The notes under the pieces were generated by a model, which saw only the letters and a program-made list of their open reading frames with translations, was not told the origin of the DNA and ran no database searches. The translations under genes were made by a program, and so were the position numbers. From Synechococcus sp. NOUM97013 (GTDB lineage Bacteria > Cyanobacteriota > Cyanobacteriia > PCC-6307 > Cyanobiaceae), in NCBI RefSeq assembly GCF_014279815.1, contig NZ_CP047941.1:1922001-1986000 (forward strand): a stretch of DNA of 64,000 bases, written 5' to 3'. Positions 1 through 64,000 of this stretch are shown here, one piece after another; positions within the stretch are counted from its first letter, which is position 1; every line of letters begins with the position of its first letter.

Positions 1-48
1 AAGCCTTGCATCGTGCTTACAACCCCGCTCGCGGCGGGGCAGGCGCGT

Positions 49-243
49 TCATACAGAGTGATGAATGCGTTGTTGATAATCCAAATACTCTCTGACTTGA
101 AGATCAGGCATTGCCATCACCTTTTTGATGAGATCTTGCCTGTAGTTATACAGACCTTTGCATCCTTTCAGTGGTTCAAGCAGCATCTCAACGAGCTGCG
201 CTTTCGCGGTAGTTCCAGTCATCAATGAATTCGTTGGTTGCAT
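49..243 (-). CDS. Hypothetical small protein (64 aa)
   Basis: I do not recognise this protein. It is a complete 64-residue ORF from ATG to TGA. It is mostly helical-looking (KAQLVEMLLEPLKG, then KKVMAMPDLQVREYLDYQQ) and has no membrane segment or Cys/His motif. Its amino-acid make-up is more protein-like than that of the competing readings of the same bases. It lies in the sparse left end of the window with no partner gene close by. No clear ribosome-binding site is visible, and a second in-frame ATG lies seven codons further in. It could be a lineage-specific small protein or a chance ORF. Confidence 0.4.
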   Translation of the reverse strand: MQPTNSLMTGTTAKAQLVEMLLEPLKGCKGLYNYRQDLIKKVMAMPDLQVREYLDYQQRIHHSV

Positions 244-662
244 AATGCTCAGAGCGATTAACTCGATTTTTTATCGGGAGATTGGGCGCAAAATCAGCAA
301 CACCCTTCCTCAATCTCGAACATCATTCCACTCATTCGTCTTAATTTGATAAGCATGACTCTCACTCTTTGACAATGATGAGCCAGCACCCTTTGCAAAC
401 AAACTGATCTTGACAGTGAATCCAATGAGAACTGACTGAGGGAAAGACTGTTGAGCCCTTCTTCCCTCAATGACACCTTCTCAGCTCGAACCGGAATGTT
501 CATCACTCATTCGAGTGAAACCGGCTCCTCCTCTGATCCCCCTTTCGAGGGATCGCCTCCATACGTAAGCCGCTCGCCGCCCCGCCTCCCCCAACCTCAA
601 GGTTGAGACAGCCAAGAGAGCCCAAGGGATATCGCCAGACTGTTGGAATCAAAGCCAGACCC
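244..662. other. Non-coding stretch, nothing recognised
   Basis: About 420 bases without a convincing gene. The short ORFs present have unbalanced composition and no start signals. A small hairpin (TCACTC/GAGTGA) lies near 505-520 without a T-run. I see no tRNA, operator or mobile-element end. Confidence 0.4.
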
Positions 663-944
663 ATGCAGCCAACTCCAGAAGCAACGCGTGAAGCCCTGCT
701 GAAACTGCTGGCACTCGCCGCTGGCCCAGGCTTGTCTGACGACAAAGGAACCGAGATTGTGAACGATCAGATTGAACGCTGCATCGAACGCACCAAAGCC
801 GAAGCGTCCGAAGGCGCTGCTCTGGTTGATGCCTGCGCACCGCATGGGAAAGCGATGCTCACACAGGCGCAAAAGCGACTCGAACAACTCCAAGCCGTCA
901 AGACACTGGAGATCGTTGCCCGTGAAAACTTTGGGGTGCTTTAG
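663..944 (+). CDS. Hypothetical protein (93 aa), predicted helical
   Basis: I do not recognise this protein. The ATG at 663 gives 93 residues with a plausible soluble helical composition: a leucine/alanine-rich N-terminus (EATREALLKLLALAAGPGL) followed by a charged helix with KAEASEGAALVDACAPHGKA and a final QKRLEQLQAVKTLE segment. The frame is open upstream to a TTG at 603, but those 20 extra residues are basic and proline-rich and do not look like protein, so the ATG is preferred. It has no membrane segment and no close partner on the same strand. It is probably a lineage-specific protein. Confidence 0.5.
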   Translation: MQPTPEATREALLKLLALAAGPGLSDDKGTEIVNDQIERCIERTKAEASEGAALVDACAPHGKAMLTQAQKRLEQLQAVKTLEIVARENFGVL

Positions 945-1120
945 TCAATCCATTGTCCAAAAGCACAGATCCATCCCTGACAGACCTGAGGCCTAAAGGA
1001 CTTCTTTGACTGCAACAAAACCCAAGACTCAAACTCCCTCAGAAATTCAACAGTGCTGGTACTTTCACCAGACATGCAAGCAGCCTGCACGTCTCGGACG
1101 AGCAAAAGCAACTTCGGTAC

Positions 1121-1396
1121 TCAGCGAACGGGCGCTGCACAACGCCGCCAACCCAAATTGAGCATGTGCTGCCAGGCATCAACGGCGCTGGAACGAGGCA
1201 TGCGGCGTTGACTTTGAGGAACCGGCAGATGAGGGCGCACCCACCGGAACGTCCTCAACTCCACCCATTGGGACTGGGGCGCTGCGCCGAAGGGCCTGAA
1301 CTGCACAACAAGCTCCTGCGCACCATTGACCAACCAGCCTTCACCGCCGCGCTGATGAAGGGATCGATCGGTAGTCAGGTCAGAACGATCCTGCAT
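1121..1396 (-). CDS. DUF1651-type small protein (91 aa)
   Basis: This resembles the DUF1651 family of short proteins found almost only in marine picocyanobacteria. What the sequence shows is an early GEGWLVN motif (residues 18-24), a central aromatic segment with VQFRPF and WVELRTF, and a C-terminal half with a basic patch (SQRRMPRSS) leading into AVDAWQHMLNLGWRRC. This matches the family's Gly-Trp start and Trp-then-Gly-Trp end. The ATG at 1396 is chosen; an in-frame TTG at 1453 would add 19 residues. The function of the family is unknown. The opposite strand is also open over much of this region but has a less protein-like composition. Assignment is from memory of the family pattern. Confidence 0.55.
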   Translation of the reverse strand: MQDRSDLTTDRSLHQRGGEGWLVNGAQELVVQFRPFGAAPQSQWVELRTFRWVRPHLPVPQSQRRMPRSSAVDAWQHMLNLGWRRCAAPVR

Positions 1397-1717
1397 GCGG
1401 ACCAGCTTGATCGAAAAAGGAGCGCACTCAGCTCTGCAGCACAGCCAATCCAACCGAAATCAGCACGCAAGGGACCAGGAGCATCCCCCCTCAAAGCATC
1501 CAGACAACCAGCCCACATCAACAGATCTGCCACAGCACAGGTGACAGCAATCGCAAGATCAACCTCAGGAGCACACGATCAAGGCCATTATTTTTCATCT
1601 TTCAAGCATTAACTTCTCTAAAGACAGGGGCCGATTCTGACCACCTCATCACAGGAAATTCATGAAGTGAGGTAACAAGCGGATGTAATCTGGTCGGAAT
1701 AGCAATCTTCCGAAACG
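1397..1717. other. Non-coding stretch, nothing recognised
   Basis: About 320 bases between the DUF1651 gene and a small membrane ORF. An overlapping plus-strand ORF (1166-1612) runs through part of it, but its composition is not convincing. No RNA gene, repeat or terminator is evident. Confidence 0.35.
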
Positions 1718-1876
1718 TTGGAGCTGCTGATTCCCTTTCGATTCTTTGGTGCATTGCTGGTGGGCTCATCCCTTCTGCTCATGGCACAGAGTCCGAAAGA
1801 ATTTGCACTGCTTGGAGGAGTGTTCCTCTTTGGTCTCGGAGCACTTGAAATCTGTCTGCGACTGGTCGGCTACTGA
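1718..1876 (+). CDS. Putative two-helix small membrane protein (52 aa)
   Basis: A TTG-started ORF of 52 codons ends at TGA 1874-1876. The product has two hydrophobic segments: FRFFGALLVGSSLLLM (residues 8-22) and FALLGGVFLFGLGALEICLRL (29-49, quoted in part). A short polar turn AQSPKE separates them, so a helical hairpin in a membrane is likely. The TTG start and lack of an obvious ribosome-binding site lower confidence; an internal ATG at residue 22 would leave only the second helix. I do not recognise the family. Many thylakoid-complex subunits of cyanobacteria are of this size, but no specific one matches. Confidence 0.4.
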   Translation: MELLIPFRFFGALLVGSSLLLMAQSPKEFALLGGVFLFGLGALEICLRLVGY

Positions 1877-2007
1877 AACAGCGAATAGTCAATCCTGATC
1901 GACGCACTTAGGCGGCATTCTTGCGAGACCTGAAACACCGTTGTGTTTGGGAATCAACAGCCGAGACGGCGACCACGGAGAGGGTGACTGCAGATGCGAA
2001 CAGAACC

Positions 2008-2187
2008 ATGGACCGCGCTCAAAATCTCGCCGCTCTCGAGACCGTTCTCGAAGCCATGCGCACACAACAGACGGACTCCCAGGGCATGGATCACCTGCGC
2101 CAGGCTGCCTATCTGCACACGATTGTCGCGGCCATGCTCAGTGACCAGGTTGCTTGCCTTCCTGACACCGGCAAGGTCTGCTCCTGA
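2008..2187 (+). CDS. Hypothetical small protein (59 aa)
   Basis: I do not recognise this ORF. From the ATG at 2008 it encodes 59 residues that look like two soluble helices (AQNLAALETVLEAMRTQQ and LRQAAYLHTIVAAMLSDQ). The frame is open upstream to a TTG at 1921, but that extension is rich in Thr and Arg and not convincing. The stop lies 11 bases before the 3' end of the convergent 5-oxoprolinase gene. It is possibly a lineage-specific small protein, with no functional clue. Confidence 0.4.
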   Translation: MDRAQNLAALETVLEAMRTQQTDSQGMDHLRQAAYLHTIVAAMLSDQVACLPDTGKVCS

Positions 2188-2198
2188 CGCGACAACCA

Positions 2199-5100
2199 TC
2201 AGACGTCCTCTGACTCGACCACAGCAGCAGTGGATCCCCAGCCACCACCACCCGGCGTGGCAATCAGCAAGCAATCGCCAGGACTGACGGCAATCTGCAC
2301 ACAGCCACCAAGCGCTTCCACCGAGCCATCGGCGCGGGTGAGCCGAGCGCTACCTGGGGCCCCAGGATCACCGCCAGCCAGTCCGAAAGGGGCCACCGTT
2401 CTCGACCCCGACAGCAACGCCGCCGTCATCGGCTGCAGAAAACGGATTTCACGCAGCAAACCATCACCGCCCTTCCAGCGCCCGTAGCCACCGCTGCCGC
2501 GGCGGAAACCGAACCGTTTCAGCTGCACCGGAAAACGCTGCTCAAGAATTTCAGGATCGGTGAGTCTGGAGTTGGTCATGTGGGTCTGCACACCGCTGGA
2601 CCCCCTGAATCCCTCTCCAGCCCCGCCGCCTCCAGCGATGGTTTCGTAGTACTGGCGGCGACCGTCACCGAAGGTGAGATTGTTCATCGTTCCCTGAGCG
2701 GCAGCCATCACGCCGAAACAGGCAAACAGCAGGTTGCAAACCGCTTGAGAGGTCTCCACATTGCCTGCGACCACTGCGGCTGGCGGCTTGGGATTCAGCA
2801 GAGACCCCTCAGGAACCACCAGCGTGAGCGGCAGGAAGCAGCCTGCATTTAACGGAATGGGCTCATCCACCAGACAACGCAGGACGTAAAGCACCGCAGC
2901 CTTGGTGACCGCCAGTGGGGCATGGAAGTTGTGATCCCCCTGGGCACTGGTGCCGCTGAAATCGAGCGTGGCGCTGCGTTGATCCCGATCCATGCGCACG
3001 GCGAGCTTCAGGCAGGCGCCGTTATCCAGCTCCACCTGAAACGCCCGATCCTGAAAGCCATCGAGCAGCCGACGCACGGTGGCAGCCGCATGATCCTGCA
3101 CATGCTGCAAATAACTGAGCAGACGGGCTTCACCCTCGCTCTGCAGCAACTCCTGCAGCAGATCCACCCCCAGACGATTGGCAGCCGCCTGGGCCTGCAG
3201 ATCGGCCCAGAGCAGCGCAGGATCGCGGGGCGGGACCGCCGCCTCCTGCAGACAGGAGACCCATGACTTCTTGCACAGCTCATCCGCACGGATGAGCCAG
3301 TGATTGCGCACCAGCCACCCCTCCTGATCAATCGTCTGGCTGAAAGGAGGCATTGACCCAGGGGTGAGCCCACCTACATCAGCGTGGTGACCACGGCAAG
3401 CCACAAAGGCCAAGGGATGGGGTGCTCCCGGCGCAAACACCGGCGTGATGGCGGTGATATCGGGCAGATGGGTGCCGCCATGAAAAGGGTCGTTGCTGAT
3501 CACGGTGTCGCCAGCCACCAGGGCCGGACGCTCACCGCGCCGAATCTGCTCCAGCAGATCGGCGACCGCATCCCCCATCGAACCCAGATGCACGGGGATG
3601 TGCGGCGCGTTGGCCACCAATGCCCCACGGGCATCAAACAGCGCACAGGAAAAGTCCAGGCGCTCGCGGATGTTCACGGAGCGACTGGTCTGGCGGAGGC
3701 GCTCGCCCATGCGCTCCGCGATCTGCATGAAGCGGTGATGGAAGAGGCTCAGATCCACGGGATCCGGCCGAGCGTCCACCGCATCGGGCGTGATCACCGC
3801 ATCGTTGCTGCTGGATGGCCGGGGGGCCGGCGCGGACGGATGGTGTTGCAGCAACACGCTGCCATTGCTCGAACGGCAAGCCGTCCAGGCCGGTTCCAAC
3901 ACGATGCCGGCAGTGGAATCCAGGATCAGAGACGGACCCTCCAGGGGCTGATCCAGCGGCAGCTGCCAACGCCGCAGCACCGGCACATCGCACCATCCAG
4001 CCTCTCGCCAATGCACACGCGCATGCCGCGGGGCCGCTGGCGAGGGCGTGCCTCCCTCCGCCTCTGCAGCCGCAACGCAGCCGTCATCCAGTAGCTGCAT
4101 CTCCAACACCTCCACCTCCAGGCGCTCGGCCATCAGCGGTGCTGTGCGAGAGGCGACGTAACCGAAGCGTTGCCGATGGGCGCGATCGAACTGGTCCTCC
4201 AGTACGTGAAGGGCCAGGCCTTCTGGGCTGGTCTCCAGGCTCAGCATCAGGCCCTGCTCCGATGACGCATCGCGAAGCTCGAGCCGGATCTGATGGTCCA
4301 CGGCGTCCGCGCTGCCGCTGCCTTCCCGACGCAGGGCATCCGTGGCGCTGACCAGGTCGGCGCGGACCATCGATGGCAACCGCTTCAGCAAGTCAGCGTC
4401 CAGAGGACGGCGGATAGCCCGTTGATGCAGCTGCCGCTGCCGCGCCTGGCCGATGCCATAGGCCGAGAGCACACCCGCCAACGGGTGCAGCAGCACCGCA
4501 TGCAATCCCAGGGCTTCCGCCAATCGACAGGCCAGCTGACCTGCGGCACCGCCGTAGGCGATCAAGACGCCCCCACGGATGTCATGCCCACGAAACAACG
4601 ACACCTGACGGATGGCCGCAGCCATGGCATCGACCGCCAGATCGAGCGCGCCTTCCGCCAGTTGTTCCGGGGTCTGGCCCAGCTCCGCGGCAAGCCTGTG
4701 AAAGCCCGCACGGGTGGCCTCCAGGTCTGGGCGCTGATCCCTGGAAGGACCGAACACGGCAGGAAATGCGCCTGCCTGCAGCCGGCCGAGCAGCAGGTGG
4801 GCATCGGTGATGGTGAGCGGACCGCCCCTGCGGTAACAGGCCGGGCCTGGATCGGCTCCGGCGGAGCGAGGCCCCACCAACAGTCGTCCGGCATCCGGCT
4901 CAATGATCGAGCCACCTCCGGCCGCAACGGTATGAATCGGCAGGCGCGAGGCCGTCAACAGCAACCCTGCGATCTCGGTCTCGGCACTGCGTTCCCAGTC
5001 GCGATCAGCCGCACCGGCCGGCAGGCAGAACACATCCGCGCTGGTGCCGCCCATATCCACCCCCACCAGCGCCTTCGCCCCGAGGCCAGCCTGCTGGGCG

Positions 5101-5912
5101 GCAGCCACCGCGCCGACCATGCCGCCGGCAGGCCCCGACAGGATCGTGTCCTTGGCCAACAAGGTCCCGGAGGACTGCAACGCCCCGCTCGAGGTCATCA
5201 CTTGCAGTTGAGTGCGCTCCCCGAGTGCCCGTTGCACCTGATCCAGATACGCCGAGAGCACCGGCCGCACCGCGGCCTCCACCAGGGTCGTCTGACCGCG
5301 CGGGACCAAACGCGGCATCGGGCTGGCCTGGTGCGAACACACCACCGTCTCGAAACCAAGCGCACGCACCAGCTCCGCCAGCGACTGTTCATGCACCGGA
5401 TCACGCCAGGCATGCATCAGCGCAATGGCGCAGCAGCGGATTCCGGCCTGATGGTGACGACGCAAGCGCTGGCGTAACTCGGCCCCCAACTGCAATGCAG
5501 CGATCTCATGGCCCTCCGCATCCAGACGGCCCTCCACCTCTTCCACCGCCGTGATCAGGGATGGCGGCTCGGGGATCGCCAGGGCAAAGAGATCCTGGCG
5601 GTGCTGATCACCGATGCGCAGCAGATCCGCCAGACCCCTGTTGGCAAGGAGCAGCACAGGCTCCCCGGCCCCCTCCAGCAGGGCGTTGGTGGCCACGGTG
5701 GTGCCAAGCCGAACTGCATCAATCACCCCGGAAGCGATGGCCTGGCTTGGTCCGAGGCCCAGCAGCTCACGGATCGCCGCCACCGCGGGGTCCCCAGGGA
5801 CACCCGGTTGCACGGACAGCACCTTGCGCACCACCAGCTGCCCATCGGGTTGCCGACCCACCAGGTCGGTGAAGGTGCCACCGCGGTCAATCCAGAACTT
5901 CCAACCGCTCAA
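2199..5912 (-). CDS. oplaH: 5-oxoprolinase (ATP-hydrolysing), fused HyuA-HyuB type
   Basis: This cytoplasmic enzyme opens 5-oxoproline to glutamate with ATP, salvaging cyclised glutamate from glutathione turnover or peptide ends. At 1237 residues it matches the single-chain form of the family. The N-terminal hydantoinase A half begins with the phosphate-binding motif WIDRGGTFTDLVG (6-18) and carries GVDMGGTSADV further in. The C-terminal hydantoinase B half starts near residue 730 (PVDLSLFHHRF) and includes SNDPFHGGTHLPDITAITPV and a glycine-rich GGGGAGEGFRGSSGVQTH segment. The TTG start overlaps the stop of the upstream deaminase gene by four bases, implying translational coupling. A hydantoinase with another substrate is the main alternative. 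Confidence 0.9.
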   Translation of the reverse strand: MSGWKFWIDRGGTFTDLVGRQPDGQLVVRKVLSVQPGVPGDPAVAAIRELLGLGPSQAIASGVIDAVRLGTTVATNALLEGAGEPVLLLANRGLADLLRIGDQHRQDLFALAIPEPPSLITAVEEVEGRLDAEGHEIAALQLGAELRQRLRRHHQAGIRCCAIALMHAWRDPVHEQSLAELVRALGFETVVCSHQASPMPRLVPRGQTTLVEAAVRPVLSAYLDQVQRALGERTQLQVMTSSGALQSSGTLLAKDTILSGPAGGMVGAVAAAQQAGLGAKALVGVDMGGTSADVFCLPAGAADRDWERSAETEIAGLLLTASRLPIHTVAAGGGSIIEPDAGRLLVGPRSAGADPGPACYRRGGPLTITDAHLLLGRLQAGAFPAVFGPSRDQRPDLEATRAGFHRLAAELGQTPEQLAEGALDLAVDAMAAAIRQVSLFRGHDIRGGVLIAYGGAAGQLACRLAEALGLHAVLLHPLAGVLSAYGIGQARQRQLHQRAIRRPLDADLLKRLPSMVRADLVSATDALRREGSGSADAVDHQIRLELRDASSEQGLMLSLETSPEGLALHVLEDQFDRAHRQRFGYVASRTAPLMAERLEVEVLEMQLLDDGCVAAAEAEGGTPSPAAPRHARVHWREAGWCDVPVLRRWQLPLDQPLEGPSLILDSTAGIVLEPAWTACRSSNGSVLLQHHPSAPAPRPSSSNDAVITPDAVDARPDPVDLSLFHHRFMQIAERMGERLRQTSRSVNIRERLDFSCALFDARGALVANAPHIPVHLGSMGDAVADLLEQIRRGERPALVAGDTVISNDPFHGGTHLPDITAITPVFAPGAPHPLAFVACRGHHADVGGLTPGSMPPFSQTIDQEGWLVRNHWLIRADELCKKSWVSCLQEAAVPPRDPALLWADLQAQAAANRLGVDLLQELLQSEGEARLLSYLQHVQDHAAATVRRLLDGFQDRAFQVELDNGACLKLAVRMDRDQRSATLDFSGTSAQGDHNFHAPLAVTKAAVLYVLRCLVDEPIPLNAGCFLPLTLVVPEGSLLNPKPPAAVVAGNVETSQAVCNLLFACFGVMAAAQGTMNNLTFGDGRRQYYETIAGGGGAGEGFRGSSGVQTHMTNSRLTDPEILEQRFPVQLKRFGFRRGSGGYGRWKGGDGLLREIRFLQPMTAALLSGSRTVAPFGLAGGDPGAPGSARLTRADGSVEALGGCVQIAVSPGDCLLIATPGGGGWGSTAAVVESEDV

Positions 5913-6694
5913 GAGCTGGGGAGATGTGCACTGGCCGCATCATCCACCCACAGATGCACCCGGGGATGGCGCTGCAGCCAGCTGGCCGGCACCGCCTCCT
6001 GGCAGGGCTCCAGCAAGGACCTGCGCAGGATCTCCGCCTTGGCGGCACCGGTGACGATCAAATGGATTTCGTCAGCCGAGAGGATGTCGTCGAGGCCGAG
6101 GGTGATCGCCCGCGACGGAACGGCAGCGGGATCGCCCCCGAAGGCTCCGGCGTTCTGCTGCCGCGTGGCTGGCTGCAAGGTCACCACACGGCAAACCGCG
6201 TCAGAGGCGGACGGCGGTTCGTTGAAGCCCACATGTCCATTGCCACCGAGGCCCAACAACTGCAGCCCGATGCCCCCAGCGCGGTGCAGATCGGCGCGAT
6301 AGCGCAGAGCCTCATCGGCAGGATCCGCAGCCATGCCATCAGGCAGCCGCAATTGGGAAGCAGGCAGTTGAAGAGGACCACCGAGCTGCGACTGCATGTA
6401 GAAGGCAAAACTTGTTGGATCGCTGCTGGCCAATCCCACATATTCATCGAGGTTGAAACTGCTCCAACAACCTCTCAACTGCGCAAGGCGCTGCTCGGGC
6501 CACTGCGACAGACGTCGCACCAGCTCCCGATAAAGGGGTTCCATCGTGCGCCCGGTCGCCAGTCCCAATGGTTTGAACGATTGCTGATTCAGAGCCGCAG
6601 CCAGATGCGTCTCAAGGTGATCAGCAACCGCCTGCATCAAGGCTTCCGGCTCTGGCCGGCGTTGCACCACAAGACGGGTGGAAAGCAGAGGCAC
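5909..6694 (-). CDS. nagB: Glucosamine-6-phosphate deaminase / 6-phosphogluconolactonase family (NagB-like)
   Basis: This is a 261-residue protein of the NagB/SugA fold, which isomerises and deaminates glucosamine-6-phosphate to fructose-6-phosphate in amino-sugar breakdown. It shows the family phosphate loop LGLATGRTMEPLY (43-55), the active-site segment FNLDEYVGL, and the GLGGNGHVGFNEPP stretch that carries the catalytic His of true NagB. ATP-independent deaminases keep these features, whereas 6-phosphogluconolactonases (pgl) do not have NLDEY. It starts with GTG; the upstream gene ends 17 bases away. It overlaps the 5-oxoprolinase start by four bases, so the two are probably co-transcribed. 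Confidence 0.82.
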   Translation of the reverse strand: MPLLSTRLVVQRRPEPEALMQAVADHLETHLAAALNQQSFKPLGLATGRTMEPLYRELVRRLSQWPEQRLAQLRGCWSSFNLDEYVGLASSDPTSFAFYMQSQLGGPLQLPASQLRLPDGMAADPADEALRYRADLHRAGGIGLQLLGLGGNGHVGFNEPPSASDAVCRVVTLQPATRQQNAGAFGGDPAAVPSRAITLGLDDILSADEIHLIVTGAAKAEILRRSLLEPCQEAVPASWLQRHPRVHLWVDDAASAHLPSS

Positions 6695-6710
6695 GCAGCG
6701 TCAGGACAGC

Positions 6711-8093
6711 TCAACCCCTCCACACTGGCCCGGGTGGAGGGCTCGCTGCCACCGAGGGGTCATCACTCGGGCGATAGGGCCTGATCTGGGCACCGCGGTA
6801 GTAGTGACGAAGAATTTCGCGGAAATCAGCACCCTTCAGTGCCAGGCCGTGCGCTCCCCACTGGCTCATGCCAACACCGTGGCCGAAACCTCGCCCCTGT
6901 GCCTCGAGCACTGGCGCCGTAGCGGGAGCGATCACGCGGGCAGGCGCCGAGATGAGGAGCTCTGGCAGCGGTGGCGGCGCCGGTGGTGGCGTCGGCGACC
7001 CGGCCAGCGAGGGCTGTGCGAGAGAGCGTGATGGCAATGGTGAAGGCGACACGCTGGGACCACTGGCGGAGTCACGCCAGAGCCCAATCAGCTGTGGTGC
7101 GGGCTCAGCCCTGTCAGGTCCCGCGCGCCGTTCCAGACCATCGCTGGCACCAGCACCCTGGAGCATCGAAAACTGCACCATGGTGCTCTTCAAACCAAGC
7201 CGTTGACGCAGCTCACGCCCTGTCAGCACCAGGGATCCACGCGGCCCCTGAATCCGGGCTGAACGCACCCTGCCCGTGGAACTGGTGGCGAGAACGCTCA
7301 ACTGGTCGACGCCTCCGGTTTCCTGAAAACGACGACGCAACTCCAGGGCATCGAACCGTTGATTCCAGCGATGCACCGGACTGTGGTCGTCGTGGTCCGC
7401 GACGCTCACCAGGTAGGGAAGCTGGGTTCTCCAGACCTCACCGCTGGGCTCGGTGGCCCCACCGGAGCTGCTGTGAAACACAGCGTTGATGAGGCGTCCG
7501 CCATGCACCAGCACCAGGGAGCGGGTCGTGGCCACCGCTTCGAGGGTGCTGGGGGTCTCCGATTCAATGCCTTTATAAACCTGGCTGCTCACCGTGGCCC
7601 GCACATCGAAATCCCCCTTGCTGCCGCGTTGGCGCAGGGCATAGGTGCGAGCCGCCACAGCCTGGGCCTGAAGAGCGGCTAGAGGCCACTTCGACGGCAT
7701 TTCGCTGCCGACAACGCTGGGCAGGTAGGTCTCGATGCCCAGCTGGTTGATGGCCAGGATCCTGCCATCACGCACGAGCAGTCGCAGGTCTCCGCGGTAG
7801 CGCCGCGTGCCCAGCCAGATGCCGCGGGGATCACTGCTGCTGATGCGCAGGGAAGTCGCCACACCGCCTCCGGCCAGATGCAGTCGACCACCACGCAACT
7901 GCACCTTCAACCGCTTCAGCCGCCGCTCCTGTCGTCCAAGACCACGCACCCGCAGGGGCTCATCCGCATCAGCCCGCAGCAACAGCTGCGAGCCCTCTGC
8001 CACCAGCACACGCATCTGGGGCTCCTGGGCGCTGATCGCAGCCCGCGGTTCAGCCGCCAGCACCACCAGAGCCATGGAGAGGGGCAGGAGCAC
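6711..8093 (-). CDS. SpoIID/LytB-domain secreted protein
   Basis: This is a 460-residue exported protein of the SpoIID (amidase enhancer/lytic glycan cleavage) family. The GTG start is followed by a short hydrophobic leader (LLPLSMALVVLAAEPRAA). The SpoIID domain is visible in the middle (GIETYLPSVVGSEMPSKWPL and LQAQAVAARTYALRQRG), and the C-terminus has the diagnostic GRGFGHGVGMSQWGAHGLAL. In spore formers SpoIID cleaves denuded glycan; cyanobacteria do not sporulate, so a role in peptidoglycan remodelling is inferred. A proline- and serine-rich insert (around residues 345-385) splits the domain, presumably a flexible loop. It lies 17 bases upstream of nagB on the same strand. Confidence 0.85.
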   Translation of the reverse strand: MLLPLSMALVVLAAEPRAAISAQEPQMRVLVAEGSQLLLRADADEPLRVRGLGRQERRLKRLKVQLRGGRLHLAGGGVATSLRISSSDPRGIWLGTRRYRGDLRLLVRDGRILAINQLGIETYLPSVVGSEMPSKWPLAALQAQAVAARTYALRQRGSKGDFDVRATVSSQVYKGIESETPSTLEAVATTRSLVLVHGGRLINAVFHSSSGGATEPSGEVWRTQLPYLVSVADHDDHSPVHRWNQRFDALELRRRFQETGGVDQLSVLATSSTGRVRSARIQGPRGSLVLTGRELRQRLGLKSTMVQFSMLQGAGASDGLERRAGPDRAEPAPQLIGLWRDSASGPSVSPSPLPSRSLAQPSLAGSPTPPPAPPPLPELLISAPARVIAPATAPVLEAQGRGFGHGVGMSQWGAHGLALKGADFREILRHYYRGAQIRPYRPSDDPSVAASPPPGPVWRG

Positions 8094-8183
8094 TCCAGTG
8101 ATGGGCGAGGGGGCTCAGTGTGCCCCGCATTCAGCCATGCAGCCAGGCCTGCATGGCAGATTGACCATTGAGCCCGCCCGATC

Positions 8184-9155
8184 GTGCAGGTCACCTTTCT
8201 CGGCACCAGTTCCGGAGTTCCAACGCGCGCGCGCAACGTTTCAGCAGTGGCAGTCCGCCTGCCTCAGCGCGCCGAACTGTGGTTGTTCGACTGCGGTGAA
8301 GGCACCCAGCACCAGTTCATGCGCAGTGATCTGCGCCTGTCCCAGCTGCGCAGAATCTTCGTCACCCATATGCATGGGGATCACGTGTTCGGGCTGCCTG
8401 GCCTGCTGGCCAGCCTCGGGCTCAGCGGCAGCAGCAACGGCGTGGATCTCTACGGGCCGGATCCGCTCGACAACTATCTGCAGGGAGTACTGCGCACCAG
8501 CTCCACACGGATCGGTTACCCCCTGGCGGTGCATCGCGTGCGCGAGGCCGCCGAAACCGATCGGATCGTCTTCGAGGACGACGACCTCCGCGTGCGCGCG
8601 ACACCGCTTCACCATCGGGTGCCGGCCTATGCGTACCGCATCGATCAGAAACCGCGTCCTGGTCGATTCGATGTGGACAAAGCCCGGGAGCTCAACATCC
8701 CGCCCGGTCCGATCTATGCCGCCCTGAAACGCGGCGAGACCGTGACCCTGGAAGACGGACGCCGCATCGAGGGACAGGAGCTGTGCGGACCTGAACGCCC
8801 AGGCTCCAGCCTCGTTTATTGCACCGACACGGTGTTCTGCGAATCAGCCGTGAAACTCGCTGAGGGGGCGGATCTATTGATCCATGAATCGACCTTCTCC
8901 CACGCCGAAGCTGACATGGCTTTTCAGAAACAGCACTCCACGAGCACCATGGCGGCGCAGACGGCCAGAGAAGCCGCCGTGGGCCAGCTCGTACTGACCC
9001 ATCTCAGCCCCCGCTATGCCCCTGGGAACGCAGTAACAGCAGACGATCTGCTGACTGAAGCGCAGGCGATCTTCCCTAACACGATCCTGGCTAAGGACTT
9101 CCTCTCTGTGGACGTGACCCCCAGCATCCAGAACTCCGGCTGCAACAGTTCGTGA
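8184..9155 (+). CDS. rnz: Ribonuclease Z
   Basis: This zinc-dependent endonuclease removes the 3' trailer from tRNA precursors. It is 323 residues long, typical of the short bacterial form. The metallo-beta-lactamase motif [13 protein letters not shown] (61-73) supplies the zinc ligands His62, His64, Asp66 and His67. [13 protein letters not shown] (6-18) matches the N-terminus of the family, and HESTFSHAE and LTHLSPRY provide later metal ligands. The GTG start is chosen because [11 protein letters not shown] is the normal family beginning. The gene is divergent from the SpoIID gene and 86 bases upstream of psbV. Confidence 0.93.
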
Positions 9156-9241
9156 TCGCCGGAGCGGAATCCCCCACGCGTGGTTCCCACTCCGTGATAC
9201 AAGAACGTGTGCGCTGTATTCGTCAGTTTCTGGCATCCTTC

Positions 9242-9754
9242 ATGGCCTCTCTTTTTTCCAACCTGCGTCAGTCGCTGAGTCGACTGCTGATCGTGCTGCC
9301 TGTACTGGCAGGTCTCTGGATCAGCGCCCCCGCCCAGGCCGCCCAGTGGGATGCCGAAACGCTCACCGTTCCGTCCAATCCAGACGGAAGCCTGGTCACC
9401 TTCAGTGAGCAGCAGGTGAAAGCAGGACGCAAAGTGTTCAACACCAGCTGCGGCACCTGCCATGCCGGTGGCATTACCAAGACCAATCACAACGTCGGCC
9501 TTGACCCCGAGACGCTGGCGCTGGCTACTCCTTCCCGCGACAACATCGCGGCCCTGGTGGATTACTTGCAGGACCCCACGTCTTACGACGGTGAATACAG
9601 CATCGCCGACTTGCACCCCAGCATGCGCAGCCGCGACCTCTATCCCGCCATGCGTGATCTCACCGACGAAGACCTGGAGCTGATGTCGGCCTACATCCTT
9701 GTGGCTCCTAAGGTTCTCGGTCCCGAGTGGGGCGGCGGCAAGATTTACTTCTGA
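9242..9754 (+). CDS. psbV: Photosystem II cytochrome c-550
   Basis: This extrinsic lumenal c-type cytochrome stabilises the oxygen-evolving manganese cluster. It is 170 residues long. The N-terminus is a typical Sec signal (hydrophobic RLLIVLPVLAGLWI, then SAPAQA with cleavage before AQWD). The haem site CGTCH is at residues 70-74, and a His in ADLHPSMRS fits the second axial ligand. The C-terminus GPEWGGGKIYF is the family signature. The ATG at 9242 is chosen because it places the signal peptide correctly; the frame is open further upstream. A strong terminator follows 40 bases after the stop. Haem attachment would need the CcdA/Ccs1 system encoded at 54.9-56.9 kb. Confidence 0.96.
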   Translation: MASLFSNLRQSLSRLLIVLPVLAGLWISAPAQAAQWDAETLTVPSNPDGSLVTFSEQQVKAGRKVFNTSCGTCHAGGITKTNHNVGLDPETLALATPSRDNIAALVDYLQDPTSYDGEYSIADLHPSMRSRDLYPAMRDLTDEDLELMSAYILVAPKVLGPEWGGGKIYF

Positions 9755-9793
9755 TCCGCAGCTCTACCGACCAGTCGTTCAGCGCGATCCAAC

Positions 9794-9823
9794 AAAAGCC
9801 TGCCCGTATGGGCAGGCTTTTTT
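9794..9823 (+). terminator. Rho-independent terminator after psbV
   Basis: AAGCCTGCCC and GGGCAGGCTT form a ten-base stem with a four-base loop (GTAT), followed by a T-run. It lies 40 bases past the psbV stop and just before the 3' end of the convergent gene, for which the A-rich left arm could also give a T-run. Confidence 0.9.
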
Positions 9824-9849
9824 AGTGGGTTCCCGCGACACACCCCTCG

Positions 9850-10236
9850 CTATGGAGAGAGATTGCTGGCCTCCATGGAGCTGGGGCGGCGGCTGTACCA
9901 CCACTCCTGCATCTCTGGAGTGAAGCGCTGCGGAAAGAGCGTCAACACCGTCTGCGTGGGCCGGGATCCGGGCTGGAGCAGCTCCACGGCGTAGGACGGA
10001 CAGCGACGCGACGCCAGATCCGGCACGAAACGGCGACCGACGCGGCGCCAGCTGGGCTCCTTGCTGCGCCAGGCGAGACGACAACAGGGCCAGGGCAGCT
10101 CCTCCCGATCAAACAAGCGGCAGCATGGGCCGATCACCCGAAAGCTGTATTGACCTCCAGGACTGGTGTGAACCGTGCCGTGATCCAGAAGGCTGACCAT
10201 CTCAGTGCCCAAGGATGCAGCAGAAACAGCCGTCAT
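9850..10236 (-). CDS. Conserved hypothetical cyanobacterial protein (128 aa)
   Basis: I do not recognise a named family. From the ATG at 10236 the product has 128 residues. It is basic in the middle, with paired cysteines (GPCCRLF and WPCCRLAW, plus a later RRCPSY), aromatic residues, and the C-terminal FTPEMQEWWYSRRP. The frame is open to an ATG at 10272, but that start lies next to the petF terminator, so the downstream ATG is preferred. The two Cys-Cys pairs could bind metal or form disulfides; this is inference. It sits between psbV (convergent) and petF (same strand, but separated by a terminator). Confidence 0.6.
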   Translation of the reverse strand: MTAVSAASLGTEMVSLLDHGTVHTSPGGQYSFRVIGPCCRLFDREELPWPCCRLAWRSKEPSWRRVGRRFVPDLASRRCPSYAVELLQPGSRPTQTVLTLFPQRFTPEMQEWWYSRRPSSMEASNLSP

Positions 10237-10270
10237 CAGCGAAGGATCGGTGCCGCACCACCCTGACAGC

Positions 10271-10298
10271 AAAAAGCCACCCCTGTGGAGGGGTGGCT
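10271..10298 (-). terminator. Rho-independent terminator after petF
   Basis: Read on the minus strand, a ten-base stem (AGCCACCCCT with its complement, four-base loop) is followed by five Ts. It lies about 40 bases downstream of the petF stop. Confidence 0.85.
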
Positions 10299-10339
10299 GG
10301 AGTCTCCGACGATGAATCGCTTGGAGCGGAGCTGATGGC

Positions 10340-10639
10340 TCAATAGAGCTCTTCTTCAGCGTGGGTCTTGATGGTGCAATCAGAAGTGGGGTAGGCCACG
10401 CAGGTCAGCACGAAACCAGCTTCGATCTGGTCGTCGTCCAGGAAGCTCTGATCGGACTGATCGACGGTGCCAGCGGTGATCTTGCCTGCACAGGTGGAGC
10501 AGGCACCGGCACGGCAGGAATAGGGGAGGTCAATGCCCTGCTCTTCAGCGGCATCGAGGATGTACTGATCGTCGGGCACTTCGATGGTCTTGTTGAGACC
10601 TTCGCTTTCGGCGACCAGGGTGACCTTGTAAGAAGCCAT
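10340..10639 (-). CDS. petF: Plant-type [2Fe-2S] ferredoxin
   Basis: This soluble electron carrier takes electrons from photosystem I and passes them to FNR, FTR, nitrite reductase and others. It has 99 residues, the normal length. The cluster ligands are in place: Cys42, Cys47 and Cys50 in [13 protein letters not shown], and Cys80 in LTCVAYP. The acidic C-terminus EEELY is typical of photosynthetic ferredoxin. The ATG at 10639 gives MASYKVTL, the usual start; the open frame upstream is not coding. It is monocistronic: a terminator follows, and prmA lies 144 bases upstream. A second, divergent plant-type ferredoxin is encoded at 40512-40847. Confidence 0.96.
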
Positions 10640-10783
10640 GAGTGGGGAGAATTTGCAGAGGCTCGTATCAAACGAACCTGCAGGACGGCATATATCTACA
10701 TCCTCCAAGCGTCCAGACAGTCACTTGATGGCCCGTTTGCAGGCAAGGCCAATCAAAGCGGAAACACCCATAAGGCCCGCTTA

Positions 10784-11674
10784 TCAAGCCTGACGTTGAA
10801 TCTCCAGCAGACCCCAGCGACCCTGCTCAGCCAGCGGCTGCACCGACCAGCCAAGGCCCTGTAGCACTTCAGTGAGCCGGGGAGCCTGTTCCACCAGCAG
10901 ACCACTGAGCAGCCCTCGTCCACCGGCACGCAAGACCCCTTGAAACTGGGGTGCCAGCGCCTCGATCACCGGAGCAAGGATGTTGCAGAGCAACAGATCT
11001 GCCGGCTCCCCAGACAGAAGCTCCTGAAGCACCTCCACCGATCCCTGACGCACTCTCAGGGTGTCAGGCGCCAGAGCATTGATCGCAGCGTTATCGGTCG
11101 TCGCACGCACCGCAAGGGAGTCCGTATCGGCAGCCAGCACTTCACGGGCACCCAGCCCCAGGGCGGCCAGTCCCAGCACACCGCTACCGCAGCCCAGATC
11201 AGCCACACGCAAACCTTTTGGAGGCGTCGCTTCAAGCGCTTCCAGGCAGAGCCGGGTGGTGGGATGACTGCCCGTTCCGAAGGCACTACCGGGGTCCATC
11301 TTCAAAACAAGGCGGCCGGCATGTTCCTCGGGCACCTCCAACCAGGCCGGCAGGATGAGCATGCCGCGGCCGACGGGATCCGGCTGCCAGTGCTGCTTCC
11401 AGCTCCGGCTCCAGTCCTCATCAGCCAGCTCATCCCACTGGGGCGCCGCGAGAGCCAGGCCAAAGGTGTCTGCGAGGGGCGCAAGACTGGCGAGGAGTTG
11501 ATGGCGCTGATCTTCCGGCCACTCATGGGCTGGCAACCATGCCAGCAAGGTCCGCTGATCGGGTGTCTCCGGTGCGTGTTGCACTGCAACCCGATGCAGA
11601 CCAAGCGCGTTGAGCTTCCAGAGAAGCGATTCCTCAAGCTCGGGCTGAACCGGAAGGGACAGTCGCCACCACAT
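10784..11674 (-). CDS. prmA: Ribosomal protein L11 methyltransferase
   Basis: This SAM-dependent enzyme trimethylates ribosomal protein L11. It is about 296 residues long. The N-terminal substrate-recognition part includes WSRSWKQHWQPDPVG. The SAM domain shows MDPGSAFGTGSHPTTRLCLE and motif I VADLGCGSGVLGLAALGLGA, followed by the LLLCNILAPVIEAL segment that corresponds to the catalytic NxPY-like region of the family. The ATG at 11674 shares one base with the serA stop; a GTG three bases upstream would overlap by four. Either way it is coupled to serA, as seen in other picocyanobacteria. Confidence 0.93.
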   Translation of the reverse strand: MWWRLSLPVQPELEESLLWKLNALGLHRVAVQHAPETPDQRTLLAWLPAHEWPEDQRHQLLASLAPLADTFGLALAAPQWDELADEDWSRSWKQHWQPDPVGRGMLILPAWLEVPEEHAGRLVLKMDPGSAFGTGSHPTTRLCLEALEATPPKGLRVADLGCGSGVLGLAALGLGAREVLAADTDSLAVRATTDNAAINALAPDTLRVRQGSVEVLQELLSGEPADLLLCNILAPVIEALAPQFQGVLRAGGRGLLSGLLVEQAPRLTEVLQGLGWSVQPLAEQGRWGLLEIQRQA

Positions 11675-13260
11675 CACAGCGTCACGGGGTGAGCTTCCTG
11701 GATGCCATTGATGCTGTTGATTGTGGCCAGCAGAGCCGGCGGGATCGGATCATCAATGCTCAGGACCATCACGGCATCACCCCGGACGATGCGGCGACCC
11801 ACCTGCATCGACGCGATATTCACATTGTGTTCACCGAGCAGAGAGCCAAGGTGGCCGATGATCCCGGGCATGTCCCGGTGACGGGTGAACAGCATGTGGC
11901 GGCTCGGCGGCACGTTCACCGGAAACTCATCAATCGTGGTGACACGCAATTCCCCGTCCGCAAACACTGCACCAGTGACGCTGTGTCCCCCCTGAGAGCC
12001 ACGGGTGGTGAGCTGCAGGGAACCGCCCGCAAAATCACGACTGGCGTCATCCTTCACTTCCACAACCTTGATGCCACGCCCCTTGGCCTCAAGGGAGGCA
12101 TTGACGTAATTGATGCGGTCACCAAGGGCACTGGTGAGCAGTCCCTTCAAGGCCGCCACCACCAGAGGCTGGGAGGGATGGTTGGCGAATTCACCCTGGA
12201 GGCGCACCTCCAGTTCCTGAAGCTGCCCACCACTGAACTGGCTCACCAGCAATCCAAGGGTTTCCGCCAGCTGGAGATGCGGCTTCAGCCGCTCCATGAT
12301 CTCGGCGCTCAGCCCAGGAATATTGACGGCACTGCGTGCCGGCAACCCAAGCAACACGTCTCGGATCTGCTCGGCCACGTCAACGGCCACATTTTCCTGC
12401 GCCTCTTCGGTGGAAGCCCCCAAGTGGGGCGTCAGCACCAGGCCGCGCTCCACGGCGCGCAGCGGAGAATCCTGAGCGAGTGGCTCCGAGGCAAACACAT
12501 CGAGCCCAGCACCAGCGATCACACCGGTCTCAATCGCTTCCGCAATGGCGGCCTCATCCACGATGCCGCCGCGAGCACAGTTCACGATGCGCGCCGTGGG
12601 CTTCATCGTGCGCAGCAACTCGGCGTTCACCAGGTTTTCGGTGTCGGGAGTGCGCGGGATGTGCAGGGTGATGTAGTCCGCCTGCCGGAACAGATCCTCC
12701 AGGGTCGTCAGACGCACTTGCATCTGCTGCGCACGCTCGGCGGACACGAAAGGGTCGAAGGCGATCACATCCATGCCCATCGCCTTGGCGACCTTGGCCA
12801 CATGGGAACCGATCTTGCCCAGACCGACCACACCGAGAACCTTCTTGTAGAGCTCGTTGCCGACGTATTTCTTGCGATCCCAAGCGCCGGCACGCATCGA
12901 CCCATGGGCCTGGGGCACATGGCGGGAGAGTGAGAGCAACAGCGTCAGAGCATGTTCGGCGGCGGCAATGGTGTTGCCTTCGGGAGAATTCACCACCAGC
13001 ACACCGCGCTGCGTGGCCGCCGGCACGTCCACGTTGTCGACACCCACGCCGGCTCGCCCAATGATGCGCAGACGATCAGCCGCCTCGATCACATCAGCGG
13101 TGACCTGCGTTCCGGAACGGATCATCAGGGCGTCGTACTCGCCAATGATCGCCTTGAGTTCATCAGCGGAGAGGCCGGTGCGTTGGTCCACCTGGGCTAC
13201 CTGCCCCAGGATGTCTAGGCCCGCCTGATCGATGGGGTCTGAAACGAGAACTTTGGTCAT
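11674..13260 (-). CDS. serA: D-3-phosphoglycerate dehydrogenase
   Basis: This enzyme carries out the first committed step of phosphorylated serine synthesis: 3-phosphoglycerate to 3-phosphohydroxypyruvate with NAD. The 528-residue length marks the long form with an intervening domain and C-terminal ACT domain. The NAD fold is seen in GVVGLGKIGSHVAKVAKAMG; catalytic Arg, Glu and His fall in NCARGGIVDE, the following segment and LTPHLGASTEEAQ. The ACT domain (from about residue 455, with RDMPGIIGHLGSLLGEHNVN) is the expected serine-sensing site. The ATG start is unambiguous. It forms an operon with prmA. Confidence 0.96.
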   Translation of the reverse strand: MTKVLVSDPIDQAGLDILGQVAQVDQRTGLSADELKAIIGEYDALMIRSGTQVTADVIEAADRLRIIGRAGVGVDNVDVPAATQRGVLVVNSPEGNTIAAAEHALTLLLSLSRHVPQAHGSMRAGAWDRKKYVGNELYKKVLGVVGLGKIGSHVAKVAKAMGMDVIAFDPFVSAERAQQMQVRLTTLEDLFRQADYITLHIPRTPDTENLVNAELLRTMKPTARIVNCARGGIVDEAAIAEAIETGVIAGAGLDVFASEPLAQDSPLRAVERGLVLTPHLGASTEEAQENVAVDVAEQIRDVLLGLPARSAVNIPGLSAEIMERLKPHLQLAETLGLLVSQFSGGQLQELEVRLQGEFANHPSQPLVVAALKGLLTSALGDRINYVNASLEAKGRGIKVVEVKDDASRDFAGGSLQLTTRGSQGGHSVTGAVFADGELRVTTIDEFPVNVPPSRHMLFTRHRDMPGIIGHLGSLLGEHNVNIASMQVGRRIVRGDAVMVLSIDDPIPPALLATINSINGIQEAHPVTL

Positions 13261-13390
13261 CCAGCGGCGGGGAAAAAGCCGTCATTCACTCTAGAGATCG
13301 GCCTGAACAGCTCCCGCCACCGAGCCGCCAGCGACGGAAAGCAGCATCGAGCCCTCAAGAACCCACCACAGATCGGGTTCACCATGGAGA

Positions 13391-13945
13391 ATGGCGGCCC
13401 GCACCGATCCGCTCATGCCTGCCTGCGTCCTGGTGCTCAAGCAACGCGCCTCCGCCGAGACCCTGTATGGATCGCTGCAGGACGCTGGCGTCCCCTTGAC
13501 CCGTGTGGCCCTGGTGGCCCCCGATCAAGTGGATCCAGGCCAGGGAGTGCTCACGCCTGAACCTATGGAGCAGGTTGAACTGCTCAACCCCAGCATCGCC
13601 CGGAACCGCCGCCAGAAGTCGATGTCGCGCTGGCTGCTGCCGTTCGGGTTCATGGCCGGTCTCACCTTCACGCAGATCACCACCCTCGATACCTTCTCCC
13701 AATTCGGCCCGGTCGGCGAAGCCCTGATCGGCGGACTGCTGGGCATGGGGTCGGGCCTGATGGGCAGTTACGCCGCCGCCGCCAGCGTTCCTTCGGAAAA
13801 CGAAGACGGTGTACGCATCCTGCGCAACCGTCACAAGGAACAACTCTGGTTGCTGTTGCTGGAAACACCCGCCGGACGTGAGGTGCCCTGGCAATTAGTC
13901 CAGAAGACACGTCCCCAGCAAGTGGTGCGCTTGAGCGAACTGTGA
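13391..13945 (+). CDS. Conserved hypothetical membrane-associated protein (184 aa)
   Basis: I do not recognise a named family. The N-terminal part (to about residue 70) is soluble and mixed alpha/beta. A hydrophobic middle follows: RWLLPFGFMAGLTFTQITTL, then GEALIGGLLGMGSGLMGSYA, compatible with two short membrane helices separated by a turn. The C-terminus is soluble (RNRHKEQLWLLLLETPAGRE). Its layout (ferredoxin-like part, glycine-rich hydrophobic hairpin, short tail) resembles bacterial general-stress membrane proteins, but this is only a resemblance. The stop overlaps the GTG start of the next gene by four bases, so it is probably co-translated with the PSII S4 protein. Confidence 0.65.
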   Translation: MAARTDPLMPACVLVLKQRASAETLYGSLQDAGVPLTRVALVAPDQVDPGQGVLTPEPMEQVELLNPSIARNRRQKSMSRWLLPFGFMAGLTFTQITTLDTFSQFGPVGEALIGGLLGMGSGLMGSYAAAASVPSENEDGVRILRNRHKEQLWLLLLETPAGREVPWQLVQKTRPQQVVRLSEL

Positions 13946-14721
13946 GCCTCCCCCGCGATCAGCTGCTCAATGGCGCCTCACATCCCGAACGGATGGCGCA
14001 ACTGATCGACCAAGCCGAGGAGACCCTACGCACCTGGCAGCCGAGCTGGAGCCCCTTTCTCAGCGGACCTGAGCTAGAGGAAGCAAGACGCCTAGAGGAC
14101 CTCAGCGAACTGCGACTGGTGCAGGACGGAGGTCGTGCCGACGCGGAACGTTGCCGTTTGCAATTGAGCCGCAGCGATCAGGAGACCACTCCGACGCCAG
14201 CCCCCATGGCCGGCCTGCGCCTGGAGGGCAACTTTCTATTCGACCGCGCCGAGCCTGAAGACATGCGTCAGGCCCTGATCGAACTGGGAGCGACAGCCGA
14301 GTCCATCGGCGATCTCTGGCTGCGGGGCGACCGTGGGGCCCAAGCGGTTTGCACCCCGGAGGCGTCAACACTGCTCAACGGTCGAACCGGACAGGTCCGA
14401 GACGTTCCCCTCCTGGTGGAAGCGGTGACATTGGAAGAGCTGCAGTGGCCAGCGCAGAGATCCCCGAAAACGTTCCACAGCGTGGAGGCCTCCTGCCGGC
14501 TGGATGCCATCGCATCAGCTGGATTCGGCCTGTCACGGGCCAAGGTCACTCGGCAGATTCGCGAAGGGCGGCTTCGGCTGAACTGGCAACCCGTACGCCA
14601 GGCCAGCCGTGATCTGAAAGTGGGTGATTGCCTGCAACTGCAGGACCGAGGCAGCGTGGAGGTCTTGAGTCTTCAGCTGACCAAACGTGATCGCTGGAGG
14701 GTGGAGATGCTGCGCCGGTGA
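13942..14721 (+). CDS. Photosystem II S4-domain protein (YlmH-like)
   Basis: This is a 259-residue protein of the cyanobacterial and plastid 'photosystem II S4 domain' family, related to Gram-positive YlmH. The N-terminal half resembles YlmH (LEGNFLFDRAEPEDMRQALIELG). The C-terminal S4 RNA-binding domain is visible in RLDAIASAGFGLSRAKVTRQ followed by IREGRLRLNWQPV and VGDCLQLQDRGSVEVL. The family is thought to act in RNA binding linked to PSII assembly; the exact target is not known. GTG start overlaps the upstream gene by four bases. tRNA-Val follows 74 bases after the stop. Confidence 0.85.
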   Translation: MSLPRDQLLNGASHPERMAQLIDQAEETLRTWQPSWSPFLSGPELEEARRLEDLSELRLVQDGGRADAERCRLQLSRSDQETTPTPAPMAGLRLEGNFLFDRAEPEDMRQALIELGATAESIGDLWLRGDRGAQAVCTPEASTLLNGRTGQVRDVPLLVEAVTLEELQWPAQRSPKTFHSVEASCRLDAIASAGFGLSRAKVTRQIREGRLRLNWQPVRQASRDLKVGDCLQLQDRGSVEVLSLQLTKRDRWRVEMLRR

Positions 14722-14773
14722 GCTGCTAGCTTCAGTCGCATCCGGTTGAGGGAATGCTCAGCCGAGCCATGGA

Positions 14774-14790
14774 TTCACTCGAAGAGTGAA
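14774..14790. other. Hairpin just upstream of tRNA-Val
   Basis: A perfect seven-base inverted repeat (TTCACTC/GAGTGAA, three-base loop) ends five bases before the mature tRNA 5' end. No T-run follows, so a terminator is unlikely. It could be part of the tRNA leader or fold in the precursor. Confidence 0.45.
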
Positions 14791-14795
14791 CTTTC

Positions 14796-14867
14796 GGGCG
14801 ATTAGCTCAGAGGTAGAGCACTACCTTGACACGGTAGGAGTCACTGGTTCGATTCCAGTATCGCCCA
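14796..14867 (+). tRNA. trnV-GAC: tRNA-Val (anticodon GAC)
   Basis: A 72-base cloverleaf. The acceptor stem GGGCGAT pairs with ATCGCCC, with discriminator A14867. The D arm has AGCTCAGAGGTAGAGC. The anticodon stem CTACC/GGTAG encloses the loop TTGACAC with anticodon GAC, which reads Val codons GUC and GUU. The T arm CACTGGTTCGATTCCAGTA has the GTTCGAT loop. CCA is not encoded and must be added. There is no intron. Confidence 0.96.
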
Positions 14868-14895
14868 TTTCCCTTGTGGGGACAGGAGTCAGGCC

Positions 14896-16275
14896 ATGAG
14901 CTGCACCATCGTCGTCGGGCTCGGACGCTCGGGAGTCGGTGCCGCACGGCTGCTCAAGGCCCATGGCGCTGAAGTGATCGTGCTGGAGCGTGCCAATGAC
15001 GCGGCGGCCCAGCGCAAAGCCACTGCCCTGGAAGAGCAAGGCATTGAGGTCAAACTCGGGCAGGCGCTGGAACTCGCCAGTTTCGAGCCCTGGCTCGGTG
15101 CAATCGACCAGGTCGTGATCAGTCCAGGGATTGCCTGGACCCATCCAACCCTCGCAGCGCTGCGTGAACGCGGTGTGACCATCCGAGGAGAGATGGCCAT
15201 CGCCTGGCAGGCGCTCGGTCATCGCCCCTGGATCGGCATCACCGGAACCAACGGCAAGACCACCGTCACGCACCTGCTGCACCATGTGCTCACCCAGGCA
15301 GGCCTGGAAGCACCGATGGCAGGCAATGTGGGCTTCTCGGCCGCGGAACTCGCCCTGTCCTGCAGGGATGGCTCAACACCTCCACCCGATTGGGTGGTGA
15401 TGGAGATGAGCAGCTATCAGATCGAAGCCGCCGCCGAGGTGGCACCCCGGATCGGGATCTGGACCACGCTGACCCCTGACCATCTGGAACGTCATGGAAC
15501 GCTGGAGATCTACCGCTCGATCAAGCGCGGGCTGCTGGAGCGCTCTGAGCTGGCACTGCTTAATGGCGATGATCCCGACATCAGCCGCAGCCGAGACCAG
15601 TGGCGTCATCCACAGGTGCGTTGGGTCAGCACCCAGGCCGAAAGCACAGACACCGACCTGAGCATCAGCGCAGATCACTGGGTGTGTCGCGGCAAGGAGC
15701 GACTCTTCAGCGCCGACGCTCTGCCGATGCAAGGAGCGCACAACCGTCAGAACATGCTTCTGGTCACCGCGGCTGCACTGGAGGCCGGACTGTCGCCGGC
15801 CAGCATCGAATCGGGCCTGCGCAGCTTCCCCGGAGTGCCCCATCGGCTCGAACCGCTCGGATGCCTGCACGACGTGGCTGTCTTCAACGACAGCAAAGCC
15901 ACCAATTACGACGCCGCAGCCGTCGGCCTGCGCTCCGTGACAGCGCCCGTCGTGCTTCTGGCCGGCGGACAGACCAAGCAAGGCGACGCTCAGGATTGGC
16001 TGCAGCTGGTGAATCAGCGTTGCAGTGCTGTGATCTTGTTTGGAGCGGGTGCCGAAGAACTGCGCACCCTGATTGCAAGCACACCGTTTTCAGGGTCTGT
16101 GGCGATGTTCGAGGGGCTGGAGGCGTCCCTTGACCATGGTTTGTCATTAGCCAGGGAGCAGAAGGCGGCAAGCCTTCTGCTATCACCCGCCTGTGCCAGC
16201 TTCGATCAGTACTCGGATTTCGAAGCGCGCGGAGATCATTTCCGATCGCTGATCGAAGCCAGACAAGCCGCTTAG
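14896..16275 (+). CDS. murD: UDP-N-acetylmuramoylalanine--D-glutamate ligase
   Basis: This cytoplasmic Mur ligase adds D-glutamate to UDP-MurNAc-L-Ala in peptidoglycan synthesis. It is 459 residues long, as expected. The N-terminal UDP-binding domain begins with VVGLGRSGVGAARLLKAHG; the ATP loop is GITGTNGKTTVTHLLHH (about 114-130). Further family motifs are NVGFSAAEL, MEMSSYQIE, TLTPDHLERHG, GAHNRQNML, NDSKATN and the C-terminal LLSPACASFDQYSDFEARG. The ATG at 14896 follows the tRNA by 28 bases with an AGGAG-like ribosome-binding site. It is not in a classical division cluster here; ftsW lies at 53.6 kb. Confidence 0.96.
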   Translation: MSCTIVVGLGRSGVGAARLLKAHGAEVIVLERANDAAAQRKATALEEQGIEVKLGQALELASFEPWLGAIDQVVISPGIAWTHPTLAALRERGVTIRGEMAIAWQALGHRPWIGITGTNGKTTVTHLLHHVLTQAGLEAPMAGNVGFSAAELALSCRDGSTPPPDWVVMEMSSYQIEAAAEVAPRIGIWTTLTPDHLERHGTLEIYRSIKRGLLERSELALLNGDDPDISRSRDQWRHPQVRWVSTQAESTDTDLSISADHWVCRGKERLFSADALPMQGAHNRQNMLLVTAAALEAGLSPASIESGLRSFPGVPHRLEPLGCLHDVAVFNDSKATNYDAAAVGLRSVTAPVVLLAGGQTKQGDAQDWLQLVNQRCSAVILFGAGAEELRTLIASTPFSGSVAMFEGLEASLDHGLSLAREQKAASLLLSPACASFDQYSDFEARGDHFRSLIEARQAA

Positions 16276-16299
16276 GCTGAGCACAGCTTCCTCGAGCCT

Positions 16300-16761
16300 G
16301 TGGCCTACTGGCTGATGAAAAGCGAGCCCGATGTTTACGGGATCGATCATCTACAGAAGGAACAGACCACGCTCTGGGATGGCATCCGCAACTATCAGGC
16401 GCGCAACTTCATGCGCACGATGGCCGTGGGTGACCAAGCATTTTTTTATCACTCCAACTGCAAGCCGCCCGGGATTGTGGGCCTGATGGAAGTGGTGGAA
16501 ACAGGCCTGGTGGATCCGACCCAGTTCGACCCTTCATCGAAATATCACGACGCCGCCTCGAAACCTGAGGCACCACGCTGGGACTGTGTGCGCCTCGCTT
16601 ATCGCGGCCGCTTTCAGACGATGCTCAGTCTCGAAGAACTGCGCCAGGCATACGAGCCAGAGCAACTAACCGTGGTGCGTCGCGGTAACCGACTGTCCAT
16701 CCTTCCCGTGGATGAACCGATCGCCCGCGATCTGCTCGAACGCCTTGGCGAACTCCATTGA
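16300..16761 (+). CDS. EVE domain protein
   Basis: This 153-residue protein consists of one EVE domain (the YTH/PUA-related fold), close to the thymocyte nuclear protein 1 type. The start MAYWLMKSEPDVYGIDHL, then TTLWDGIRNYQARNFMRTM and VGDQAFFYHSNCKPPGIVGL, are hallmarks of the family. EVE proteins bind modified cytosines in nucleic acid in the cases studied; the role in cyanobacteria is not known. The GTG start (16300) is chosen because it gives the conserved YWLMKSEPD beginning. The gene follows murD by 24 bases and overlaps the next ORF by about 50 bases. Confidence 0.88.
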   Translation: MAYWLMKSEPDVYGIDHLQKEQTTLWDGIRNYQARNFMRTMAVGDQAFFYHSNCKPPGIVGLMEVVETGLVDPTQFDPSSKYHDAASKPEAPRWDCVRLAYRGRFQTMLSLEELRQAYEPEQLTVVRRGNRLSILPVDEPIARDLLERLGELH

Positions 16762-17518
16762 CAACGCTGGATGTCGTCCGATCGAACGACTTCCCATCAC
16801 CACGATCATCCCGCGGGCCTGGATCGGTTTCAGTAGGGCCCCCTGGCGATGCGTCGGCTTGACCGCACTGATGCTGATCATCCTGACGGGCCTTGGGGTG
16901 ACTGCCGGCGATCTGCAGCAGAGCAGCCACTGGTGGCTGGCCACGCTCGGGGATGCGCTGTTAGTGATCAGCATTCCGGCAGCATTGATGCCTCTGGTCG
17001 CCCTACTGCATCTGGCTGACAGGCTTCTGCCTCAAGGCTCATCGAGTGAGGTCGGCGCTGTCCCTTCTTCAACCCGGCAGCTGCTCTGGCTGTTCAAACA
17101 GACCGCTGCCCTGGCGGTGCTCGAAGGCGTGATTCTGATCGGGGCTCTGAATCTGATCAGGGTGGCCAGTGCTGTCGTCGCGGACCACAGCGGCGTTCTC
17201 TCCAATCTAATTCTGGCTGCCGGAGTCGCGGCCCTTGCCATCTGGACCTTGGGGCAATCCCTAGCACTGCCCCTGCTCGTGCATCACGGCCACCGCCCTC
17301 TGGCAGCCATGGAACACAGCCGCAGGCTGGTGCAGACCAATCGACTGAAAGTTCTGGCCCTGCTGGGATTGCTGCTGGGGATCAATTTGGTGGGCCTAAT
17401 GGGTGCCTGTCTCGGCCTGCTTCTCAGTCTCCCCATCAGCGCTCTGTTGCTGATGGCCAGCTGCCGCACTCAGACGCCCTGGGTAAGGGAGTCTCGCCGG
17501 AACATGTTGCCCACGTAA
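16712..17518 (+). CDS. Hypothetical multi-spanning membrane protein (about 268 aa)
   Basis: I do not recognise this family. After a polar N-terminus there are hydrophobic segments at CVGLTALMLIILTGLGVTAG, ALLVISIPAALMPLVALLHL, LAVLEGVILIGALNLI, LILAAGVAALAIWTLGQSLA and a final long pair LLGLLLGINLVGLMGACLGL, suggesting about six membrane helices. Layout and length resemble BPSS1780-like inner-membrane proteins, but similarity is weak. The start is uncertain: ATG 16712 lies inside the upstream EVE gene, and no other standard in-frame start precedes the first helix. The 3' end overlaps the convergent DUF2811 gene by 49 bases. Confidence 0.65.
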   Translation: MNRSPAICSNALANSIDNAGCRPIERLPITTIIPRAWIGFSRAPWRCVGLTALMLIILTGLGVTAGDLQQSSHWWLATLGDALLVISIPAALMPLVALLHLADRLLPQGSSSEVGAVPSSTRQLLWLFKQTAALAVLEGVILIGALNLIRVASAVVADHSGVLSNLILAAGVAALAIWTLGQSLALPLLVHHGHRPLAAMEHSRRLVQTNRLKVLALLGLLLGINLVGLMGACLGLLLSLPISALLLMASCRTQTPWVRESRRNMLPT

Positions 17519-17784
17519 AGGCGGGTGATCTCACGGGATTCCACCCCGTTCTGAATGAGGAAGCCGGCGAGAGCCGCCTGCACAAGGCGGTACTGGTCCC
17601 AGTTCGGACAACGCTCGATAAAGCTCACCATGGCTTGCTGAAGGGGCTGAGGGAGCTCGGAATGAAAGCTCACCACGGACTCCTCCGGCGGGCTGGTCTC
17701 TGCGGAGGACACGCGGAACTGGTGCGTCTGCACCGGTGTGGAGGCCTTGGATTGTGAGGCCTGGAACTGCCCAATTCCCTGCAT
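17470..17784 (-). CDS. DUF2811-type protein
   Basis: This is a 104-residue protein whose C-terminal part matches the short cyanobacterial DUF2811 family: VVSFHSELPQPLQQAMVSFI (37-56), then RCPNWDQYRLVQAALAGFLI, then QNGVESREITRLYV. The first 36 residues are Gln/Ser/Thr-rich and probably disordered; a shorter start is possible. The function of the family is unknown. The gene reads away from a non-coding region holding DnaA-box-like 9-mers, and its 3' end is antisense to the last 49 bases of the neighbouring membrane-protein gene. Confidence 0.75.
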   Translation of the reverse strand: MQGIGQFQASQSKASTPVQTHQFRVSSAETSPPEESVVSFHSELPQPLQQAMVSFIERCPNWDQYRLVQAALAGFLIQNGVESREITRLYVGNMFRRDSLTQGV

Positions 17785-18091
17785 TCGTTCCGTTCAAGTG
17801 AGCACTAGTTCTCCACATCCCGGCGCTGGAGTCAAGGCACCGCAAAAAGCCCGTTCTCAGCTCGTCTCAACACAAGACTTCAGACCTTGGAACCATTTCC
17901 AGCCTGAGATTTTCGCCAGGCAAGCCTGAAGAGACAGGCCGAACATCCGTCAACCAACAACTTCTCCACAAAGAGGGTTTTCCACAGAAGTCCATCAAAT
18001 GGACCAAACACGCCGCAAGCCTGTGGAAAACCATGCCAGAGCCGTGGGGAATCCCCGGGGAAAATCAATCAGGAGCGATTGATTAGCCGCC
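17785..18091. other. Non-coding region with a cluster of DnaA-box-like 9-mers
   Basis: About 307 bases without a gene, between DUF2811 (start) and DUF1818 (stop), both on the minus strand. It contains TTTTCCACA at 17978-17986 and, on the minus strand, at 18022-18030. The one-mismatch form TTCTCCACA occurs at 17809-17817 and 17962-17970. TTTTCCACA is the DnaA-box form reported for cyanobacterial origins. The central part (17960-18030) holds three boxes in 70 bases, in both orientations. There is no dnaA or dnaN gene nearby. An origin, a DnaA-regulated promoter or a DnaA-titrating site are all possible. Confidence 0.45.
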
Positions 18092-18472
18092 CTAATCATG
18101 AGTGCTGTCCCACATGGTTCTCATCGCCGCGGCCATCGCCTGAGCGGCGGGCGCCGGCCAACTCACCTCCAGGCCACGGGCACCCGAGGCCCCAGCACTC
18201 AAAATCACCCTCAGTGACCAGGTCGAACGGTCTCCATCCAGACAAGCCCACCACTGCAAACACTCAAGTTCAAGGGTGATCGCCTCATCAGGCATCAGCT
18301 GATCCCGGATAGACCGGTGCTGATCAACAAGCCGTCGAAGGACGGAAGCCAACGCGCAGGCTTCCGACTCGGTTAATTCCAGAGCCCAGGCTTCCCCTCC
18401 GATCAGAATGGGGAAGCCTGAACGCTGCGGATCACGGGCCAACCTCCAGCCCGGCCCCTCCTGCTGGATCAT
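18092..18472 (-). CDS. DUF1818-type protein
   Basis: This 126-residue protein matches the cyanobacterial DUF1818 family: [20 protein letters not shown] (7-26), [20 protein letters not shown] and [20 protein letters not shown], followed by [20 protein letters not shown]. It is soluble, rich in Trp and Leu, with no catalytic motif I can name. The ATG overlaps the rpoZ stop by four bases (ATGA), an arrangement I associate with marine Synechococcus, so the two are translationally coupled. The function is unknown. Confidence 0.85.
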
Positions 18473-18696
18473 CCAGGCAGAAGATCAGGCTGATCTTGCT
18501 CATCGCTGAGTTCGACGATGGCGCGCTGAACGGGCTTCACGCTGGATTCTTCCAACAGCCCGTCGAAGTCGTCGAAGCGACGCTGCTTGGCGCGAAAAGC
18601 AATCCGTACTGTCGTCAGGTAACGGTTGCTGGACTGACGGATCAGACTTTCTCCGCGCTTGGCGAGATCCTGATGATCGACTCCTGCCGTGAGCAT
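18469..18696 (-). CDS. rpoZ: RNA polymerase omega subunit
   Basis: This small subunit wraps the beta' C-terminus and helps RNA polymerase assembly. It has 75 residues from the ATG at 18696 ([15 protein letters not shown]). The conserved helix [20 protein letters not shown] and the [17 protein letters not shown] segment match cyanobacterial omega. The acidic tail [14 protein letters not shown] is typical of marine picocyanobacteria. A TTG two codons upstream is less likely. It is co-transcribed with DUF1818. Confidence 0.93.
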
Positions 18697-18721
18697 GCCC
18701 AAACCTCAGCAATTCCCAATC

Positions 18722-19006
18722 TTAGGAGAAGAGATCGCTGTGGAAAGGAATGCGCATTGGGTAACAGCGTTGAGGCCGTCCCGGCACCCGCAGAATGATT
18801 TGCCGTCCCAGCCCCATCGCGACCAGGGGCCGCCGCAGGTGACTGAGCAGAGCACTCACTTCCTCGAGATGCTGGGCATCGACGCACTCAATGCGAATGG
18901 TGCCCCAGCTTCGAGACATGCGGCAATCCCGCAGCGGTTCCAGCTCCGCTTCGATCTGAGGATCTTCCCGATAAAAGGAAAACACCAGCCGTCTTAACCG
19001 ATCCAT
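18722..19006 (-). CDS. Conserved hypothetical protein (94 aa)
   Basis: I do not recognise a named family. From the ATG at 19006 it encodes 94 residues: RLVFSFYREDPQIEAELEPL, then the basic RDCRMSRSWGTIRIECVD and VSALLSHLRRPLVAMGLGRQ, ending IPFHSDLFS. It looks like one alpha/beta domain with many Arg, possibly nucleic-acid or ribosome related, but this is a guess. The frame is open to 19162 upstream but that region holds the divergent Hsp70-like gene. It lies just upstream of rpoZ (25 bases) and may share its transcript. Confidence 0.7.
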   Translation of the reverse strand: MDRLRRLVFSFYREDPQIEAELEPLRDCRMSRSWGTIRIECVDAQHLEEVSALLSHLRRPLVAMGLGRQIILRVPGRPQRCYPMRIPFHSDLFS

Positions 19007-19102
19007 CGTTGACCCCCGTAGCCTCGACCTATCCCCAACCTGCCCATAGCGGTGGTTCAGCCCCCTGCTGGCGAACAAAACCTTCATCTTTCGGATCCAC
19101 CC

Positions 19103-20689
19103 GTGCGCGTCGGAACCCTGGCGATCGATCTGGGCAGCTCCACCACGGTGGTGGCCTTCCAACGCGCCAACCAGTCGGAAATCGAACTACTTGAGCTGCC
19201 CGCGATCACGCGCGAACCAGGGTCGGTCCCATCCCTGATCTGGGCCGAACATTCCGGTGACGGAGCCGTGCTGGTGGGACGCCAGGTGCTCGAAGGAGGT
19301 CTGAATGAACGCGATGCCCCTCAGTTACATCGCGACTTCAAACGGCAGATCGGTCAGGCCGCAATCGCCGAGACAACAACGCGGCGTCTCAGCCCAGAGC
19401 AGGCCGGTGCGCGCTTGCTTCTGGAGATCTGGAAGCGCATGCCGCCTGAACTCACCATCGAGCGCCTTGTGCTCACCGCTCCTGTGGATCAGGGCTCTGC
19501 CTACTGCGACTGGCTTGTTCAAGCCTGCGCCCCCATGGATGTGGACGAGGTCGCGCTGGTGGATGAGCCCACTGCCGCAGCGCTGGGTGCAGGCCTTGCG
19601 GCGGGATCCAGGCTGCTGGTCGTGGATCTGGGAGGGGGCACCCTCGACCTGTCATTGGTGGCTCTCGAGGGAGGAGAAGGCCGGGCAGCTCCCTTAGCTC
19701 AGCTTCTGCGCTTCCGCGGAAAAGATCTGAAGGACAGCCGTCAGACCCTGCGTCAGGCGAGAGTGCTGGGCAAAGCAGGGATCAATCTCGGCGGTCGGGA
19801 TTTCGACCGCTGGATTCTCGACGCCTTACAACCGGCTGGACTGCCTGCGGAGGGCGATGGACTGATGGCGCTGCTCAATGCAGCGGAACGTCTGAAGTGC
19901 CGCCTGAGCGAGAGCGCTCTCTCCGAGCGTGAAACGATCACCGAGCTAGCGAGCAGCAGGGATCTGGACCGCCCGGCGTCGCTGAGCATGAACCGACAGA
20001 CCTTCAGTCAGCTGCTCAGCGATCGGGGATTATTCACCGCGCTCGAAGGGCTGCTGGAGCAGACCCTGAAGGATGCCGAACTCCAGGGCTGCCGCAGTGA
20101 GGATCTCGATGCGGTGGTGCTGGTGGGCGGTGGCGCCCACCTGCCCCAGCTGAGGGCGTGGCTGGAGCAGACCCTGATCTCCACACCGATGCTCACCCCT
20201 CCACCCATGGCAGCCGTGGCCCAGGGGGCCTTAAGCCTCACGCCCGGGGTGCGCATGCAGGACCTGCTCCAGAAGGGGATTTCCTTGCGCTGCTGGAATC
20301 GACGCAGCCATGCTCATCACTGGCACCCCCTGTTTCTGCGTGGCCAGCCTTGGCCTTCCAGCCAGCCACTGGAGCTCGTTCTGAGCGCCAGCAGCCCCGA
20401 CCAGAGCAGTGTGGAACTGGTGCTGGGCGAAGCACAACCCCAAATGCGCCACGAGGTGGTGATGGTTGACGGTCTGCCGCGAGTGCTGGAAACCAGCGAC
20501 AGCTGGACCGACGTCATCCGCCGTGATGGCATCACCTGTGAGCTGCCACTGGTGCCTGCGGGGCAACCGGGTGAAGACTGCCTGAAGCTGCGTTTTCACC
20601 TGAGCGACAAAGCCGAGCTGATCCTGGAGGGAGACGATCTGCGCACTGGGGCGCCATTGGAGCGCCAGGTTCTCGGCACCGTGCGGTGA
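19103..20689 (+). CDS. Hsp70-family (DnaK-like) ATPase, divergent
   Basis: This 528-residue protein has the actin-fold ATPase of Hsp70. Phosphate 1 is TLAIDLGSSTTVVAFQ (4-19), the adenosine region has LVDEPTAAALGAGLAAG, phosphate 2 is LVVDLGGGTLDLSLVAL, and VVLVGGGAHLPQLRAWLEQT carries the adenosine motif. The part after about residue 385 is shorter and unlike the DnaK substrate-binding domain (no GIPPAPRG-type motif, no helical lid), so it is not the housekeeping DnaK. Client and partner proteins are unknown. GTG 19103 is chosen since it gives the usual RVGTLAIDLG beginning. A membrane-anchored protein is encoded 46 bases downstream and may be its partner. Confidence 0.85.
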   Translation: MRVGTLAIDLGSSTTVVAFQRANQSEIELLELPAITREPGSVPSLIWAEHSGDGAVLVGRQVLEGGLNERDAPQLHRDFKRQIGQAAIAETTTRRLSPEQAGARLLLEIWKRMPPELTIERLVLTAPVDQGSAYCDWLVQACAPMDVDEVALVDEPTAAALGAGLAAGSRLLVVDLGGGTLDLSLVALEGGEGRAAPLAQLLRFRGKDLKDSRQTLRQARVLGKAGINLGGRDFDRWILDALQPAGLPAEGDGLMALLNAAERLKCRLSESALSERETITELASSRDLDRPASLSMNRQTFSQLLSDRGLFTALEGLLEQTLKDAELQGCRSEDLDAVVLVGGGAHLPQLRAWLEQTLISTPMLTPPPMAAVAQGALSLTPGVRMQDLLQKGISLRCWNRRSHAHHWHPLFLRGQPWPSSQPLELVLSASSPDQSSVELVLGEAQPQMRHEVVMVDGLPRVLETSDSWTDVIRRDGITCELPLVPAGQPGEDCLKLRFHLSDKAELILEGDDLRTGAPLERQVLGTVR

Positions 20690-20735
20690 GCGGGCCGTCC
20701 ACAGAAACGTGTGCGCTCACAGAGTCATCCATAGA

Positions 20736-21605
20736 AAGGTGACTGTTTGCCATTCAGCCTTGGCGCTTCGACGCCATCTGCCACGTTTCTGGTTAATCGC
20801 CACATTGAGTGGTGTGGCAGGTCTGTGCGGAGTTGCGTACTGGTGGGAGCAGCAGCTGCCGGCTCGCCTGCGAGACGCAGCCTCAAGTGGTGATTTCGAA
20901 GCTTGTCTGCGCTACGGAGAACAGTTGGCAGCCTTGCGCTGGCTCGCGCAGGATGCACCGACGGAACAGGCCGTGTGTCGACGCCGCCAGGCGGAACTGG
21001 CCTGGGAAGCTGGCGACGCCGACAAGGCACTGCAACTTCAGTCGCAGTTGGTGATTTCAGAGGTTGGCTCGGAAACACAACGCCAAGGGGATCGCGAGCG
21101 CTTGAGCCGCTGGCGCAAGCAATTGCAGGATCGTGCCTTGGAACAGTTTCGTGCCGGCGATTTGGACGCAGCGCTAGCCACGCTCCAGCCGCTCGAACTC
21201 AAAGGCCAGCGACCCGGCAGCCAGCTGAGTGACAGCCTTCGCGAAACCTGGAACCGCAATCGCGTTGACCACGAACGCCTGAAGAGCAAGGTGAAGCGGC
21301 AGCAGTGGTGGGAAGCACTCAGCGTGCTCAATCAGCTTGATCATCCCTGGTGGCAGACCCATGCGCTGCCCCTGCGGCAAGAGGTGGAGCAGGCGATTCA
21401 GAGTCTCCGGGACCAGCAGGAACACCACAGCCATGGAACCCTCCCTGCCCATACCGTCGACGCAGAGCGCCTGAATGGAGCTGTCGAAGATCGTCTGGCC
21501 AGTGGCATGGATCCCTGGAGTGCATTCGTTGCAGGTTGCTCAGATCTGGGCGGGGTTCTGGTGGAAGAAGGTCCCGAGAGCCTCTGCAAGGCGAAGCAGC
21601 CATGA
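20736..21605 (+). CDS. Hypothetical protein with N-terminal membrane anchor (289 aa)
   Basis: I do not recognise this protein. A basic start (ALRRHLPRF) precedes one membrane segment, WLIATLSGVAGLCGVAYWW. The rest looks like a soluble all-helical domain with repeated patterns such as AASSGDFEACLRYGEQLAAL, WEAGDADKALQLQSQL and FRAGDLDAALATLQPLEL, reminiscent of TPR-like helical pairs. A final segment AFVAGCSDLGGVLVEEG is less charged. The GTG at 20736 is chosen; an ATG at 20709 in the same frame is possible. It directly follows the Hsp70-like gene, so a membrane-tethered co-factor for that ATPase is a reasonable inference. Confidence 0.65.
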   Translation, partial: KVTVCHSALALRRHLPRFWLIATLSGVAGLCGVAYWWEQQLPARLRDAASSGDFEACLRYGEQLAALRWLAQDAPTEQAVCRRRQAELAWEAGDADKALQLQSQLVISEVGSETQRQGDRERLSRWRKQLQDRALEQFRAGDLDAALATLQPLELKGQRPGSQLSDSLRETWNRNRVDHERLKSKVKRQQWWEALSVLNQLDHPWWQTHALPLRQEVEQAIQSLRDQQEHHSHGTLPAHTVDAERLNGAVEDRLASGMDPWSAFVAGCSDLGGVLVEEGPESLCKAKQP

Positions 21606-21610
21606 GCGTG

Positions 21611-21670
21611 CAGCCATAACCACCTGCGAACCAGCCATCTGCGAAGCAGCCATCTGCGAAGCAGCCGTGA
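21611..21670. repeat. Short tandem repeat, 15-base unit
   Basis: Two perfect copies of CAGCCATCTGCGAAG (21632-21646, 21647-21661) are flanked by a degenerate longer copy (21611-21631) and a partial one (from 21662). The array lies in the gap between the membrane-anchored protein and ftrV, and is too short and spacer-free for CRISPR. Confidence 0.8.
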
Positions 21671-21700
21671 CAGGATGAGCCCCATTGGGATCAATCGCGC

Positions 21701-21922
21701 ATGCAGCCGGGTGACAAGGTCGTGGTGACCTCATCAGTGATCGTCTACAACCACCCTCAGCATCGAGGCGAAGCCTTCGATATGAAAGGAAGCGAAGGCG
21801 ACGTAGTCAACGTGCTCTCGGAATGGAAAGGGCGTCCGATCAGTCCGACGCTTCCGGTGATCGTGGCCTTCGGTCGCTACAAGGCCCACTTCCGCGACGA
21901 CGAACTTCAGTCCGCCTCCTGA
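21701..21922 (+). CDS. ftrV: Ferredoxin-thioredoxin reductase, variable chain
   Basis: This is the small subunit of the heterodimer that passes electrons from ferredoxin to thioredoxin, linking light to redox control of carbon metabolism. It has 73 residues, the normal length. It shows the family's SH3-like beta-barrel start MQPGDKVVVTSSVIVYNHPQ and the later DMKGSEGDVVNVLSEWKGRP, PTLPVIVAFGRYKAHFRDDE. The ATG is preceded by CGCGC rather than a strong ribosome site. The catalytic [4Fe-4S] subunit gene is not in the window. Its last 16 bases overlap the 3' end of pyrR on the other strand. Confidence 0.93.
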   Translation: MQPGDKVVVTSSVIVYNHPQHRGEAFDMKGSEGDVVNVLSEWKGRPISPTLPVIVAFGRYKAHFRDDELQSAS

Positions 21923-22467
21923 AGGCTGCGGAGGAAGACGCCTTCCTCCCCATCCACATCCAGCAAACGCAGCTCGATCGTTTCTGTGCGCCGTGTGGGC
22001 ACCGCCCTTCCGCAGAAGTCAGGCTGAATCGGCAGTTCGCGATGGCCACGATCGACCATCACGAGCAATAAAACCCTTCGGGGCCGCCCCCAGGCCTGAA
22101 TCGCCTCAAGGGCGGCACGAATCGTGCGCCCGGTGAAAATCACATCGTCAACCAGCAGAACGTCACGTCCTTCGACGCTGACGGGAAGGTCGGTGGCCTG
22201 CACGGGACGCATCGCCACCCGCTCCAGATCGTCGCGGTGAAAGGTGGGATCCAGGCTTCCCTGTGCCACCGGATGACCGGTTTGCTCTTCGAGACAACGG
22301 GCGAGCACTGCGGAGAGCTGAACTCCGCGAGTGGGAATCCCCAGCAGCACAAGTTGGTCAACGCCGCCAACGCATTCGAGCACCTGTGAAGCCAGCCTGG
22401 ACAGGGTTCTCCTGACGTCATCAGCGGAAAGAATCTCGATTCGCTCACCATTCCCGGGGAACACCAT
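21907..22467 (-). CDS. pyrR: PyrR bifunctional regulator / uracil phosphoribosyltransferase
   Basis: This belongs to the PyrR family: uracil phosphoribosyltransferase activity and, in Gram-positives, UMP-dependent RNA-binding attenuation of pyr operons. It has 186 residues from the ATG at 22467 (MVFPGNGERIEILSADDVRR). The PRPP-binding loop is VLLVDDVIFTGRTIRAALEA (103-122). LLGIPTRGVQLSAVLARCLE and SLDPTFHRDDLER also fit the family. Whether RNA-binding regulation operates in cyanobacteria is not known, and no pyr gene or PyrR-binding leader is visible nearby. The frame upstream to 22515 is less likely. Confidence 0.9.
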   Translation of the reverse strand: MVFPGNGERIEILSADDVRRTLSRLASQVLECVGGVDQLVLLGIPTRGVQLSAVLARCLEEQTGHPVAQGSLDPTFHRDDLERVAMRPVQATDLPVSVEGRDVLLVDDVIFTGRTIRAALEAIQAWGRPRRVLLLVMVDRGHRELPIQPDFCGRAVPTRRTETIELRLLDVDGEEGVFLRSLQEAD

Positions 22468-22578
22468 GACCGAAGCGATGGAAGGCAGGACTTTATGCCG
22501 TTTTTCCGCCTGCAAATGCGCAAAAGCTGACGGTTCCGCGCTTAACCATTCCCTGAGAGAGGGATCCGGAGGTAACTT

Positions 22579-22620
22579 GTGAATCTGGAGAAGACCTTAA
22601 GAACGGATAGAGCGTTTTGA
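22579..22620 (+). CDS. Possible 13-codon leader peptide coupled to gpmI
   Basis: A GTG at 22579 preceded by GGAGG (seven-base spacing) opens a 13-codon frame ([13 protein letters not shown]) whose TGA (22618-22620) overlaps the TTG start of gpmI (22617) as TTGA. The ribosome site is better placed for this mini-ORF than for gpmI itself, so re-initiation on gpmI is plausible. No stem-loop or codon run that suggests attenuation is obvious. It could be chance. Confidence 0.3.
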
Positions 22621-24248
22621 CCGTTGCTGAAAGTGATACGCGAAATCCATTCAAAGAACGGGCTGTAGCACCGGTGGTGCTGGCAATCCTTGATGGATGG
22701 GGCGAACGCACTGACACCGAACACAACGCGATCCGGTCAGCCGAAACCCCTGTGATGGATGCACTGCGGCATGCATATCCCCAGACGTTGATTCAGGCCA
22801 GTGGTTCCCATGTGGGCTTGCCCGATGGCCAGATGGGTAACTCCGAAGTCGGCCACCTCACCATTGGCGCCGGACGGATCATTCGCCAGGAATTGGTTCG
22901 AATCGGCGATACGGTCCGCGACAAGCAGCTGGGCGCCGTCCCCAGCCTTCAGGCCCTGGCCGATCGACTTCGGACGAAGGGTGGAACCCTTCATCTGCTC
23001 GGACTCTGCTCCGACGGCGGCGTTCACAGCCATGTGGATCACCTCTGCGGATTGCTCCAGTGGGCCGCTGAACAGGGACTGAACGATGTCGCCATCCATG
23101 TGGTCACCGATGGACGCGACACGCCCACCCAGAGCGGACCCACTTACCTGAACCAGATCGAGAACGCCATCACCTCGAGTGGCGTCGGCCAAATCGTGAG
23201 CATGTGCGGCCGCTACTGGGCCATGGACCGAGATCAGCGCTGGGAGCGCACGGAAAAGGCCTATGACTTGCTGACCAACCCCGTCTTGCCGGTGAGTCCG
23301 CTCGCGGCCACTGAGGCCCTTAAGGCGAGCTACGCGAGCGACATCACCGATGAGTTCGTGGAACCCATCCGGCTCGCCGACAGCCACCTCAAAGACGGCG
23401 ACGCGCTGCTGATGTTCAACTTCAGACCGGATCGAGCGCGCCAGATCGTGCAGTGTCTGGTTCGCGAGAGCTTCGATGGGTTTGAGCGGCCCCAACAGCC
23501 CCAACTCGATGTGGTGACCTTCACCCAATACGAAGCGAGTCTGCCGGTTGAGGTCGCCTTCCCACCCGAATCGCTTGATGACCTGCTGGGACAAGTGGTG
23601 TCAGCACAAGGTCTACGTCAGTACCGAACAGCCGAAACCGAAAAGTACCCCCACGTCACTTACTTCATGAACGGCGGGGTGGAGCAACCTCTTGAAGGAG
23701 AAGATCGCCATCTTGTGCCCTCGCCTCGCGTGGCGACCTACGACCAAGCTCCTGCGATGGCTGCGGACACATTGACCGACAGCTGCATCGAAGCCATTCA
23801 GAAAGGCGTGTATTCGCTGGTGGTGATCAACTATGCGAATCCAGACATGGTGGGGCATACCGGCGTGATGGAAGCCGCTACCGAGGCCATCCAAACGGTG
23901 GATCGATGCATCGGCAGGCTCCTGGATGCCGTCGGCCGCATGGGAGGAACGCTGATGATCACCGCCGATCACGGCAACGCCGAGCGGATGCAAGGTGACG
24001 ATGGCCAGGCCTGGACGGCGCACACCACCAACCCCGTGCCGTTGATCCTCGTGGAGGGAGAACGCCGCAAAGTGCCGGGCATGGGCAATGCCATCCGCCT
24101 CAGAGAGAATGGCGGCCTTGCGGATATCGCCCCGACCCTGCTTCAGCTCCTGGATCTCGACAAACCTGCCGCGATGACCGGAAGCACTCTGATCGAACCG
24201 ATCGAGACCGCTGTGCCAGCAACGGCTCGCCTTCCCCAGCCAGCCTGA
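22617..24248 (+). CDS. gpmI: 2,3-bisphosphoglycerate-independent phosphoglycerate mutase
   Basis: This Mn-dependent enzyme interconverts 3- and 2-phosphoglycerate in lower glycolysis. It is 543 residues long with the alkaline-phosphatase fold. It shows [11 protein letters not shown] (metal Asp26), the phosphoserine site [18 protein letters not shown] (Ser76), [51 protein letters not shown] and the metal-binding [13 protein letters not shown] and ITADHGNAE motifs. The TTG start gives the length and beginning usual for marine Synechococcus; it overlaps the stop of a possible leader ORF. secG follows 24 bases later. Confidence 0.95.
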
Positions 24249-24272
24249 ACCACCTGCCCATAAGATCAGGTC

Positions 24273-24503
24273 ATGATTACAACCGTCCTCTCCTGGGTCT
24301 GGATCGGCAGCGGCCTGCTGCTGATCCTGTTTGTGCTCCTTCACAGTCCGAAGGGGGATGGCATGGGAGGCCTTGCCGCAAGTGGCAGTTCGTCGTTCAC
24401 CAGCGCCAGCAGTGCTGAGGCGACGCTGAACCGCTTCACCTGGACCACACTGGCCATCTTCCTATCGCTCGCGGTGATCCTGAGCGCCGGCTGGCTGAGC
24501 TGA
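24273..24503 (+). CDS. secG: Preprotein translocase subunit SecG
   Basis: This small inner-membrane subunit assists SecYE-mediated export. It has 76 residues with two membrane helices: VLSWVWIGSGLLLILFVLLH (residues 5-24) and FTWTTLAIFLSLAVILSAGW near the end. They are joined by the glycine- and serine-rich cytoplasmic loop SPKGDGMGGLAASGSSSFTS typical of SecG. The stop codon is the first base triplet of a 10-base tandem repeat that fills the downstream region. It probably shares the gpmI transcript. Confidence 0.93.
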   Translation: MITTVLSWVWIGSGLLLILFVLLHSPKGDGMGGLAASGSSSFTSASSAEATLNRFTWTTLAIFLSLAVILSAGWLS

Positions 24504-24540
24504 ACTGAGCTGAACTGAGCTGGGCTGAGCTGGGCTGAGC
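24491..24540. repeat. 10-base tandem repeat overlapping the secG stop
   Basis: Four consecutive 10-base units (two TGAACTGAGC, then two TGGGCTGAGC, 24501-24540) are preceded by a degenerate one (CTGGCTGAGC). The first full unit supplies the secG TGA. Repeat-number change would alter only sequence downstream of the stop. Confidence 0.85.
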
Positions 24541-24606
24541 GCGACAGACACGCCGAACCCAGAGCCGTAGAGGGGGCTGAATCAGTTACAACCCCCGTTG
24601 AATGCA

Positions 24607-24969
24607 TCAAAGATCGGCTTCGGTGGAAGGCCGGTTGCGCACCTTGTCCATACCTGCTTCAGCCAGGCGCTGAGAGCGATTGATTGCTTTGACAATCATG
24701 AACAACGCCCAGCCCACCAGGACGGAGTTCAAGAGCACATTCAGGGCATGGCCAATCAGAAGCTCCCCGCCGCCGAAAGGGATTCCCCAGGTCTCCCAAC
24801 CACCGCGACGGATCAAGGGGTTAAGCAGGGGCATGAGCAGATCCTTGGTGAGCGCATCGACGATCTGCTGAAACTGGCTGCCAACCACCACCGCGATGGC
24901 CAGATTCAACGCGTTGCCCTTCTGGAAGAAGAATTCCGTGAATTCGCGAAGCCAGCGACGGAAAAACAT
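24607..24969 (-). CDS. mscL: Large-conductance mechanosensitive channel
   Basis: This inner-membrane pentameric channel opens on membrane stretch to release solutes during hypo-osmotic shock. It has 120 residues. The N-terminal helix and TM1 read FFQKGNALNLAIAVVVGSQF, and QQIVDALTKDLLMPLLNPLI leads to the periplasmic loop. TM2 is LLNSVLVGWALFMIVKAINR. The C-terminal bundle is short. The ATG at 24969 is unambiguous. It sits between secG (convergent) and the groEL terminator and appears to be transcribed alone. Confidence 0.9.
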   Translation of the reverse strand: MFFRRWLREFTEFFFQKGNALNLAIAVVVGSQFQQIVDALTKDLLMPLLNPLIRRGGWETWGIPFGGGELLIGHALNVLLNSVLVGWALFMIVKAINRSQRLAEAGMDKVRNRPSTEADL

Positions 24970-25010
24970 GGGAGGCCTGGAAAAGGACCTTCCATTGCAC
25001 CACAGGCATA

Positions 25011-25035
25011 AAAAAAGCCCCCGCTTGCACGGGAG
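25011..25035 (-). terminator. Rho-independent terminator after groEL
   Basis: Read on the minus strand, AGCTCCCG and CGGGGGCT pair around the loop TGCAAG (one wobble pair) and are followed by seven Ts. It lies about 45 bases beyond the groEL stop. Confidence 0.75.
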
Positions 25036-25077
25036 CTGAACTGACCGCCAAAACCTTGGCGGCCATAGGAGTTGGGA

Positions 25078-26757
<1,680 letters not shown>

Positions 26758-26783
26758 TCAAGGAACGGGCAGACGCAAATCGA

Positions 26784-28777
<1,994 letters not shown>

Positions 28778-28783
28778 TCATCT

Positions 28784-28807
28784 GGGGAGCATGAAGTCAT
28801 GCTCCCC
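28784..28807 (+). other. Intercistronic hairpin between atpD and atpC
   Basis: GGGGAGCATGA pairs with TCATGCTCCCC, essentially perfect with a tiny loop, starting six bases after the atpD stop and ending 47 bases before atpC. Only a weak T-rich stretch (GTTGTTTC) follows. It could be a partial terminator or an mRNA-stabilising element that makes less epsilon than beta. Confidence 0.7.
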
Positions 28808-28854
28808 GTTGTTTCACTCAGCGCCACCGCTCCTCCACCAAGCTCTCCTTACCC

Positions 28855-29265
28855 ATGTCCCTCACCCTCCGCGTGCTGGCACCCAACCAGAGCGTGTTCG
28901 ACGGCCCTGCCGATGAGGTGATCCTGCCCAGCACCACCGGCCAGCTCGGCATCCTTCCCGGTCACGTCTCCCTTCTGGCAGCGCTTGACGTGGGTGTGCT
29001 GCGCGTCCGCGATCAAGGCACCTGGCAATCCATTGCCTTGATGGGCGGATTTGCTGAAGTTGAAGCTGACGATGTCACCATCCTGGTGAACTCAGCTGAG
29101 CTGGGCACATCCATCGACAGCAGCACTGCAGACAGTGAGCTCCAAGCCGCGCGCAGTGCTGTGAGCAAGATGGAAGGTCAACCTGCTTCTGCAGAGAAAG
29201 TCAAAGCTCAACAGAGTCTCGATCGCGCCCGTGCTCGCGCCCAGGCCGCCAAGAATCAAGACTGA
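28855..29265 (+). CDS. atpC: ATP synthase F1 subunit epsilon
   Basis: This central-stalk subunit inhibits ATP hydrolysis in the dark and couples rotation. It has 136 residues. The N-terminal beta-sandwich shows LTLRVLAPNQSVFDGPADEV, ILPSTTGQLGILPGHVSLLA and the VLRVRDQGTWQSIALMGGFA segment. The C-terminal helical part has LQAARSAVSKMEGQPASAEK and ends in an Arg/Ala-rich stretch. The ATG at 28855 is clear. It is the last gene of the atpD-atpC operon; a strong terminator follows. Confidence 0.95.
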   Translation: MSLTLRVLAPNQSVFDGPADEVILPSTTGQLGILPGHVSLLAALDVGVLRVRDQGTWQSIALMGGFAEVEADDVTILVNSAELGTSIDSSTADSELQAARSAVSKMEGQPASAEKVKAQQSLDRARARAQAAKNQD

Positions 29266-29297
29266 ATCATTGGATTGGAAACAACCCTTGGTTCACT

Positions 29298-29326
29298 TCC
29301 GGGAACGCCAGTTCCCGGATTTTTTT
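29298..29326 (+). terminator. Rho-independent terminator after atpC
   Basis: TCCGGGAAC and GTTCCCGGA form a nine-base stem with loop GCCA, followed by a run of seven Ts. It starts 33 bases after the atpC stop. Confidence 0.92.
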
Positions 29327-29338
29327 GACTTGAATTAA

Positions 29339-29986
29339 TTAGCGGATATTGTCCAACACCTGCATTTTGAGTTCGTTCATGCTCTGAGCATTGTCCGAAT
29401 CCCAGGTGATGTCCCACACCGGAACGTCCAGGAACTGCGCCAGCCTGTGCGCATCCTGCCGCAGCCAAATCAAGATGGCGTGATCAATCAGATTCAGTCG
29501 CCCGCCAAGATGATTGACCAGATTCAGTTCATAACTCATAAAAAATGTGCGCCGATAAGTCATCCCGTAGGTCTCACCAGTAAAAACCCGTTCAGGAATC
29601 ACTTGAACGGCATGGATGCTGGAAAGACGACCCTCCATTAAGCGCTTCGAGGGTGCAACCAGTCGTTGTTCCCAAAACCAGCCTGATCGAGAATCAAAGA
29701 CCACTGTGCGCAGGGTGAAGCCAAAAACAGGCGTGGCAATCAACAGCATCGTCAGCAACGCGACGGCTGATCCCTGCCCATCCGTGATGAATTGCCAGAT
29801 CAATAACACCAGTCCACTGACCTCACTCAGGATCAACAGCGGCCTGTTCAGCGGAACATTGGGTCGCAACTCCGCCCAACCCCCAGCCTCATCAATCACC
29901 AGGCGATGCGTCGGCCAACTGTGCCCACGCAAGGCAAGCGGAGTCCAGTTCGTGCGCGTAATGACTGGATCATCGTTCTCCATCAA
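29339..29986 (-). CDS. Hypothetical membrane protein (215 aa)
   Basis: I do not recognise this family. The N-terminal 50 residues are soluble. Two adjacent hydrophobic segments follow (LLILSEVSGLVLLIWQFI and VALLTMLLIATPVFGFTL), a membrane hairpin. The C-terminal 110 residues are a soluble domain rich in aromatic and charged residues (FDSRSGWFWEQRLVAPSKRL, MTYRRTFFMSYELNLVNHLG), resembling bacterial PH-like membrane proteins in outline. The base composition is a little less GC-rich than its neighbours. It starts at the second or first ATG (MMENDDP). It is convergent with atpC and has a terminator of the upstream PSRP-3 gene before it, so it is transcribed alone. Confidence 0.65.
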   Translation of the reverse strand: MMENDDPVITRTNWTPLALRGHSWPTHRLVIDEAGGWAELRPNVPLNRPLLILSEVSGLVLLIWQFITDGQGSAVALLTMLLIATPVFGFTLRTVVFDSRSGWFWEQRLVAPSKRLMEGRLSSIHAVQVIPERVFTGETYGMTYRRTFFMSYELNLVNHLGGRLNLIDHAILIWLRQDAHRLAQFLDVPVWDITWDSDNAQSMNELKMQVLDNIR

Positions 29987-30030
29987 CGCATGATTTCAGA
30001 CGATTCGTGCTCAACTCTGAACCACCAGAC

Positions 30031-30056
30031 AAAAAAAAGACCTGCTGATGCAGGTC
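30031..30056 (-). terminator. Rho-independent terminator after PSRP-3
   Basis: Read on the minus strand, GACCTGC and GCAGGTC pair around a four-base loop and are followed by eight Ts. It lies 28 bases downstream of the ribosomal protein gene's stop. Confidence 0.9.
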
Positions 30057-30083
30057 GTGGCGGAACGATGGAAAACCTGGAGA

Positions 30084-30611
<528 letters not shown>

Positions 30612-30673
30612 TCAAGGACAAACAACTAACCTACCAGCCGCCTTAACCCTGCCCCCTGATCTGGCAACCGCTC

Positions 30674-31429
30674 ATGAGTCAACTGCTGCTGTTTGACATC
30701 GACGGAGTGATCCGCGATGTGGCTGGCAGCTACCGCAGAGCCCTCCAAGCCACGGTGAAGCACTACAGCGGCTGGACGCCGAGCCCAGCGGTCATTGATG
30801 CCCTCAAAGGCGAGGGGCGTTGGAACAACGACTGGGATGCCAGCCTTGAGCTGCTGCGCAGGCATGGCGTCAATCTGCCCGAACGCCAGGCGCTGATCGA
30901 GATCTTTAGCGGCTTCTATTTCGGCGGTGACCCCGATGGTGATCCCAGCGGCTGGCAGGGTTTCATCCGCGATGAACCGCTGCTGGTGAGCGCTGATTTC
31001 TTCAGGGTGATCCATCACCTGGGATGGATCTGGGGCTTTGTCAGCGGCGCCGAGCCGCCCTCGGCCCGATTCGTGCTGGAGCAGCGACTGCAGCTGGAGA
31101 CACCACCGCTGATCGCCATGGGTGATGCGCCTGACAAACCGGATCCTCGCGGCTTGATCCAGCTCAGCAACAGCCTGTTGAACGACAAAACCGGCGGTAG
31201 CGTCGCCTACCTGGGCGACACGGTTGCCGATGTGCAAACCGTGGTTAATGCACGCACGACCTGCCCTGAGCGTTGCTGGATCAGCCTGGCTGTCCCGCCC
31301 CCCCATCTCCAACCAGGCAGTCCTGAACGCCAGGCCTATGAGCAGCAACTGCGCGATGCCGGAGCAGACCACATCCTCCCCGACACCCGTTCCGCCATTC
31401 AATGGCTGGAACGGCAAACAGGACGCTGA
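30674..31429 (+). CDS. HAD-superfamily hydrolase (TIGR01548-like)
   Basis: This is a 251-residue haloacid-dehalogenase-type phosphatase. Motif I is LLLFDIDGVIRDVAGSYRRA with nucleophile Asp8 and acid Asp10. The cap region has EGRWNNDWDASLELLRRHGV, motif II is VSGAEPP, and the Asp of motif IV is in VAYLGDTVADVQTVV. The Val-Ile-Arg-Asp-Val form of motif I is typical of a cyanobacterial subfamily (TIGR01548) whose substrate is unknown; imidazoleglycerol-phosphate dehydratase-like roles have been suggested by distant similarity only. The gene is single, between PSRP-3 (divergent) and pepP (convergent). Confidence 0.85.
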   Translation: MSQLLLFDIDGVIRDVAGSYRRALQATVKHYSGWTPSPAVIDALKGEGRWNNDWDASLELLRRHGVNLPERQALIEIFSGFYFGGDPDGDPSGWQGFIRDEPLLVSADFFRVIHHLGWIWGFVSGAEPPSARFVLEQRLQLETPPLIAMGDAPDKPDPRGLIQLSNSLLNDKTGGSVAYLGDTVADVQTVVNARTTCPERCWISLAVPPPHLQPGSPERQAYEQQLRDAGADHILPDTRSAIQWLERQTGR

Positions 31430-31616
31430 GGATCGTGCCAACGGGAGAGGAGCCTCCGGATTTCACGAACAGCACACCTCACTGGTCTCAGCATGTCCAG
31501 GACATGCAAACAGGGCTTTTGACACTCGCTCTGGGTATCGGCGCCGGTGGTGCTGGGCAACGAGCTGATGCTGCTGGTGGTGGTGCTGTTCTGGCTGGTG
31601 CTTGACCTGGTGTAAG

Positions 31617-32969
31617 TCAGCCCTCCATGGCCTGCACGGCCTTCAGGGCATCCACGCTGAGCACTTCATGGCCACAGGCCACCTCCTGACGATCACGGAC
31701 TGCCACATCGTCCTCAATGCGGATGCCGATGCCCTTCCAGCGATCGTCAATGGACGGCTGACCTTCAGGGACCGCCAGACGATCACTCACATAGAGGCCA
31801 GGCTCCACAGTGAGCACCATGCCGGGCTCCAGCTCAACGTGATGCTCACCGAGGCGGTAAGCGCCCACATCGTGCACATCCAGCCCCAGCCAGTGACCGG
31901 TGCGGTGCATGTAGAGGTGGCGATAAGCCCCCTGTTCGATCAAGCCATCGACATCCCCGAGGAGCAGGCCTAGGTCCACAAGTCCTTCCACCATCACCCG
32001 GACGGCTGTGGCATGCACATCTTCGGCCGTCTGACCTGGATGGACGCTGTCGATCGCCGCTTCCTGCGCAGCGAGCACCAGCGAATAGAGCTCACGCTGC
32101 TCACCGGTGAACCGACCACTGATGGGGAAGGTACGAGTGATATCGCCGTTGTAGTAGTCCGGCAGCGAACAACCGGCATCGATCAGCAGCAGATCTCCCT
32201 CCTGGAGCACGTCGCGGTTGTCGATGTAATGCAGAACGCAGGCGTTGTCTCCTCCCGCAACGATGGAGCTGTAGGCAGCACCTCGGGCTCCTTGCTCGAG
32301 GAAATGCTGCTCAATCAAGGCCTGCACCTGCCGCTCCGTCATGCCCGGACGAACGGCGGCTCTGGCCAACTCATGGGCTGAGGCGGAAATCCTGCAGGCC
32401 TCGCGCATCCGCTCCAGCTCCGAAGACTCCTTACGCAGACGCATGCGATGCAGCACCGGACAGGGCGCCACCAACGCCAGTGCCGCTCGGCCGGTGCGCG
32501 GTGCCCGGTCCAGCTGCGTCGCCCAGGCGCGCAGCACCAGCGGCTCCACCAGCGGGTGACTGCCGATGCGGAAGGCAATCCCCTCGGCACCCTCCAGATA
32601 CTGCGGCAGAAGGGCATCCAACTCGATGCGCGGGTGGGCACAATCTGCGCCGAAGCGCTCGATCGCCCCTTCACACCCCCAGCGGCGGCCGGTCCAGACC
32701 TCGGCGGAGGGCTCACGGGGATTCACGAAAAGGACAAAGCGTTCACCCTCGGGGCGATGGGGCAGAAACAGGGCCACCGCATCAGGCTCATCAAGACCGG
32801 TGAGATACCAGAAATCACTGTTCTGACGGAACGGCCACTCGGTATCGGCATGGTGGGTGACCAAGGTTGAAGCGGGAATGACCGCAGCGGCCCCACCGAG
32901 TTCGGCGATGAATCGCTTGCGACGGTCCGCGAAGACCTGAGCATCAAAAACAGGAGCGAGTGCAGCCAC
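31617..32969 (-). CDS. pepP: Xaa-Pro aminopeptidase (aminopeptidase P)
   Basis: This dinuclear-metal enzyme removes an N-terminal residue before proline. It has 450 residues from a GTG start. The N-terminal non-catalytic domain includes SDFWYLTGLDEPDAVALFLP. The pita-bread domain holds the metal ligands in LLIDAGCSLPDYYNGDITRT (two Asp), RTGHWLGLDVHDVGAY (His), MVLTVEPGLYV (Glu) and GIGIRIEDDVAV (Glu). The gene's 3' end faces the HAD hydrolase gene, and its start lies 53 bases from the divergent CNNM-type gene. Confidence 0.94.
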   Translation of the reverse strand: MAALAPVFDAQVFADRRKRFIAELGGAAAVIPASTLVTHHADTEWPFRQNSDFWYLTGLDEPDAVALFLPHRPEGERFVLFVNPREPSAEVWTGRRWGCEGAIERFGADCAHPRIELDALLPQYLEGAEGIAFRIGSHPLVEPLVLRAWATQLDRAPRTGRAALALVAPCPVLHRMRLRKESSELERMREACRISASAHELARAAVRPGMTERQVQALIEQHFLEQGARGAAYSSIVAGGDNACVLHYIDNRDVLQEGDLLLIDAGCSLPDYYNGDITRTFPISGRFTGEQRELYSLVLAAQEAAIDSVHPGQTAEDVHATAVRVMVEGLVDLGLLLGDVDGLIEQGAYRHLYMHRTGHWLGLDVHDVGAYRLGEHHVELEPGMVLTVEPGLYVSDRLAVPEGQPSIDDRWKGIGIRIEDDVAVRDRQEVACGHEVLSVDALKAVQAMEG

Positions 32970-33022
32970 GGCAGAGACAGGTCACCGGAGAAACGTCAGG
33001 ATGGCAGGCAAAGCGTCTTGGC

Positions 33023-34036
33023 ATGACCTCCGACCTGCTCATCCTTCTGCTGCTTGTGGTGGTGGTGCTGACCGGATCGGCGCTGTGCTCAGGCGTTGAA
33101 GCGGCATTGCTCACGGTGAATCCCGTGCGCGTGCATGAACTCGCGGCCCGCCCTCGGCCGGTCACCGGCGCCCGCCGACTGGCTCAGCTTCGCCAGCGAC
33201 TGGGACGGACGCTCTCCGTGCTGGTGATCGCCAACAACGGCTTCAACATCTTTGGAAGCTTGATGCTGGGTGGCTATGCCTCCGTTGTCTTTACCGAACG
33301 GATGGATGCGGGAAGCATTGCCCTGCCGCTCTTCTCCGTGAGCCTCACGGTGTTGGTGATTCTGCTGGGCGAAATCCTGCCCAAGGCGATTGGCAGCCGC
33401 CTGGCCCTGCCTGTCTCCCTGGCGAGCGCTCCAGTCCTGCACTGGCTCGGCGTGATGATGCGCCCACTCGTGCTGCTGCTGGAACGTCTGCTGCCAGCCA
33501 TCACCGAGGAAAACGAGATCAGCACCGATGAGGAGGAGATCCGGCTGCTAGCGAAGCTCGGATCACAGAAGGGGCAGATCGAAGCCGATGAGGCCGCGAT
33601 GATCTCCAAGGTGTTCCTCCTCAATGACCTCACGGCGAGGGATCTGATGACACCGCGTGTGGCGGCACCCACCCTGAATGGGGCAACCCGTCTGGAGCAG
33701 CTACGCGCTGAGCTGCTCGACAATGAGGCCCAGTGGTGGGTGGTGCTGGGCGACGCCGTCGACAAGGTGTTGGGCGTGGCCAGCCGTGATCGCTTGCTCA
33801 GTGCGCTTGTGCGCAGCCAAGGGCAACTCACTCCGGCCGACCTGAGTGAGCCTGCTGAATTCGTCCCCGAAATGATCCGAGCCGACCGCCTACTCACCGC
33901 CTTCCGACGGGACAACAGCGGTGTTCGCGTCGTGGTGGATGAGTTCGGTGGGTTCGTGGGTGTGATCGGGCCGGAAGCGGTGCTGGCCGTGCTGGCGGGG
34001 TGGTGGCGCAAAACGGCCGCAGGTGTCGCACCATGA
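33023..34036 (+). CDS. CNNM / DUF21-CBS transporter-like protein (hemolysin C type)
   Basis: This 337-residue inner-membrane protein has the DUF21 membrane domain followed by a cytoplasmic CBS pair. Membrane segments: LILLLLVVVVLTGSALCSGV (5-24), the NNGFNIFGSLMLGGYASVVF region, LPLFSVSLTVLVILLGEILP with the conserved Gly-Glu-Ile-Leu-Pro-Lys motif, and LASAPVLHWLGVMMRPLVLL. The CBS part shows LTARDLMTPRVAAPTLN and the second repeat. Bacterial CNNM proteins act in magnesium or sodium transport; the substrate here is not known. The ATG at 33023 is chosen. Its stop overlaps the start of the GTPase gene (ATGA). Confidence 0.88.
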   Translation: MTSDLLILLLLVVVVLTGSALCSGVEAALLTVNPVRVHELAARPRPVTGARRLAQLRQRLGRTLSVLVIANNGFNIFGSLMLGGYASVVFTERMDAGSIALPLFSVSLTVLVILLGEILPKAIGSRLALPVSLASAPVLHWLGVMMRPLVLLLERLLPAITEENEISTDEEEIRLLAKLGSQKGQIEADEAAMISKVFLLNDLTARDLMTPRVAAPTLNGATRLEQLRAELLDNEAQWWVVLGDAVDKVLGVASRDRLLSALVRSQGQLTPADLSEPAEFVPEMIRADRLLTAFRRDNSGVRVVVDEFGGFVGVIGPEAVLAVLAGWWRKTAAGVAP

Positions 34037-35343
34037 GCGGCATCGGAGATCAGTGCCGCGACCGCCTGCTGGGGTGGCGTGCACAACTCGATCTCACCCC
34101 CCGGGAACAAGGCTTGCTCTCAGGAGCCCTGCGCCTGCTGGACCTGCAGCTGCAACGGCTCGACAGCCACAGGCTGCGCATCGCGGTGTTCGGCCGGGTG
34201 GGTGTGGGCAAGTCCAGCCTGGTCAATGCGCTGGTGGGTCAAGACGTGATGGCCACCGACGTCGCCCATGGCTGCACACGCCATCAACAGGCGGTGCCCT
34301 GGCCACGTCCGGTTCCGGGATTGCAATCCGTGGACCTGGTCGACACACCAGGAATCGATGAGGTCGATGCGCCGGCCCGGGCACGCCTGGCCGCCCGCGT
34401 CGCGCTGCATGCCGACCTGGTGTTGCTGGTGCTGGATGGAGACATCACCCGGGTGGAACTGGATGCCCTGGAAACACTGCAGGCGATGGGCAAACCGGTG
34501 CTCACGGTGTTGAACCGCAGCGACTGCTGGCCCAGCGAGCAGCTGCCGGATCTGCTGCGCAGCATCCACGGTCGTTTGCCATCGGGGCTGCCTGCTCCCT
34601 TGGCCGTCGCCGCCGCTCCAAGACGTGCTGAGCAGCGACCCGATGGCCGCATCCGCAGCCGGCAGCAGCCCGCCGATGTGGCGCCGCTGGAAATCTGTCT
34701 GGACACCCTTCTGGAGCAGCATGGCCACAGCCTGCTGCTGCTGAACACCCTGCGCCAGGCCGCCAAAATTCAGCAGCAGCTCGAAACCGGGCGTCTGCAA
34801 CGCCGACGTCGGGAAGCCCAGGGCTTGATCGGTCGTTACGCCGCCCTCAAGGCCACCGGCGTGGCTGCCAATCCCCTGATGCTGCTGGATCTGGCGGGCG
34901 GTATGGCCTGTGACGCCGCCCTTGTCCGCCATCTTTGCGAGCTCTATGACCTGCCCCTCGGAGGCCCGGCAGCCCGTCGGTTGCTCCGCCAGCTGAGCGG
35001 ACAAAACGCCTTGCTGGGCGGCGCTCAGCTGGGTCTCCAGGTCGCCCTTGGCTCCCTGCGGCAACTGCTGTTGCTGGCGGCTCCCTTCAGTGCAGGACTC
35101 ACCCTGGCTCCGGCTGCTCCCGTGGCCGTCGCCCAGGCCGCACTCGCTGTTCACACCACCCGTCGCACAGGACGTCTGACGGCGCGCTGGTTGCTCGAGG
35201 AGCGGGGCCGGGGCCGCCGCCAACAACCTGGTCCTGCCACGTTGCTGCGGCGACTGGCCCGATCAGACCACGGCATCCTTCAGCTGATGCAGGACTGGCC
35301 TCAGCCGCAATCCCGCCCGCCGCTGCCGTCACTGCTGCCCTGA
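34033..35343 (+). CDS. Era/YcjF-like GTPase (DUF697-type C-terminus)
   Basis: This is a 436-residue GTP-binding protein. G1 is RIAVFGRVGVGKSSLVNALV (54-61 is GRVGVGKS), G3 is LVDTPGIDE, and G4 is the variant NRSD in LTVLNRSDC. After about residue 235 the protein is helical and hydrophobic toward the end (LLLLAAPFSAGLTLAPAAPV, VAVAQAALAVHTTRRTGRLT), matching the DUF697/YcjF-like membrane-associating region of cyanobacterial GTPases. The N-terminal 45 residues are helical. ATG overlaps the stop of the CNNM gene by four bases, and nadD begins two bases after its stop, so the run is one operon. The function is unknown. Confidence 0.85.
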   Translation: MSGIGDQCRDRLLGWRAQLDLTPREQGLLSGALRLLDLQLQRLDSHRLRIAVFGRVGVGKSSLVNALVGQDVMATDVAHGCTRHQQAVPWPRPVPGLQSVDLVDTPGIDEVDAPARARLAARVALHADLVLLVLDGDITRVELDALETLQAMGKPVLTVLNRSDCWPSEQLPDLLRSIHGRLPSGLPAPLAVAAAPRRAEQRPDGRIRSRQQPADVAPLEICLDTLLEQHGHSLLLLNTLRQAAKIQQQLETGRLQRRRREAQGLIGRYAALKATGVAANPLMLLDLAGGMACDAALVRHLCELYDLPLGGPAARRLLRQLSGQNALLGGAQLGLQVALGSLRQLLLLAAPFSAGLTLAPAAPVAVAQAALAVHTTRRTGRLTARWLLEERGRGRRQQPGPATLLRRLARSDHGILQLMQDWPQPQSRPPLPSLLP

Positions 35344-35345
35344 CC

Positions 35346-35921
35346 ATGGCCGACATCGCCTTGCTCGGCACCAGTGCCGACCCTCCAACTCGAGGCCATC
35401 AGGCGCTGTTGACCGGCCTGCTGGAGCACTATCCCCGGGTGGCCACATGGGCCAGCGACAACCCTATGAAACAGCATGCGGCTGATCTGAGCATGCGACG
35501 CGATCTGCTCCAAGCCCTGGTGCACCACATCGCCGATCCAAGGCTGGAGCTGGCCCAGGAGCTCAGCAGTCCCTATGCGATCACCACGCTGGAACGTGCA
35601 AAGAAGCGCTGGCCAAGTCAACACTTCTGTTTCGTGGTGGGCAGTGATCTGGCCGCACAGATCCCCAGCTGGAAAAACAGCCGGGACTGGCTGTCGCACT
35701 GCGAGCTCGGCATCGTGCCGCGAGAAGGCTGGCCTCTCGCGGACAGTGCACTCAACGCTCTGAACGCGTTGGGAGCCCGACTGCAGGTGTTGCCGCTCAG
35801 CATCCCTGGCACAGCCAGCTCCAAGGTGCGTCAAGCCGGTGAACGGGACCAGGTGCCCGAAAGCCTCAGGCCGCTGCTGCTGAAGCACAATCTCTACGGA
35901 TACAGCCTTCCCACTGCCTGA
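35346..35921 (+). CDS. nadD: Nicotinate-nucleotide adenylyltransferase
   Basis: This enzyme adenylates nicotinate mononucleotide to deamido-NAD. The 191-residue protein has the nucleotidyltransferase start IALLGTSADPPTRGHQALLT (HxGH-type motif in the form TRGHQ), PRVATWASDNPMKQHAADLS, SPYAITTLERAKKRWPSQHF, CFVVGSDLAAQIPSWKNSRD and the C-terminal SISSTKxR-like segment IPGTASSKVRQ. It fits the shorter cyanobacterial variant of the family. The next gene, six bases downstream, encodes NAD synthetase, the following step, which supports the call. Confidence 0.88.
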   Translation: MADIALLGTSADPPTRGHQALLTGLLEHYPRVATWASDNPMKQHAADLSMRRDLLQALVHHIADPRLELAQELSSPYAITTLERAKKRWPSQHFCFVVGSDLAAQIPSWKNSRDWLSHCELGIVPREGWPLADSALNALNALGARLQVLPLSIPGTASSKVRQAGERDQVPESLRPLLLKHNLYGYSLPTA

Positions 35922-35927
35922 CTGCCG

Positions 35928-37658
35928 ATGCGTGTCGCTCTGGCCCAGATCAATCCTGTGGTGGGCGATCTGCTTGGCAACGCCGACCGCATCCTGCAGG
36001 CCGTCGACGATGTGACCCGCAACGAAGCGACGCCGCCGGCCCTGATGGTGACGCCGGAGCTGTCGCTATGGGGGTATCCACCGCGAGATCTCCTGTTCAG
36101 CTCTGCTCACCTTCAGCAGCAGACGGAAGCCCTAGAAGTGCTCTGCAGGGGCCTGACCAGCCGTGGTTCGGCCATGGCCTTGCTGGTGGGCTTCGCGGAT
36201 GCAGCGGAGGATTCCCTGCATCCATCGCTGTTCAATGCCCTCGCACTGGTGGAGGCAGGGGGGTGGCGTGTGGCAGCCCGCAAACAGCTGCTGCCCAGCT
36301 ACGACGTGTTCGATGAGACGCGCTATTTCCGCCCCAGTCAGGGAGCCGCAAACATCACGCTGCGCCAGGGGGGGCGGGACTGGCGGATTGGCCTGACCAT
36401 CTGCGAAGACCTCTGGGTGGAGGACGAACTGCACGATCGCCGACTGGTGGGACCGGATCCTGTGGGGGGCCTGATCGACCAACACATTGACCTGCTGATC
36501 AACTGCTCCGCCTCACCCTTCGGACGTCGCAAAGCTGCACTGCGGCAGCGTCTGGCCTTCCGGGCTGCGCAACGGCTGCGCTGCCCTGTGGTCTATGTGA
36601 ACCAGGTGGGGGGCAACGACGAACTGGTGTTTGATGGCGCCAGCTTCGTGATGGGCAGCAACAGCGAGACGCCGCTGCTGCAGCTACCGAGCTGTGTGAC
36701 CACCGCCGCAATCTGGAATCCAGAGGGAGACGCCACTGACCAGGACACCACCGACCAGAACGCCAGGGACCATGAAGCCAGTGACGAACTGGAGCTGCTG
36801 TTCCGCTCTCTGGTGACCGGGGTGAGGGACTACGCCGGAAAGTGTGGATTCGGCAAAGCCCTGCTCGGCCTCAGCGGAGGCATCGACTCCGCGCTGGTGG
36901 CGGTGATTGCCGCCGCAGCGCTTGGCGCCGAGCAGGTGCAGACGCTGCTGATGCCATCGCCATGGAGTTCCTCCGGATCGATCACTGATGCACTCACGCT
37001 CAGCGAGCGTCTGGGATTGGCCCATTCCATCGTTCCGATCGAAACCCTGATGGAGGGCTTTGAAACGACCTTGACCCCCGCGCTCCAGGCCGCGCCCAGC
37101 GGCGTGACCGCAGAAAATCTGCAGTCGCGCATCCGCGGCACGCTGCTGATGGCCGTCGCCAACCAACAGGGACAACTGCTGCTCACCACCGGCAACAAAT
37201 CCGAACTGGCCGTGGGCTATTGCACCCTTTACGGCGACATGAATGGTGGTCTGGCGGTGATTGGCGATCTCTACAAGTCGACCGTGTTCGCGCTTTGTCG
37301 CTGGCTGGAAAGCGACGCCGCAGGCCCCTGCCGAAGCGAGCTCGGCCTTCCCGCAGAAGGCGCACTGATCGGAACAGCGATTCTCGAGAAACCGCCCAGC
37401 GCCGAGTTGCGCCCAGACCAGAAGGACATCGACTCGCTGCCCGACTACGACCGGCTGGATCCGTTGCTGATCGATCTAATCGAACATCGGCTCAGCGGAG
37501 ATCAGCTTGTGGGCGCCGGTCACGATCCCAGGGAAGTCGAGCGGATCGAACGCCTGTTCCGACGCGCGGAATTCAAACGCCGACAGGCCGCTCCCGTACT
37601 GAAGATGAGCAACCAGGCCTTCGGTAGCGGCTGGCGGCTGCCGATCGCGGCCGTCTGA
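35928..37658 (+). CDS. nadE: NAD+ synthase, glutamine-hydrolysing
   Basis: This enzyme converts deamido-NAD to NAD, using glutamine as ammonia donor. It has 576 residues in two domains. The nitrilase-type glutaminase has its triad at Glu44 (TPELSLWGYPPRD), Lys119 (RKQLLPSYDVFDE) and Cys159 (LTICEDLW). The synthetase domain carries the ATP loop LGLSGGIDSALVAVIAAAAL and LLLTTGNKSELAVGYCTLYG. Between them (267-287) is a low-complexity Asp/Thr/Gln-rich linker (EGDATDQDTTDQNARDH). The ATG follows nadD by six bases. The order GTPase-nadD-nadE-ald places NAD synthesis next to an NAD-dependent enzyme. Confidence 0.96.
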   Translation: MRVALAQINPVVGDLLGNADRILQAVDDVTRNEATPPALMVTPELSLWGYPPRDLLFSSAHLQQQTEALEVLCRGLTSRGSAMALLVGFADAAEDSLHPSLFNALALVEAGGWRVAARKQLLPSYDVFDETRYFRPSQGAANITLRQGGRDWRIGLTICEDLWVEDELHDRRLVGPDPVGGLIDQHIDLLINCSASPFGRRKAALRQRLAFRAAQRLRCPVVYVNQVGGNDELVFDGASFVMGSNSETPLLQLPSCVTTAAIWNPEGDATDQDTTDQNARDHEASDELELLFRSLVTGVRDYAGKCGFGKALLGLSGGIDSALVAVIAAAALGAEQVQTLLMPSPWSSSGSITDALTLSERLGLAHSIVPIETLMEGFETTLTPALQAAPSGVTAENLQSRIRGTLLMAVANQQGQLLLTTGNKSELAVGYCTLYGDMNGGLAVIGDLYKSTVFALCRWLESDAAGPCRSELGLPAEGALIGTAILEKPPSAELRPDQKDIDSLPDYDRLDPLLIDLIEHRLSGDQLVGAGHDPREVERIERLFRRAEFKRRQAAPVLKMSNQAFGSGWRLPIAAV

Positions 37659-37687
37659 GCCAGATTAAAGGGACGATTCCGCCCTCC

Positions 37688-38827
37688 ATGGCCCATTCCG
37701 TCCTGACGGCACCGATGGCCAGCATCGGCGTGCCCACCGAAATCAAAGCCGATGAGCAGCGGGTGGCACTCACCCCCGATGCGGTGCGTGAACTGGTGAC
37801 CCACGGCCTGGAGGTGCGCATCCAGCATGGTGCTGGGGCAGGAGCCGGAATCAGCGATGACGCCTTCGCCTCCGCGGGCGCTCGCCTGGTGGATCGCGAG
37901 GAAGCCTGGGGCGCCCACCTGGTGGTGAAAGTGAAGGAGCCCCAGCCGGAGGAGTTCGGCCTGCTGCGGGACGACATGGTGCTGTTCACCTATTTGCACC
38001 TGGCGGCCTACAGCAAGGTGGGTCAGGCACTGCTGGATGCAGGCACCACGGGCGTGGCCTATGAGACGGTGCAACTGGAAAACGGCAGCCTGCCTCTGCT
38101 GGCACCGATGAGCGAAATCGCCGGACGCTTGGCAGCCCAGGTGGGTGCACGCCTGCTAGAGCGCCCAAACGGTGGGCGCGGTGTGTTGATCGGAGGCTGC
38201 ACCGGCGTCCGTCCAGCGAAGGTGGTGGTGCTGGGTGCCGGCACGGTGGGCTGGAATGCCGCCCGGCTCGCCGCCGCCATGGATGCCGAAGTGCTACTGC
38301 TGGATCGATCTCCGGAGCGGTTGCGCAGTCTGGAATCAGATCGCCGTGGTCGCTTAATCAGCATGGTGAGCAGTCGCGGCTTGCTGGAGCGGCTGGTGCC
38401 AACGGCCGACCTCCTGATCGGTGCCGTGCTGACCCCTGGCGGTCGGGCTCCCACCCTGGTGGATGAAGAGATGGTCAGGCAGATGCAACCCGGCTCAGCG
38501 ATTGTCGATGTGGCCGTCGATCAGGGGGGCTGTGTCGCCACCAGCCGGGAGACCACACACACGAATCCAACGGTCTGCATTCACGGTGTGCAGCATTACG
38601 CCGTCGGCAACATGCCCGGCGCTGTGCCCTTCACATCCACGGAAGCCCTGGTGAGCGTGACGCTGCCCTACATCCTCGGCATTGCCGGACGCGGCCTGGA
38701 AGAAGCCGTGACCGAACGGCCGGAGTTGCTCTCAGGCCTGAACACTGTGAAGGGTGCGGTCTGTCACCCCGGCGTCGCCAAGGCCCTGGGCGTCCCCCCA
38801 CGGCATCCGATGGCCTGCCTGCGTTGA
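37688..38827 (+). CDS. ald: Alanine dehydrogenase
   Basis: This NAD-dependent enzyme interconverts L-alanine and pyruvate plus ammonia. It has 379 residues. It shows IGVPTEIKADEQRVALTPDA with the pyruvate-site residues, VVKVKEPQPEEFGLLRDDMV, YLHLAAYSKVGQALLDAGTT, AYETVQLENGSLPLLAPMSE, the NAD fold KVVVLGAGTVGWNAARLAAA, and the DVAVDQGGC motif. The start is the ATG at 37688; the N-terminal extension MAHSVLTAPMAS is short. It is the last gene of the run beginning at the CNNM gene, 29 bases after nadE, and is convergent with ychJ. Confidence 0.94.
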   Translation: MAHSVLTAPMASIGVPTEIKADEQRVALTPDAVRELVTHGLEVRIQHGAGAGAGISDDAFASAGARLVDREEAWGAHLVVKVKEPQPEEFGLLRDDMVLFTYLHLAAYSKVGQALLDAGTTGVAYETVQLENGSLPLLAPMSEIAGRLAAQVGARLLERPNGGRGVLIGGCTGVRPAKVVVLGAGTVGWNAARLAAAMDAEVLLLDRSPERLRSLESDRRGRLISMVSSRGLLERLVPTADLLIGAVLTPGGRAPTLVDEEMVRQMQPGSAIVDVAVDQGGCVATSRETTHTNPTVCIHGVQHYAVGNMPGAVPFTSTEALVSVTLPYILGIAGRGLEEAVTERPELLSGLNTVKGAVCHPGVAKALGVPPRHPMACLR

Positions 38828-38831
38828 GGCG

Positions 38832-39260
38832 TCAATCCAACGCGCGGATGTAAAGCCAATCACCCTCGGGGTCTCCATTGCGGCGTTGGAACAACGACGT
38901 CTCACGGTGCACAAAGCGCTGGCCTCCGGCCGAGAAGACCGCCTCGAAACGCACGATGCCCTCCAGATCATCGGCTGTACCAGCCTCGGCGGACAGCACC
39001 TTGAGACCGCACCATCGACTGTCGCGACAGCTCTGTTTCAGGTCACGACGCCGTTGAGCAGGTGCTTCAGAGGGCATGGGATGGGTGGCAATCAAATAGT
39101 CGAGCTCCCCAAGGGCATAGGCGGAGTAACGCGAGCGCATCAGCGCTTCCGCCGTCGCAGGCTTGCGTTCACCACGATGCAGAGGACCGCAGCAATGGTC
39201 GAGGGTGTCACCGCTGCCGCAGGGACACGATTGAGCGGCCGTGGCAAACCCCCGTGTCAT
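38832..39260 (-). CDS. ychJ: YchJ-family SEC-C motif protein (UPF0225)
   Basis: This 142-residue protein has an N-terminal zinc-binding SEC-C motif (CPCGSGDTLDHCCGPLHRG, residues 12-30) followed by the YchJ domain: ATAEALMRSRYSAYALGELD, YLIATH, the WCGLKVLSAEAGTADDLEGI stretch and VRFEAVFSAGGQRFVHRETS. The function of the family is unknown. The ATG at 39260 shares one base with the stop of the DUF3326 gene; longer upstream frames are antisense-like. It ends the four-gene overlapping series that starts at the ferredoxin gene. Confidence 0.88.
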   Translation of the reverse strand: MTRGFATAAQSCPCGSGDTLDHCCGPLHRGERKPATAEALMRSRYSAYALGELDYLIATHPMPSEAPAQRRRDLKQSCRDSRWCGLKVLSAEAGTADDLEGIVRFEAVFSAGGQRFVHRETSLFQRRNGDPEGDWLYIRALD

Positions 39261-40315
39261 CAGCTCAGCTCCCGCAAGCCAGGCAGAGGACGGGTCAAGG
39301 CCTGCGGCGCGATGCCCTCGCGCAGCGCCATCAGCAACCCGGCTGCCTCGGCGTAGGAGGAGGCTTTCAGCACATGCTCGCCTAACGCCAAGGCCTCGGC
39401 CGTCACCGACAGCACGCCAGGGTTGTGAACGGCAATCACGGGAACGCGGCGTTCGAGACAGGCGAGGACCGCTTCCCCGCCCAAGGCGCCATCCGGCACG
39501 ACCATGGCACCGAGCTGCTCCGCCGCCAGGTCCCCGGCATGAACCGAACCGGAGGCGGCCACCAGCGACGGCGCCTGGGCCAGGCCCACCAGCACACAAG
39601 CAAGAAAGGTGTGTCCAAGTTCCTCTCCAGCCGCTCGAGGATCCAGATCGGGGTCGAGAGGCAGCGCCCCCAGGGCCGGTGCATGCGCACAGGGGAGCTG
39701 CAGATGCCGGACCAGCAGATGACTGATCACCGCTTCAGCGCCCGCCAAAGCATCCACGCCTGAACCATGGCGGTACGCCTCCAGTGCGGTGGCGTCGGAA
39801 TCCTCCGGGAAACGTGCGACCACAGCAATGGCCGTCGCACCGGCAGCCTTGAGCTGTTCTCCGGCTCGCAACAACGCATCCGGTCGCTGCATGGTGCCCC
39901 AGCTCGCACCGCTCTCACCCTGCTCCAGCGTCACCCCCAACGACACATCGCTGGTAACCACAGGGCCGATCTCCAAGCCGAGTGTGGCCCGACAGCCATC
40001 GGCCACCTGCAGATGCCGCTGGCGCAGATCAGCCTCGATGCCGGCATCCAGGAGCAATCCGATGCGTTGACGCCGCACAGGACGCAACCGCAGATCACCT
40101 GCAGCGAAACGGTCAAGGGCATATCCCTCGACGTAGTGAATGCGGGGATCACGCCAGTAGAGGGCCGCACCGTTCATCACATTCGGGTGCGTGATCAAAC
40201 AACCACTGGCTGCTGCCAAGCAGCGGGCACTGGGCAGGGCATCGCCCGCAAAGCCGCCGATCTCACAGCCAATCCCTGTGGGAACCACCATCAGGGTGGG
40301 AAGTGGTCGTGTCAC
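39260..40315 (-). CDS. DUF3326 protein
   Basis: This 351-residue protein belongs to the DUF3326 family, conserved in oxygenic phototrophs and of unknown function. From the GTG at 40315 it begins TRPLPTLMVVPTGIGCEIGG. Further motifs: ITHPNVMNGAALYWRDPRIH, YVEGYALDRFAAGDLRLRPV, RIGLLLDAGIEADLRQRHLQ, AVVARFPEDSDATALEAYRH, the GSGVDALAGAEAVISHLLVR stretch and VPVIAVHNPGVLSVTAEALA. The glycine-rich start and central Asp residues suggest a Rossmann-like fold, but no catalytic motif is known. The GTG overlaps the 67-aa gene's stop by four bases. Linkage to a ferredoxin hints at a redox role. Confidence 0.88.
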   Translation of the reverse strand: MTRPLPTLMVVPTGIGCEIGGFAGDALPSARCLAAASGCLITHPNVMNGAALYWRDPRIHYVEGYALDRFAAGDLRLRPVRRQRIGLLLDAGIEADLRQRHLQVADGCRATLGLEIGPVVTSDVSLGVTLEQGESGASWGTMQRPDALLRAGEQLKAAGATAIAVVARFPEDSDATALEAYRHGSGVDALAGAEAVISHLLVRHLQLPCAHAPALGALPLDPDLDPRAAGEELGHTFLACVLVGLAQAPSLVAASGSVHAGDLAAEQLGAMVVPDGALGGEAVLACLERRVPVIAVHNPGVLSVTAEALALGEHVLKASSYAEAAGLLMALREGIAPQALTRPLPGLRELS

Positions 40316-40515
40316 GGCGTGTCCACCGTTGGTGTGAGCACCACGGCCTCCACCTGCACGCACTGCTGCCCAGCCGCATTGACGGCAAGCCCTGTGATCG
40401 CCCAACGCAGCGGCTGACCGTGGGGATGCAACTGCTGATGCACCCAGTTGCGCATCTCAACGATCCCCTGGTGCTCAGGCCGAATCAGATCAAGCCTGAG
40501 CGACGACAGCTTCAC
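40312..40515 (-). CDS. Conserved hypothetical protein (67 aa), DUF3326-linked
   Basis: I do not recognise this small protein by name. It has 67 residues: LSSLRLDLIRPEHQGIVEMR, NWVHQQLHPHGQPLRWAITG and LAVNAAGQQCVQVEAVVLTP. It looks like one alpha/beta unit with no membrane segment. It starts with GTG overlapping the ferredoxin stop by four bases, and its own stop overlaps the DUF3326 start by four bases. Overlap at both ends makes it very likely a real, co-translated gene and a possible partner of ferredoxin or DUF3326. Confidence 0.72.
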   Translation of the reverse strand: MKLSSLRLDLIRPEHQGIVEMRNWVHQQLHPHGQPLRWAITGLAVNAAGQQCVQVEAVVLTPTVDTP

Positions 40516-40847
40516 TTCTGGTACTGACCGAACTGGGCCTCATAGAGCGCATCTTCCTGACCAGCAATCACCTTCAAATCCGAACGGGGATAGGCCACAC
40601 ACAGCAGTGAGAAGCCGTCCTTGCGCAGATCCTCCTTCACTCCCATGGCATCCGGCTGATGCACCGCACCCTCACTGAGGCGGGCGGCGCAGGTGGTGCA
40701 GACCCCGGCACAACAGGAACTGGGCACCATCACCCCAGCAGCCTCAGCCGCCGAGAGCACGGTCTGATCGGCACGACACTGGAACTGATGCTGCTGGCCA
40801 TCCAGCTCAACACTGATTGTGTAGGTGGCCACCGTTGATTCGCTCAT
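40512..40847 (-). CDS. [2Fe-2S] ferredoxin, divergent plant type
   Basis: This is a 111-residue ferredoxin. The ligands follow the C-x4-C-x2-C ... C pattern: Cys45, Cys50 and Cys53 in SSCCAGVCTTCAARL and Cys83 in LLCVAYPRSD. An extra Cys46 sits beside the first ligand. The N-terminal TYTISVELDGQQHQFQCRAD and the long C-terminal tail (EDALYEAQFGQYQK) set it apart from PetF at 10.3 kb, with which it shares the GAV-x-Q and CVAYP features. Partner is unknown. The ATG at 40847 heads the overlapping series with the 67-aa protein, DUF3326 and ychJ; the oxygenase gene upstream ends 33 bases away. Confidence 0.9.
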   Translation of the reverse strand: MSESTVATYTISVELDGQQHQFQCRADQTVLSAAEAAGVMVPSSCCAGVCTTCAARLSEGAVHQPDAMGVKEDLRKDGFSLLCVAYPRSDLKVIAGQEDALYEAQFGQYQK

Positions 40848-40879
40848 CCTTCAGGGGACGTTCCAGGCATGGCATCCTC

Positions 40880-41608
40880 TCAGGGCACGGGCCGTTTGCA
40901 GCGCTGCCATTGATGGGGATGGGGCGACAGGTATTCCGGAGGACGGCCTGCAGCACGCGCAGTGAGCACGAAGTCAAAACTGACGGACACACGCAGCGCA
41001 TCCTCTGTCTCGTTGGCCGCCACGCTGTGGTGCAACCGCGACGGGAACAACACCAGCAAACCCGGTTCCGAGGACAGCATCCATTCCCGCTGATTGCAGG
41101 GGTGGTCATGGCTGATGGGCCCGCCATGGCCGACGGCCAAACCCGGAACCAGTTCGTTGAGCTGCTGCGGCGCGTGCAGACACAACGGTCCATCCACACC
41201 GCTGCCATCACCGCTGAAATACAGAACAGCACTGAGATGCGCATTGGGATGGTGGTGTCGCCCGACCACTTGCCCCCACTCGCTGAGCACAGGCCAGCAG
41301 CGCTGCAGATGAAGGTCAAGTGCATCGGCATCGAATCCCGTCAACGCCAAATAACGCCAGACGCGCGTCGTCACCTGATCCGCCAGGTCACGGAAGTCAG
41401 GGTGCTCATGCAACTGCCACACGCCATTGAGATCGCCGGTCCAGGCGCAGCCCTCATCGGGATTGCTGGAGGCGTCACCCCGCATCGCCAGGAGCGTCTG
41501 CAGTTGAGCCGCCAGATCCAGCGGGTCAAGAACGAGGCGATCCGTTGCAACAACGGTGGGGAACAGATGGTGCAGCTCCACAGGCAGGCGATCACACCGC
41601 CTCGCCAT
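40880..41608 (-). CDS. Putative 2-oxoglutarate/Fe(II) oxygenase (TIGR02466-like)
   Basis: This 242-residue protein has the core of the TIGR02466 putative 2OG-Fe(II) oxygenase family. The metal motif falls in VVGRHHHPNAHLSAVLYFSG (His-x-Asn-x-x-x-Ser type), and the distal His and Arg in LLVLFPSRLHHSVAANETED and ALRVSVSFDFVLTA. The N-terminal part (LHHLFPTVVATDRLVLDPLD) fits the family start. The substrate is unknown; hydroxylation of a protein or small metabolite is possible. ATG start is clear. It is separated from the atpG terminator by about 30 bases downstream of that operon and reads toward the ferredoxin gene, so it may be co-transcribed with it. Confidence 0.78.
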   Translation of the reverse strand: MARRCDRLPVELHHLFPTVVATDRLVLDPLDLAAQLQTLLAMRGDASSNPDEGCAWTGDLNGVWQLHEHPDFRDLADQVTTRVWRYLALTGFDADALDLHLQRCWPVLSEWGQVVGRHHHPNAHLSAVLYFSGDGSGVDGPLCLHAPQQLNELVPGLAVGHGGPISHDHPCNQREWMLSSEPGLLVLFPSRLHHSVAANETEDALRVSVSFDFVLTARAAGRPPEYLSPHPHQWQRCKRPVP

Positions 41609-41640
41609 CCTCGTTCAAGACCACTGAACCGATCGGCAAT

Positions 41641-41666
41641 AAAAAAGCCGGCCCTGGGGCCGGCGA
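41641..41666 (-). terminator. Rho-independent terminator after atpG
   Basis: GCCGGCCC and GGGCCGGC pair almost without loop (41647-41664). On the minus strand the hairpin is followed by six Ts. It lies about 25 bases past the atpG stop, and so closes the large ATP synthase operon. Confidence 0.9.
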
Positions 41667-41687
41667 AGAAAAACGGTTGAGATGAGA

Positions 41688-42638
41688 TCAACCAACAGCG
41701 GCAGCACCACCTGCCACCTCGAGAATCTCCTGCGTAATCGCAGCCTGACGCGCCTTGTTGTAATCCAGGGTGAGCGTCTTGGCGAGCGCCTTAGCGTTGT
41801 CGCTGGCGTTATTCATCGCAGTCATCCGGCTGGCAAGCTCGGACGCTGCTGATTCCTGCAGAGAGCGCAGCAGCTGATTCTGCAAATACAGAGGAAGCAG
41901 TGCATTCAAGAGCTGCTCAGGGCTCTGCTCAAACACGATGTCGGAGGGAAGCTCCGGCTGGGTGTTGGCAGGAGCCGAACCCGATTCCACCCGCAGCTCA
42001 CCATCTTTGGTGGTGAGACGGAAGATTTCATCATCCGCTTCTGCGATCCCTTGAGGATCGAGAGGCAGCAAGGTCTGAACGACAGGCTTGCAGCTCACCA
42101 AGTTGATGAACTTGGTGTAGATGATCTCAACGCGGTCGGTGGTTTCCGAGAGAAACTCAGCAAACACCTCGTTGGCGATGGAACCGGCTTCGTCTGCGGT
42201 GGGCACCTGCTCCAGACCTGTGAAGGTGGCCTGAATCGGGTAGTTGCGGTTGGTGAAATAGCTGATGGCTTTGCGACCGATCAGCACCAGATCAACCTTG
42301 TAGCCCTTGCTCTGAAGCTCTGCGAAACGCACTTCAGTGCGCTTGATGATGTTGGTGTTGTAACCACCGCAGAGACCACGGTCGCCGGTGACCGCGACAA
42401 GGGTGATCGACTCAACATTGCGCTGCTCCATCAAAGGAGCATCAGCGTCTTCAAACTGCATTCGCGTCTGAAGATTTTCCAGCAGGCGCGCAAGACGATC
42501 CGCAAAGGGACGGCTGCGCAACACCTGCTCTTGAGCGCGGCGAACCTTGGCCGCAGCCACGAGGCGCATGGCCTCGGTGATCTTGCGGGTGTTCTTGACC
42601 GATTTAATTCGGTCTCGGATCTCTTTGAGATTTGCCAT
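41688..42638 (-). CDS. atpG: ATP synthase F1 subunit gamma
   Basis: This central rotor shaft has 316 residues. The N-terminal helix [20 protein letters not shown] and the C-terminal helix [20 protein letters not shown] form the coiled coil. The middle has [20 protein letters not shown] and [21 protein letters not shown] segment around residues 195-240 ([40 protein letters not shown]) is the photosynthetic-type insertion; the redox Cys pair of plant gamma is not present. It is the last gene of the atp operon, ten bases after atpA. Confidence 0.96.
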
Positions 42639-42648
42639 ACCTCAGACC

Positions 42649-44229
<1,581 letters not shown>

Positions 44230-44778
44230 TCAGCTCGCCTTGGCGAGAGCAAGACCCAGACGTCGGACCTGGCCAGACAGGCTGGCATCGATGACCTGAG
44301 AGCCGATGTTCACGACAAAGCCACCGATGAGGCTGGGGTCGATGGTCAGGTCGATTTCGACCGTGCCGGTGCCGACCATGGACTGCACCTTGGCCGTCAG
44401 CGACGCTGTCTGGGCTTCGGTGAGTGCCTGAGCCGAGCGCACGTGGGCCAGGGAAATGTTGCGGGAGTCCCGATACAACTCAAGAAACCGGCGCAGGACC
44501 GAATCAAACGCAGCGAGACGTTGACGGTCTGCGAGAACCTTGAGCAGATTCATCAGGGAAGGCTTGACCTGCTCAGAGAGCAGCTCGGTGAGAGCCTTCT
44601 TCTTGGCAGCGGGCTCGAGCACCGGTGAGGTCATGGCCTCACGCAGTGAATCGCTGGAATCCCAGAGAGCAAGCAGCTCCTTGCACTGGGCGGCCACATC
44701 ATCCGATTCGCTGCGGGCGTCGGTGACCTGAAGCAGAGCTTCGGCGTAGGGAGTGGCCAGGGTGTTGAGAAGGGGCAT
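44230..44778 (-). CDS. atpH: ATP synthase F1 subunit delta
   Basis: This peripheral-stalk subunit links F1 to the b/b' dimer. It has 182 residues. The N-terminal helical domain begins LLNTLATPYAEALLQVTDAR; the C-terminal part includes RFLELYRDSRNISLAHVRSA, the TVEIDLTIDPSLIGGFVVNI segment, and the end SLSGQVRRLGLALAKAS. The ATG shares one base with the atpF stop (TGATG), so the two are coupled. Confidence 0.95.
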   Translation of the reverse strand: MPLLNTLATPYAEALLQVTDARSESDDVAAQCKELLALWDSSDSLREAMTSPVLEPAAKKKALTELLSEQVKPSLMNLLKVLADRQRLAAFDSVLRRFLELYRDSRNISLAHVRSAQALTEAQTASLTAKVQSMVGTGTVEIDLTIDPSLIGGFVVNIGSQVIDASLSGQVRRLGLALAKAS

Positions 44779-45299
44779 CAGGCATCCTCCAAATTGCTGA
44801 TGGAGGAATCGATGAGGCGGGATTGGCCCGCAGCATCCAAACGTCCGGGGAGTTCAGCCATCACCTTGTCGATGGCGGCAAGTGCGGCCTGGCGACGGAG
44901 CTCTTCAGTCAGGCGGGCTCCTTCAGCATTCAGATCAGCCAGGGCATCCTGCTTGAGAGCTGCCATGGCCTGAATGGTGCGTTGCTCACCGTCCTTGCGG
45001 ATGGCTTCGGCACGGGCCTTGCCATCAACTCGGATTTTTTCTGCCTTCTGCTGCGCAGCAGCCAGGTCTTCCTGGGCACGTGCGAGTTCGGCGGTTGCCT
45101 TGCGGAGACGACCTTCGGAATCCTCAAGATCCTTGAGGATGGCCTGACGACGACGCTCGAGGATTCCACCGAGGAACCCTTTGAGGAACCAATACAGAAC
45201 CCCGATCACGATGACCAGGTTGATGAGGTTGGTCTCGAACAGGTTGAGGTTGAGACCGAAGCCGCCTTCGGAAGCGAACAGTGTGGGAAGCATGGTCAT
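44778..45299 (-). CDS. atpF: ATP synthase Fo subunit b
   Basis: This is the membrane-anchored peripheral stalk. It has 173 residues. After [20 protein letters not shown], the membrane helix is TNLINLVIVIGVLYWFLKGF. The rest is a long charged helix (ERRRQAILKDLEDSEGRLRK, LAAAQQKAEKIRVDGKARAE). The start overlaps the atpF' stop by one base. In cyanobacteria it pairs with b' as a heterodimer. Confidence 0.95.
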   Translation of the reverse strand: MTMLPTLFASEGGFGLNLNLFETNLINLVIVIGVLYWFLKGFLGGILERRRQAILKDLEDSEGRLRKATAELARAQEDLAAAQQKAEKIRVDGKARAEAIRKDGEQRTIQAMAALKQDALADLNAEGARLTEELRRQAALAAIDKVMAELPGRLDAAGQSRLIDSSISNLEDA

Positions 45300-45763
45300 C
45301 AGGCAGCCAGAAGTCGTTTAATGATCTGGGCACTGAGCTGATCAACCTGACCCATCAACTTGGTCTGGGCGGTTTCACGCTGAGCTTCGATCTCTCTCCG
45401 AGCCTTTTCGCGGGTGCGGTTGGCTTCGGTCTCCGCTTCAGCAAGAGCCTCGCGGTAGAGACGGTCCACTTCCTGTTCGGCCTCGACGATGGCGGCTTGG
45501 GCCGCCTGACGGGCTCCACGGAGTTGGTCCTGGAGATCGGCTTCCAGTCGCTGAATCTGCTCAAGCTTTTGCTTGGCGTCAGCACGACTGGTCGCGATGT
45601 AACCCTCGCGATCCTCCACGACCTTGCCGACCGGCCGGAAGAACAGGGAATTGAGCAGGAAGGTGAGGAGAACCACCTGAACCGCCATCAGCGGCAAGGT
45701 GGCATCGAGGTCGAAAAGACCTCCCTCCGGAACACCTGCTTCAGCAAGCAGAAGCCAGGGCAT
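45299..45763 (-). CDS. atpF': ATP synthase Fo subunit b'
   Basis: This is the second, divergent b-type subunit found in photosynthetic ATP synthases. It has 154 residues. A short start precedes the membrane helix [20 protein letters not shown], then [20 protein letters not shown] and a long charged helix ([43 protein letters not shown]). The gene is also called atpG or atpX in some annotations. It lies 80 bases downstream of atpE, across an intercistronic hairpin. Confidence 0.94.
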
Positions 45764-45808
45764 GGAAGGGTGCGATGGGGTGAATCAAATCGAACGAATC
45801 AGGGACAC

Positions 45809-45829
45809 GGAAGGACTCAACGTCCTTCC
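45809..45829 (-). other. Intercistronic hairpin between atpE and atpF'
   Basis: GGAAGGAC and GTCCTTCC form a perfect eight-base stem with a five-base loop, beginning 15 bases after the atpE stop on the minus strand. No T-run follows. The position fits an mRNA-stabilising or processing element giving more c-subunit than downstream products. Confidence 0.65.
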
Positions 45830-45843
45830 GCGCGGAGACCTGA

Positions 45844-46206
<363 letters not shown>

Positions 46207-46246
46207 TTAGCAGATCGCGGGGGACCTGCGAAAGATGAGACGAGGC

Positions 46247-46975
46247 TTAGTGGGCCTCTTCGTGAACGGCTTCGCCGATGTAGTTGGCGGCGAGCGTCGC
46301 GAAAATCAGGGCCTGAATGGCACTGGTGAACAGGCCGAGGAACATGGCTGGCAGGGGAACCAGAACAGGCACCAGAAAGGCGAGAACGGCCACCACCAGC
46401 TCATCAGCCAGGATGTTTCCGAAAAGACGGAAAGACAGGGAGAGGGGCTTGGTGAAGTCCTCGATGATCTTGAACGGGAGCATGATCGGGGTCGGCTCCA
46501 CGTAGTACTCGAAGTACCGCAGACCTTTACGGCTCAGACCTGCATAGAAGTAGGAGAGCGACACCAGCAGGGCCATGGCCACTGTGGTGTTGATATCTGC
46601 GGTCGGGGCACCCAGCTCACCGTTGGGGAGCTCGATCAGACGCCAGGGGATCAAGGCGCCACCCCAATTGCAGACGAAAATGAACAAGAACAGGGTTCCC
46701 ACGAAAGGAAGCCAGTCGCGATAAGCCTTTTCTCCGATCTGCTCGCGGGCGAGTTCTCGGAGGTAATCCCAGAGGAACTCAAGGAGGTTCTGCACACCCT
46801 TGGGATCACGCTCCATCTTGCGGGTGCCACTCACCACGAGCAGCAGCAGCAGGCCAATCACGACCCAGGAGCTGAGAAAAACCTGGCCGTGGAGGTTCAG
46901 GTTGCCGATTTGCCAATAGAGGTGCTGACCGACCTCCAGTTCGGCAAACGGCAGGTTGAGGAGCGACGGAACCAT
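46247..46975 (-). CDS. atpB: ATP synthase Fo subunit a
   Basis: This membrane subunit forms the proton half-channels against the c ring. It has 242 residues with about five membrane helices, e.g. [20 protein letters not shown] and [20 protein letters not shown]. The key Arg is in [20 protein letters not shown], followed by [20 protein letters not shown] and the end [20 protein letters not shown]. It starts at the ATG at 46975, 21 bases after atp1. Many older cyanobacterial annotations call it atpI. Confidence 0.96.
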
Positions 46976-46996
46976 GTGTGGGGGAAGTGCGCGGAC

Positions 46997-47332
46997 TCAG
47001 CCGTCGATGACGGTCTGAAGAATCAGAGCTGGCTTGTAGAGAAGGAAACCGAGGAAGGCTGGAAGCAGTTCAAGTTGGGGGAGTTTGGCCGCTGCAACGA
47101 CAAGAAGCATTGGCACAACCAATTGGAACCGACCAACCTGACGGGAACCTCCGCCGAGCCGGGCGACGCTGCGGGCGAGCAGGCGCAGGTAAAGAAGACC
47201 AGCGCATGAACCCACCAGCAAGCTGCGGGCCACCAGAGCATCAAATCGGACCAGCGCGATCAGAGCCGCAACTAGAGAAATCGCCAAAGTGGCCAGCATC
47301 AGGCGTTGTTGGAGCTTTGCGTACTCGCCCAT
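46997..47332 (-). CDS. atp1: ATP synthase protein I
   Basis: This small membrane protein is encoded first in the atp operon; the family helps c-ring assembly or Mg uptake and is not part of the final enzyme. It has 111 residues from the ATG at 47332 (MGEYAKLQQRLML). Hydrophobic segments: LMLATLAISLVAALIALVRF, LLVGSCAGLLYLRLLARSVA, FQLVVPMLLVVAAAKLPQLE and LLPAFLGFLLYKPALILQTV, about four helices. The frame is open upstream to 47422, with no better start. Its sequence is weakly conserved, so the call rests partly on position. Confidence 0.85.
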   Translation of the reverse strand: MGEYAKLQQRLMLATLAISLVAALIALVRFDALVARSLLVGSCAGLLYLRLLARSVARLGGGSRQVGRFQLVVPMLLVVAAAKLPQLELLPAFLGFLLYKPALILQTVIDG

Positions 47333-47445
47333 ACCCGAATCAGTCACAACGGATGCCGCGGTTGATTCGGTGGTGGTGGTAGCCAGCAAACAACATCTGA
47401 GAAAGCGCGCGGAATCTATCACGCGTTTTCTCCTGCACCGGCAGC

Positions 47446-48684
47446 TCAGGGCTCGAGAAGCAGCAGTTTCCGGGCCACAAGCTCTCTTGCCACGGCAGCA
47501 GTCTCATCGCCCAGACCCAGCTCACCCAGTGCATGATCGGGCTGATTCTCGATGGCTTCCAGCAAGCCAATCTCCGCAGCGCTCAAGCTGATCGGCTCGA
47601 GATCAGGCCCGAGCAGATTGGCGGACGGCCACCCCCAGAGACAGGGTTGTCGACGACCACGGGTCTTGAGCAGCTCGGCATCGTCATCCCATTGATGAGG
47701 ACGAATGGGCGTGCGCGACACGAAAAATTCGAAATGGCTGATGTCAGGATCGAGATCTTCCACCAGCAGCCACCGATCCCGCTCGGGAAGCGCAAGAGCC
47801 CTGTCCAAAAGCTCCCCCTGGAGGAGCCGAGAAGGATTCCAGACCGCCGGATTCGAGAACCCGGCGAACTGAAGACCTGCAATGTCGATCAGGGAGAAGA
47901 GGCTGCTGAGGTCGTAGCTGGTTTCCTGAGGGTGGAGGTACATGTCTGCGAAGTTGGAATCAGCTGCGGTGTCGATCCGCCAGCGCTGCTCGTAATTGAG
48001 CCGCAGGCGATTGCTCTCCGGAAGCGACTGAAACAGGTCTCGACCCAGGCGCAGGCCCTCGGCTCCCGTCCCGGCTCCGAGACGGGTCAGAACCCTCTGA
48101 GTGCGGTGGATCTCCCAACGACCGCCATTGGCGTAAAGAAAGAGATGCAACAGGCCCCCATCAGCCAAGAGCGATCCCAGTGCCTTGAGCCCCGCCAACG
48201 GATCACGCAGGTGATGCAGCACTCCCACTGAGTTGATGTAGTCGAAGGGTCCCTCTCCCTGAAGGTCGAGAAGGCTGCGCTGTTCCTGACGCAGGTCATC
48301 CACCTGATCGGCGCCTCCAGACCGTTGCAGCCGCTCACGTGCAACGTCGAGTGCTCCGGCGCTGATGTCGACAGCAAGAACCTGGGCGCCGGGGTTCAAA
48401 TGGCAGAGGTAATCGGTGCTGACACCGGTTCCGCATCCCGCATCCAGAATCCGCACCGGCATGGAACGGTCGGAGCGCTTGGGGACGGCTCCATGGACTG
48501 CGGCCAGCACGCTGTCATGGCACCAACGCCAGTTGTAACCAGGTGGCGGACCATCCTGAAGTGGATCTCCTGGATAGGGAAACCGGTCATAGAAATCGCT
48601 CACCACGGGTGTGGCGGCATCCGAAGGCGTGGGCTTCACGGGGCGGCGGACTCCAGAGGGTGGTTTGGGTTTGGAGCATTTCAT
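47446..48684 (-). CDS. SAM-dependent methyltransferase
   Basis: This 412-residue class I methyltransferase begins (ATG 48684) with a basic tail, then FYDRFPYPGDPLQDGPPPGY and NWRWCHDSVLAAVHG. Motif I is RILDAGCGTGVSTDYLCHLN, the acidic loop LAVDISAGALDVARERL, then the DYINSVGVLHHLRDPLAGLK segment. The C-terminal 180 residues contain ETSYDLSSLFSLIDIAGLQF and a regulatory-looking tail. The FYDRFPYP start is typical of a bacterial family acting on unknown substrates. It is divergent from apcE, with 113 bases between starts, and its 3' end is close to atp1. Confidence 0.82.
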   Translation of the reverse strand: MKCSKPKPPSGVRRPVKPTPSDAATPVVSDFYDRFPYPGDPLQDGPPPGYNWRWCHDSVLAAVHGAVPKRSDRSMPVRILDAGCGTGVSTDYLCHLNPGAQVLAVDISAGALDVARERLQRSGGADQVDDLRQEQRSLLDLQGEGPFDYINSVGVLHHLRDPLAGLKALGSLLADGGLLHLFLYANGGRWEIHRTQRVLTRLGAGTGAEGLRLGRDLFQSLPESNRLRLNYEQRWRIDTAADSNFADMYLHPQETSYDLSSLFSLIDIAGLQFAGFSNPAVWNPSRLLQGELLDRALALPERDRWLLVEDLDPDISHFEFFVSRTPIRPHQWDDDAELLKTRGRRQPCLWGWPSANLLGPDLEPISLSAAEIGLLEAIENQPDHALGELGLGDETAAVARELVARKLLLLEP

Positions 48685-48797
48685 GGGCGCCCCCTGTGGC
48701 ACGCCTCTTGCAGCAACCCCTGCAAACATTTGTTCATGCTGGCTCGAGACGCCTCGGAGCGAGCCGTAACGTGGCCGGACCCTGCTTGCTCCCGTTC

Positions 48798-51755
48798 ATG
48801 ACCGTGACCGCCAGCAGCGGCAGCCCAAGGGTTTCCCCCCAGCTGTACGACACCCTGCCGCTCTCCAGCGTTCGCCAGGCAGAACAGCAAGACCGCTTCC
48901 CCGATGGAGGCGAGCTCGACACTCTGATCACCTTCTTCCGCAGCGGCAACGACCGACTAGAAGCGTCGCGGATCATTGCGTCGAACGCCGAGGCGATCGT
49001 GGCCCGTGCTGCCAACCGCATCTTTGTCGGTGGCACACCGCTGTCGTTCCTCGAAGCCCCCCTCAGCACTGGCGAACTCGCCCGGTCATCTGACGCCACA
49101 CCTTTGGCAGCTGACCAGGTGGCGTTCGAACAATCCGTGCGCACCTTTACCGGTGACAGCGGCATCACCAAACGGGGCAACTTCATCACGCGTCTGTTGG
49201 AAGGAACCGGTGGAGACGCTGATGTCCGCGTGGTTCTTCCCACGGGATTCAACGCCATCAGCGTGGCCAAATACGGTCCCGCCTTCATGCGCAAGTCCGT
49301 TCGCGACCTCGGATGGTTCCTGCGCTACGTGGGCTACGCGCTCGTCGCTGGTGACCCCAGCATCCTTGCGGTGAACACCCGCGGACTGCGCGACATCCTT
49401 GAGAAAAATTGCTCCCTGATCGCCACCAACGTGGCACTTCAGGAGATGCGTGCCGCCTGTGCGGAGCTGCTGCGAGAGCGTCCTGAAGCCCGCCGGCTGG
49501 CCATCGATTGCTTCAACGTGTTGTTGAAGGAACTGGCCGTCGCAACACCCTCCACACGCCAGAAACCCGGCAGCCCGGTGAGCCAGGGCTTACAGCTGCC
49601 CGCGATCTATGCCTTGGCATCGGAATCAGCTCAACGCTTTGAAATGCGACCGGGTCTGTCCGGCGCGGAAAAGGCAGAGATTGTTCGCGCGGCCTACAGG
49701 CAGGTGTTCGAACGCGACATCGCCAAGGGCTACTCACAGACCCCCTGTCGCTCGGAAGCCAGTCAGCTCGTGCAGGGCAAGATTTCCATGCGCGAGTTCA
49801 TTCGTGCTCTCGGTAAAAGCAAGGAATACAGAACCCAGTTCTACGGACGGTTTGTGAACAGCCGCGTCGTGGAGTTGGCCTATCGCCATTTCCTCGGTCG
49901 TGGCGTCAGCTCCCTGGAGGAATTCCGCAAGTCCTTCTCCATCGTGAGTGAGCAGGGGCTGAATGGACTCGTGGATGTCCTGGTCAACAGCAGCGAATAC
50001 GCACAGACCTTCGGAGAAGAAACGGTTCCCTATCTGCGTGATCTGGGAGAGGAAGCACAGGAAAGCGCTGGCTGGGGCTCCAACCGACGGCTGTTCAAAT
50101 TCAGCGCACCCTTCGAAGGCGCACCTCAATACGTGACGCTCTACGCGTCTTACCGCCAACCACTGGCTGATCAGCACGTCTACGGGGGGGGCAACGATCC
50201 CGTTGGCAACCAGTACGGAGCCATTTTCCCTTCGGGCACAGCGTCCGTCTCCACCCGACCGGCACCGTTCAGCTACGACACGCGCCGACTGCTGGTCAGC
50301 AACGGCATTGCACAGCCGGGACAGATGGACAGTCCTCAGTTCCGGGGAAGTCGACCACGCAAGGTGGGTCCCCGTGTGGTGAGGCTGCAGCAAATTGCCA
50401 CCGGCGGAGCAGCCATGCCTCGCAGGTCCGGACAACCCAGCATCCGCAATACCGAATCGTCCACCCAGGCGGTCATTCAGGCGGTCTACGTCCAGGTTCT
50501 CGGCAACGCCGGTTATGCCGGTGAACGTCTCGGATCCGAAGAAGCCCGCCTGGAGAATGGCGACATCAGCCTGAGGGATTTCGTCCGCAGCGTGGCCCGC
50601 TCCGACGCCTTCCGGCGCCGTTACTGGGAAGGCCTCTACATCGCGAAGGCCATCGAAGTGATGCACCGTCGCTTGCTCGGACGTCCAACGTTCGGCCGGT
50701 GGGAAATTGATGCGTTGTTCGACACCGCGGCTCGCCGCGGCTTCTACGGCGTTGTCGACGCTTTGCTCGACAGCAAGGATTACAAGGATTGCTTCGGTGA
50801 AGACACCGTTCCTTATGAGCGGTTCATCACTCCTGGCGATCTGAACACCCGTCGTGCACCGTCCCTGCGCAGACCGTTCGAAGCGGCAGCTGTGGCGGAT
50901 CTGACGATGGGAAGCCGGCCTGATGCCAGCCGAAGCACTGCATTTCGGGGCAGCGGCGAGCTGACCCAACGCAATCTTGCACCCAGCACCAGCAACAACG
51001 GTGGCATCACCAACTGGATGAACGGCATCAGCGAAGTGGCTCCAACCGGCCCCTGGAATCCCCGAATGCGCAGCATTCCGGATCGCTCGGGTCGCGGAAC
51101 GGGCTCAGGCACCGCTGAATCCTGGAGCCGTTCACTGAGTTCGCCGAGCACCTTCTCCGGCCGAGCTCGGATGGTTCAACCGGACCAACCTCAGGCGCGT
51201 CTTCAAGCCGCACTGCCCGTGGGCGATGCCGCCGGCTATCGGAGGCGGGCTGGCCTTCCGATGAAGGCAAAACTCGTACGCTCAGCCTCGGATTCCGAAC
51301 GCCGTGAGGTGCTGGATGCCGTTTACAGGCAACTGCTGAATCGTGTGCCTCTGCAGGCGGAACGTCTCCAGACACCTGAATCAATGCTGCGCGATGGCCA
51401 GATCGATCTCGAGGGTTTCATTGAGTCAGTCGCTCTCAGTGAAGCGTTCCAGGAACGTCTCTCTCGTATGGCCCCGCTTCGTGCTGCAACGGCCGCAACC
51501 ATGGCCCTTTTGGGACGGGCCTCAACCCCGGCAGAAACCAGTCGCTTTCTGCAGATTCGTGCCGAATCCGGTCAACCCGATGCGGTGAGAGATGTGTTGA
51601 CGCTGAGGGCATCAACCGGCGTGGATCCCTCTGATGTCCCCGATCTGGACAATCTGAGCACGCGGCTTGGGGTTGCTCAGTCAACACTTGCTCGTACCGC
51701 CAGCCTCTATCGGGGCAATGCAGGCCTGACACCTCCTCCGGGGGACGCCCTCTGA
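48798..51755 (+). CDS. apcE: Phycobilisome core-membrane linker (ApcE, LCM)
   Basis: This large linker and terminal energy emitter anchors the phycobilisome core to the thylakoid. It has 985 residues. The N-terminal phycobiliprotein-like domain (about 20-230) is split by a PB-loop and carries the chromophore Cys205 (LEKNCSLIATNVALQEMRAA). Three linker (REP) domains follow: near 265-440 (VYRQVFERD-like), 530-700 (AVIQAVYVQVLGNAGYAGER) and 810-940 (VLDAVYRQLLNRVPLQAERL), joined by Ser/Pro/Gly-rich arms. Three REPs fit a tricylindrical core. The ATG at 48798 is chosen (MTVTASSGSP). The gene is followed by its own terminator, apart from apcABC. Confidence 0.97.
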   Translation: MTVTASSGSPRVSPQLYDTLPLSSVRQAEQQDRFPDGGELDTLITFFRSGNDRLEASRIIASNAEAIVARAANRIFVGGTPLSFLEAPLSTGELARSSDATPLAADQVAFEQSVRTFTGDSGITKRGNFITRLLEGTGGDADVRVVLPTGFNAISVAKYGPAFMRKSVRDLGWFLRYVGYALVAGDPSILAVNTRGLRDILEKNCSLIATNVALQEMRAACAELLRERPEARRLAIDCFNVLLKELAVATPSTRQKPGSPVSQGLQLPAIYALASESAQRFEMRPGLSGAEKAEIVRAAYRQVFERDIAKGYSQTPCRSEASQLVQGKISMREFIRALGKSKEYRTQFYGRFVNSRVVELAYRHFLGRGVSSLEEFRKSFSIVSEQGLNGLVDVLVNSSEYAQTFGEETVPYLRDLGEEAQESAGWGSNRRLFKFSAPFEGAPQYVTLYASYRQPLADQHVYGGGNDPVGNQYGAIFPSGTASVSTRPAPFSYDTRRLLVSNGIAQPGQMDSPQFRGSRPRKVGPRVVRLQQIATGGAAMPRRSGQPSIRNTESSTQAVIQAVYVQVLGNAGYAGERLGSEEARLENGDISLRDFVRSVARSDAFRRRYWEGLYIAKAIEVMHRRLLGRPTFGRWEIDALFDTAARRGFYGVVDALLDSKDYKDCFGEDTVPYERFITPGDLNTRRAPSLRRPFEAAAVADLTMGSRPDASRSTAFRGSGELTQRNLAPSTSNNGGITNWMNGISEVAPTGPWNPRMRSIPDRSGRGTGSGTAESWSRSLSSPSTFSGRARMVQPDQPQARLQAALPVGDAAGYRRRAGLPMKAKLVRSASDSERREVLDAVYRQLLNRVPLQAERLQTPESMLRDGQIDLEGFIESVALSEAFQERLSRMAPLRAATAATMALLGRASTPAETSRFLQIRAESGQPDAVRDVLTLRASTGVDPSDVPDLDNLSTRLGVAQSTLARTASLYRGNAGLTPPPGDAL

Positions 51756-51783
51756 CCAGAACAAGTCGTTCGGAAGCCATGAT

Positions 51784-51803
51784 TTGAATCCAATTGGATT
51801 CAA
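51784..51803. repeat. Perfect 20-base palindrome after apcE
   Basis: TTGAATCCAA followed directly by its complement TTGGATTCAA. It lies 28 bases after the apcE stop and 14 bases before the terminator. It has no loop, so as RNA it would fold poorly; as DNA it resembles a dimeric-protein site. Confidence 0.7.
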
Positions 51804-51817
51804 CCCAACATTATTTG

Positions 51818-51847
51818 AGCCGGAGCAATCAAGTCCTCCGGCTTTTT
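51818..51847 (+). terminator. Rho-independent terminator after apcE
   Basis: AGCCGGAG and CTCCGGCT pair around a ten-base loop and are followed by a short T-run (TTTTC). It lies about 60 bases beyond the apcE stop. Confidence 0.8.
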
Positions 51848-52176
51848 CATGCCTATTTATCAATAAAGGGCCGCAATCCCACGATAAGAACTTCAACTTC
51901 AGGGCCATAGACTGCCAATGAAGATCTGTTACCGGGACTCAGCCGCTTCAGGCTGCTGAATGAGAATCACGTTGGCCTGACTGCTCTCGGCATCGCGAAC
52001 AGACCGGCGCCACCCGGAAAGTCAACAGATACAACATCTGAGGCTCTTTCCACTCGGATTTCCCCGATCCGAGCCCCCGCGGCCCTTAAGCTGCATCCGA
52101 TCTCAATCGAGATCTCCACACCACTCACCGGATACCGGTCTCCTACGGGCGGCCGCTTGCTTCGAGGTAGAACTGC

Positions 52177-52662
52177 ATGAGCATCGTCTCCAACTCGATC
52201 ATCAACGCGGACGCCGAAGCCCGCTATCTCAGCCCAGGCGAACTGGACCAGATCAAGGCTTTCGTCAGCGGCGGACAACGTCGTCTGCGTGTCGCTCAGG
52301 TTCTCAGCGAGAGCCGCGAACGCATCGTCAAGACCGCTGGTGGTCAACTGTTTCAAAAGCGTCCCGATGTCATTTCTCCCGGTGGTAACGCCTATGGAGA
52401 AGCGATGACAGCCACCTGTCTCCGGGACATGGATTACTACCTCCGACTCGTCACCTACGGCGTTGTTGCCGGTGACGTCACCCCTATCGAAGAGATCGGA
52501 GTGATCGGCGCCCGTGAGCTTTATCGCTCCCTTGGCACCCCCCTCGAAGCCATGGCTGAAGCTGTGCGCGAGATGAAGACCGTGGCCATGGGCATCCTCA
52601 GCGGTGCTGATGCCGAGGAAGCCGGCTTCTACTTCGACTACGTGGTGGGCGCTCTCGCCTGA
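52177..52662 (+). CDS. apcA: Allophycocyanin alpha subunit
   Basis: This core phycobiliprotein binds one phycocyanobilin and passes energy to ApcE. It has 161 residues, the exact family length. The bilin Cys81 is in [19 protein letters not shown]. The start [20 protein letters not shown] and end [14 protein letters not shown] match the family. The gene is first of apcA-apcB-apcC, with a short 39-base gap to apcB. Confidence 0.98.
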
Positions 52663-52701
52663 TCCCCGATACCAACGCTCCCTTCACGTCACTTCTGATC
52701 C

Positions 52702-53190
52702 ATGCAAGACGCGATCACCAACGTCATCAACAAGTCCGACGTCCAAGGTCTGTACCTGGACACGGCGTCCATGACCAACCTCGAGAGCTACTTCGCCAGC
52801 GGTGAGCTCCGCGTCAGGGCTGCTGCCACGATCAGCGCGAATGCTTCGGCCATCATTCGCGATGCCGTGGCCAAGGCTCTGCTCTATTCGGACATCACCC
52901 GTCCCGGTGGCAACATGTACACCACACGTCGCTATGCAGCTTGCATCCGCGATCTGGACTACTACCTGCGCTACTCCACCTACGCCATGCTGGCTGGTGA
53001 CACCTCGATTCTCGATGAGCGTGTGTTGAACGGTCTCAAGGAGACCTACAACTCTCTGGGTGTGCCCATCGGTGCAACGGTTCAAGCCATCCAAGCCATG
53101 AAGGAAGTGACCGCTTCCTTAGTTGGTCCTGACGCCGGCAAGGAAATGGGTGTGTATTTCGACTACATCTGCTCCGGCCTCGGCAACTGA
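52702..53190 (+). CDS. apcB: Allophycocyanin beta subunit
   Basis: This is the partner of ApcA in the allophycocyanin trimers of the core. It has 162 residues. The bilin Cys81 is in [20 protein letters not shown]; Asn71 ([11 protein letters not shown]) is the usual site of N-methylation. The start [20 protein letters not shown] and end [15 protein letters not shown] match. apcC begins four bases after its stop. Confidence 0.98.
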
Positions 53191-53194
53191 GCCA

Positions 53195-53395
53195 ATGCGG
53201 TTGTTCAAAGTCACCGCCTGTATCCCCAGTCCTGAAAAGGTTCGGACGCAGCGCGAATTGCAAAACACCTTCTTTACGAAGTGGGTGCCCTACGACAGCT
53301 GGTTTGCTGAGCAACAGCGCATCCAGAAACAGGGAGGTCGAATCATCAAAGTTGAGCTCTGCACGGGAAACCGTCAGGTCAACGTGGGCAACTGA
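53195..53395 (+). CDS. apcC: Phycobilisome core linker, 7.8 kDa
   Basis: This small linker caps allophycocyanin trimers. It has 66 residues: MRLFKVTACIPSPEKVRTQR, ELQNTFFTKWVPYDSWFAEQ and QRIQKQGGRIIKVELCTGNR, ending QVNVGN, which is the CpcD-like domain. The ATG at 53195 is chosen by the family's RLFKVTAC start. It is the last gene of apcABC; a strong terminator follows at 53418. Confidence 0.96.
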   Translation: MRLFKVTACIPSPEKVRTQRELQNTFFTKWVPYDSWFAEQQRIQKQGGRIIKVELCTGNRQVNVGN

Positions 53396-53417
53396 GCATC
53401 AGTTCCTCCATCTTTCG

Positions 53418-53444
53418 AAACCCGGCCTTAGGTCGGGTTTTTTT
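53418..53444 (+). terminator. Rho-independent terminator after apcC
   Basis: AAACCCGGCC and GGTCGGGTTT pair (one wobble) around a three-base loop and are followed by a run of Ts. It lies 23 bases after the apcC stop. Confidence 0.92.
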
Positions 53445-53561
53445 GTGGGAGATCCCTTGGCAAACCCTGATTCGGACGGCTCAATAGAAGCAATATTGTG
53501 AATCGTTTTGAGCAGCGCCAGCGTGATCTCCAAAAGGAGTCGATCCTCACGGAGGGGCACT

Positions 53562-54800
53562 GTGAAGGAGCGGAACGCCATAGCCTCTGACCCCAGCCCC
53601 TTCTGGCAACGCCACTTACCTCTCGACTGGTCGTTGTGGCCGGCGGAAGCAAGACTTTTACTGACGCTTACAGCCATCTGGAGCCTGGCTGGACTACTTG
53701 TTTTGGCATCAGCCAGCTGGTGGGTCGCAGCGCGGGAACAGGGAGAAGGGGCCTACTACCTCAAGCGACAGCTGGTCTGGATGACCGCGAGCTGGAGCCT
53801 GATGGCCTTCACCGCCTCCATCAATCTGAGGCGATGGCTCAAAGTGGCAGGACCAGCACTCTGGATTGGCTGTCTGCTGATCGCCGCCACCCTGGTGATG
53901 GGAACAACCGTCAATGGCGCCAGCCGCTGGCTGGTGATCGGTCCCATCCAGATCCAACCGTCGGAATTGGTCAAACCATTCGTGGTGCTCCAGGCCGCCA
54001 ACCTGTTTGCCCATTGGAAGCGAACGCGCCTGGATCAGAAACTGCTCTGGCTCAGCAGCTTCGGCATCTTGGTGCTGCTCATTCTCAAACAGCCCAATCT
54101 GAGTACGGCGGCACTCAGCGGTCTACTGATCTGGTTGATGGCCTTTTCAGCAGGTCTTCCGCTGGTTCAACTCTTCGGCACCGCCATCGGCGGAGCCATG
54201 CTGGGAACTGCCAGCATCCTGATCAACGAGTACCAGCGATTGCGGGTGATTTCGTTTCTGAACCCCTGGAAAGACCCGCAAGGCGATGGGTACCAATTGA
54301 TTCAGAGCCTTCTAGCCATCGGCTCAGGAGGGCCGTTCGGACAGGGGTTCGGACTCTCGACCCAGAAGCTTCAGTACCTGCCGATCCAGAGCACTGATTT
54401 CATTTTTGCGGTCTATGCCGAGGAATTCGGACTGGTGGGCTCTCTCTTGCTGTTGCTGTTCCTGATGCTGATCGGCTATCTGGGCCTGCGCGTGGCCTTG
54501 CGCTGTCGCAACAACCAAGCCCGCCTGGTGGCCATTGGTTGTGCCACGCTCCTGGTGGGCCAATCAGTGATGAATATCGCTGTGGCTTCTGGAGCGATGC
54601 CCACCACAGGCCTACCGCTGCCACTGATGAGTTATGGAGGCAACTCCCTGCTCTCGAGTCTGATGATTGTGGGTCTTTTACTCCGATGCTCGCTGGAATC
54701 GACGGGACTGATCGGCGGACGTGGCGTCGGCCAGAGGCCAGCTTCGGAGCGCCGTCGACGACGGGCACGACCAGCACATTCATCCGGTCATCCCATCTGA
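53562..54800 (+). CDS. ftsW: FtsW/RodA/SpoVE-family peptidoglycan polymerase
   Basis: This SEDS-family glycosyltransferase polymerises lipid II, in septal growth if FtsW. It has 412 residues from the GTG at 53562, which has a good ribosome site (GGAGGGG, five bases). About nine to ten membrane helices are visible, e.g. LLLTLTAIWSLAGLLVLASA. Family motifs: VNGASRWLVIGPIQIQPSEL, LKQPNLSTAALSGLLIWLMA, SGGPFGQGFGLSTQKLQYLP, STDFIFAVYAEEFGLVGSLL, then LPLPLMSYGGNSLLSSLMIV. The C-terminus is basic. RodA is the alternative, but the short N-terminal charged tail fits FtsW. Confidence 0.9.
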   Translation: MKERNAIASDPSPFWQRHLPLDWSLWPAEARLLLTLTAIWSLAGLLVLASASWWVAAREQGEGAYYLKRQLVWMTASWSLMAFTASINLRRWLKVAGPALWIGCLLIAATLVMGTTVNGASRWLVIGPIQIQPSELVKPFVVLQAANLFAHWKRTRLDQKLLWLSSFGILVLLILKQPNLSTAALSGLLIWLMAFSAGLPLVQLFGTAIGGAMLGTASILINEYQRLRVISFLNPWKDPQGDGYQLIQSLLAIGSGGPFGQGFGLSTQKLQYLPIQSTDFIFAVYAEEFGLVGSLLLLLFLMLIGYLGLRVALRCRNNQARLVAIGCATLLVGQSVMNIAVASGAMPTTGLPLPLMSYGGNSLLSSLMIVGLLLRCSLESTGLIGGRGVGQRPASERRRRRARPAHSSGHPI

Positions 54801-54922
54801 TTCCCATCCGCAGGAACAACGGTCACAGGACTGCGCTTCGACAGCTGCACTGCAAGGATCAGTAATCTTGATTTTGTCTCTTCCGGCTCGGGCAGACCAC
54901 CATCGCCTTCCTCGACCTGGCC

Positions 54923-55621
54923 TTGTCAGACCTGGCCCGCAGCGGTGAGCAGCTGCTGAACAACACCCTGCAGCAACCGGGGCCGCTGAGCCTCGGCATT
55001 GTTCTGCTAGTGGGAGCGCTCACCAGCCTGGGCCCATGCTCCCTGTCATTGCTCCCCGTGACCATGGCTTACCTGGCAGGGTTCGACAGTGAACAACCAC
55101 CCTGGCAACGCAGCCTCGCTTTCTGCACCGGGATCGTTGGTGCCCTGGTGATGCTGGGCAGTCTGAGTGGATTGCTGGGTGGAATCTACGGACAGGTTCC
55201 CGGACTGATTCCCACCCTCGTGGCAATTCTGGCCGTGGTGATGGGGCTCAATCTGCTTGGCATTGTGCGTGTGCCGCTGCCAGCAGGTCCCGATCCTCAG
55301 GCCTGGAGCCGTCACGTTCCAGCACCATTGGCTCCGATCGCAGCTGGCCTTGCCTTCGGCTTGGCTGCTTCACCTTGCACCACCCCAGTGCTTGCAGTCC
55401 TGTTGGCGTGGATCGCCAGCACAGGGAATCCTGTGCTCGGCCTCCTGTTTCTGCTCAGCTTTGGGATCGGCCAGGTGCTGCCACTGCTCCTGGCGGGCAG
55501 TGTTGCTGCATCGATTCCCAAACTCATGGCCCTGCGCTCAATCAGTCGCTGGATCCCCAGCATCAGCGGCGTGATTCTGCTCACGGTCGGCACGCTCACA
55601 CTGCTGGCGAGAGTGGTTTAG
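54923..55621 (+). CDS. ccdA: Cytochrome c biogenesis protein CcdA
   Basis: This thylakoid-membrane protein carries reducing power to the lumen so that apocytochrome cysteines are kept reduced for haem attachment (System II). It has 232 residues from a TTG start. About six membrane helices. The redox Cys39 is in [20 protein letters not shown] and Cys152 in [20 protein letters not shown]. Its stop is followed two bases later by the Ccs1 start, so they form an operon. Clients would include psbV (9.2 kb) and cytochrome f. Confidence 0.93.
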
Positions 55622-55623
55622 GC

Positions 55624-56916
55624 ATGCCGTTATTCAAACGAATACTGGCGATCCTTTCGGACCTGCGACTGGCGATCGCTTTACTGCTGCTGATCGCTCT
55701 GGCCAGTGCTCTTGGAACCATTCTTCCTCAGCAGGAAGCCACTGATCTGTATCTGGAACGCTTCAATGCAGACCCATGGCTGGGCCTGATTAACGGCGAC
55801 CTGATGCTGCGTCTGCAGCTTGATCATGTGTACGCCAGCAACTGGTTTCTGACCCTGCTAGCCCTGCTGGGACTGGCCCTGATGCTCTGCAGCTGGCGCC
55901 GGCAATGGCCTGCTCTGCAGGCGGCGCTGCGCTGGATCGACTATTCCCGCCCAAGGCAGCTCAGCAAGCTGGCGCTGGCTGAAACACGCACCTGCTCAGA
56001 CAGTGAAGAAGCGCTGAACGCTCTGGCCGGTGAGCTGAAAGCGAACGGATGGGACGTCCGGCAACAGAGCGATCGCTTGGCGGCCCGTCGCGGCGTGGTG
56101 GGCAAAGTCGGACCGCTGCTAGTGCACACCGGTCTGGTGCTTCTCCTGATCGGAGCCGCATGGGGAGCCTTGGCCGGTCAGCGACTGGAGCGCTTTCTCG
56201 CGCCTGGACGTTCACTGGATCTCCTCAGTCCATCAGGCGACAGCCGGCTGAGCGTCACCCTCAAGGATTTCGCCATCGAACGCGATCCCGCCGGTCGGCC
56301 TGAACAGTTCAGTTCCACCCTCCAGTTGACGCCGACCGGCGAACCCGAGGATGAACGCAAGATCAGTGTGAATCATCCGCTGCGCTATCGAGGCATGACC
56401 GTCTATCAGGCGGACTGGTCTCTGGCCGCGATCACCGTGCAGATCGGGCGAAGCCCCCAGTTGCAACTGCCACTCAGCACCTTTCCAGAGCTTGGTGATC
56501 AGATCTGGGGGCTTGTGCTTCCCACGCGTCCGGACGGCAGCGAACCGGTGTTTCTGAGCACAGGAAGTGAGCAGGGCCCGGTTCAAGTGTTCGATGCAGA
56601 CGGAAGTCTGATCACCAATCTGCGACCCGGTGGCGATGGAACGGACGTCAAAGGACTGCCGCTGCGGGTGGTGGAGATCATGCCGGCAAGTGGGCTGCTT
56701 CTGAAACGAGACCCTGGCGTTCCCCTGGTGTACGTGGGATTTGCCATCACCCTGCTGGGAGGCGGCCTGAGCATGGTGGCTACCCGACAGATCTGGGCCG
56801 TAACGGAAACGACCCCGGCCCGCCTTCATGTGGCAGGCCTCTGCAATCGCAACCTGGCTGGGTTTGCAGCAGAACTTCCTGCGCTGATCAGCAGGGTTGA
56901 CGCTCTCCGTGGCTGA
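55624..56916 (+). CDS. ccs1: Cytochrome c biogenesis protein Ccs1 (ResB)
   Basis: This is half of the System II haem lyase, working with CcsA to attach haem to c-type cytochromes. It has 430 residues from the ATG at 55624. Three N-terminal helices ([40 protein letters not shown] and [20 protein letters not shown]) precede a large lumenal domain, and a fourth helix ([20 protein letters not shown]) is near the end. Family motifs: [15 protein letters not shown] and [20 protein letters not shown]. It is co-transcribed with ccdA. Its last 29 bases overlap the 3' end of queF on the other strand. Confidence 0.94.
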
Positions 56917-57298
56917 CCCGAACCACAGTGTGCACATTGCCGCGGGGATGAAAGTCGGCCTCAAGCTGCATCCAGACCGGATCGCAGGCTTCAACCAAGT
57001 CATCCAGGATGCGATTGGCCACCTCCTCATGGGAGATGGTCTTGTCGCGGTAACTGTTGACGTAGAGCTTGATGGCCTTCAGTTCCACCACACGCGGGCC
57101 GGGCTGATACATCAGACGCAGCACCGCAAAGTCGGGATAGCCGGAAAACGGGCAGAGACAGGTGAACTCCGGCAGTTCAATTGACACTTCAAAAGGGCGA
57201 CCGGGACGCGGATTGTCAAAGCAGATCAGCTCGGCTTCGGCGATTGCCCGCTCGCCATACAGGGGGGTCCGGGTGGATTCCGACGTGGAAGCACTCAT
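56888..57298 (-). CDS. queF: NADPH-dependent 7-cyano-7-deazaguanine reductase
   Basis: This enzyme reduces preQ0 to preQ1 in queuosine synthesis. It is the 136-residue short (unimodular) QueF form from the ATG at 57298. The catalytic Cys is in [20 protein letters not shown], with the substrate Glu in [19 protein letters not shown] and the His in [19 protein letters not shown]. End: [19 protein letters not shown]. It is transcribed alone, converging on ccs1. Confidence 0.93.
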
Positions 57299-57594
57299 CA
57301 AACGAGAGAAACGCAACGCTTTGTAAAAACCCTAAAACCCAGCGTCACCGTCAGCGGCAAGCCCAGTGCGAAGAACAATCCGGCAAAACCCCATCACAGA
57401 ACTCAAAACTGTTCGCCATGAACAGCAGAAATAAGGTAGAAATGCATTGAAGGACAAACCGTTGGGCTTGGGCCTGGCTTGCCAGCCCCTCACCAGCCGG
57501 AAGTAGCCACCCGCGCGGCGAAGCAACGCTCCTTCCCACGAAGCGATCCCGATCACCGATCGGACAACACGCCATCCCTTCGAGGCCAGACCCG
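57299..57594. other. Non-coding stretch between queF and the DUF4278 gene
   Basis: About 296 bases between two divergent starts. It is less GC-rich near 57390-57460. I see no convincing ORF, RNA gene or operator; promoters for both flanking genes are expected here. Confidence 0.4.
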
Positions 57595-57810
57595 ATGAAA
57601 ACCCAAGAGCGCACCTACCGCGGCGTCACCTACAACCCCGCAAACCACGAGCGCCTCAGCCACGCCAGCGTCGACCACACCTACCGCGGCCGCCACTACG
57701 ACGCGCCTCTGAGCCACGCCGCAGCGACCGAGTCCACCGTGGAACTCCACTACCGCGGCAGCATCTATCAGCACCGCCGCGCGCAGGCAGAGGTCCAGCT
57801 CAACTCCTGA
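57595..57810 (+). CDS. DUF4278-type protein with YRG repeats (71 aa)
   Basis: This small protein of 71 residues has three repeats of the form YRG-x-x-Y: RTYRGVTYNP (residues 7-16), HTYRGRHYDA (28-37) and LHYRGSIYQH (51-60). The YRG-x-x-Y element is the core of DUF4278, a short cyanobacterial family of unknown function. It is rich in His, Tyr and Arg. The ATG at 57595 is clear. A possible terminator follows at 57839. Confidence 0.78.
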   Translation: MKTQERTYRGVTYNPANHERLSHASVDHTYRGRHYDAPLSHAAATESTVELHYRGSIYQHRRAQAEVQLNS

Positions 57811-57838
57811 TTCTGTAGCAACGCGTACATCTTTCGAG

Positions 57839-57880
57839 AGAGCCGCAGGTCGTAATAGAGACGTCGTCTGTGGCTCTTTC
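57839..57880 (+). terminator. Possible terminator before the 75-aa ORF
   Basis: AGAGCCGCAG and CTGTGGCTCT form a ten-base stem (one wobble) around a 19-base loop, followed by TTTC. It ends immediately before the ATG at 57881, so it could instead be a leader structure for that gene. Confidence 0.5.
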
Positions 57881-58108
57881 ATGGATCTCCGTCTGCTCGC
57901 TGAAGGCACCTCCTTCCGGTTGGTTCCAGCAAGCGTCCACGGAATCCTTTGGCTTCAGACCCATTTCGAGTCGGAGCACTGGGAGCTCCTGGCCGACGGA
58001 CTCATCACCCTGTGCAGAGATGACGTTGAGAGCCTCTGCTCTGATGCAGCCGAAGCAGGACTGAGCCTGGATCCATTGCCCTCACCCACCTCCTCAAATC
58101 GCGTCTGA
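57881..58108 (+). CDS. Conserved hypothetical protein (75 aa)
   Basis: I do not recognise a named family. It has 75 residues: DLRLLAEGTSFRLVPASVHG, ILWLQTHFESEHWELLADGL and ITLCRDDVESLCSDAAEAGL, then SLDPLPSPTSS. It is acidic, with no membrane segment. It is 33 bases upstream of glnB on the same strand and so may share its transcript, although no link to nitrogen control is visible. Confidence 0.62.
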   Translation: MDLRLLAEGTSFRLVPASVHGILWLQTHFESEHWELLADGLITLCRDDVESLCSDAAEAGLSLDPLPSPTSSNRV

Positions 58109-58480
<372 letters not shown>

Positions 58481-58496
58481 ATCGACAGTCCCCTTC

Positions 58497-59324
58497 TCAA
58501 ATCCTGAGAGTTTCAGTGATCACGTCCTTGATGGTGGTCGTGGTCACTGTGTGGTGATCAGCGGAGCTGAGCCATAGCAGGTACTCATGATTGCCTGCCG
58601 GTCCAGTGATCGGTGAACCCACGAGTCCGCTCGCCTGCCATCCCAGGGGGGCTGCCTGAGCCATCACCCCCGCGATGGCATCCGCATGGGCCTCCGGATC
58701 GCGCACAACCCCTCCTTTGCCGACCCGCTCACGTCCCACCTCAAACTGAGGCTTGACCAGCACGATGGCTTCACAACTGGCGGCCTGAGGCCCGTCCGTC
58801 ACCATCAGGGCACGCAAGGACGGCAACACCAGTCCCAACGCGATGAACGACACATCTGCCACCGCAAGCGTCGGCCGTGGATCGCCTGGCACGTACAGCT
58901 CCTCTGCCGTCAGACGCCTGAGATTGGTGCGTTCGCGCAACACCACCCGCTCATCTGTGCGCAGACTCCAGGCCGTTTGCCCATAGCCCACATCGATGCC
59001 ATACACGCGGCTTGCCCCGTGTTGGAGAAGGCAATCGGTGAAGCCGCCGGTGGAAATTCCACCGTCCAGGCAGACCCTGTCCGACACCGTGACGGGGAAC
59101 GTCTCCAAAGCACACAGCAATTTCTCCCCACCCCTTGAGACGAAACGCGGTGGCTGCTCAACCCTCAGTTCCGCGGCTTCCGAAATTTCCTGCCCCGGCT
59201 TCTCCAGGCGTTGACCATTGACGTCGCGAACCTTGCCGGCTCGAATCAGCTGTTGGGCCTGCTGACGCGATGACGCCAGCCCCAACGTGAGGAGATGCAG
59301 ATCCAGACGGCGTTTTCGGGCCAT
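58497..59324 (-). CDS. tlyA: TlyA-family rRNA methyltransferase
   Basis: This is a 275-residue protein with an N-terminal S4 RNA-binding domain (RRLDLHLLTLGLASSRQQAQ, then IRAGKVRDVNGQRLEKPGQE) and an FtsJ-like methyltransferase: FVSRGGEKLLCALETFPVTV, motif I CLDGGISTGGFTDCLLQHGA, AVADVSFIALGLVLPSLRAL and VLVKPQFEVGRERVGKGGVV. TlyA proteins 2'-O-methylate 16S and/or 23S rRNA (and were first called haemolysins). The ATG at 59324 (MARKRRLD) is preferred to a longer frame from 59384. Its 3' end converges with glnB. Confidence 0.9.
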   Translation of the reverse strand: MARKRRLDLHLLTLGLASSRQQAQQLIRAGKVRDVNGQRLEKPGQEISEAAELRVEQPPRFVSRGGEKLLCALETFPVTVSDRVCLDGGISTGGFTDCLLQHGASRVYGIDVGYGQTAWSLRTDERVVLRERTNLRRLTAEELYVPGDPRPTLAVADVSFIALGLVLPSLRALMVTDGPQAASCEAIVLVKPQFEVGRERVGKGGVVRDPEAHADAIAGVMAQAAPLGWQASGLVGSPITGPAGNHEYLLWLSSADHHTVTTTTIKDVITETLRI

Positions 59325-59422
59325 TTCTTCATAAAAGCAGAGGGCAAATCGGAACAAAGTTGCGAGGTTCACTGAGGACCCCAAACAACTCCGGGAAGAT
59401 CAGTCCGACCCGTTGTACGGAC

Positions 59423-59638
59423 ATGTCAGCCAAGCAGCCCCCGCATCAGCGCAAGAGGCGTCGCAACGTGCTGGAACTCCTGCACCCCGGCACATTCGTG
59501 ACCATTGAAAATCACCCAAGCGACCTTCCTCCTTTCCAGGTGATCGAATGTCGAGGTGGTCTGTGCCGGGTGCGTCAGCAAGCCTGGGGCCAGCATGTGC
59601 AGTGGGAAGTTGAGCATCGCCGTCTCCGCTCGGCTTGA
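59423..59638 (+). CDS. Conserved hypothetical protein (71 aa)
   Basis: I do not recognise a named family. From the ATG at 59423 there are 71 residues: a basic tail (SAKQPPHQRKRRRNV), then what looks like a small beta-barrel: LELLHPGTFVTIENHPSDLP, PFQVIECRGGLCRVRQQAWG and QHVQWEVEHRRLRSA. The SH3-like pattern with a basic tail could suit RNA or ribosome binding, but that is a guess. It lies 68 bases before purB on the same strand. Confidence 0.65.
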   Translation: MSAKQPPHQRKRRRNVLELLHPGTFVTIENHPSDLPPFQVIECRGGLCRVRQQAWGQHVQWEVEHRRLRSA

Positions 59639-59706
59639 AGCCGAGCCAGGGGTGCACGCACCTGCGTCGCCGTATGGTCATGGATTGACCGTTCAACTGC
59701 GATCCC

Positions 59707-61002
59707 TTGATCGAGCGCTACACCCTGCCCGAAATGGGCGAGATCTGGACCGACCGGGCCAAATACCAGAGCTGGCTCGATGTTGAAGTGGCTGCCTGTG
59801 AAGCCAATTGCAGCCTGGGACGCGTTCCCGAAGCGGCAATGGCCGATATCCGCAGCAAAGCTGCTTTTGAACCCGAGCGGATCCTGGAAATCGAAGCGGA
59901 AGTGCGTCACGACGTGATCGCCTTTCTCACCAACGTGAATGAACACGTGGGCGATGCGGGGCGCTACATCCATGTGGGCATGACCAGCAGTGATGTGCTG
60001 GACACGGGTGTTGCACTGCAGCTGAAGGCCTCTGTGGCCCTGCTGCGCAAAGAGCTAGCAGCACTCGATGCTGCCATCGCCAAGCTGGCTGCAGAACACA
60101 AATCCACCGTGATGATCGGCCGCTCCCATGCCATTCATGGCGAGCCGATCACCTTCGGCTTCAAGCTGGCTGGCTGGCTGGCTGAGACCCGACGCAATGC
60201 CGAACGACTCGAGCGGCTGGAGCACGATGTGGCCGTTGGCCAGGTGAGCGGCGCCATGGGCACTTATGCCAACACCGACCCCGAAGTCGAACGTCTCACC
60301 TGCGACCGCCTCGGCCTGACGCCCGACACTGCCAGCACTCAGGTGATCTCCCGCGATCGCCACGCTGACTACATCCAGACGCTGGCCCTGGTGGGCGCGT
60401 CACTGGATCGCTTCGCCACAGAGATCCGCAACCTGCAACGCACCGACGTGCTGGAAGTGGAAGAAAGCTTTGCCAAGGGGCAGAAAGGCAGCTCCGCGAT
60501 GCCCCACAAGCGCAATCCGATTCGCAGCGAACGCATCAGCGGTCTGGCCAGGGTGCTGCGGAGTTACGTCGTGGCTGCACTGGAGAACGTGGCCCTTTGG
60601 CACGAACGGGACATCAGCCACAGCTCGACCGAACGGATGATGCTCCCCGACTGTTCCGTCACGCTGCATTTCATGCTGCGCGAGATGACCGCAGTGGTGG
60701 CCGGCCTCGGGGTTTACCCAGGCAACATGCTCCGCAACATGAATGTCTACGGCGGCGTGGTGTTCAGCCAACGGGTCCTGCTGGGTCTTGTGGACGCCGG
60801 CATGAGCCGGGAAGACGCTTATCGCGTGGTGCAACGCAATGCGCACACCGCCTGGAACACCGATGGAGGTAACTTCCGCGCCAACCTGGCGGCAGACCCT
60901 GACGTCACCGCCAAGCTCACTTCCGAGCAGCTCAATGCCTGCTTCAGCACCGAGCTGCACCAGGCGAACCTCGGGGTGATCTGGGACCGTCTCGGACTCT
61001 GA
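59707..61002 (+). CDS. purB: Adenylosuccinate lyase
   Basis: This enzyme cleaves SAICAR and adenylosuccinate in purine synthesis. It has 431 residues from a TTG start that gives the family beginning MIERYTLPEMGEIWTDRAKY. It shows ADIRSKAAFEPERILEIEAE, EVRHDVIAFLTNVNEHVG, the His motif YIHVGMTSSDVLDTGVALQL, MIGRSHAIHGEPITFGFKLA, and the superfamily signature KGSSAMPHKRNPIRSERISG. The 35-aa membrane ORF and fumC, another lyase-superfamily member, follow on the same strand. Confidence 0.96.
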   Translation: MIERYTLPEMGEIWTDRAKYQSWLDVEVAACEANCSLGRVPEAAMADIRSKAAFEPERILEIEAEVRHDVIAFLTNVNEHVGDAGRYIHVGMTSSDVLDTGVALQLKASVALLRKELAALDAAIAKLAAEHKSTVMIGRSHAIHGEPITFGFKLAGWLAETRRNAERLERLEHDVAVGQVSGAMGTYANTDPEVERLTCDRLGLTPDTASTQVISRDRHADYIQTLALVGASLDRFATEIRNLQRTDVLEVEESFAKGQKGSSAMPHKRNPIRSERISGLARVLRSYVVAALENVALWHERDISHSSTERMMLPDCSVTLHFMLREMTAVVAGLGVYPGNMLRNMNVYGGVVFSQRVLLGLVDAGMSREDAYRVVQRNAHTAWNTDGGNFRANLAADPDVTAKLTSEQLNACFSTELHQANLGVIWDRLGL

Positions 61003-61017
61003 TTCAACGATTGCAGC

Positions 61018-61125
61018 ATGTTCTGGACCCCCTACGCAGACTGGATCTATGTGGTGGTGAGTGTCAGCGGCATGCTGCTGATCATTGCTTTAGTGCTGCG
61101 GCCCGGCGGGGGTCCGCGCTCATGA
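61018..61125 (+). CDS. Small single-span membrane protein (35 aa)
   Basis: An ATG ORF of 35 codons lies in the gap between purB and fumC. The product has one hydrophobic helix, WIYVVVSVSGMLLIIALVLR (residues 9-28), with a short aromatic start (MFWTPYAD) and a basic/glycine tail (PGGGPRS). The size and shape are those of many small thylakoid subunits, but I cannot match it to any. It is too short for usual gene prediction. It ends 18 bases before fumC. Confidence 0.55.
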   Translation: MFWTPYADWIYVVVSVSGMLLIIALVLRPGGGPRS

Positions 61126-61143
61126 ATCTTCTGCTGGCCTGGA

Positions 61144-62541
61144 ATGCCTGACGCGACACGGATCGAAACCGACAGCATGGGTGCCGTGGAGGTGCCTATC
61201 GAAGCGCTCTGGGGTGCCCAGACCCAACGATCACTGCAGAACTTCGCGATCGCGTCCGACCGAATGCCCCCAGAACTGATCCATGCCCTGGCGCGGATCA
61301 AACAGGCGGCAGCCATCACCAATGCACGGCTTGGGGTGCTGGATCAAGAGCGCTGTGAGCAGATCGTGGCAGCGGCCGCAGCTGTGGCCGAAGGACAGCA
61401 CGACACCCAGTTCCCCCTGCGGGTGTGGCAAACAGGAAGCGGCACCCAAACCAACATGAACCTCAACGAGGTGATCAGCAATCTGGCCGCTCAGGCCTCG
61501 GGAGAACCGCTGGGGAGCCATCGCCCCGTCCATCCCAACGACCACGTCAACCGCTCCCAATCAACCAATGACGCGTTTCCGGCCGCCATCCACGTGGCAG
61601 CCGCGGAGGGCATCACCCGGCGGTTGCTGCCGGAACTGGAGCATCTGCAGGCAGCCTTTGCGGCCAAAACGACGGCCTGGGAAGCGATCGTGAAGATCGG
61701 TCGAACGCATCTTCAGGATGCGGTGCCGCTCACCCTCGGCCAGGAGGCTTCAGCCTGGCGGGATCAGATCGGCATCGCTGCCCAACGCATCGACGCCAGT
61801 CTCAGCGAAGTGCTGCCACTTCCTCTGGGAGGCACAGCCGTCGGAACCGGACTCAATGCGCCTGATGGCTTCGCCAAGCAGGCTGCGGCGGAGATAGCCC
61901 AGCTCACGGGCCTGCCATTCAGCACAGCTCCCAACAAGTTCGCGGTCATGGCCAGCCATGACGGCCTTGTGAATGCCATGGGTCAGCTGCGGCAACTGGC
62001 GGTGAGCCTGCTGAAAATCGCCAACGACATTCGTCTGCTCGCCTGCGGCCCGAGGGCTGGCCTGAATGAGCTGGAACTACCAGCCAATGAGCCGGGCAGC
62101 TCGATCATGCCGGGCAAGGTGAACCCAACCCAGTGTGAAGCCATGGCCATGGTTTGCACTCAGGTGATCGGACTTGATGCCGCTGTCGCCATGGCCGGCG
62201 CCGGCGGGCATCTGCAGATGAACGTCTACAAGCCCCTGATCGGCTTCAACCTGCTTCAGGCCATCACTCTGCTGACGGACGCCTGCCGCTGCTTCCGGGT
62301 GGCCATGGTGGAGGGGATTGAACCCAATGCCAAACGCATCCAGCACGATGTGGAACAGTCACTGATGCTGGTCACGCCCCTGGCACCGGTCATCGGCTAC
62401 GACAAGGCCAGTGCCATTGCAAAGCATGCCCATGACCAGGGTTCAAGCTTGCGCGAGGCCGCCCTTGAACTGGGCTATGTGACCGGCGAGGAGTTTGATC
62501 GCATCGTGGATCCCGCCGCGATGGCCGTCTGCCGCGGCTGA
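61144..62541 (+). CDS. fumC: Fumarate hydratase, class II
   Basis: This iron-free fumarase interconverts fumarate and malate; in cyanobacteria it also recycles fumarate from purine and arginine synthesis. It has 465 residues. The start [20 protein letters not shown] and [80 protein letters not shown] and the signature [20 protein letters not shown] are all present. Neighbouring purB releases fumarate, so the pairing is metabolically coherent. Confidence 0.96.
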
Positions 62542-62557
62542 TCACACGAGAAGCTGA

Positions 62558-64000
62558 TCACGCAGCCCGTTCGGTCGCTGGATTCAGCCCCTCCGCCTCG
62601 GCCGCCGCGGCCTTCAGCAGGTCGTCGGCTTCGGCCACGGGGAAGCGGTTGATGGCCTTCAGCGCCTGACGGGCCTTGCTGCGGAGCTGCTCACTGATAG
62701 CTTCGCAGTAGGGCACCTGAGCGAGCAGATCCACCGTCCGGCGCATGATCCGAACGACATCGCCTTCATCCAGTGAGGTGTTGGCAATCAGATCATTCCA
62801 GGAGGTCCCACTCGCCCATGCCTCCACAAGGCCCATCAGCTCGGGCTCCCACCAGGCGGGAACTACCACTTGGTGGTGTTCCTGAGCCCGCAACAGCTCA
62901 CGTCGAAGTCCGGATAGATCCTGGAGCGCCTCTTCCGCCCGTGCCGGCGGCGGGAAGCCACTCCACAGATCCGGACGGTTGACCTCGGTGCTGATGGCTT
63001 CAAACACAGCAGCCAGTTCCGCCGGGGGCAGATCATCGAGATGTCCGCTCATCAGCGCCAGGCCGAGCCACAGTTCGTTGTCACCGCGCAAGGCCGCAAC
63101 GGTGCGGCCAATCTCCGTGGGCTCCAGGTCATGGAGCGCCGCAAAGTGCTGGAGGATCTCCATAAGGGAGAGGAATGTCTCCCAGTGACGGTTCGCCCGG
63201 TGATGCAACACCTGCTGACGCTCAGCAATCTCCACCTCCAGATCTTCCATGCGGCGGCGATGCTTCTTGAGCTGCTTGCGATCGCCCCAGCGATGAGCCG
63301 GGTGCTCCTGGAGATCCGCTTCCAGATCGTTCACCGTCTGAGCCTGAGACAGCACTTCACCCGCCAGGTCGTACTGCGGAGTGGTCATGTCATGCCGCTG
63401 AGCCATATGCCCGACGGCAAGTGCCAGGCCGCCGCTCTGCTGGTCACCATGGCGCAATTCCCCAGGACGACTGAGCTCAGGAGATTGAACACCCTCGACC
63501 TGCAGGCAGCTGAGTTCAGCATGCAGGCTCACCACGGCCTGACAGGGCACCAACAGCCAAACGTTGTCGAGCGTGAGACAGAGCAGCAGCGGAAACTGAC
63601 CTGGCCCCTCACATTTCTCGACGATCACCGCCGGCGTGACCCCTCCTCTGAGCTGGGGTGACTTCAGGCTGACCAGAGTTCCCACGCTGGCGAACTGCAA
63701 AGCCAGCGTGAGTTCATGGGCCAGGGTTTCTTCAGCCTGCTGCTGAAGGATGCGCAGGAGACGGCGCTCTTCGCGCAATCGTCCCCGGCGCTTTTCATAG
63801 TCCTCGAAATCCTCCCAGGGGACATCACCGGCTGATCCCTGCAATTGCCCGAGCTGCAGTCGCAGCTGCTCGAGGATCTCTTCCTCTTCCACAAGGTCGA
63901 GGCCGGCCAGATAACGCCCGAAACTGCGTTCCACCAGCTCACGCGCCTTGGCCAGATCGTGACGCTGCAGGAGGTTGAGAACCATGCCGTAACTGGGAGT
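62558..64000 (-). CDS. DSHCT-type DEAD/DEAH-box RNA helicase, C-terminal part (truncated by window)
   Basis: The frame stays open to the window edge, so only the C-terminal part (about 480 residues) is present. It begins TPSYGMVLNLLQRHDL, which corresponds to the region just after the helicase core in Ski2/Mtr4-like proteins, and continues with ARELVERSFGRYLAGL. The middle (LVSLKSPQLRGGVTPAVIVE) resembles the arch/insertion region. The C-terminal DSHCT domain has MEILQHFAALHDLEPTEIGR, TVAALRGDNELWLGLALMSG and TSLDEGDVVRIMRRTVDLLA. Cyanobacterial members are thought to act in rRNA or mRNA processing. The helicase motifs themselves lie outside the window. Confidence 0.88.
   Translation of the reverse strand, partial: TPSYGMVLNLLQRHDLAKARELVERSFGRYLAGLDLVEEEEILEQLRLQLGQLQGSAGDVPWEDFEDYEKRRGRLREERRLLRILQQQAEETLAHELTLALQFASVGTLVSLKSPQLRGGVTPAVIVEKCEGPGQFPLLLCLTLDNVWLLVPCQAVVSLHAELSCLQVEGVQSPELSRPGELRHGDQQSGGLALAVGHMAQRHDMTTPQYDLAGEVLSQAQTVNDLEADLQEHPAHRWGDRKQLKKHRRRMEDLEVEIAERQQVLHHRANRHWETFLSLMEILQHFAALHDLEPTEIGRTVAALRGDNELWLGLALMSGHLDDLPPAELAAVFEAISTEVNRPDLWSGFPPPARAEEALQDLSGLRRELLRAQEHHQVVVPAWWEPELMGLVEAWASGTSWNDLIANTSLDEGDVVRIMRRTVDLLAQVPYCEAISEQLRSKARQALKAINRFPVAEADDLLKAAAAEAEGLNPATERAA

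Follow-up and report, generated by a model that had tools for sequence, protein, structure and literature searches.

The DUF2811 upstream region

The window analyzed in this study, i.e. the whole stretch of 64,000 nucleotides from Synechococcus sp. NOUM97013 to which the positions of all local features refer, contains an intergenic gap at 17785-18091 that is flanked by two genes on the minus strand. The gene at 17470-17784 encodes a protein of 104 amino acids with a DUF2811 domain (PF10929, E = 1.1e-26), and an array of DnaA-box-like 9-mers stands ahead of it in the gap. The neighboring gene at 18092-18472 encodes a DUF1818 protein (PF08848, E = 2.8e-35) and is no part of the mechanism proposed below. 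Its possible terminator is a minus-strand hairpin at 18063-18084 with an 8-bp stem and a short T run, located at the far end of the gap; the minus-strand stem continues into TTTTCC, with two of the Ts within the stem. A diverged Hsp70/MreB-like protein of 545 amino acids is encoded at 19052-20689, where the DUF1818 gene and an RNA polymerase omega-like gene are close by.

The first box of the array towards DUF2811 (box 1, TTTTCCACA, 18022-18030, minus strand) is inverted relative to box 2 (TTTTCCACA, 17978-17986, plus strand), and the two are embedded in a perfect 12-bp inverted repeat at 17976-18032, the arms of which occupy positions 17976-17987 and 18021-18032. A box-like TTCTCCACA adjoins box 2 (17962-17970, plus strand). 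Another TTCTCCACA, at 17809-17817 on the plus strand, is a promoter-proximal DnaA-like box that lies over the -10 element and the spacer of a predicted sigma-70-type promoter of DUF2811 (17807-17835, minus strand). This promoter, as read from the sequence, consists of the -35 element TTGACT (17835-17830), a spacer of 17 bp, and the -10 element AGAACT (17812-17807), and its TTGAC and GAGAAC align in many relatives. An upstream TTGACG element (17948-17953, minus strand), located 3' of box 2, is also kept in many relatives according to the alignment.

A sequence-only reading of this DNA had described five DnaA-box-like 9-mers, and the coordinates and strands of all five were correct. The cluster that it had drawn from them was retained in part: the core is the inverted pair 17978/18022, accompanied by the box at 17809 in Synechococcus-like relatives, whereas the TTCTCCACA copy at 17962-17970 had no counterpart at that place in 13 aligned relatives. 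The near-match CTTTCCACA at 18739-18747 (minus strand), which had been noted inside the neighboring gene, is present as described but lies outside the element.

Motif frequency and clustering in the genome

Nine matches to TTTTCCACA with at most one mismatch were observed in the window as compared to 8.5 expected, and the whole genome contains 14 exact copies versus 11 for the reversed control. The motif TTYTCCACA occurs 35 times in the 2,552,712 bp of the genome, as compared to 21 for the reversed control. At the site, four of the 35 copies are located inside 222 bp; ~1e-7 clusters of this kind would be expected. Only one exact inverted pair of TTTTCCACA separated by 25-45 bp exists in the whole genome. 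Hence, the suspicion that the density of the 9-mer might not exceed chance held for the genome-wide total of TTTTCCACA, which is not raised, but not for its clustering, which is beyond chance. As the 9-mer is not enriched genome-wide, it is its clustering, its fixed spacing, and its conservation that we rely on, and chance was rejected as the source of the cluster on these grounds.

The 14 exact copies of TTTTCCACA include the two that form the pair described here, one upstream of each of the two other DUF2811 genes of this genome, and one inside the coding region of one of these two genes. Eight of the other nine are located in long open frames or in an rRNA-like repeated stretch, as judged by eye. 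The last of the nine, at 1,750,965-1,750,973, is, again by eye, in none of the listed long open frames and not close to DUF2811.

Location of the replication origin

The 9-mer of the array, TTTTCCACA, is the reported cyanobacterial DnaA-box consensus (PMC4674748). The array and the cyanobacterial oriC beside dnaN share this 9-mer and spacings of 11 and 21-22 bp. A cluster of consensus boxes in an intergenic gap would be in line with a replication origin, which was one of the options considered in the sequence-only reading. However, the nucleotide skews point to a different place. On the same contig, dnaN is found at base 174 and dnaA at 1,663,601, neither of them inside the window. Skews were sampled in 20 stretches of 20 kb and in three 20-kb blocks of the window. 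The GC skew was positive in nine of ten stretches between 0 and 1.19 Mb and negative in all 13 from 1.30 Mb onward. The AT skew had opposite signs in these two groups (23 of 23 stretches). In the sampled stretches the skew thus switches at dnaN, so that the origin is most likely located there, and the box site lies 613 kb off, at 48% of the length of one replichore. Moreover, in relatives with a clear array on the dnaN side, the array at DUF2811 is an additional locus. In contrast to cyanobacterial oriC, the array has neither a skew switch nor dnaN as a neighbor, and it has a predicted DUF2811 promoter. The proposal of an origin at the box cluster was therefore abandoned, and we regard its probability as negligible.

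On the dnaN side of the source genome, no exact box was found but only near-matches such as TTTTCCACG. The skew-defined origin (2552200-2552712 plus 1-60) contains degenerate boxes only, which are weaker than the boxes at DUF2811.

Conservation of the inverted pair in picocyanobacteria

In total, 54 Synechococcus and Prochlorococcus loci were fetched via DUF2811, two of which (L001 and L035) end too close to the gene, leaving 52 for comparison. With a rule that allowed up to four mismatches over both arms and a distance of 44 or 45 bp, the inverted pair was detected in 51 of the 52 loci (44 bp in 42 loci and 45 bp in nine) from genomes with a GC content of 26-62%. The question raised earlier of whether the boxes are conserved in related strains is thereby answered strongly in favor of the boxes. 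Among the 102 arms of these pairs, 85 are exactly TTTTCCACA; positions 4, 5, 6, and 8 are invariant, and the spacer is fixed in length and free in sequence. The second DUF2811 locus (L026) of the strain from which L018 originates has no pair and one near-match within 700 bp.

A search by sequence pattern alone for the exact pair in 201 genomes of the family retrieved the pair from 59 genomes, once per genome, with a control of 0. The pattern permitted spans of 43-63 bp, and 58 of the 59 exact pairs span 52-54 bp; the exception, in G011, spans 46 bp and is a near-perfect palindrome. A box matching the TTCTCCACA at 17809 is located 167-170 bp from box 2 in all 13 Synechococcus-like loci (L002-L014) and is absent from most Prochlorococcus loci.

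Boxes accompany DUF2811 genes across cyanobacteria

The source genome possesses three DUF2811 genes (at 132,356, 1,429,155, and 1,939,500), each with an exact TTTTCCACA upstream, and the neighbors of the three genes look unrelated by eye. The two paralogs outside the window (132065-132526 and 1429155-1429693) have box groups of their own. In a set of 30 DUF2811 loci, none had fewer than two boxes within 600 bp of upstream sequence, and 112 boxes were counted upstream versus six in downstream stretches of equal length. These loci and the window are included in a set of 72 loci from ~20 families, which does not comprise L026. At least two boxes within 600 bp upstream were present at 70 of the 72 loci, many of which are close relatives and thus not independent. 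Altogether, the 72 loci contain 256 boxes, as compared to ~0.49 per locus in dinucleotide shuffles, and the box spacings peak at 22, 21, 43, 44, and 11 bp. The two misses are L216, where four boxes are located just beyond 600 bp, and L222, which has one degenerate box. Left out of this count were the DUF2811 gene of G286, the pseudogene of G374, and, in G294, a second, divergent gene copy with one near-match box.

Outside the picocyanobacteria, the boxes upstream of DUF2811 are mostly arranged in tandem, one or two helical turns apart. Judged by its sequence, the site in the window is the picocyanobacterial form of a putative DnaA-box array that precedes DUF2811 genes class-wide. Because all three DUF2811 genes of the source genome and nearly all others examined carry boxes, these data support the earlier suggestion of a DnaA-regulated DUF2811 promoter and extend it, as a predicted feature, to nearly all DUF2811 genes examined in cyanobacteria. 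In one dnaA-bearing genus (G255, G308, G312, and G325), the boxes at DUF2811 are degenerate, with no exact box in any of the four genomes, and boxes on the dnaN side were absent from the two members examined for them (G255 and G308). The degenerate boxes of this genus either speak against a universal role or reflect a relaxed dependence on DnaA.

DnaA as the candidate binder of the array

The type of box at DUF2811 covaries with that on the dnaN side: in one family with mostly TTATCCACA on the dnaN side, the boxes at DUF2811 are of this type too, in five of five genomes. In G317, a member of this family, nine exact copies of TTATCCACA and no TTTTCCACA were found near dnaN, and the three exact boxes at DUF2811 are likewise TTATCCACA, none being TTTTCCACA. 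In all five genomes of its family, pairs of TTATCCACA that are 1-14 bp apart occur only beside dnaN and beside DUF2811 (control, 0). G435, which belongs to this family, has a mixed dnaN array of seven TTATCCACA and four TTTTCCACA.

The presence of dnaA (PF08299) and DUF2811 (PF10929) was surveyed in 289 genomes, and each of the two was found in 278 of them. Both were present in 276 genomes and neither in nine, whereas two genomes had DUF2811 without dnaA and two had dnaA without DUF2811 (Fisher's test, 9e-14, a value which overstates independence because the genera are related). The nine joint absences fall in three families (f7, f13, and f22). The dnaA-bearing genomes without a DUF2811 match (G403 and G482) are drafts of ~380 and ~460 contigs, respectively, and their congeners have DUF2811. 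The genomes with a DUF2811 match but no dnaA are G286 and G374. In G374 the DUF2811 copy is a pseudogene with two internal stops, and one exact and one near-match box are left upstream. In G286 the DUF2811 gene is open, and in this single genome no box with at most one mismatch was detected in 700 bp; its dnaA-bearing congener G351 has three exact boxes, and the promoter-proximal sequence aligns in both. The covariation of box types, the joint presence and loss of the two genes, and the loss of boxes in G286 point to DnaA as the putative binder of the DUF2811 array. In G284, a genome of 3.8 Mb in a single contig, no match to PF08299 (dnaA), DUF2811, or PF00712 (dnaN) was found.

In six genomes (G243, G268, G290, G296, G300, and G351), neither ~1.5-1.8 kb of sequence next to dnaN nor the fetched dnaA flanks showed a box cluster. 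The searched flanks of these genomes contain isolated boxes, at most one of them exact, in the first 1.4 kb, which holds dnaA, and those of G300 contain scattered near-matches as well. Upstream of DUF2811, each of the six has one to three exact boxes and near-matches. G321, for which less sequence was covered, resembles them. The origins of the six genomes could be located elsewhere in the genome.

Proposed regulation of DUF2811 and alternative explanations

The genomes themselves show the boxes, how constantly they are spaced and how they accompany DUF2811, their match to the oriC type, and the almost complete co-occurrence and co-loss of DUF2811 and dnaA. From this we infer binding of DnaA at this site in cells, with transcriptional control as its outcome. 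With a probability of roughly three in four, DnaA binds the array and controls the transcription of DUF2811, which would couple DUF2811 to replication initiation; as part of this joint explanation and at the same level of confidence, the gap at 17785-18091 would be the regulatory region of DUF2811 with a putative high-affinity DnaA-binding array. DnaA would nucleate on the strong inverted pair 17978/18022 and probably also occupy the weaker box at 17809-17817 over the -10 element. The ATP/ADP state of DnaA, or its free amount, would presumably set the transcription of DUF2811, and replication initiation would be coupled to the gene in this way. The inverted pair is located ~140-195 bp upstream of the promoter, which is itself predicted, and this distance is long for simple repression.

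The main rival of such control in cis is that the array acts as an element for DnaA titration or DnaA activity, like the clusters of B. subtilis or datA and DARS of E. coli, and that its position at DUF2811 is secondary. Boxes of strong consensus that keep a fixed spacing, lie outside oriC and, in the source genome, stand in the middle of a replichore would suit a titration site, as had already been considered in the sequence-only reading. So would the near-matches that are all the source genome has on its dnaN side, and the six genomes in which DUF2811 keeps its boxes although no cluster was found next to dnaN or dnaA. E. coli datA, DARS1, and DARS2 are described as non-coding groups of DnaA boxes with conserved spacing and free spacer sequence (PMC4585315), two traits that recur in the DUF2811 array. 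These E. coli elements hold conserved distances from oriC (PMC4585315), whereas the DUF2811 array adjoins one conserved gene and tracks it, at distances from dnaN that range from ~80-100 kb (G317 and G262) to ~1.9 Mb round the circle (G243); since the conserved distance is documented for E. coli strains, its absence across a bacterial class is weak evidence. The six DnaA-box clusters of B. subtilis are also located outside oriC (PMC13220808), but the cyanobacterial array differs from them in having one gene family, DUF2811, as its common neighbor, and in the family of G317 close box pairs are confined to the dnaN side and DUF2811 in all five genomes. The lack of a fixed distance to dnaN and the boxes at all three DUF2811 paralogs of one genome favor control in cis, and we consider the titration explanation unlikely.

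Separate boxes at every paralog of the source genome would also be expected if the boxes were operators of DUF2811 itself, as a possible ribbon-helix-helix regulator, and merely resembled DnaA boxes. The domain looks by eye like a strand-helix-helix regulator, and low-confidence models show neighboring helices. However, this explanation does not account for the covariation of the box type with the dnaN-side boxes, and autoregulation predicts retention of the boxes, which the open DUF2811 gene of G286 lacks. Pfam, PDB-sequence, and fold searches gave no support for a ribbon-helix-helix domain, and we judge autoregulation by DUF2811 to be improbable. That the inverted repeat forms an RNA hairpin, either in a leader or in a small RNA, with a coincidental likeness to DnaA boxes, appears very improbable. 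Its arms are perfect over 12 bp and, on the plus strand, the gap folds somewhat more stably than shuffled sequences (z = -2.7), but the minus strand, which is the sense strand of DUF2811, reaches a z of only -0.9 and no match came near any Rfam gathering score. Changes in a single arm, for example TTATCCACA facing TTTTCCACA, are uncompensated, and the boxes of other families are mostly in tandem rather than inverted. A structured RNA was thus rejected based on Rfam, folding, and the absence of compensatory change.

Possible role of DUF2811

The DUF2811 domain is ~57-66 residues long, and its P-x-WD and A-L-x-x-FL motifs hardly vary. A relative with a solved structure was not found, and two AlphaFold2 models of DUF2811 were of low confidence (pLDDT 55 and 64). 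Searches for a ribbon-helix-helix match with Foldseek, VIA-align 2, PDB-sequence, PHROGs, NCBIfam, and Pfam gave nothing usable, so that the ribbon-helix-helix nature of DUF2811 stays a guess. As DUF2811 is usually lost along with dnaA, the protein probably acts in the DnaA/replication pathway.

The Sda protein is small, and we know of no kinship between it and DUF2811. By analogy, the proposed binding of DnaA ahead of a gene for a small protein would resemble the sda system of B. subtilis, in which DnaA binds directly at the promoter region and the gene product links replication to another process (PMC8203912, PMC13220808). It would differ from sda in that the linkage to DUF2811 spans a bacterial class and in that DUF2811 is usually lost with dnaA.

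A full-text search, with most subscription journals outside its scope, found no paper naming DUF2811, and search listings on upstream DnaA boxes in cyanobacteria, Prochlorococcus DnaA boxes or initiation, and S. elongatus DnaA ChIP-seq showed no report of a linkage between DnaA boxes and DUF2811. The control of replication initiation in cyanobacteria is poorly known, and the array offers a concrete and conserved candidate for a DnaA target other than the origin. DUF2811, which was present in 276 of the 278 dnaA-bearing genomes sampled, is a small protein whose fate tracks that of DnaA. Going by these sequence comparisons, the array appears to be a second, ancient docking site of DnaA in cyanobacteria, and DUF2811 an unstudied partner of replication control. 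The role of DnaA in oriC-independent cyanobacteria is left open in one report (PMC7198777). More tentatively, and at somewhat less than even odds, DUF2811 could be an unrecognized cyanobacterial replication regulator, and its control by DnaA a second function of DnaA that is ancestral to the class; DUF2811 may even feed back on DnaA in a closed loop. If true, this second function could account for the retention of DnaA where replication no longer begins through DnaA and oriC: the six genomes in which no box cluster was found at dnaN or dnaA keep boxes at DUF2811.

A TGAGTCT or AGTCTC-like motif recurs between the array and the gene, both in the window (17785-17935) and in other DUF2811 leaders (e.g. 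L173, L163, L166, and L170). TGAGTCT was found in 19 copies as compared to 3.9 in shuffles, but at only 16 of the 72 loci, and this motif of the DUF2811 leaders is possibly another operator.
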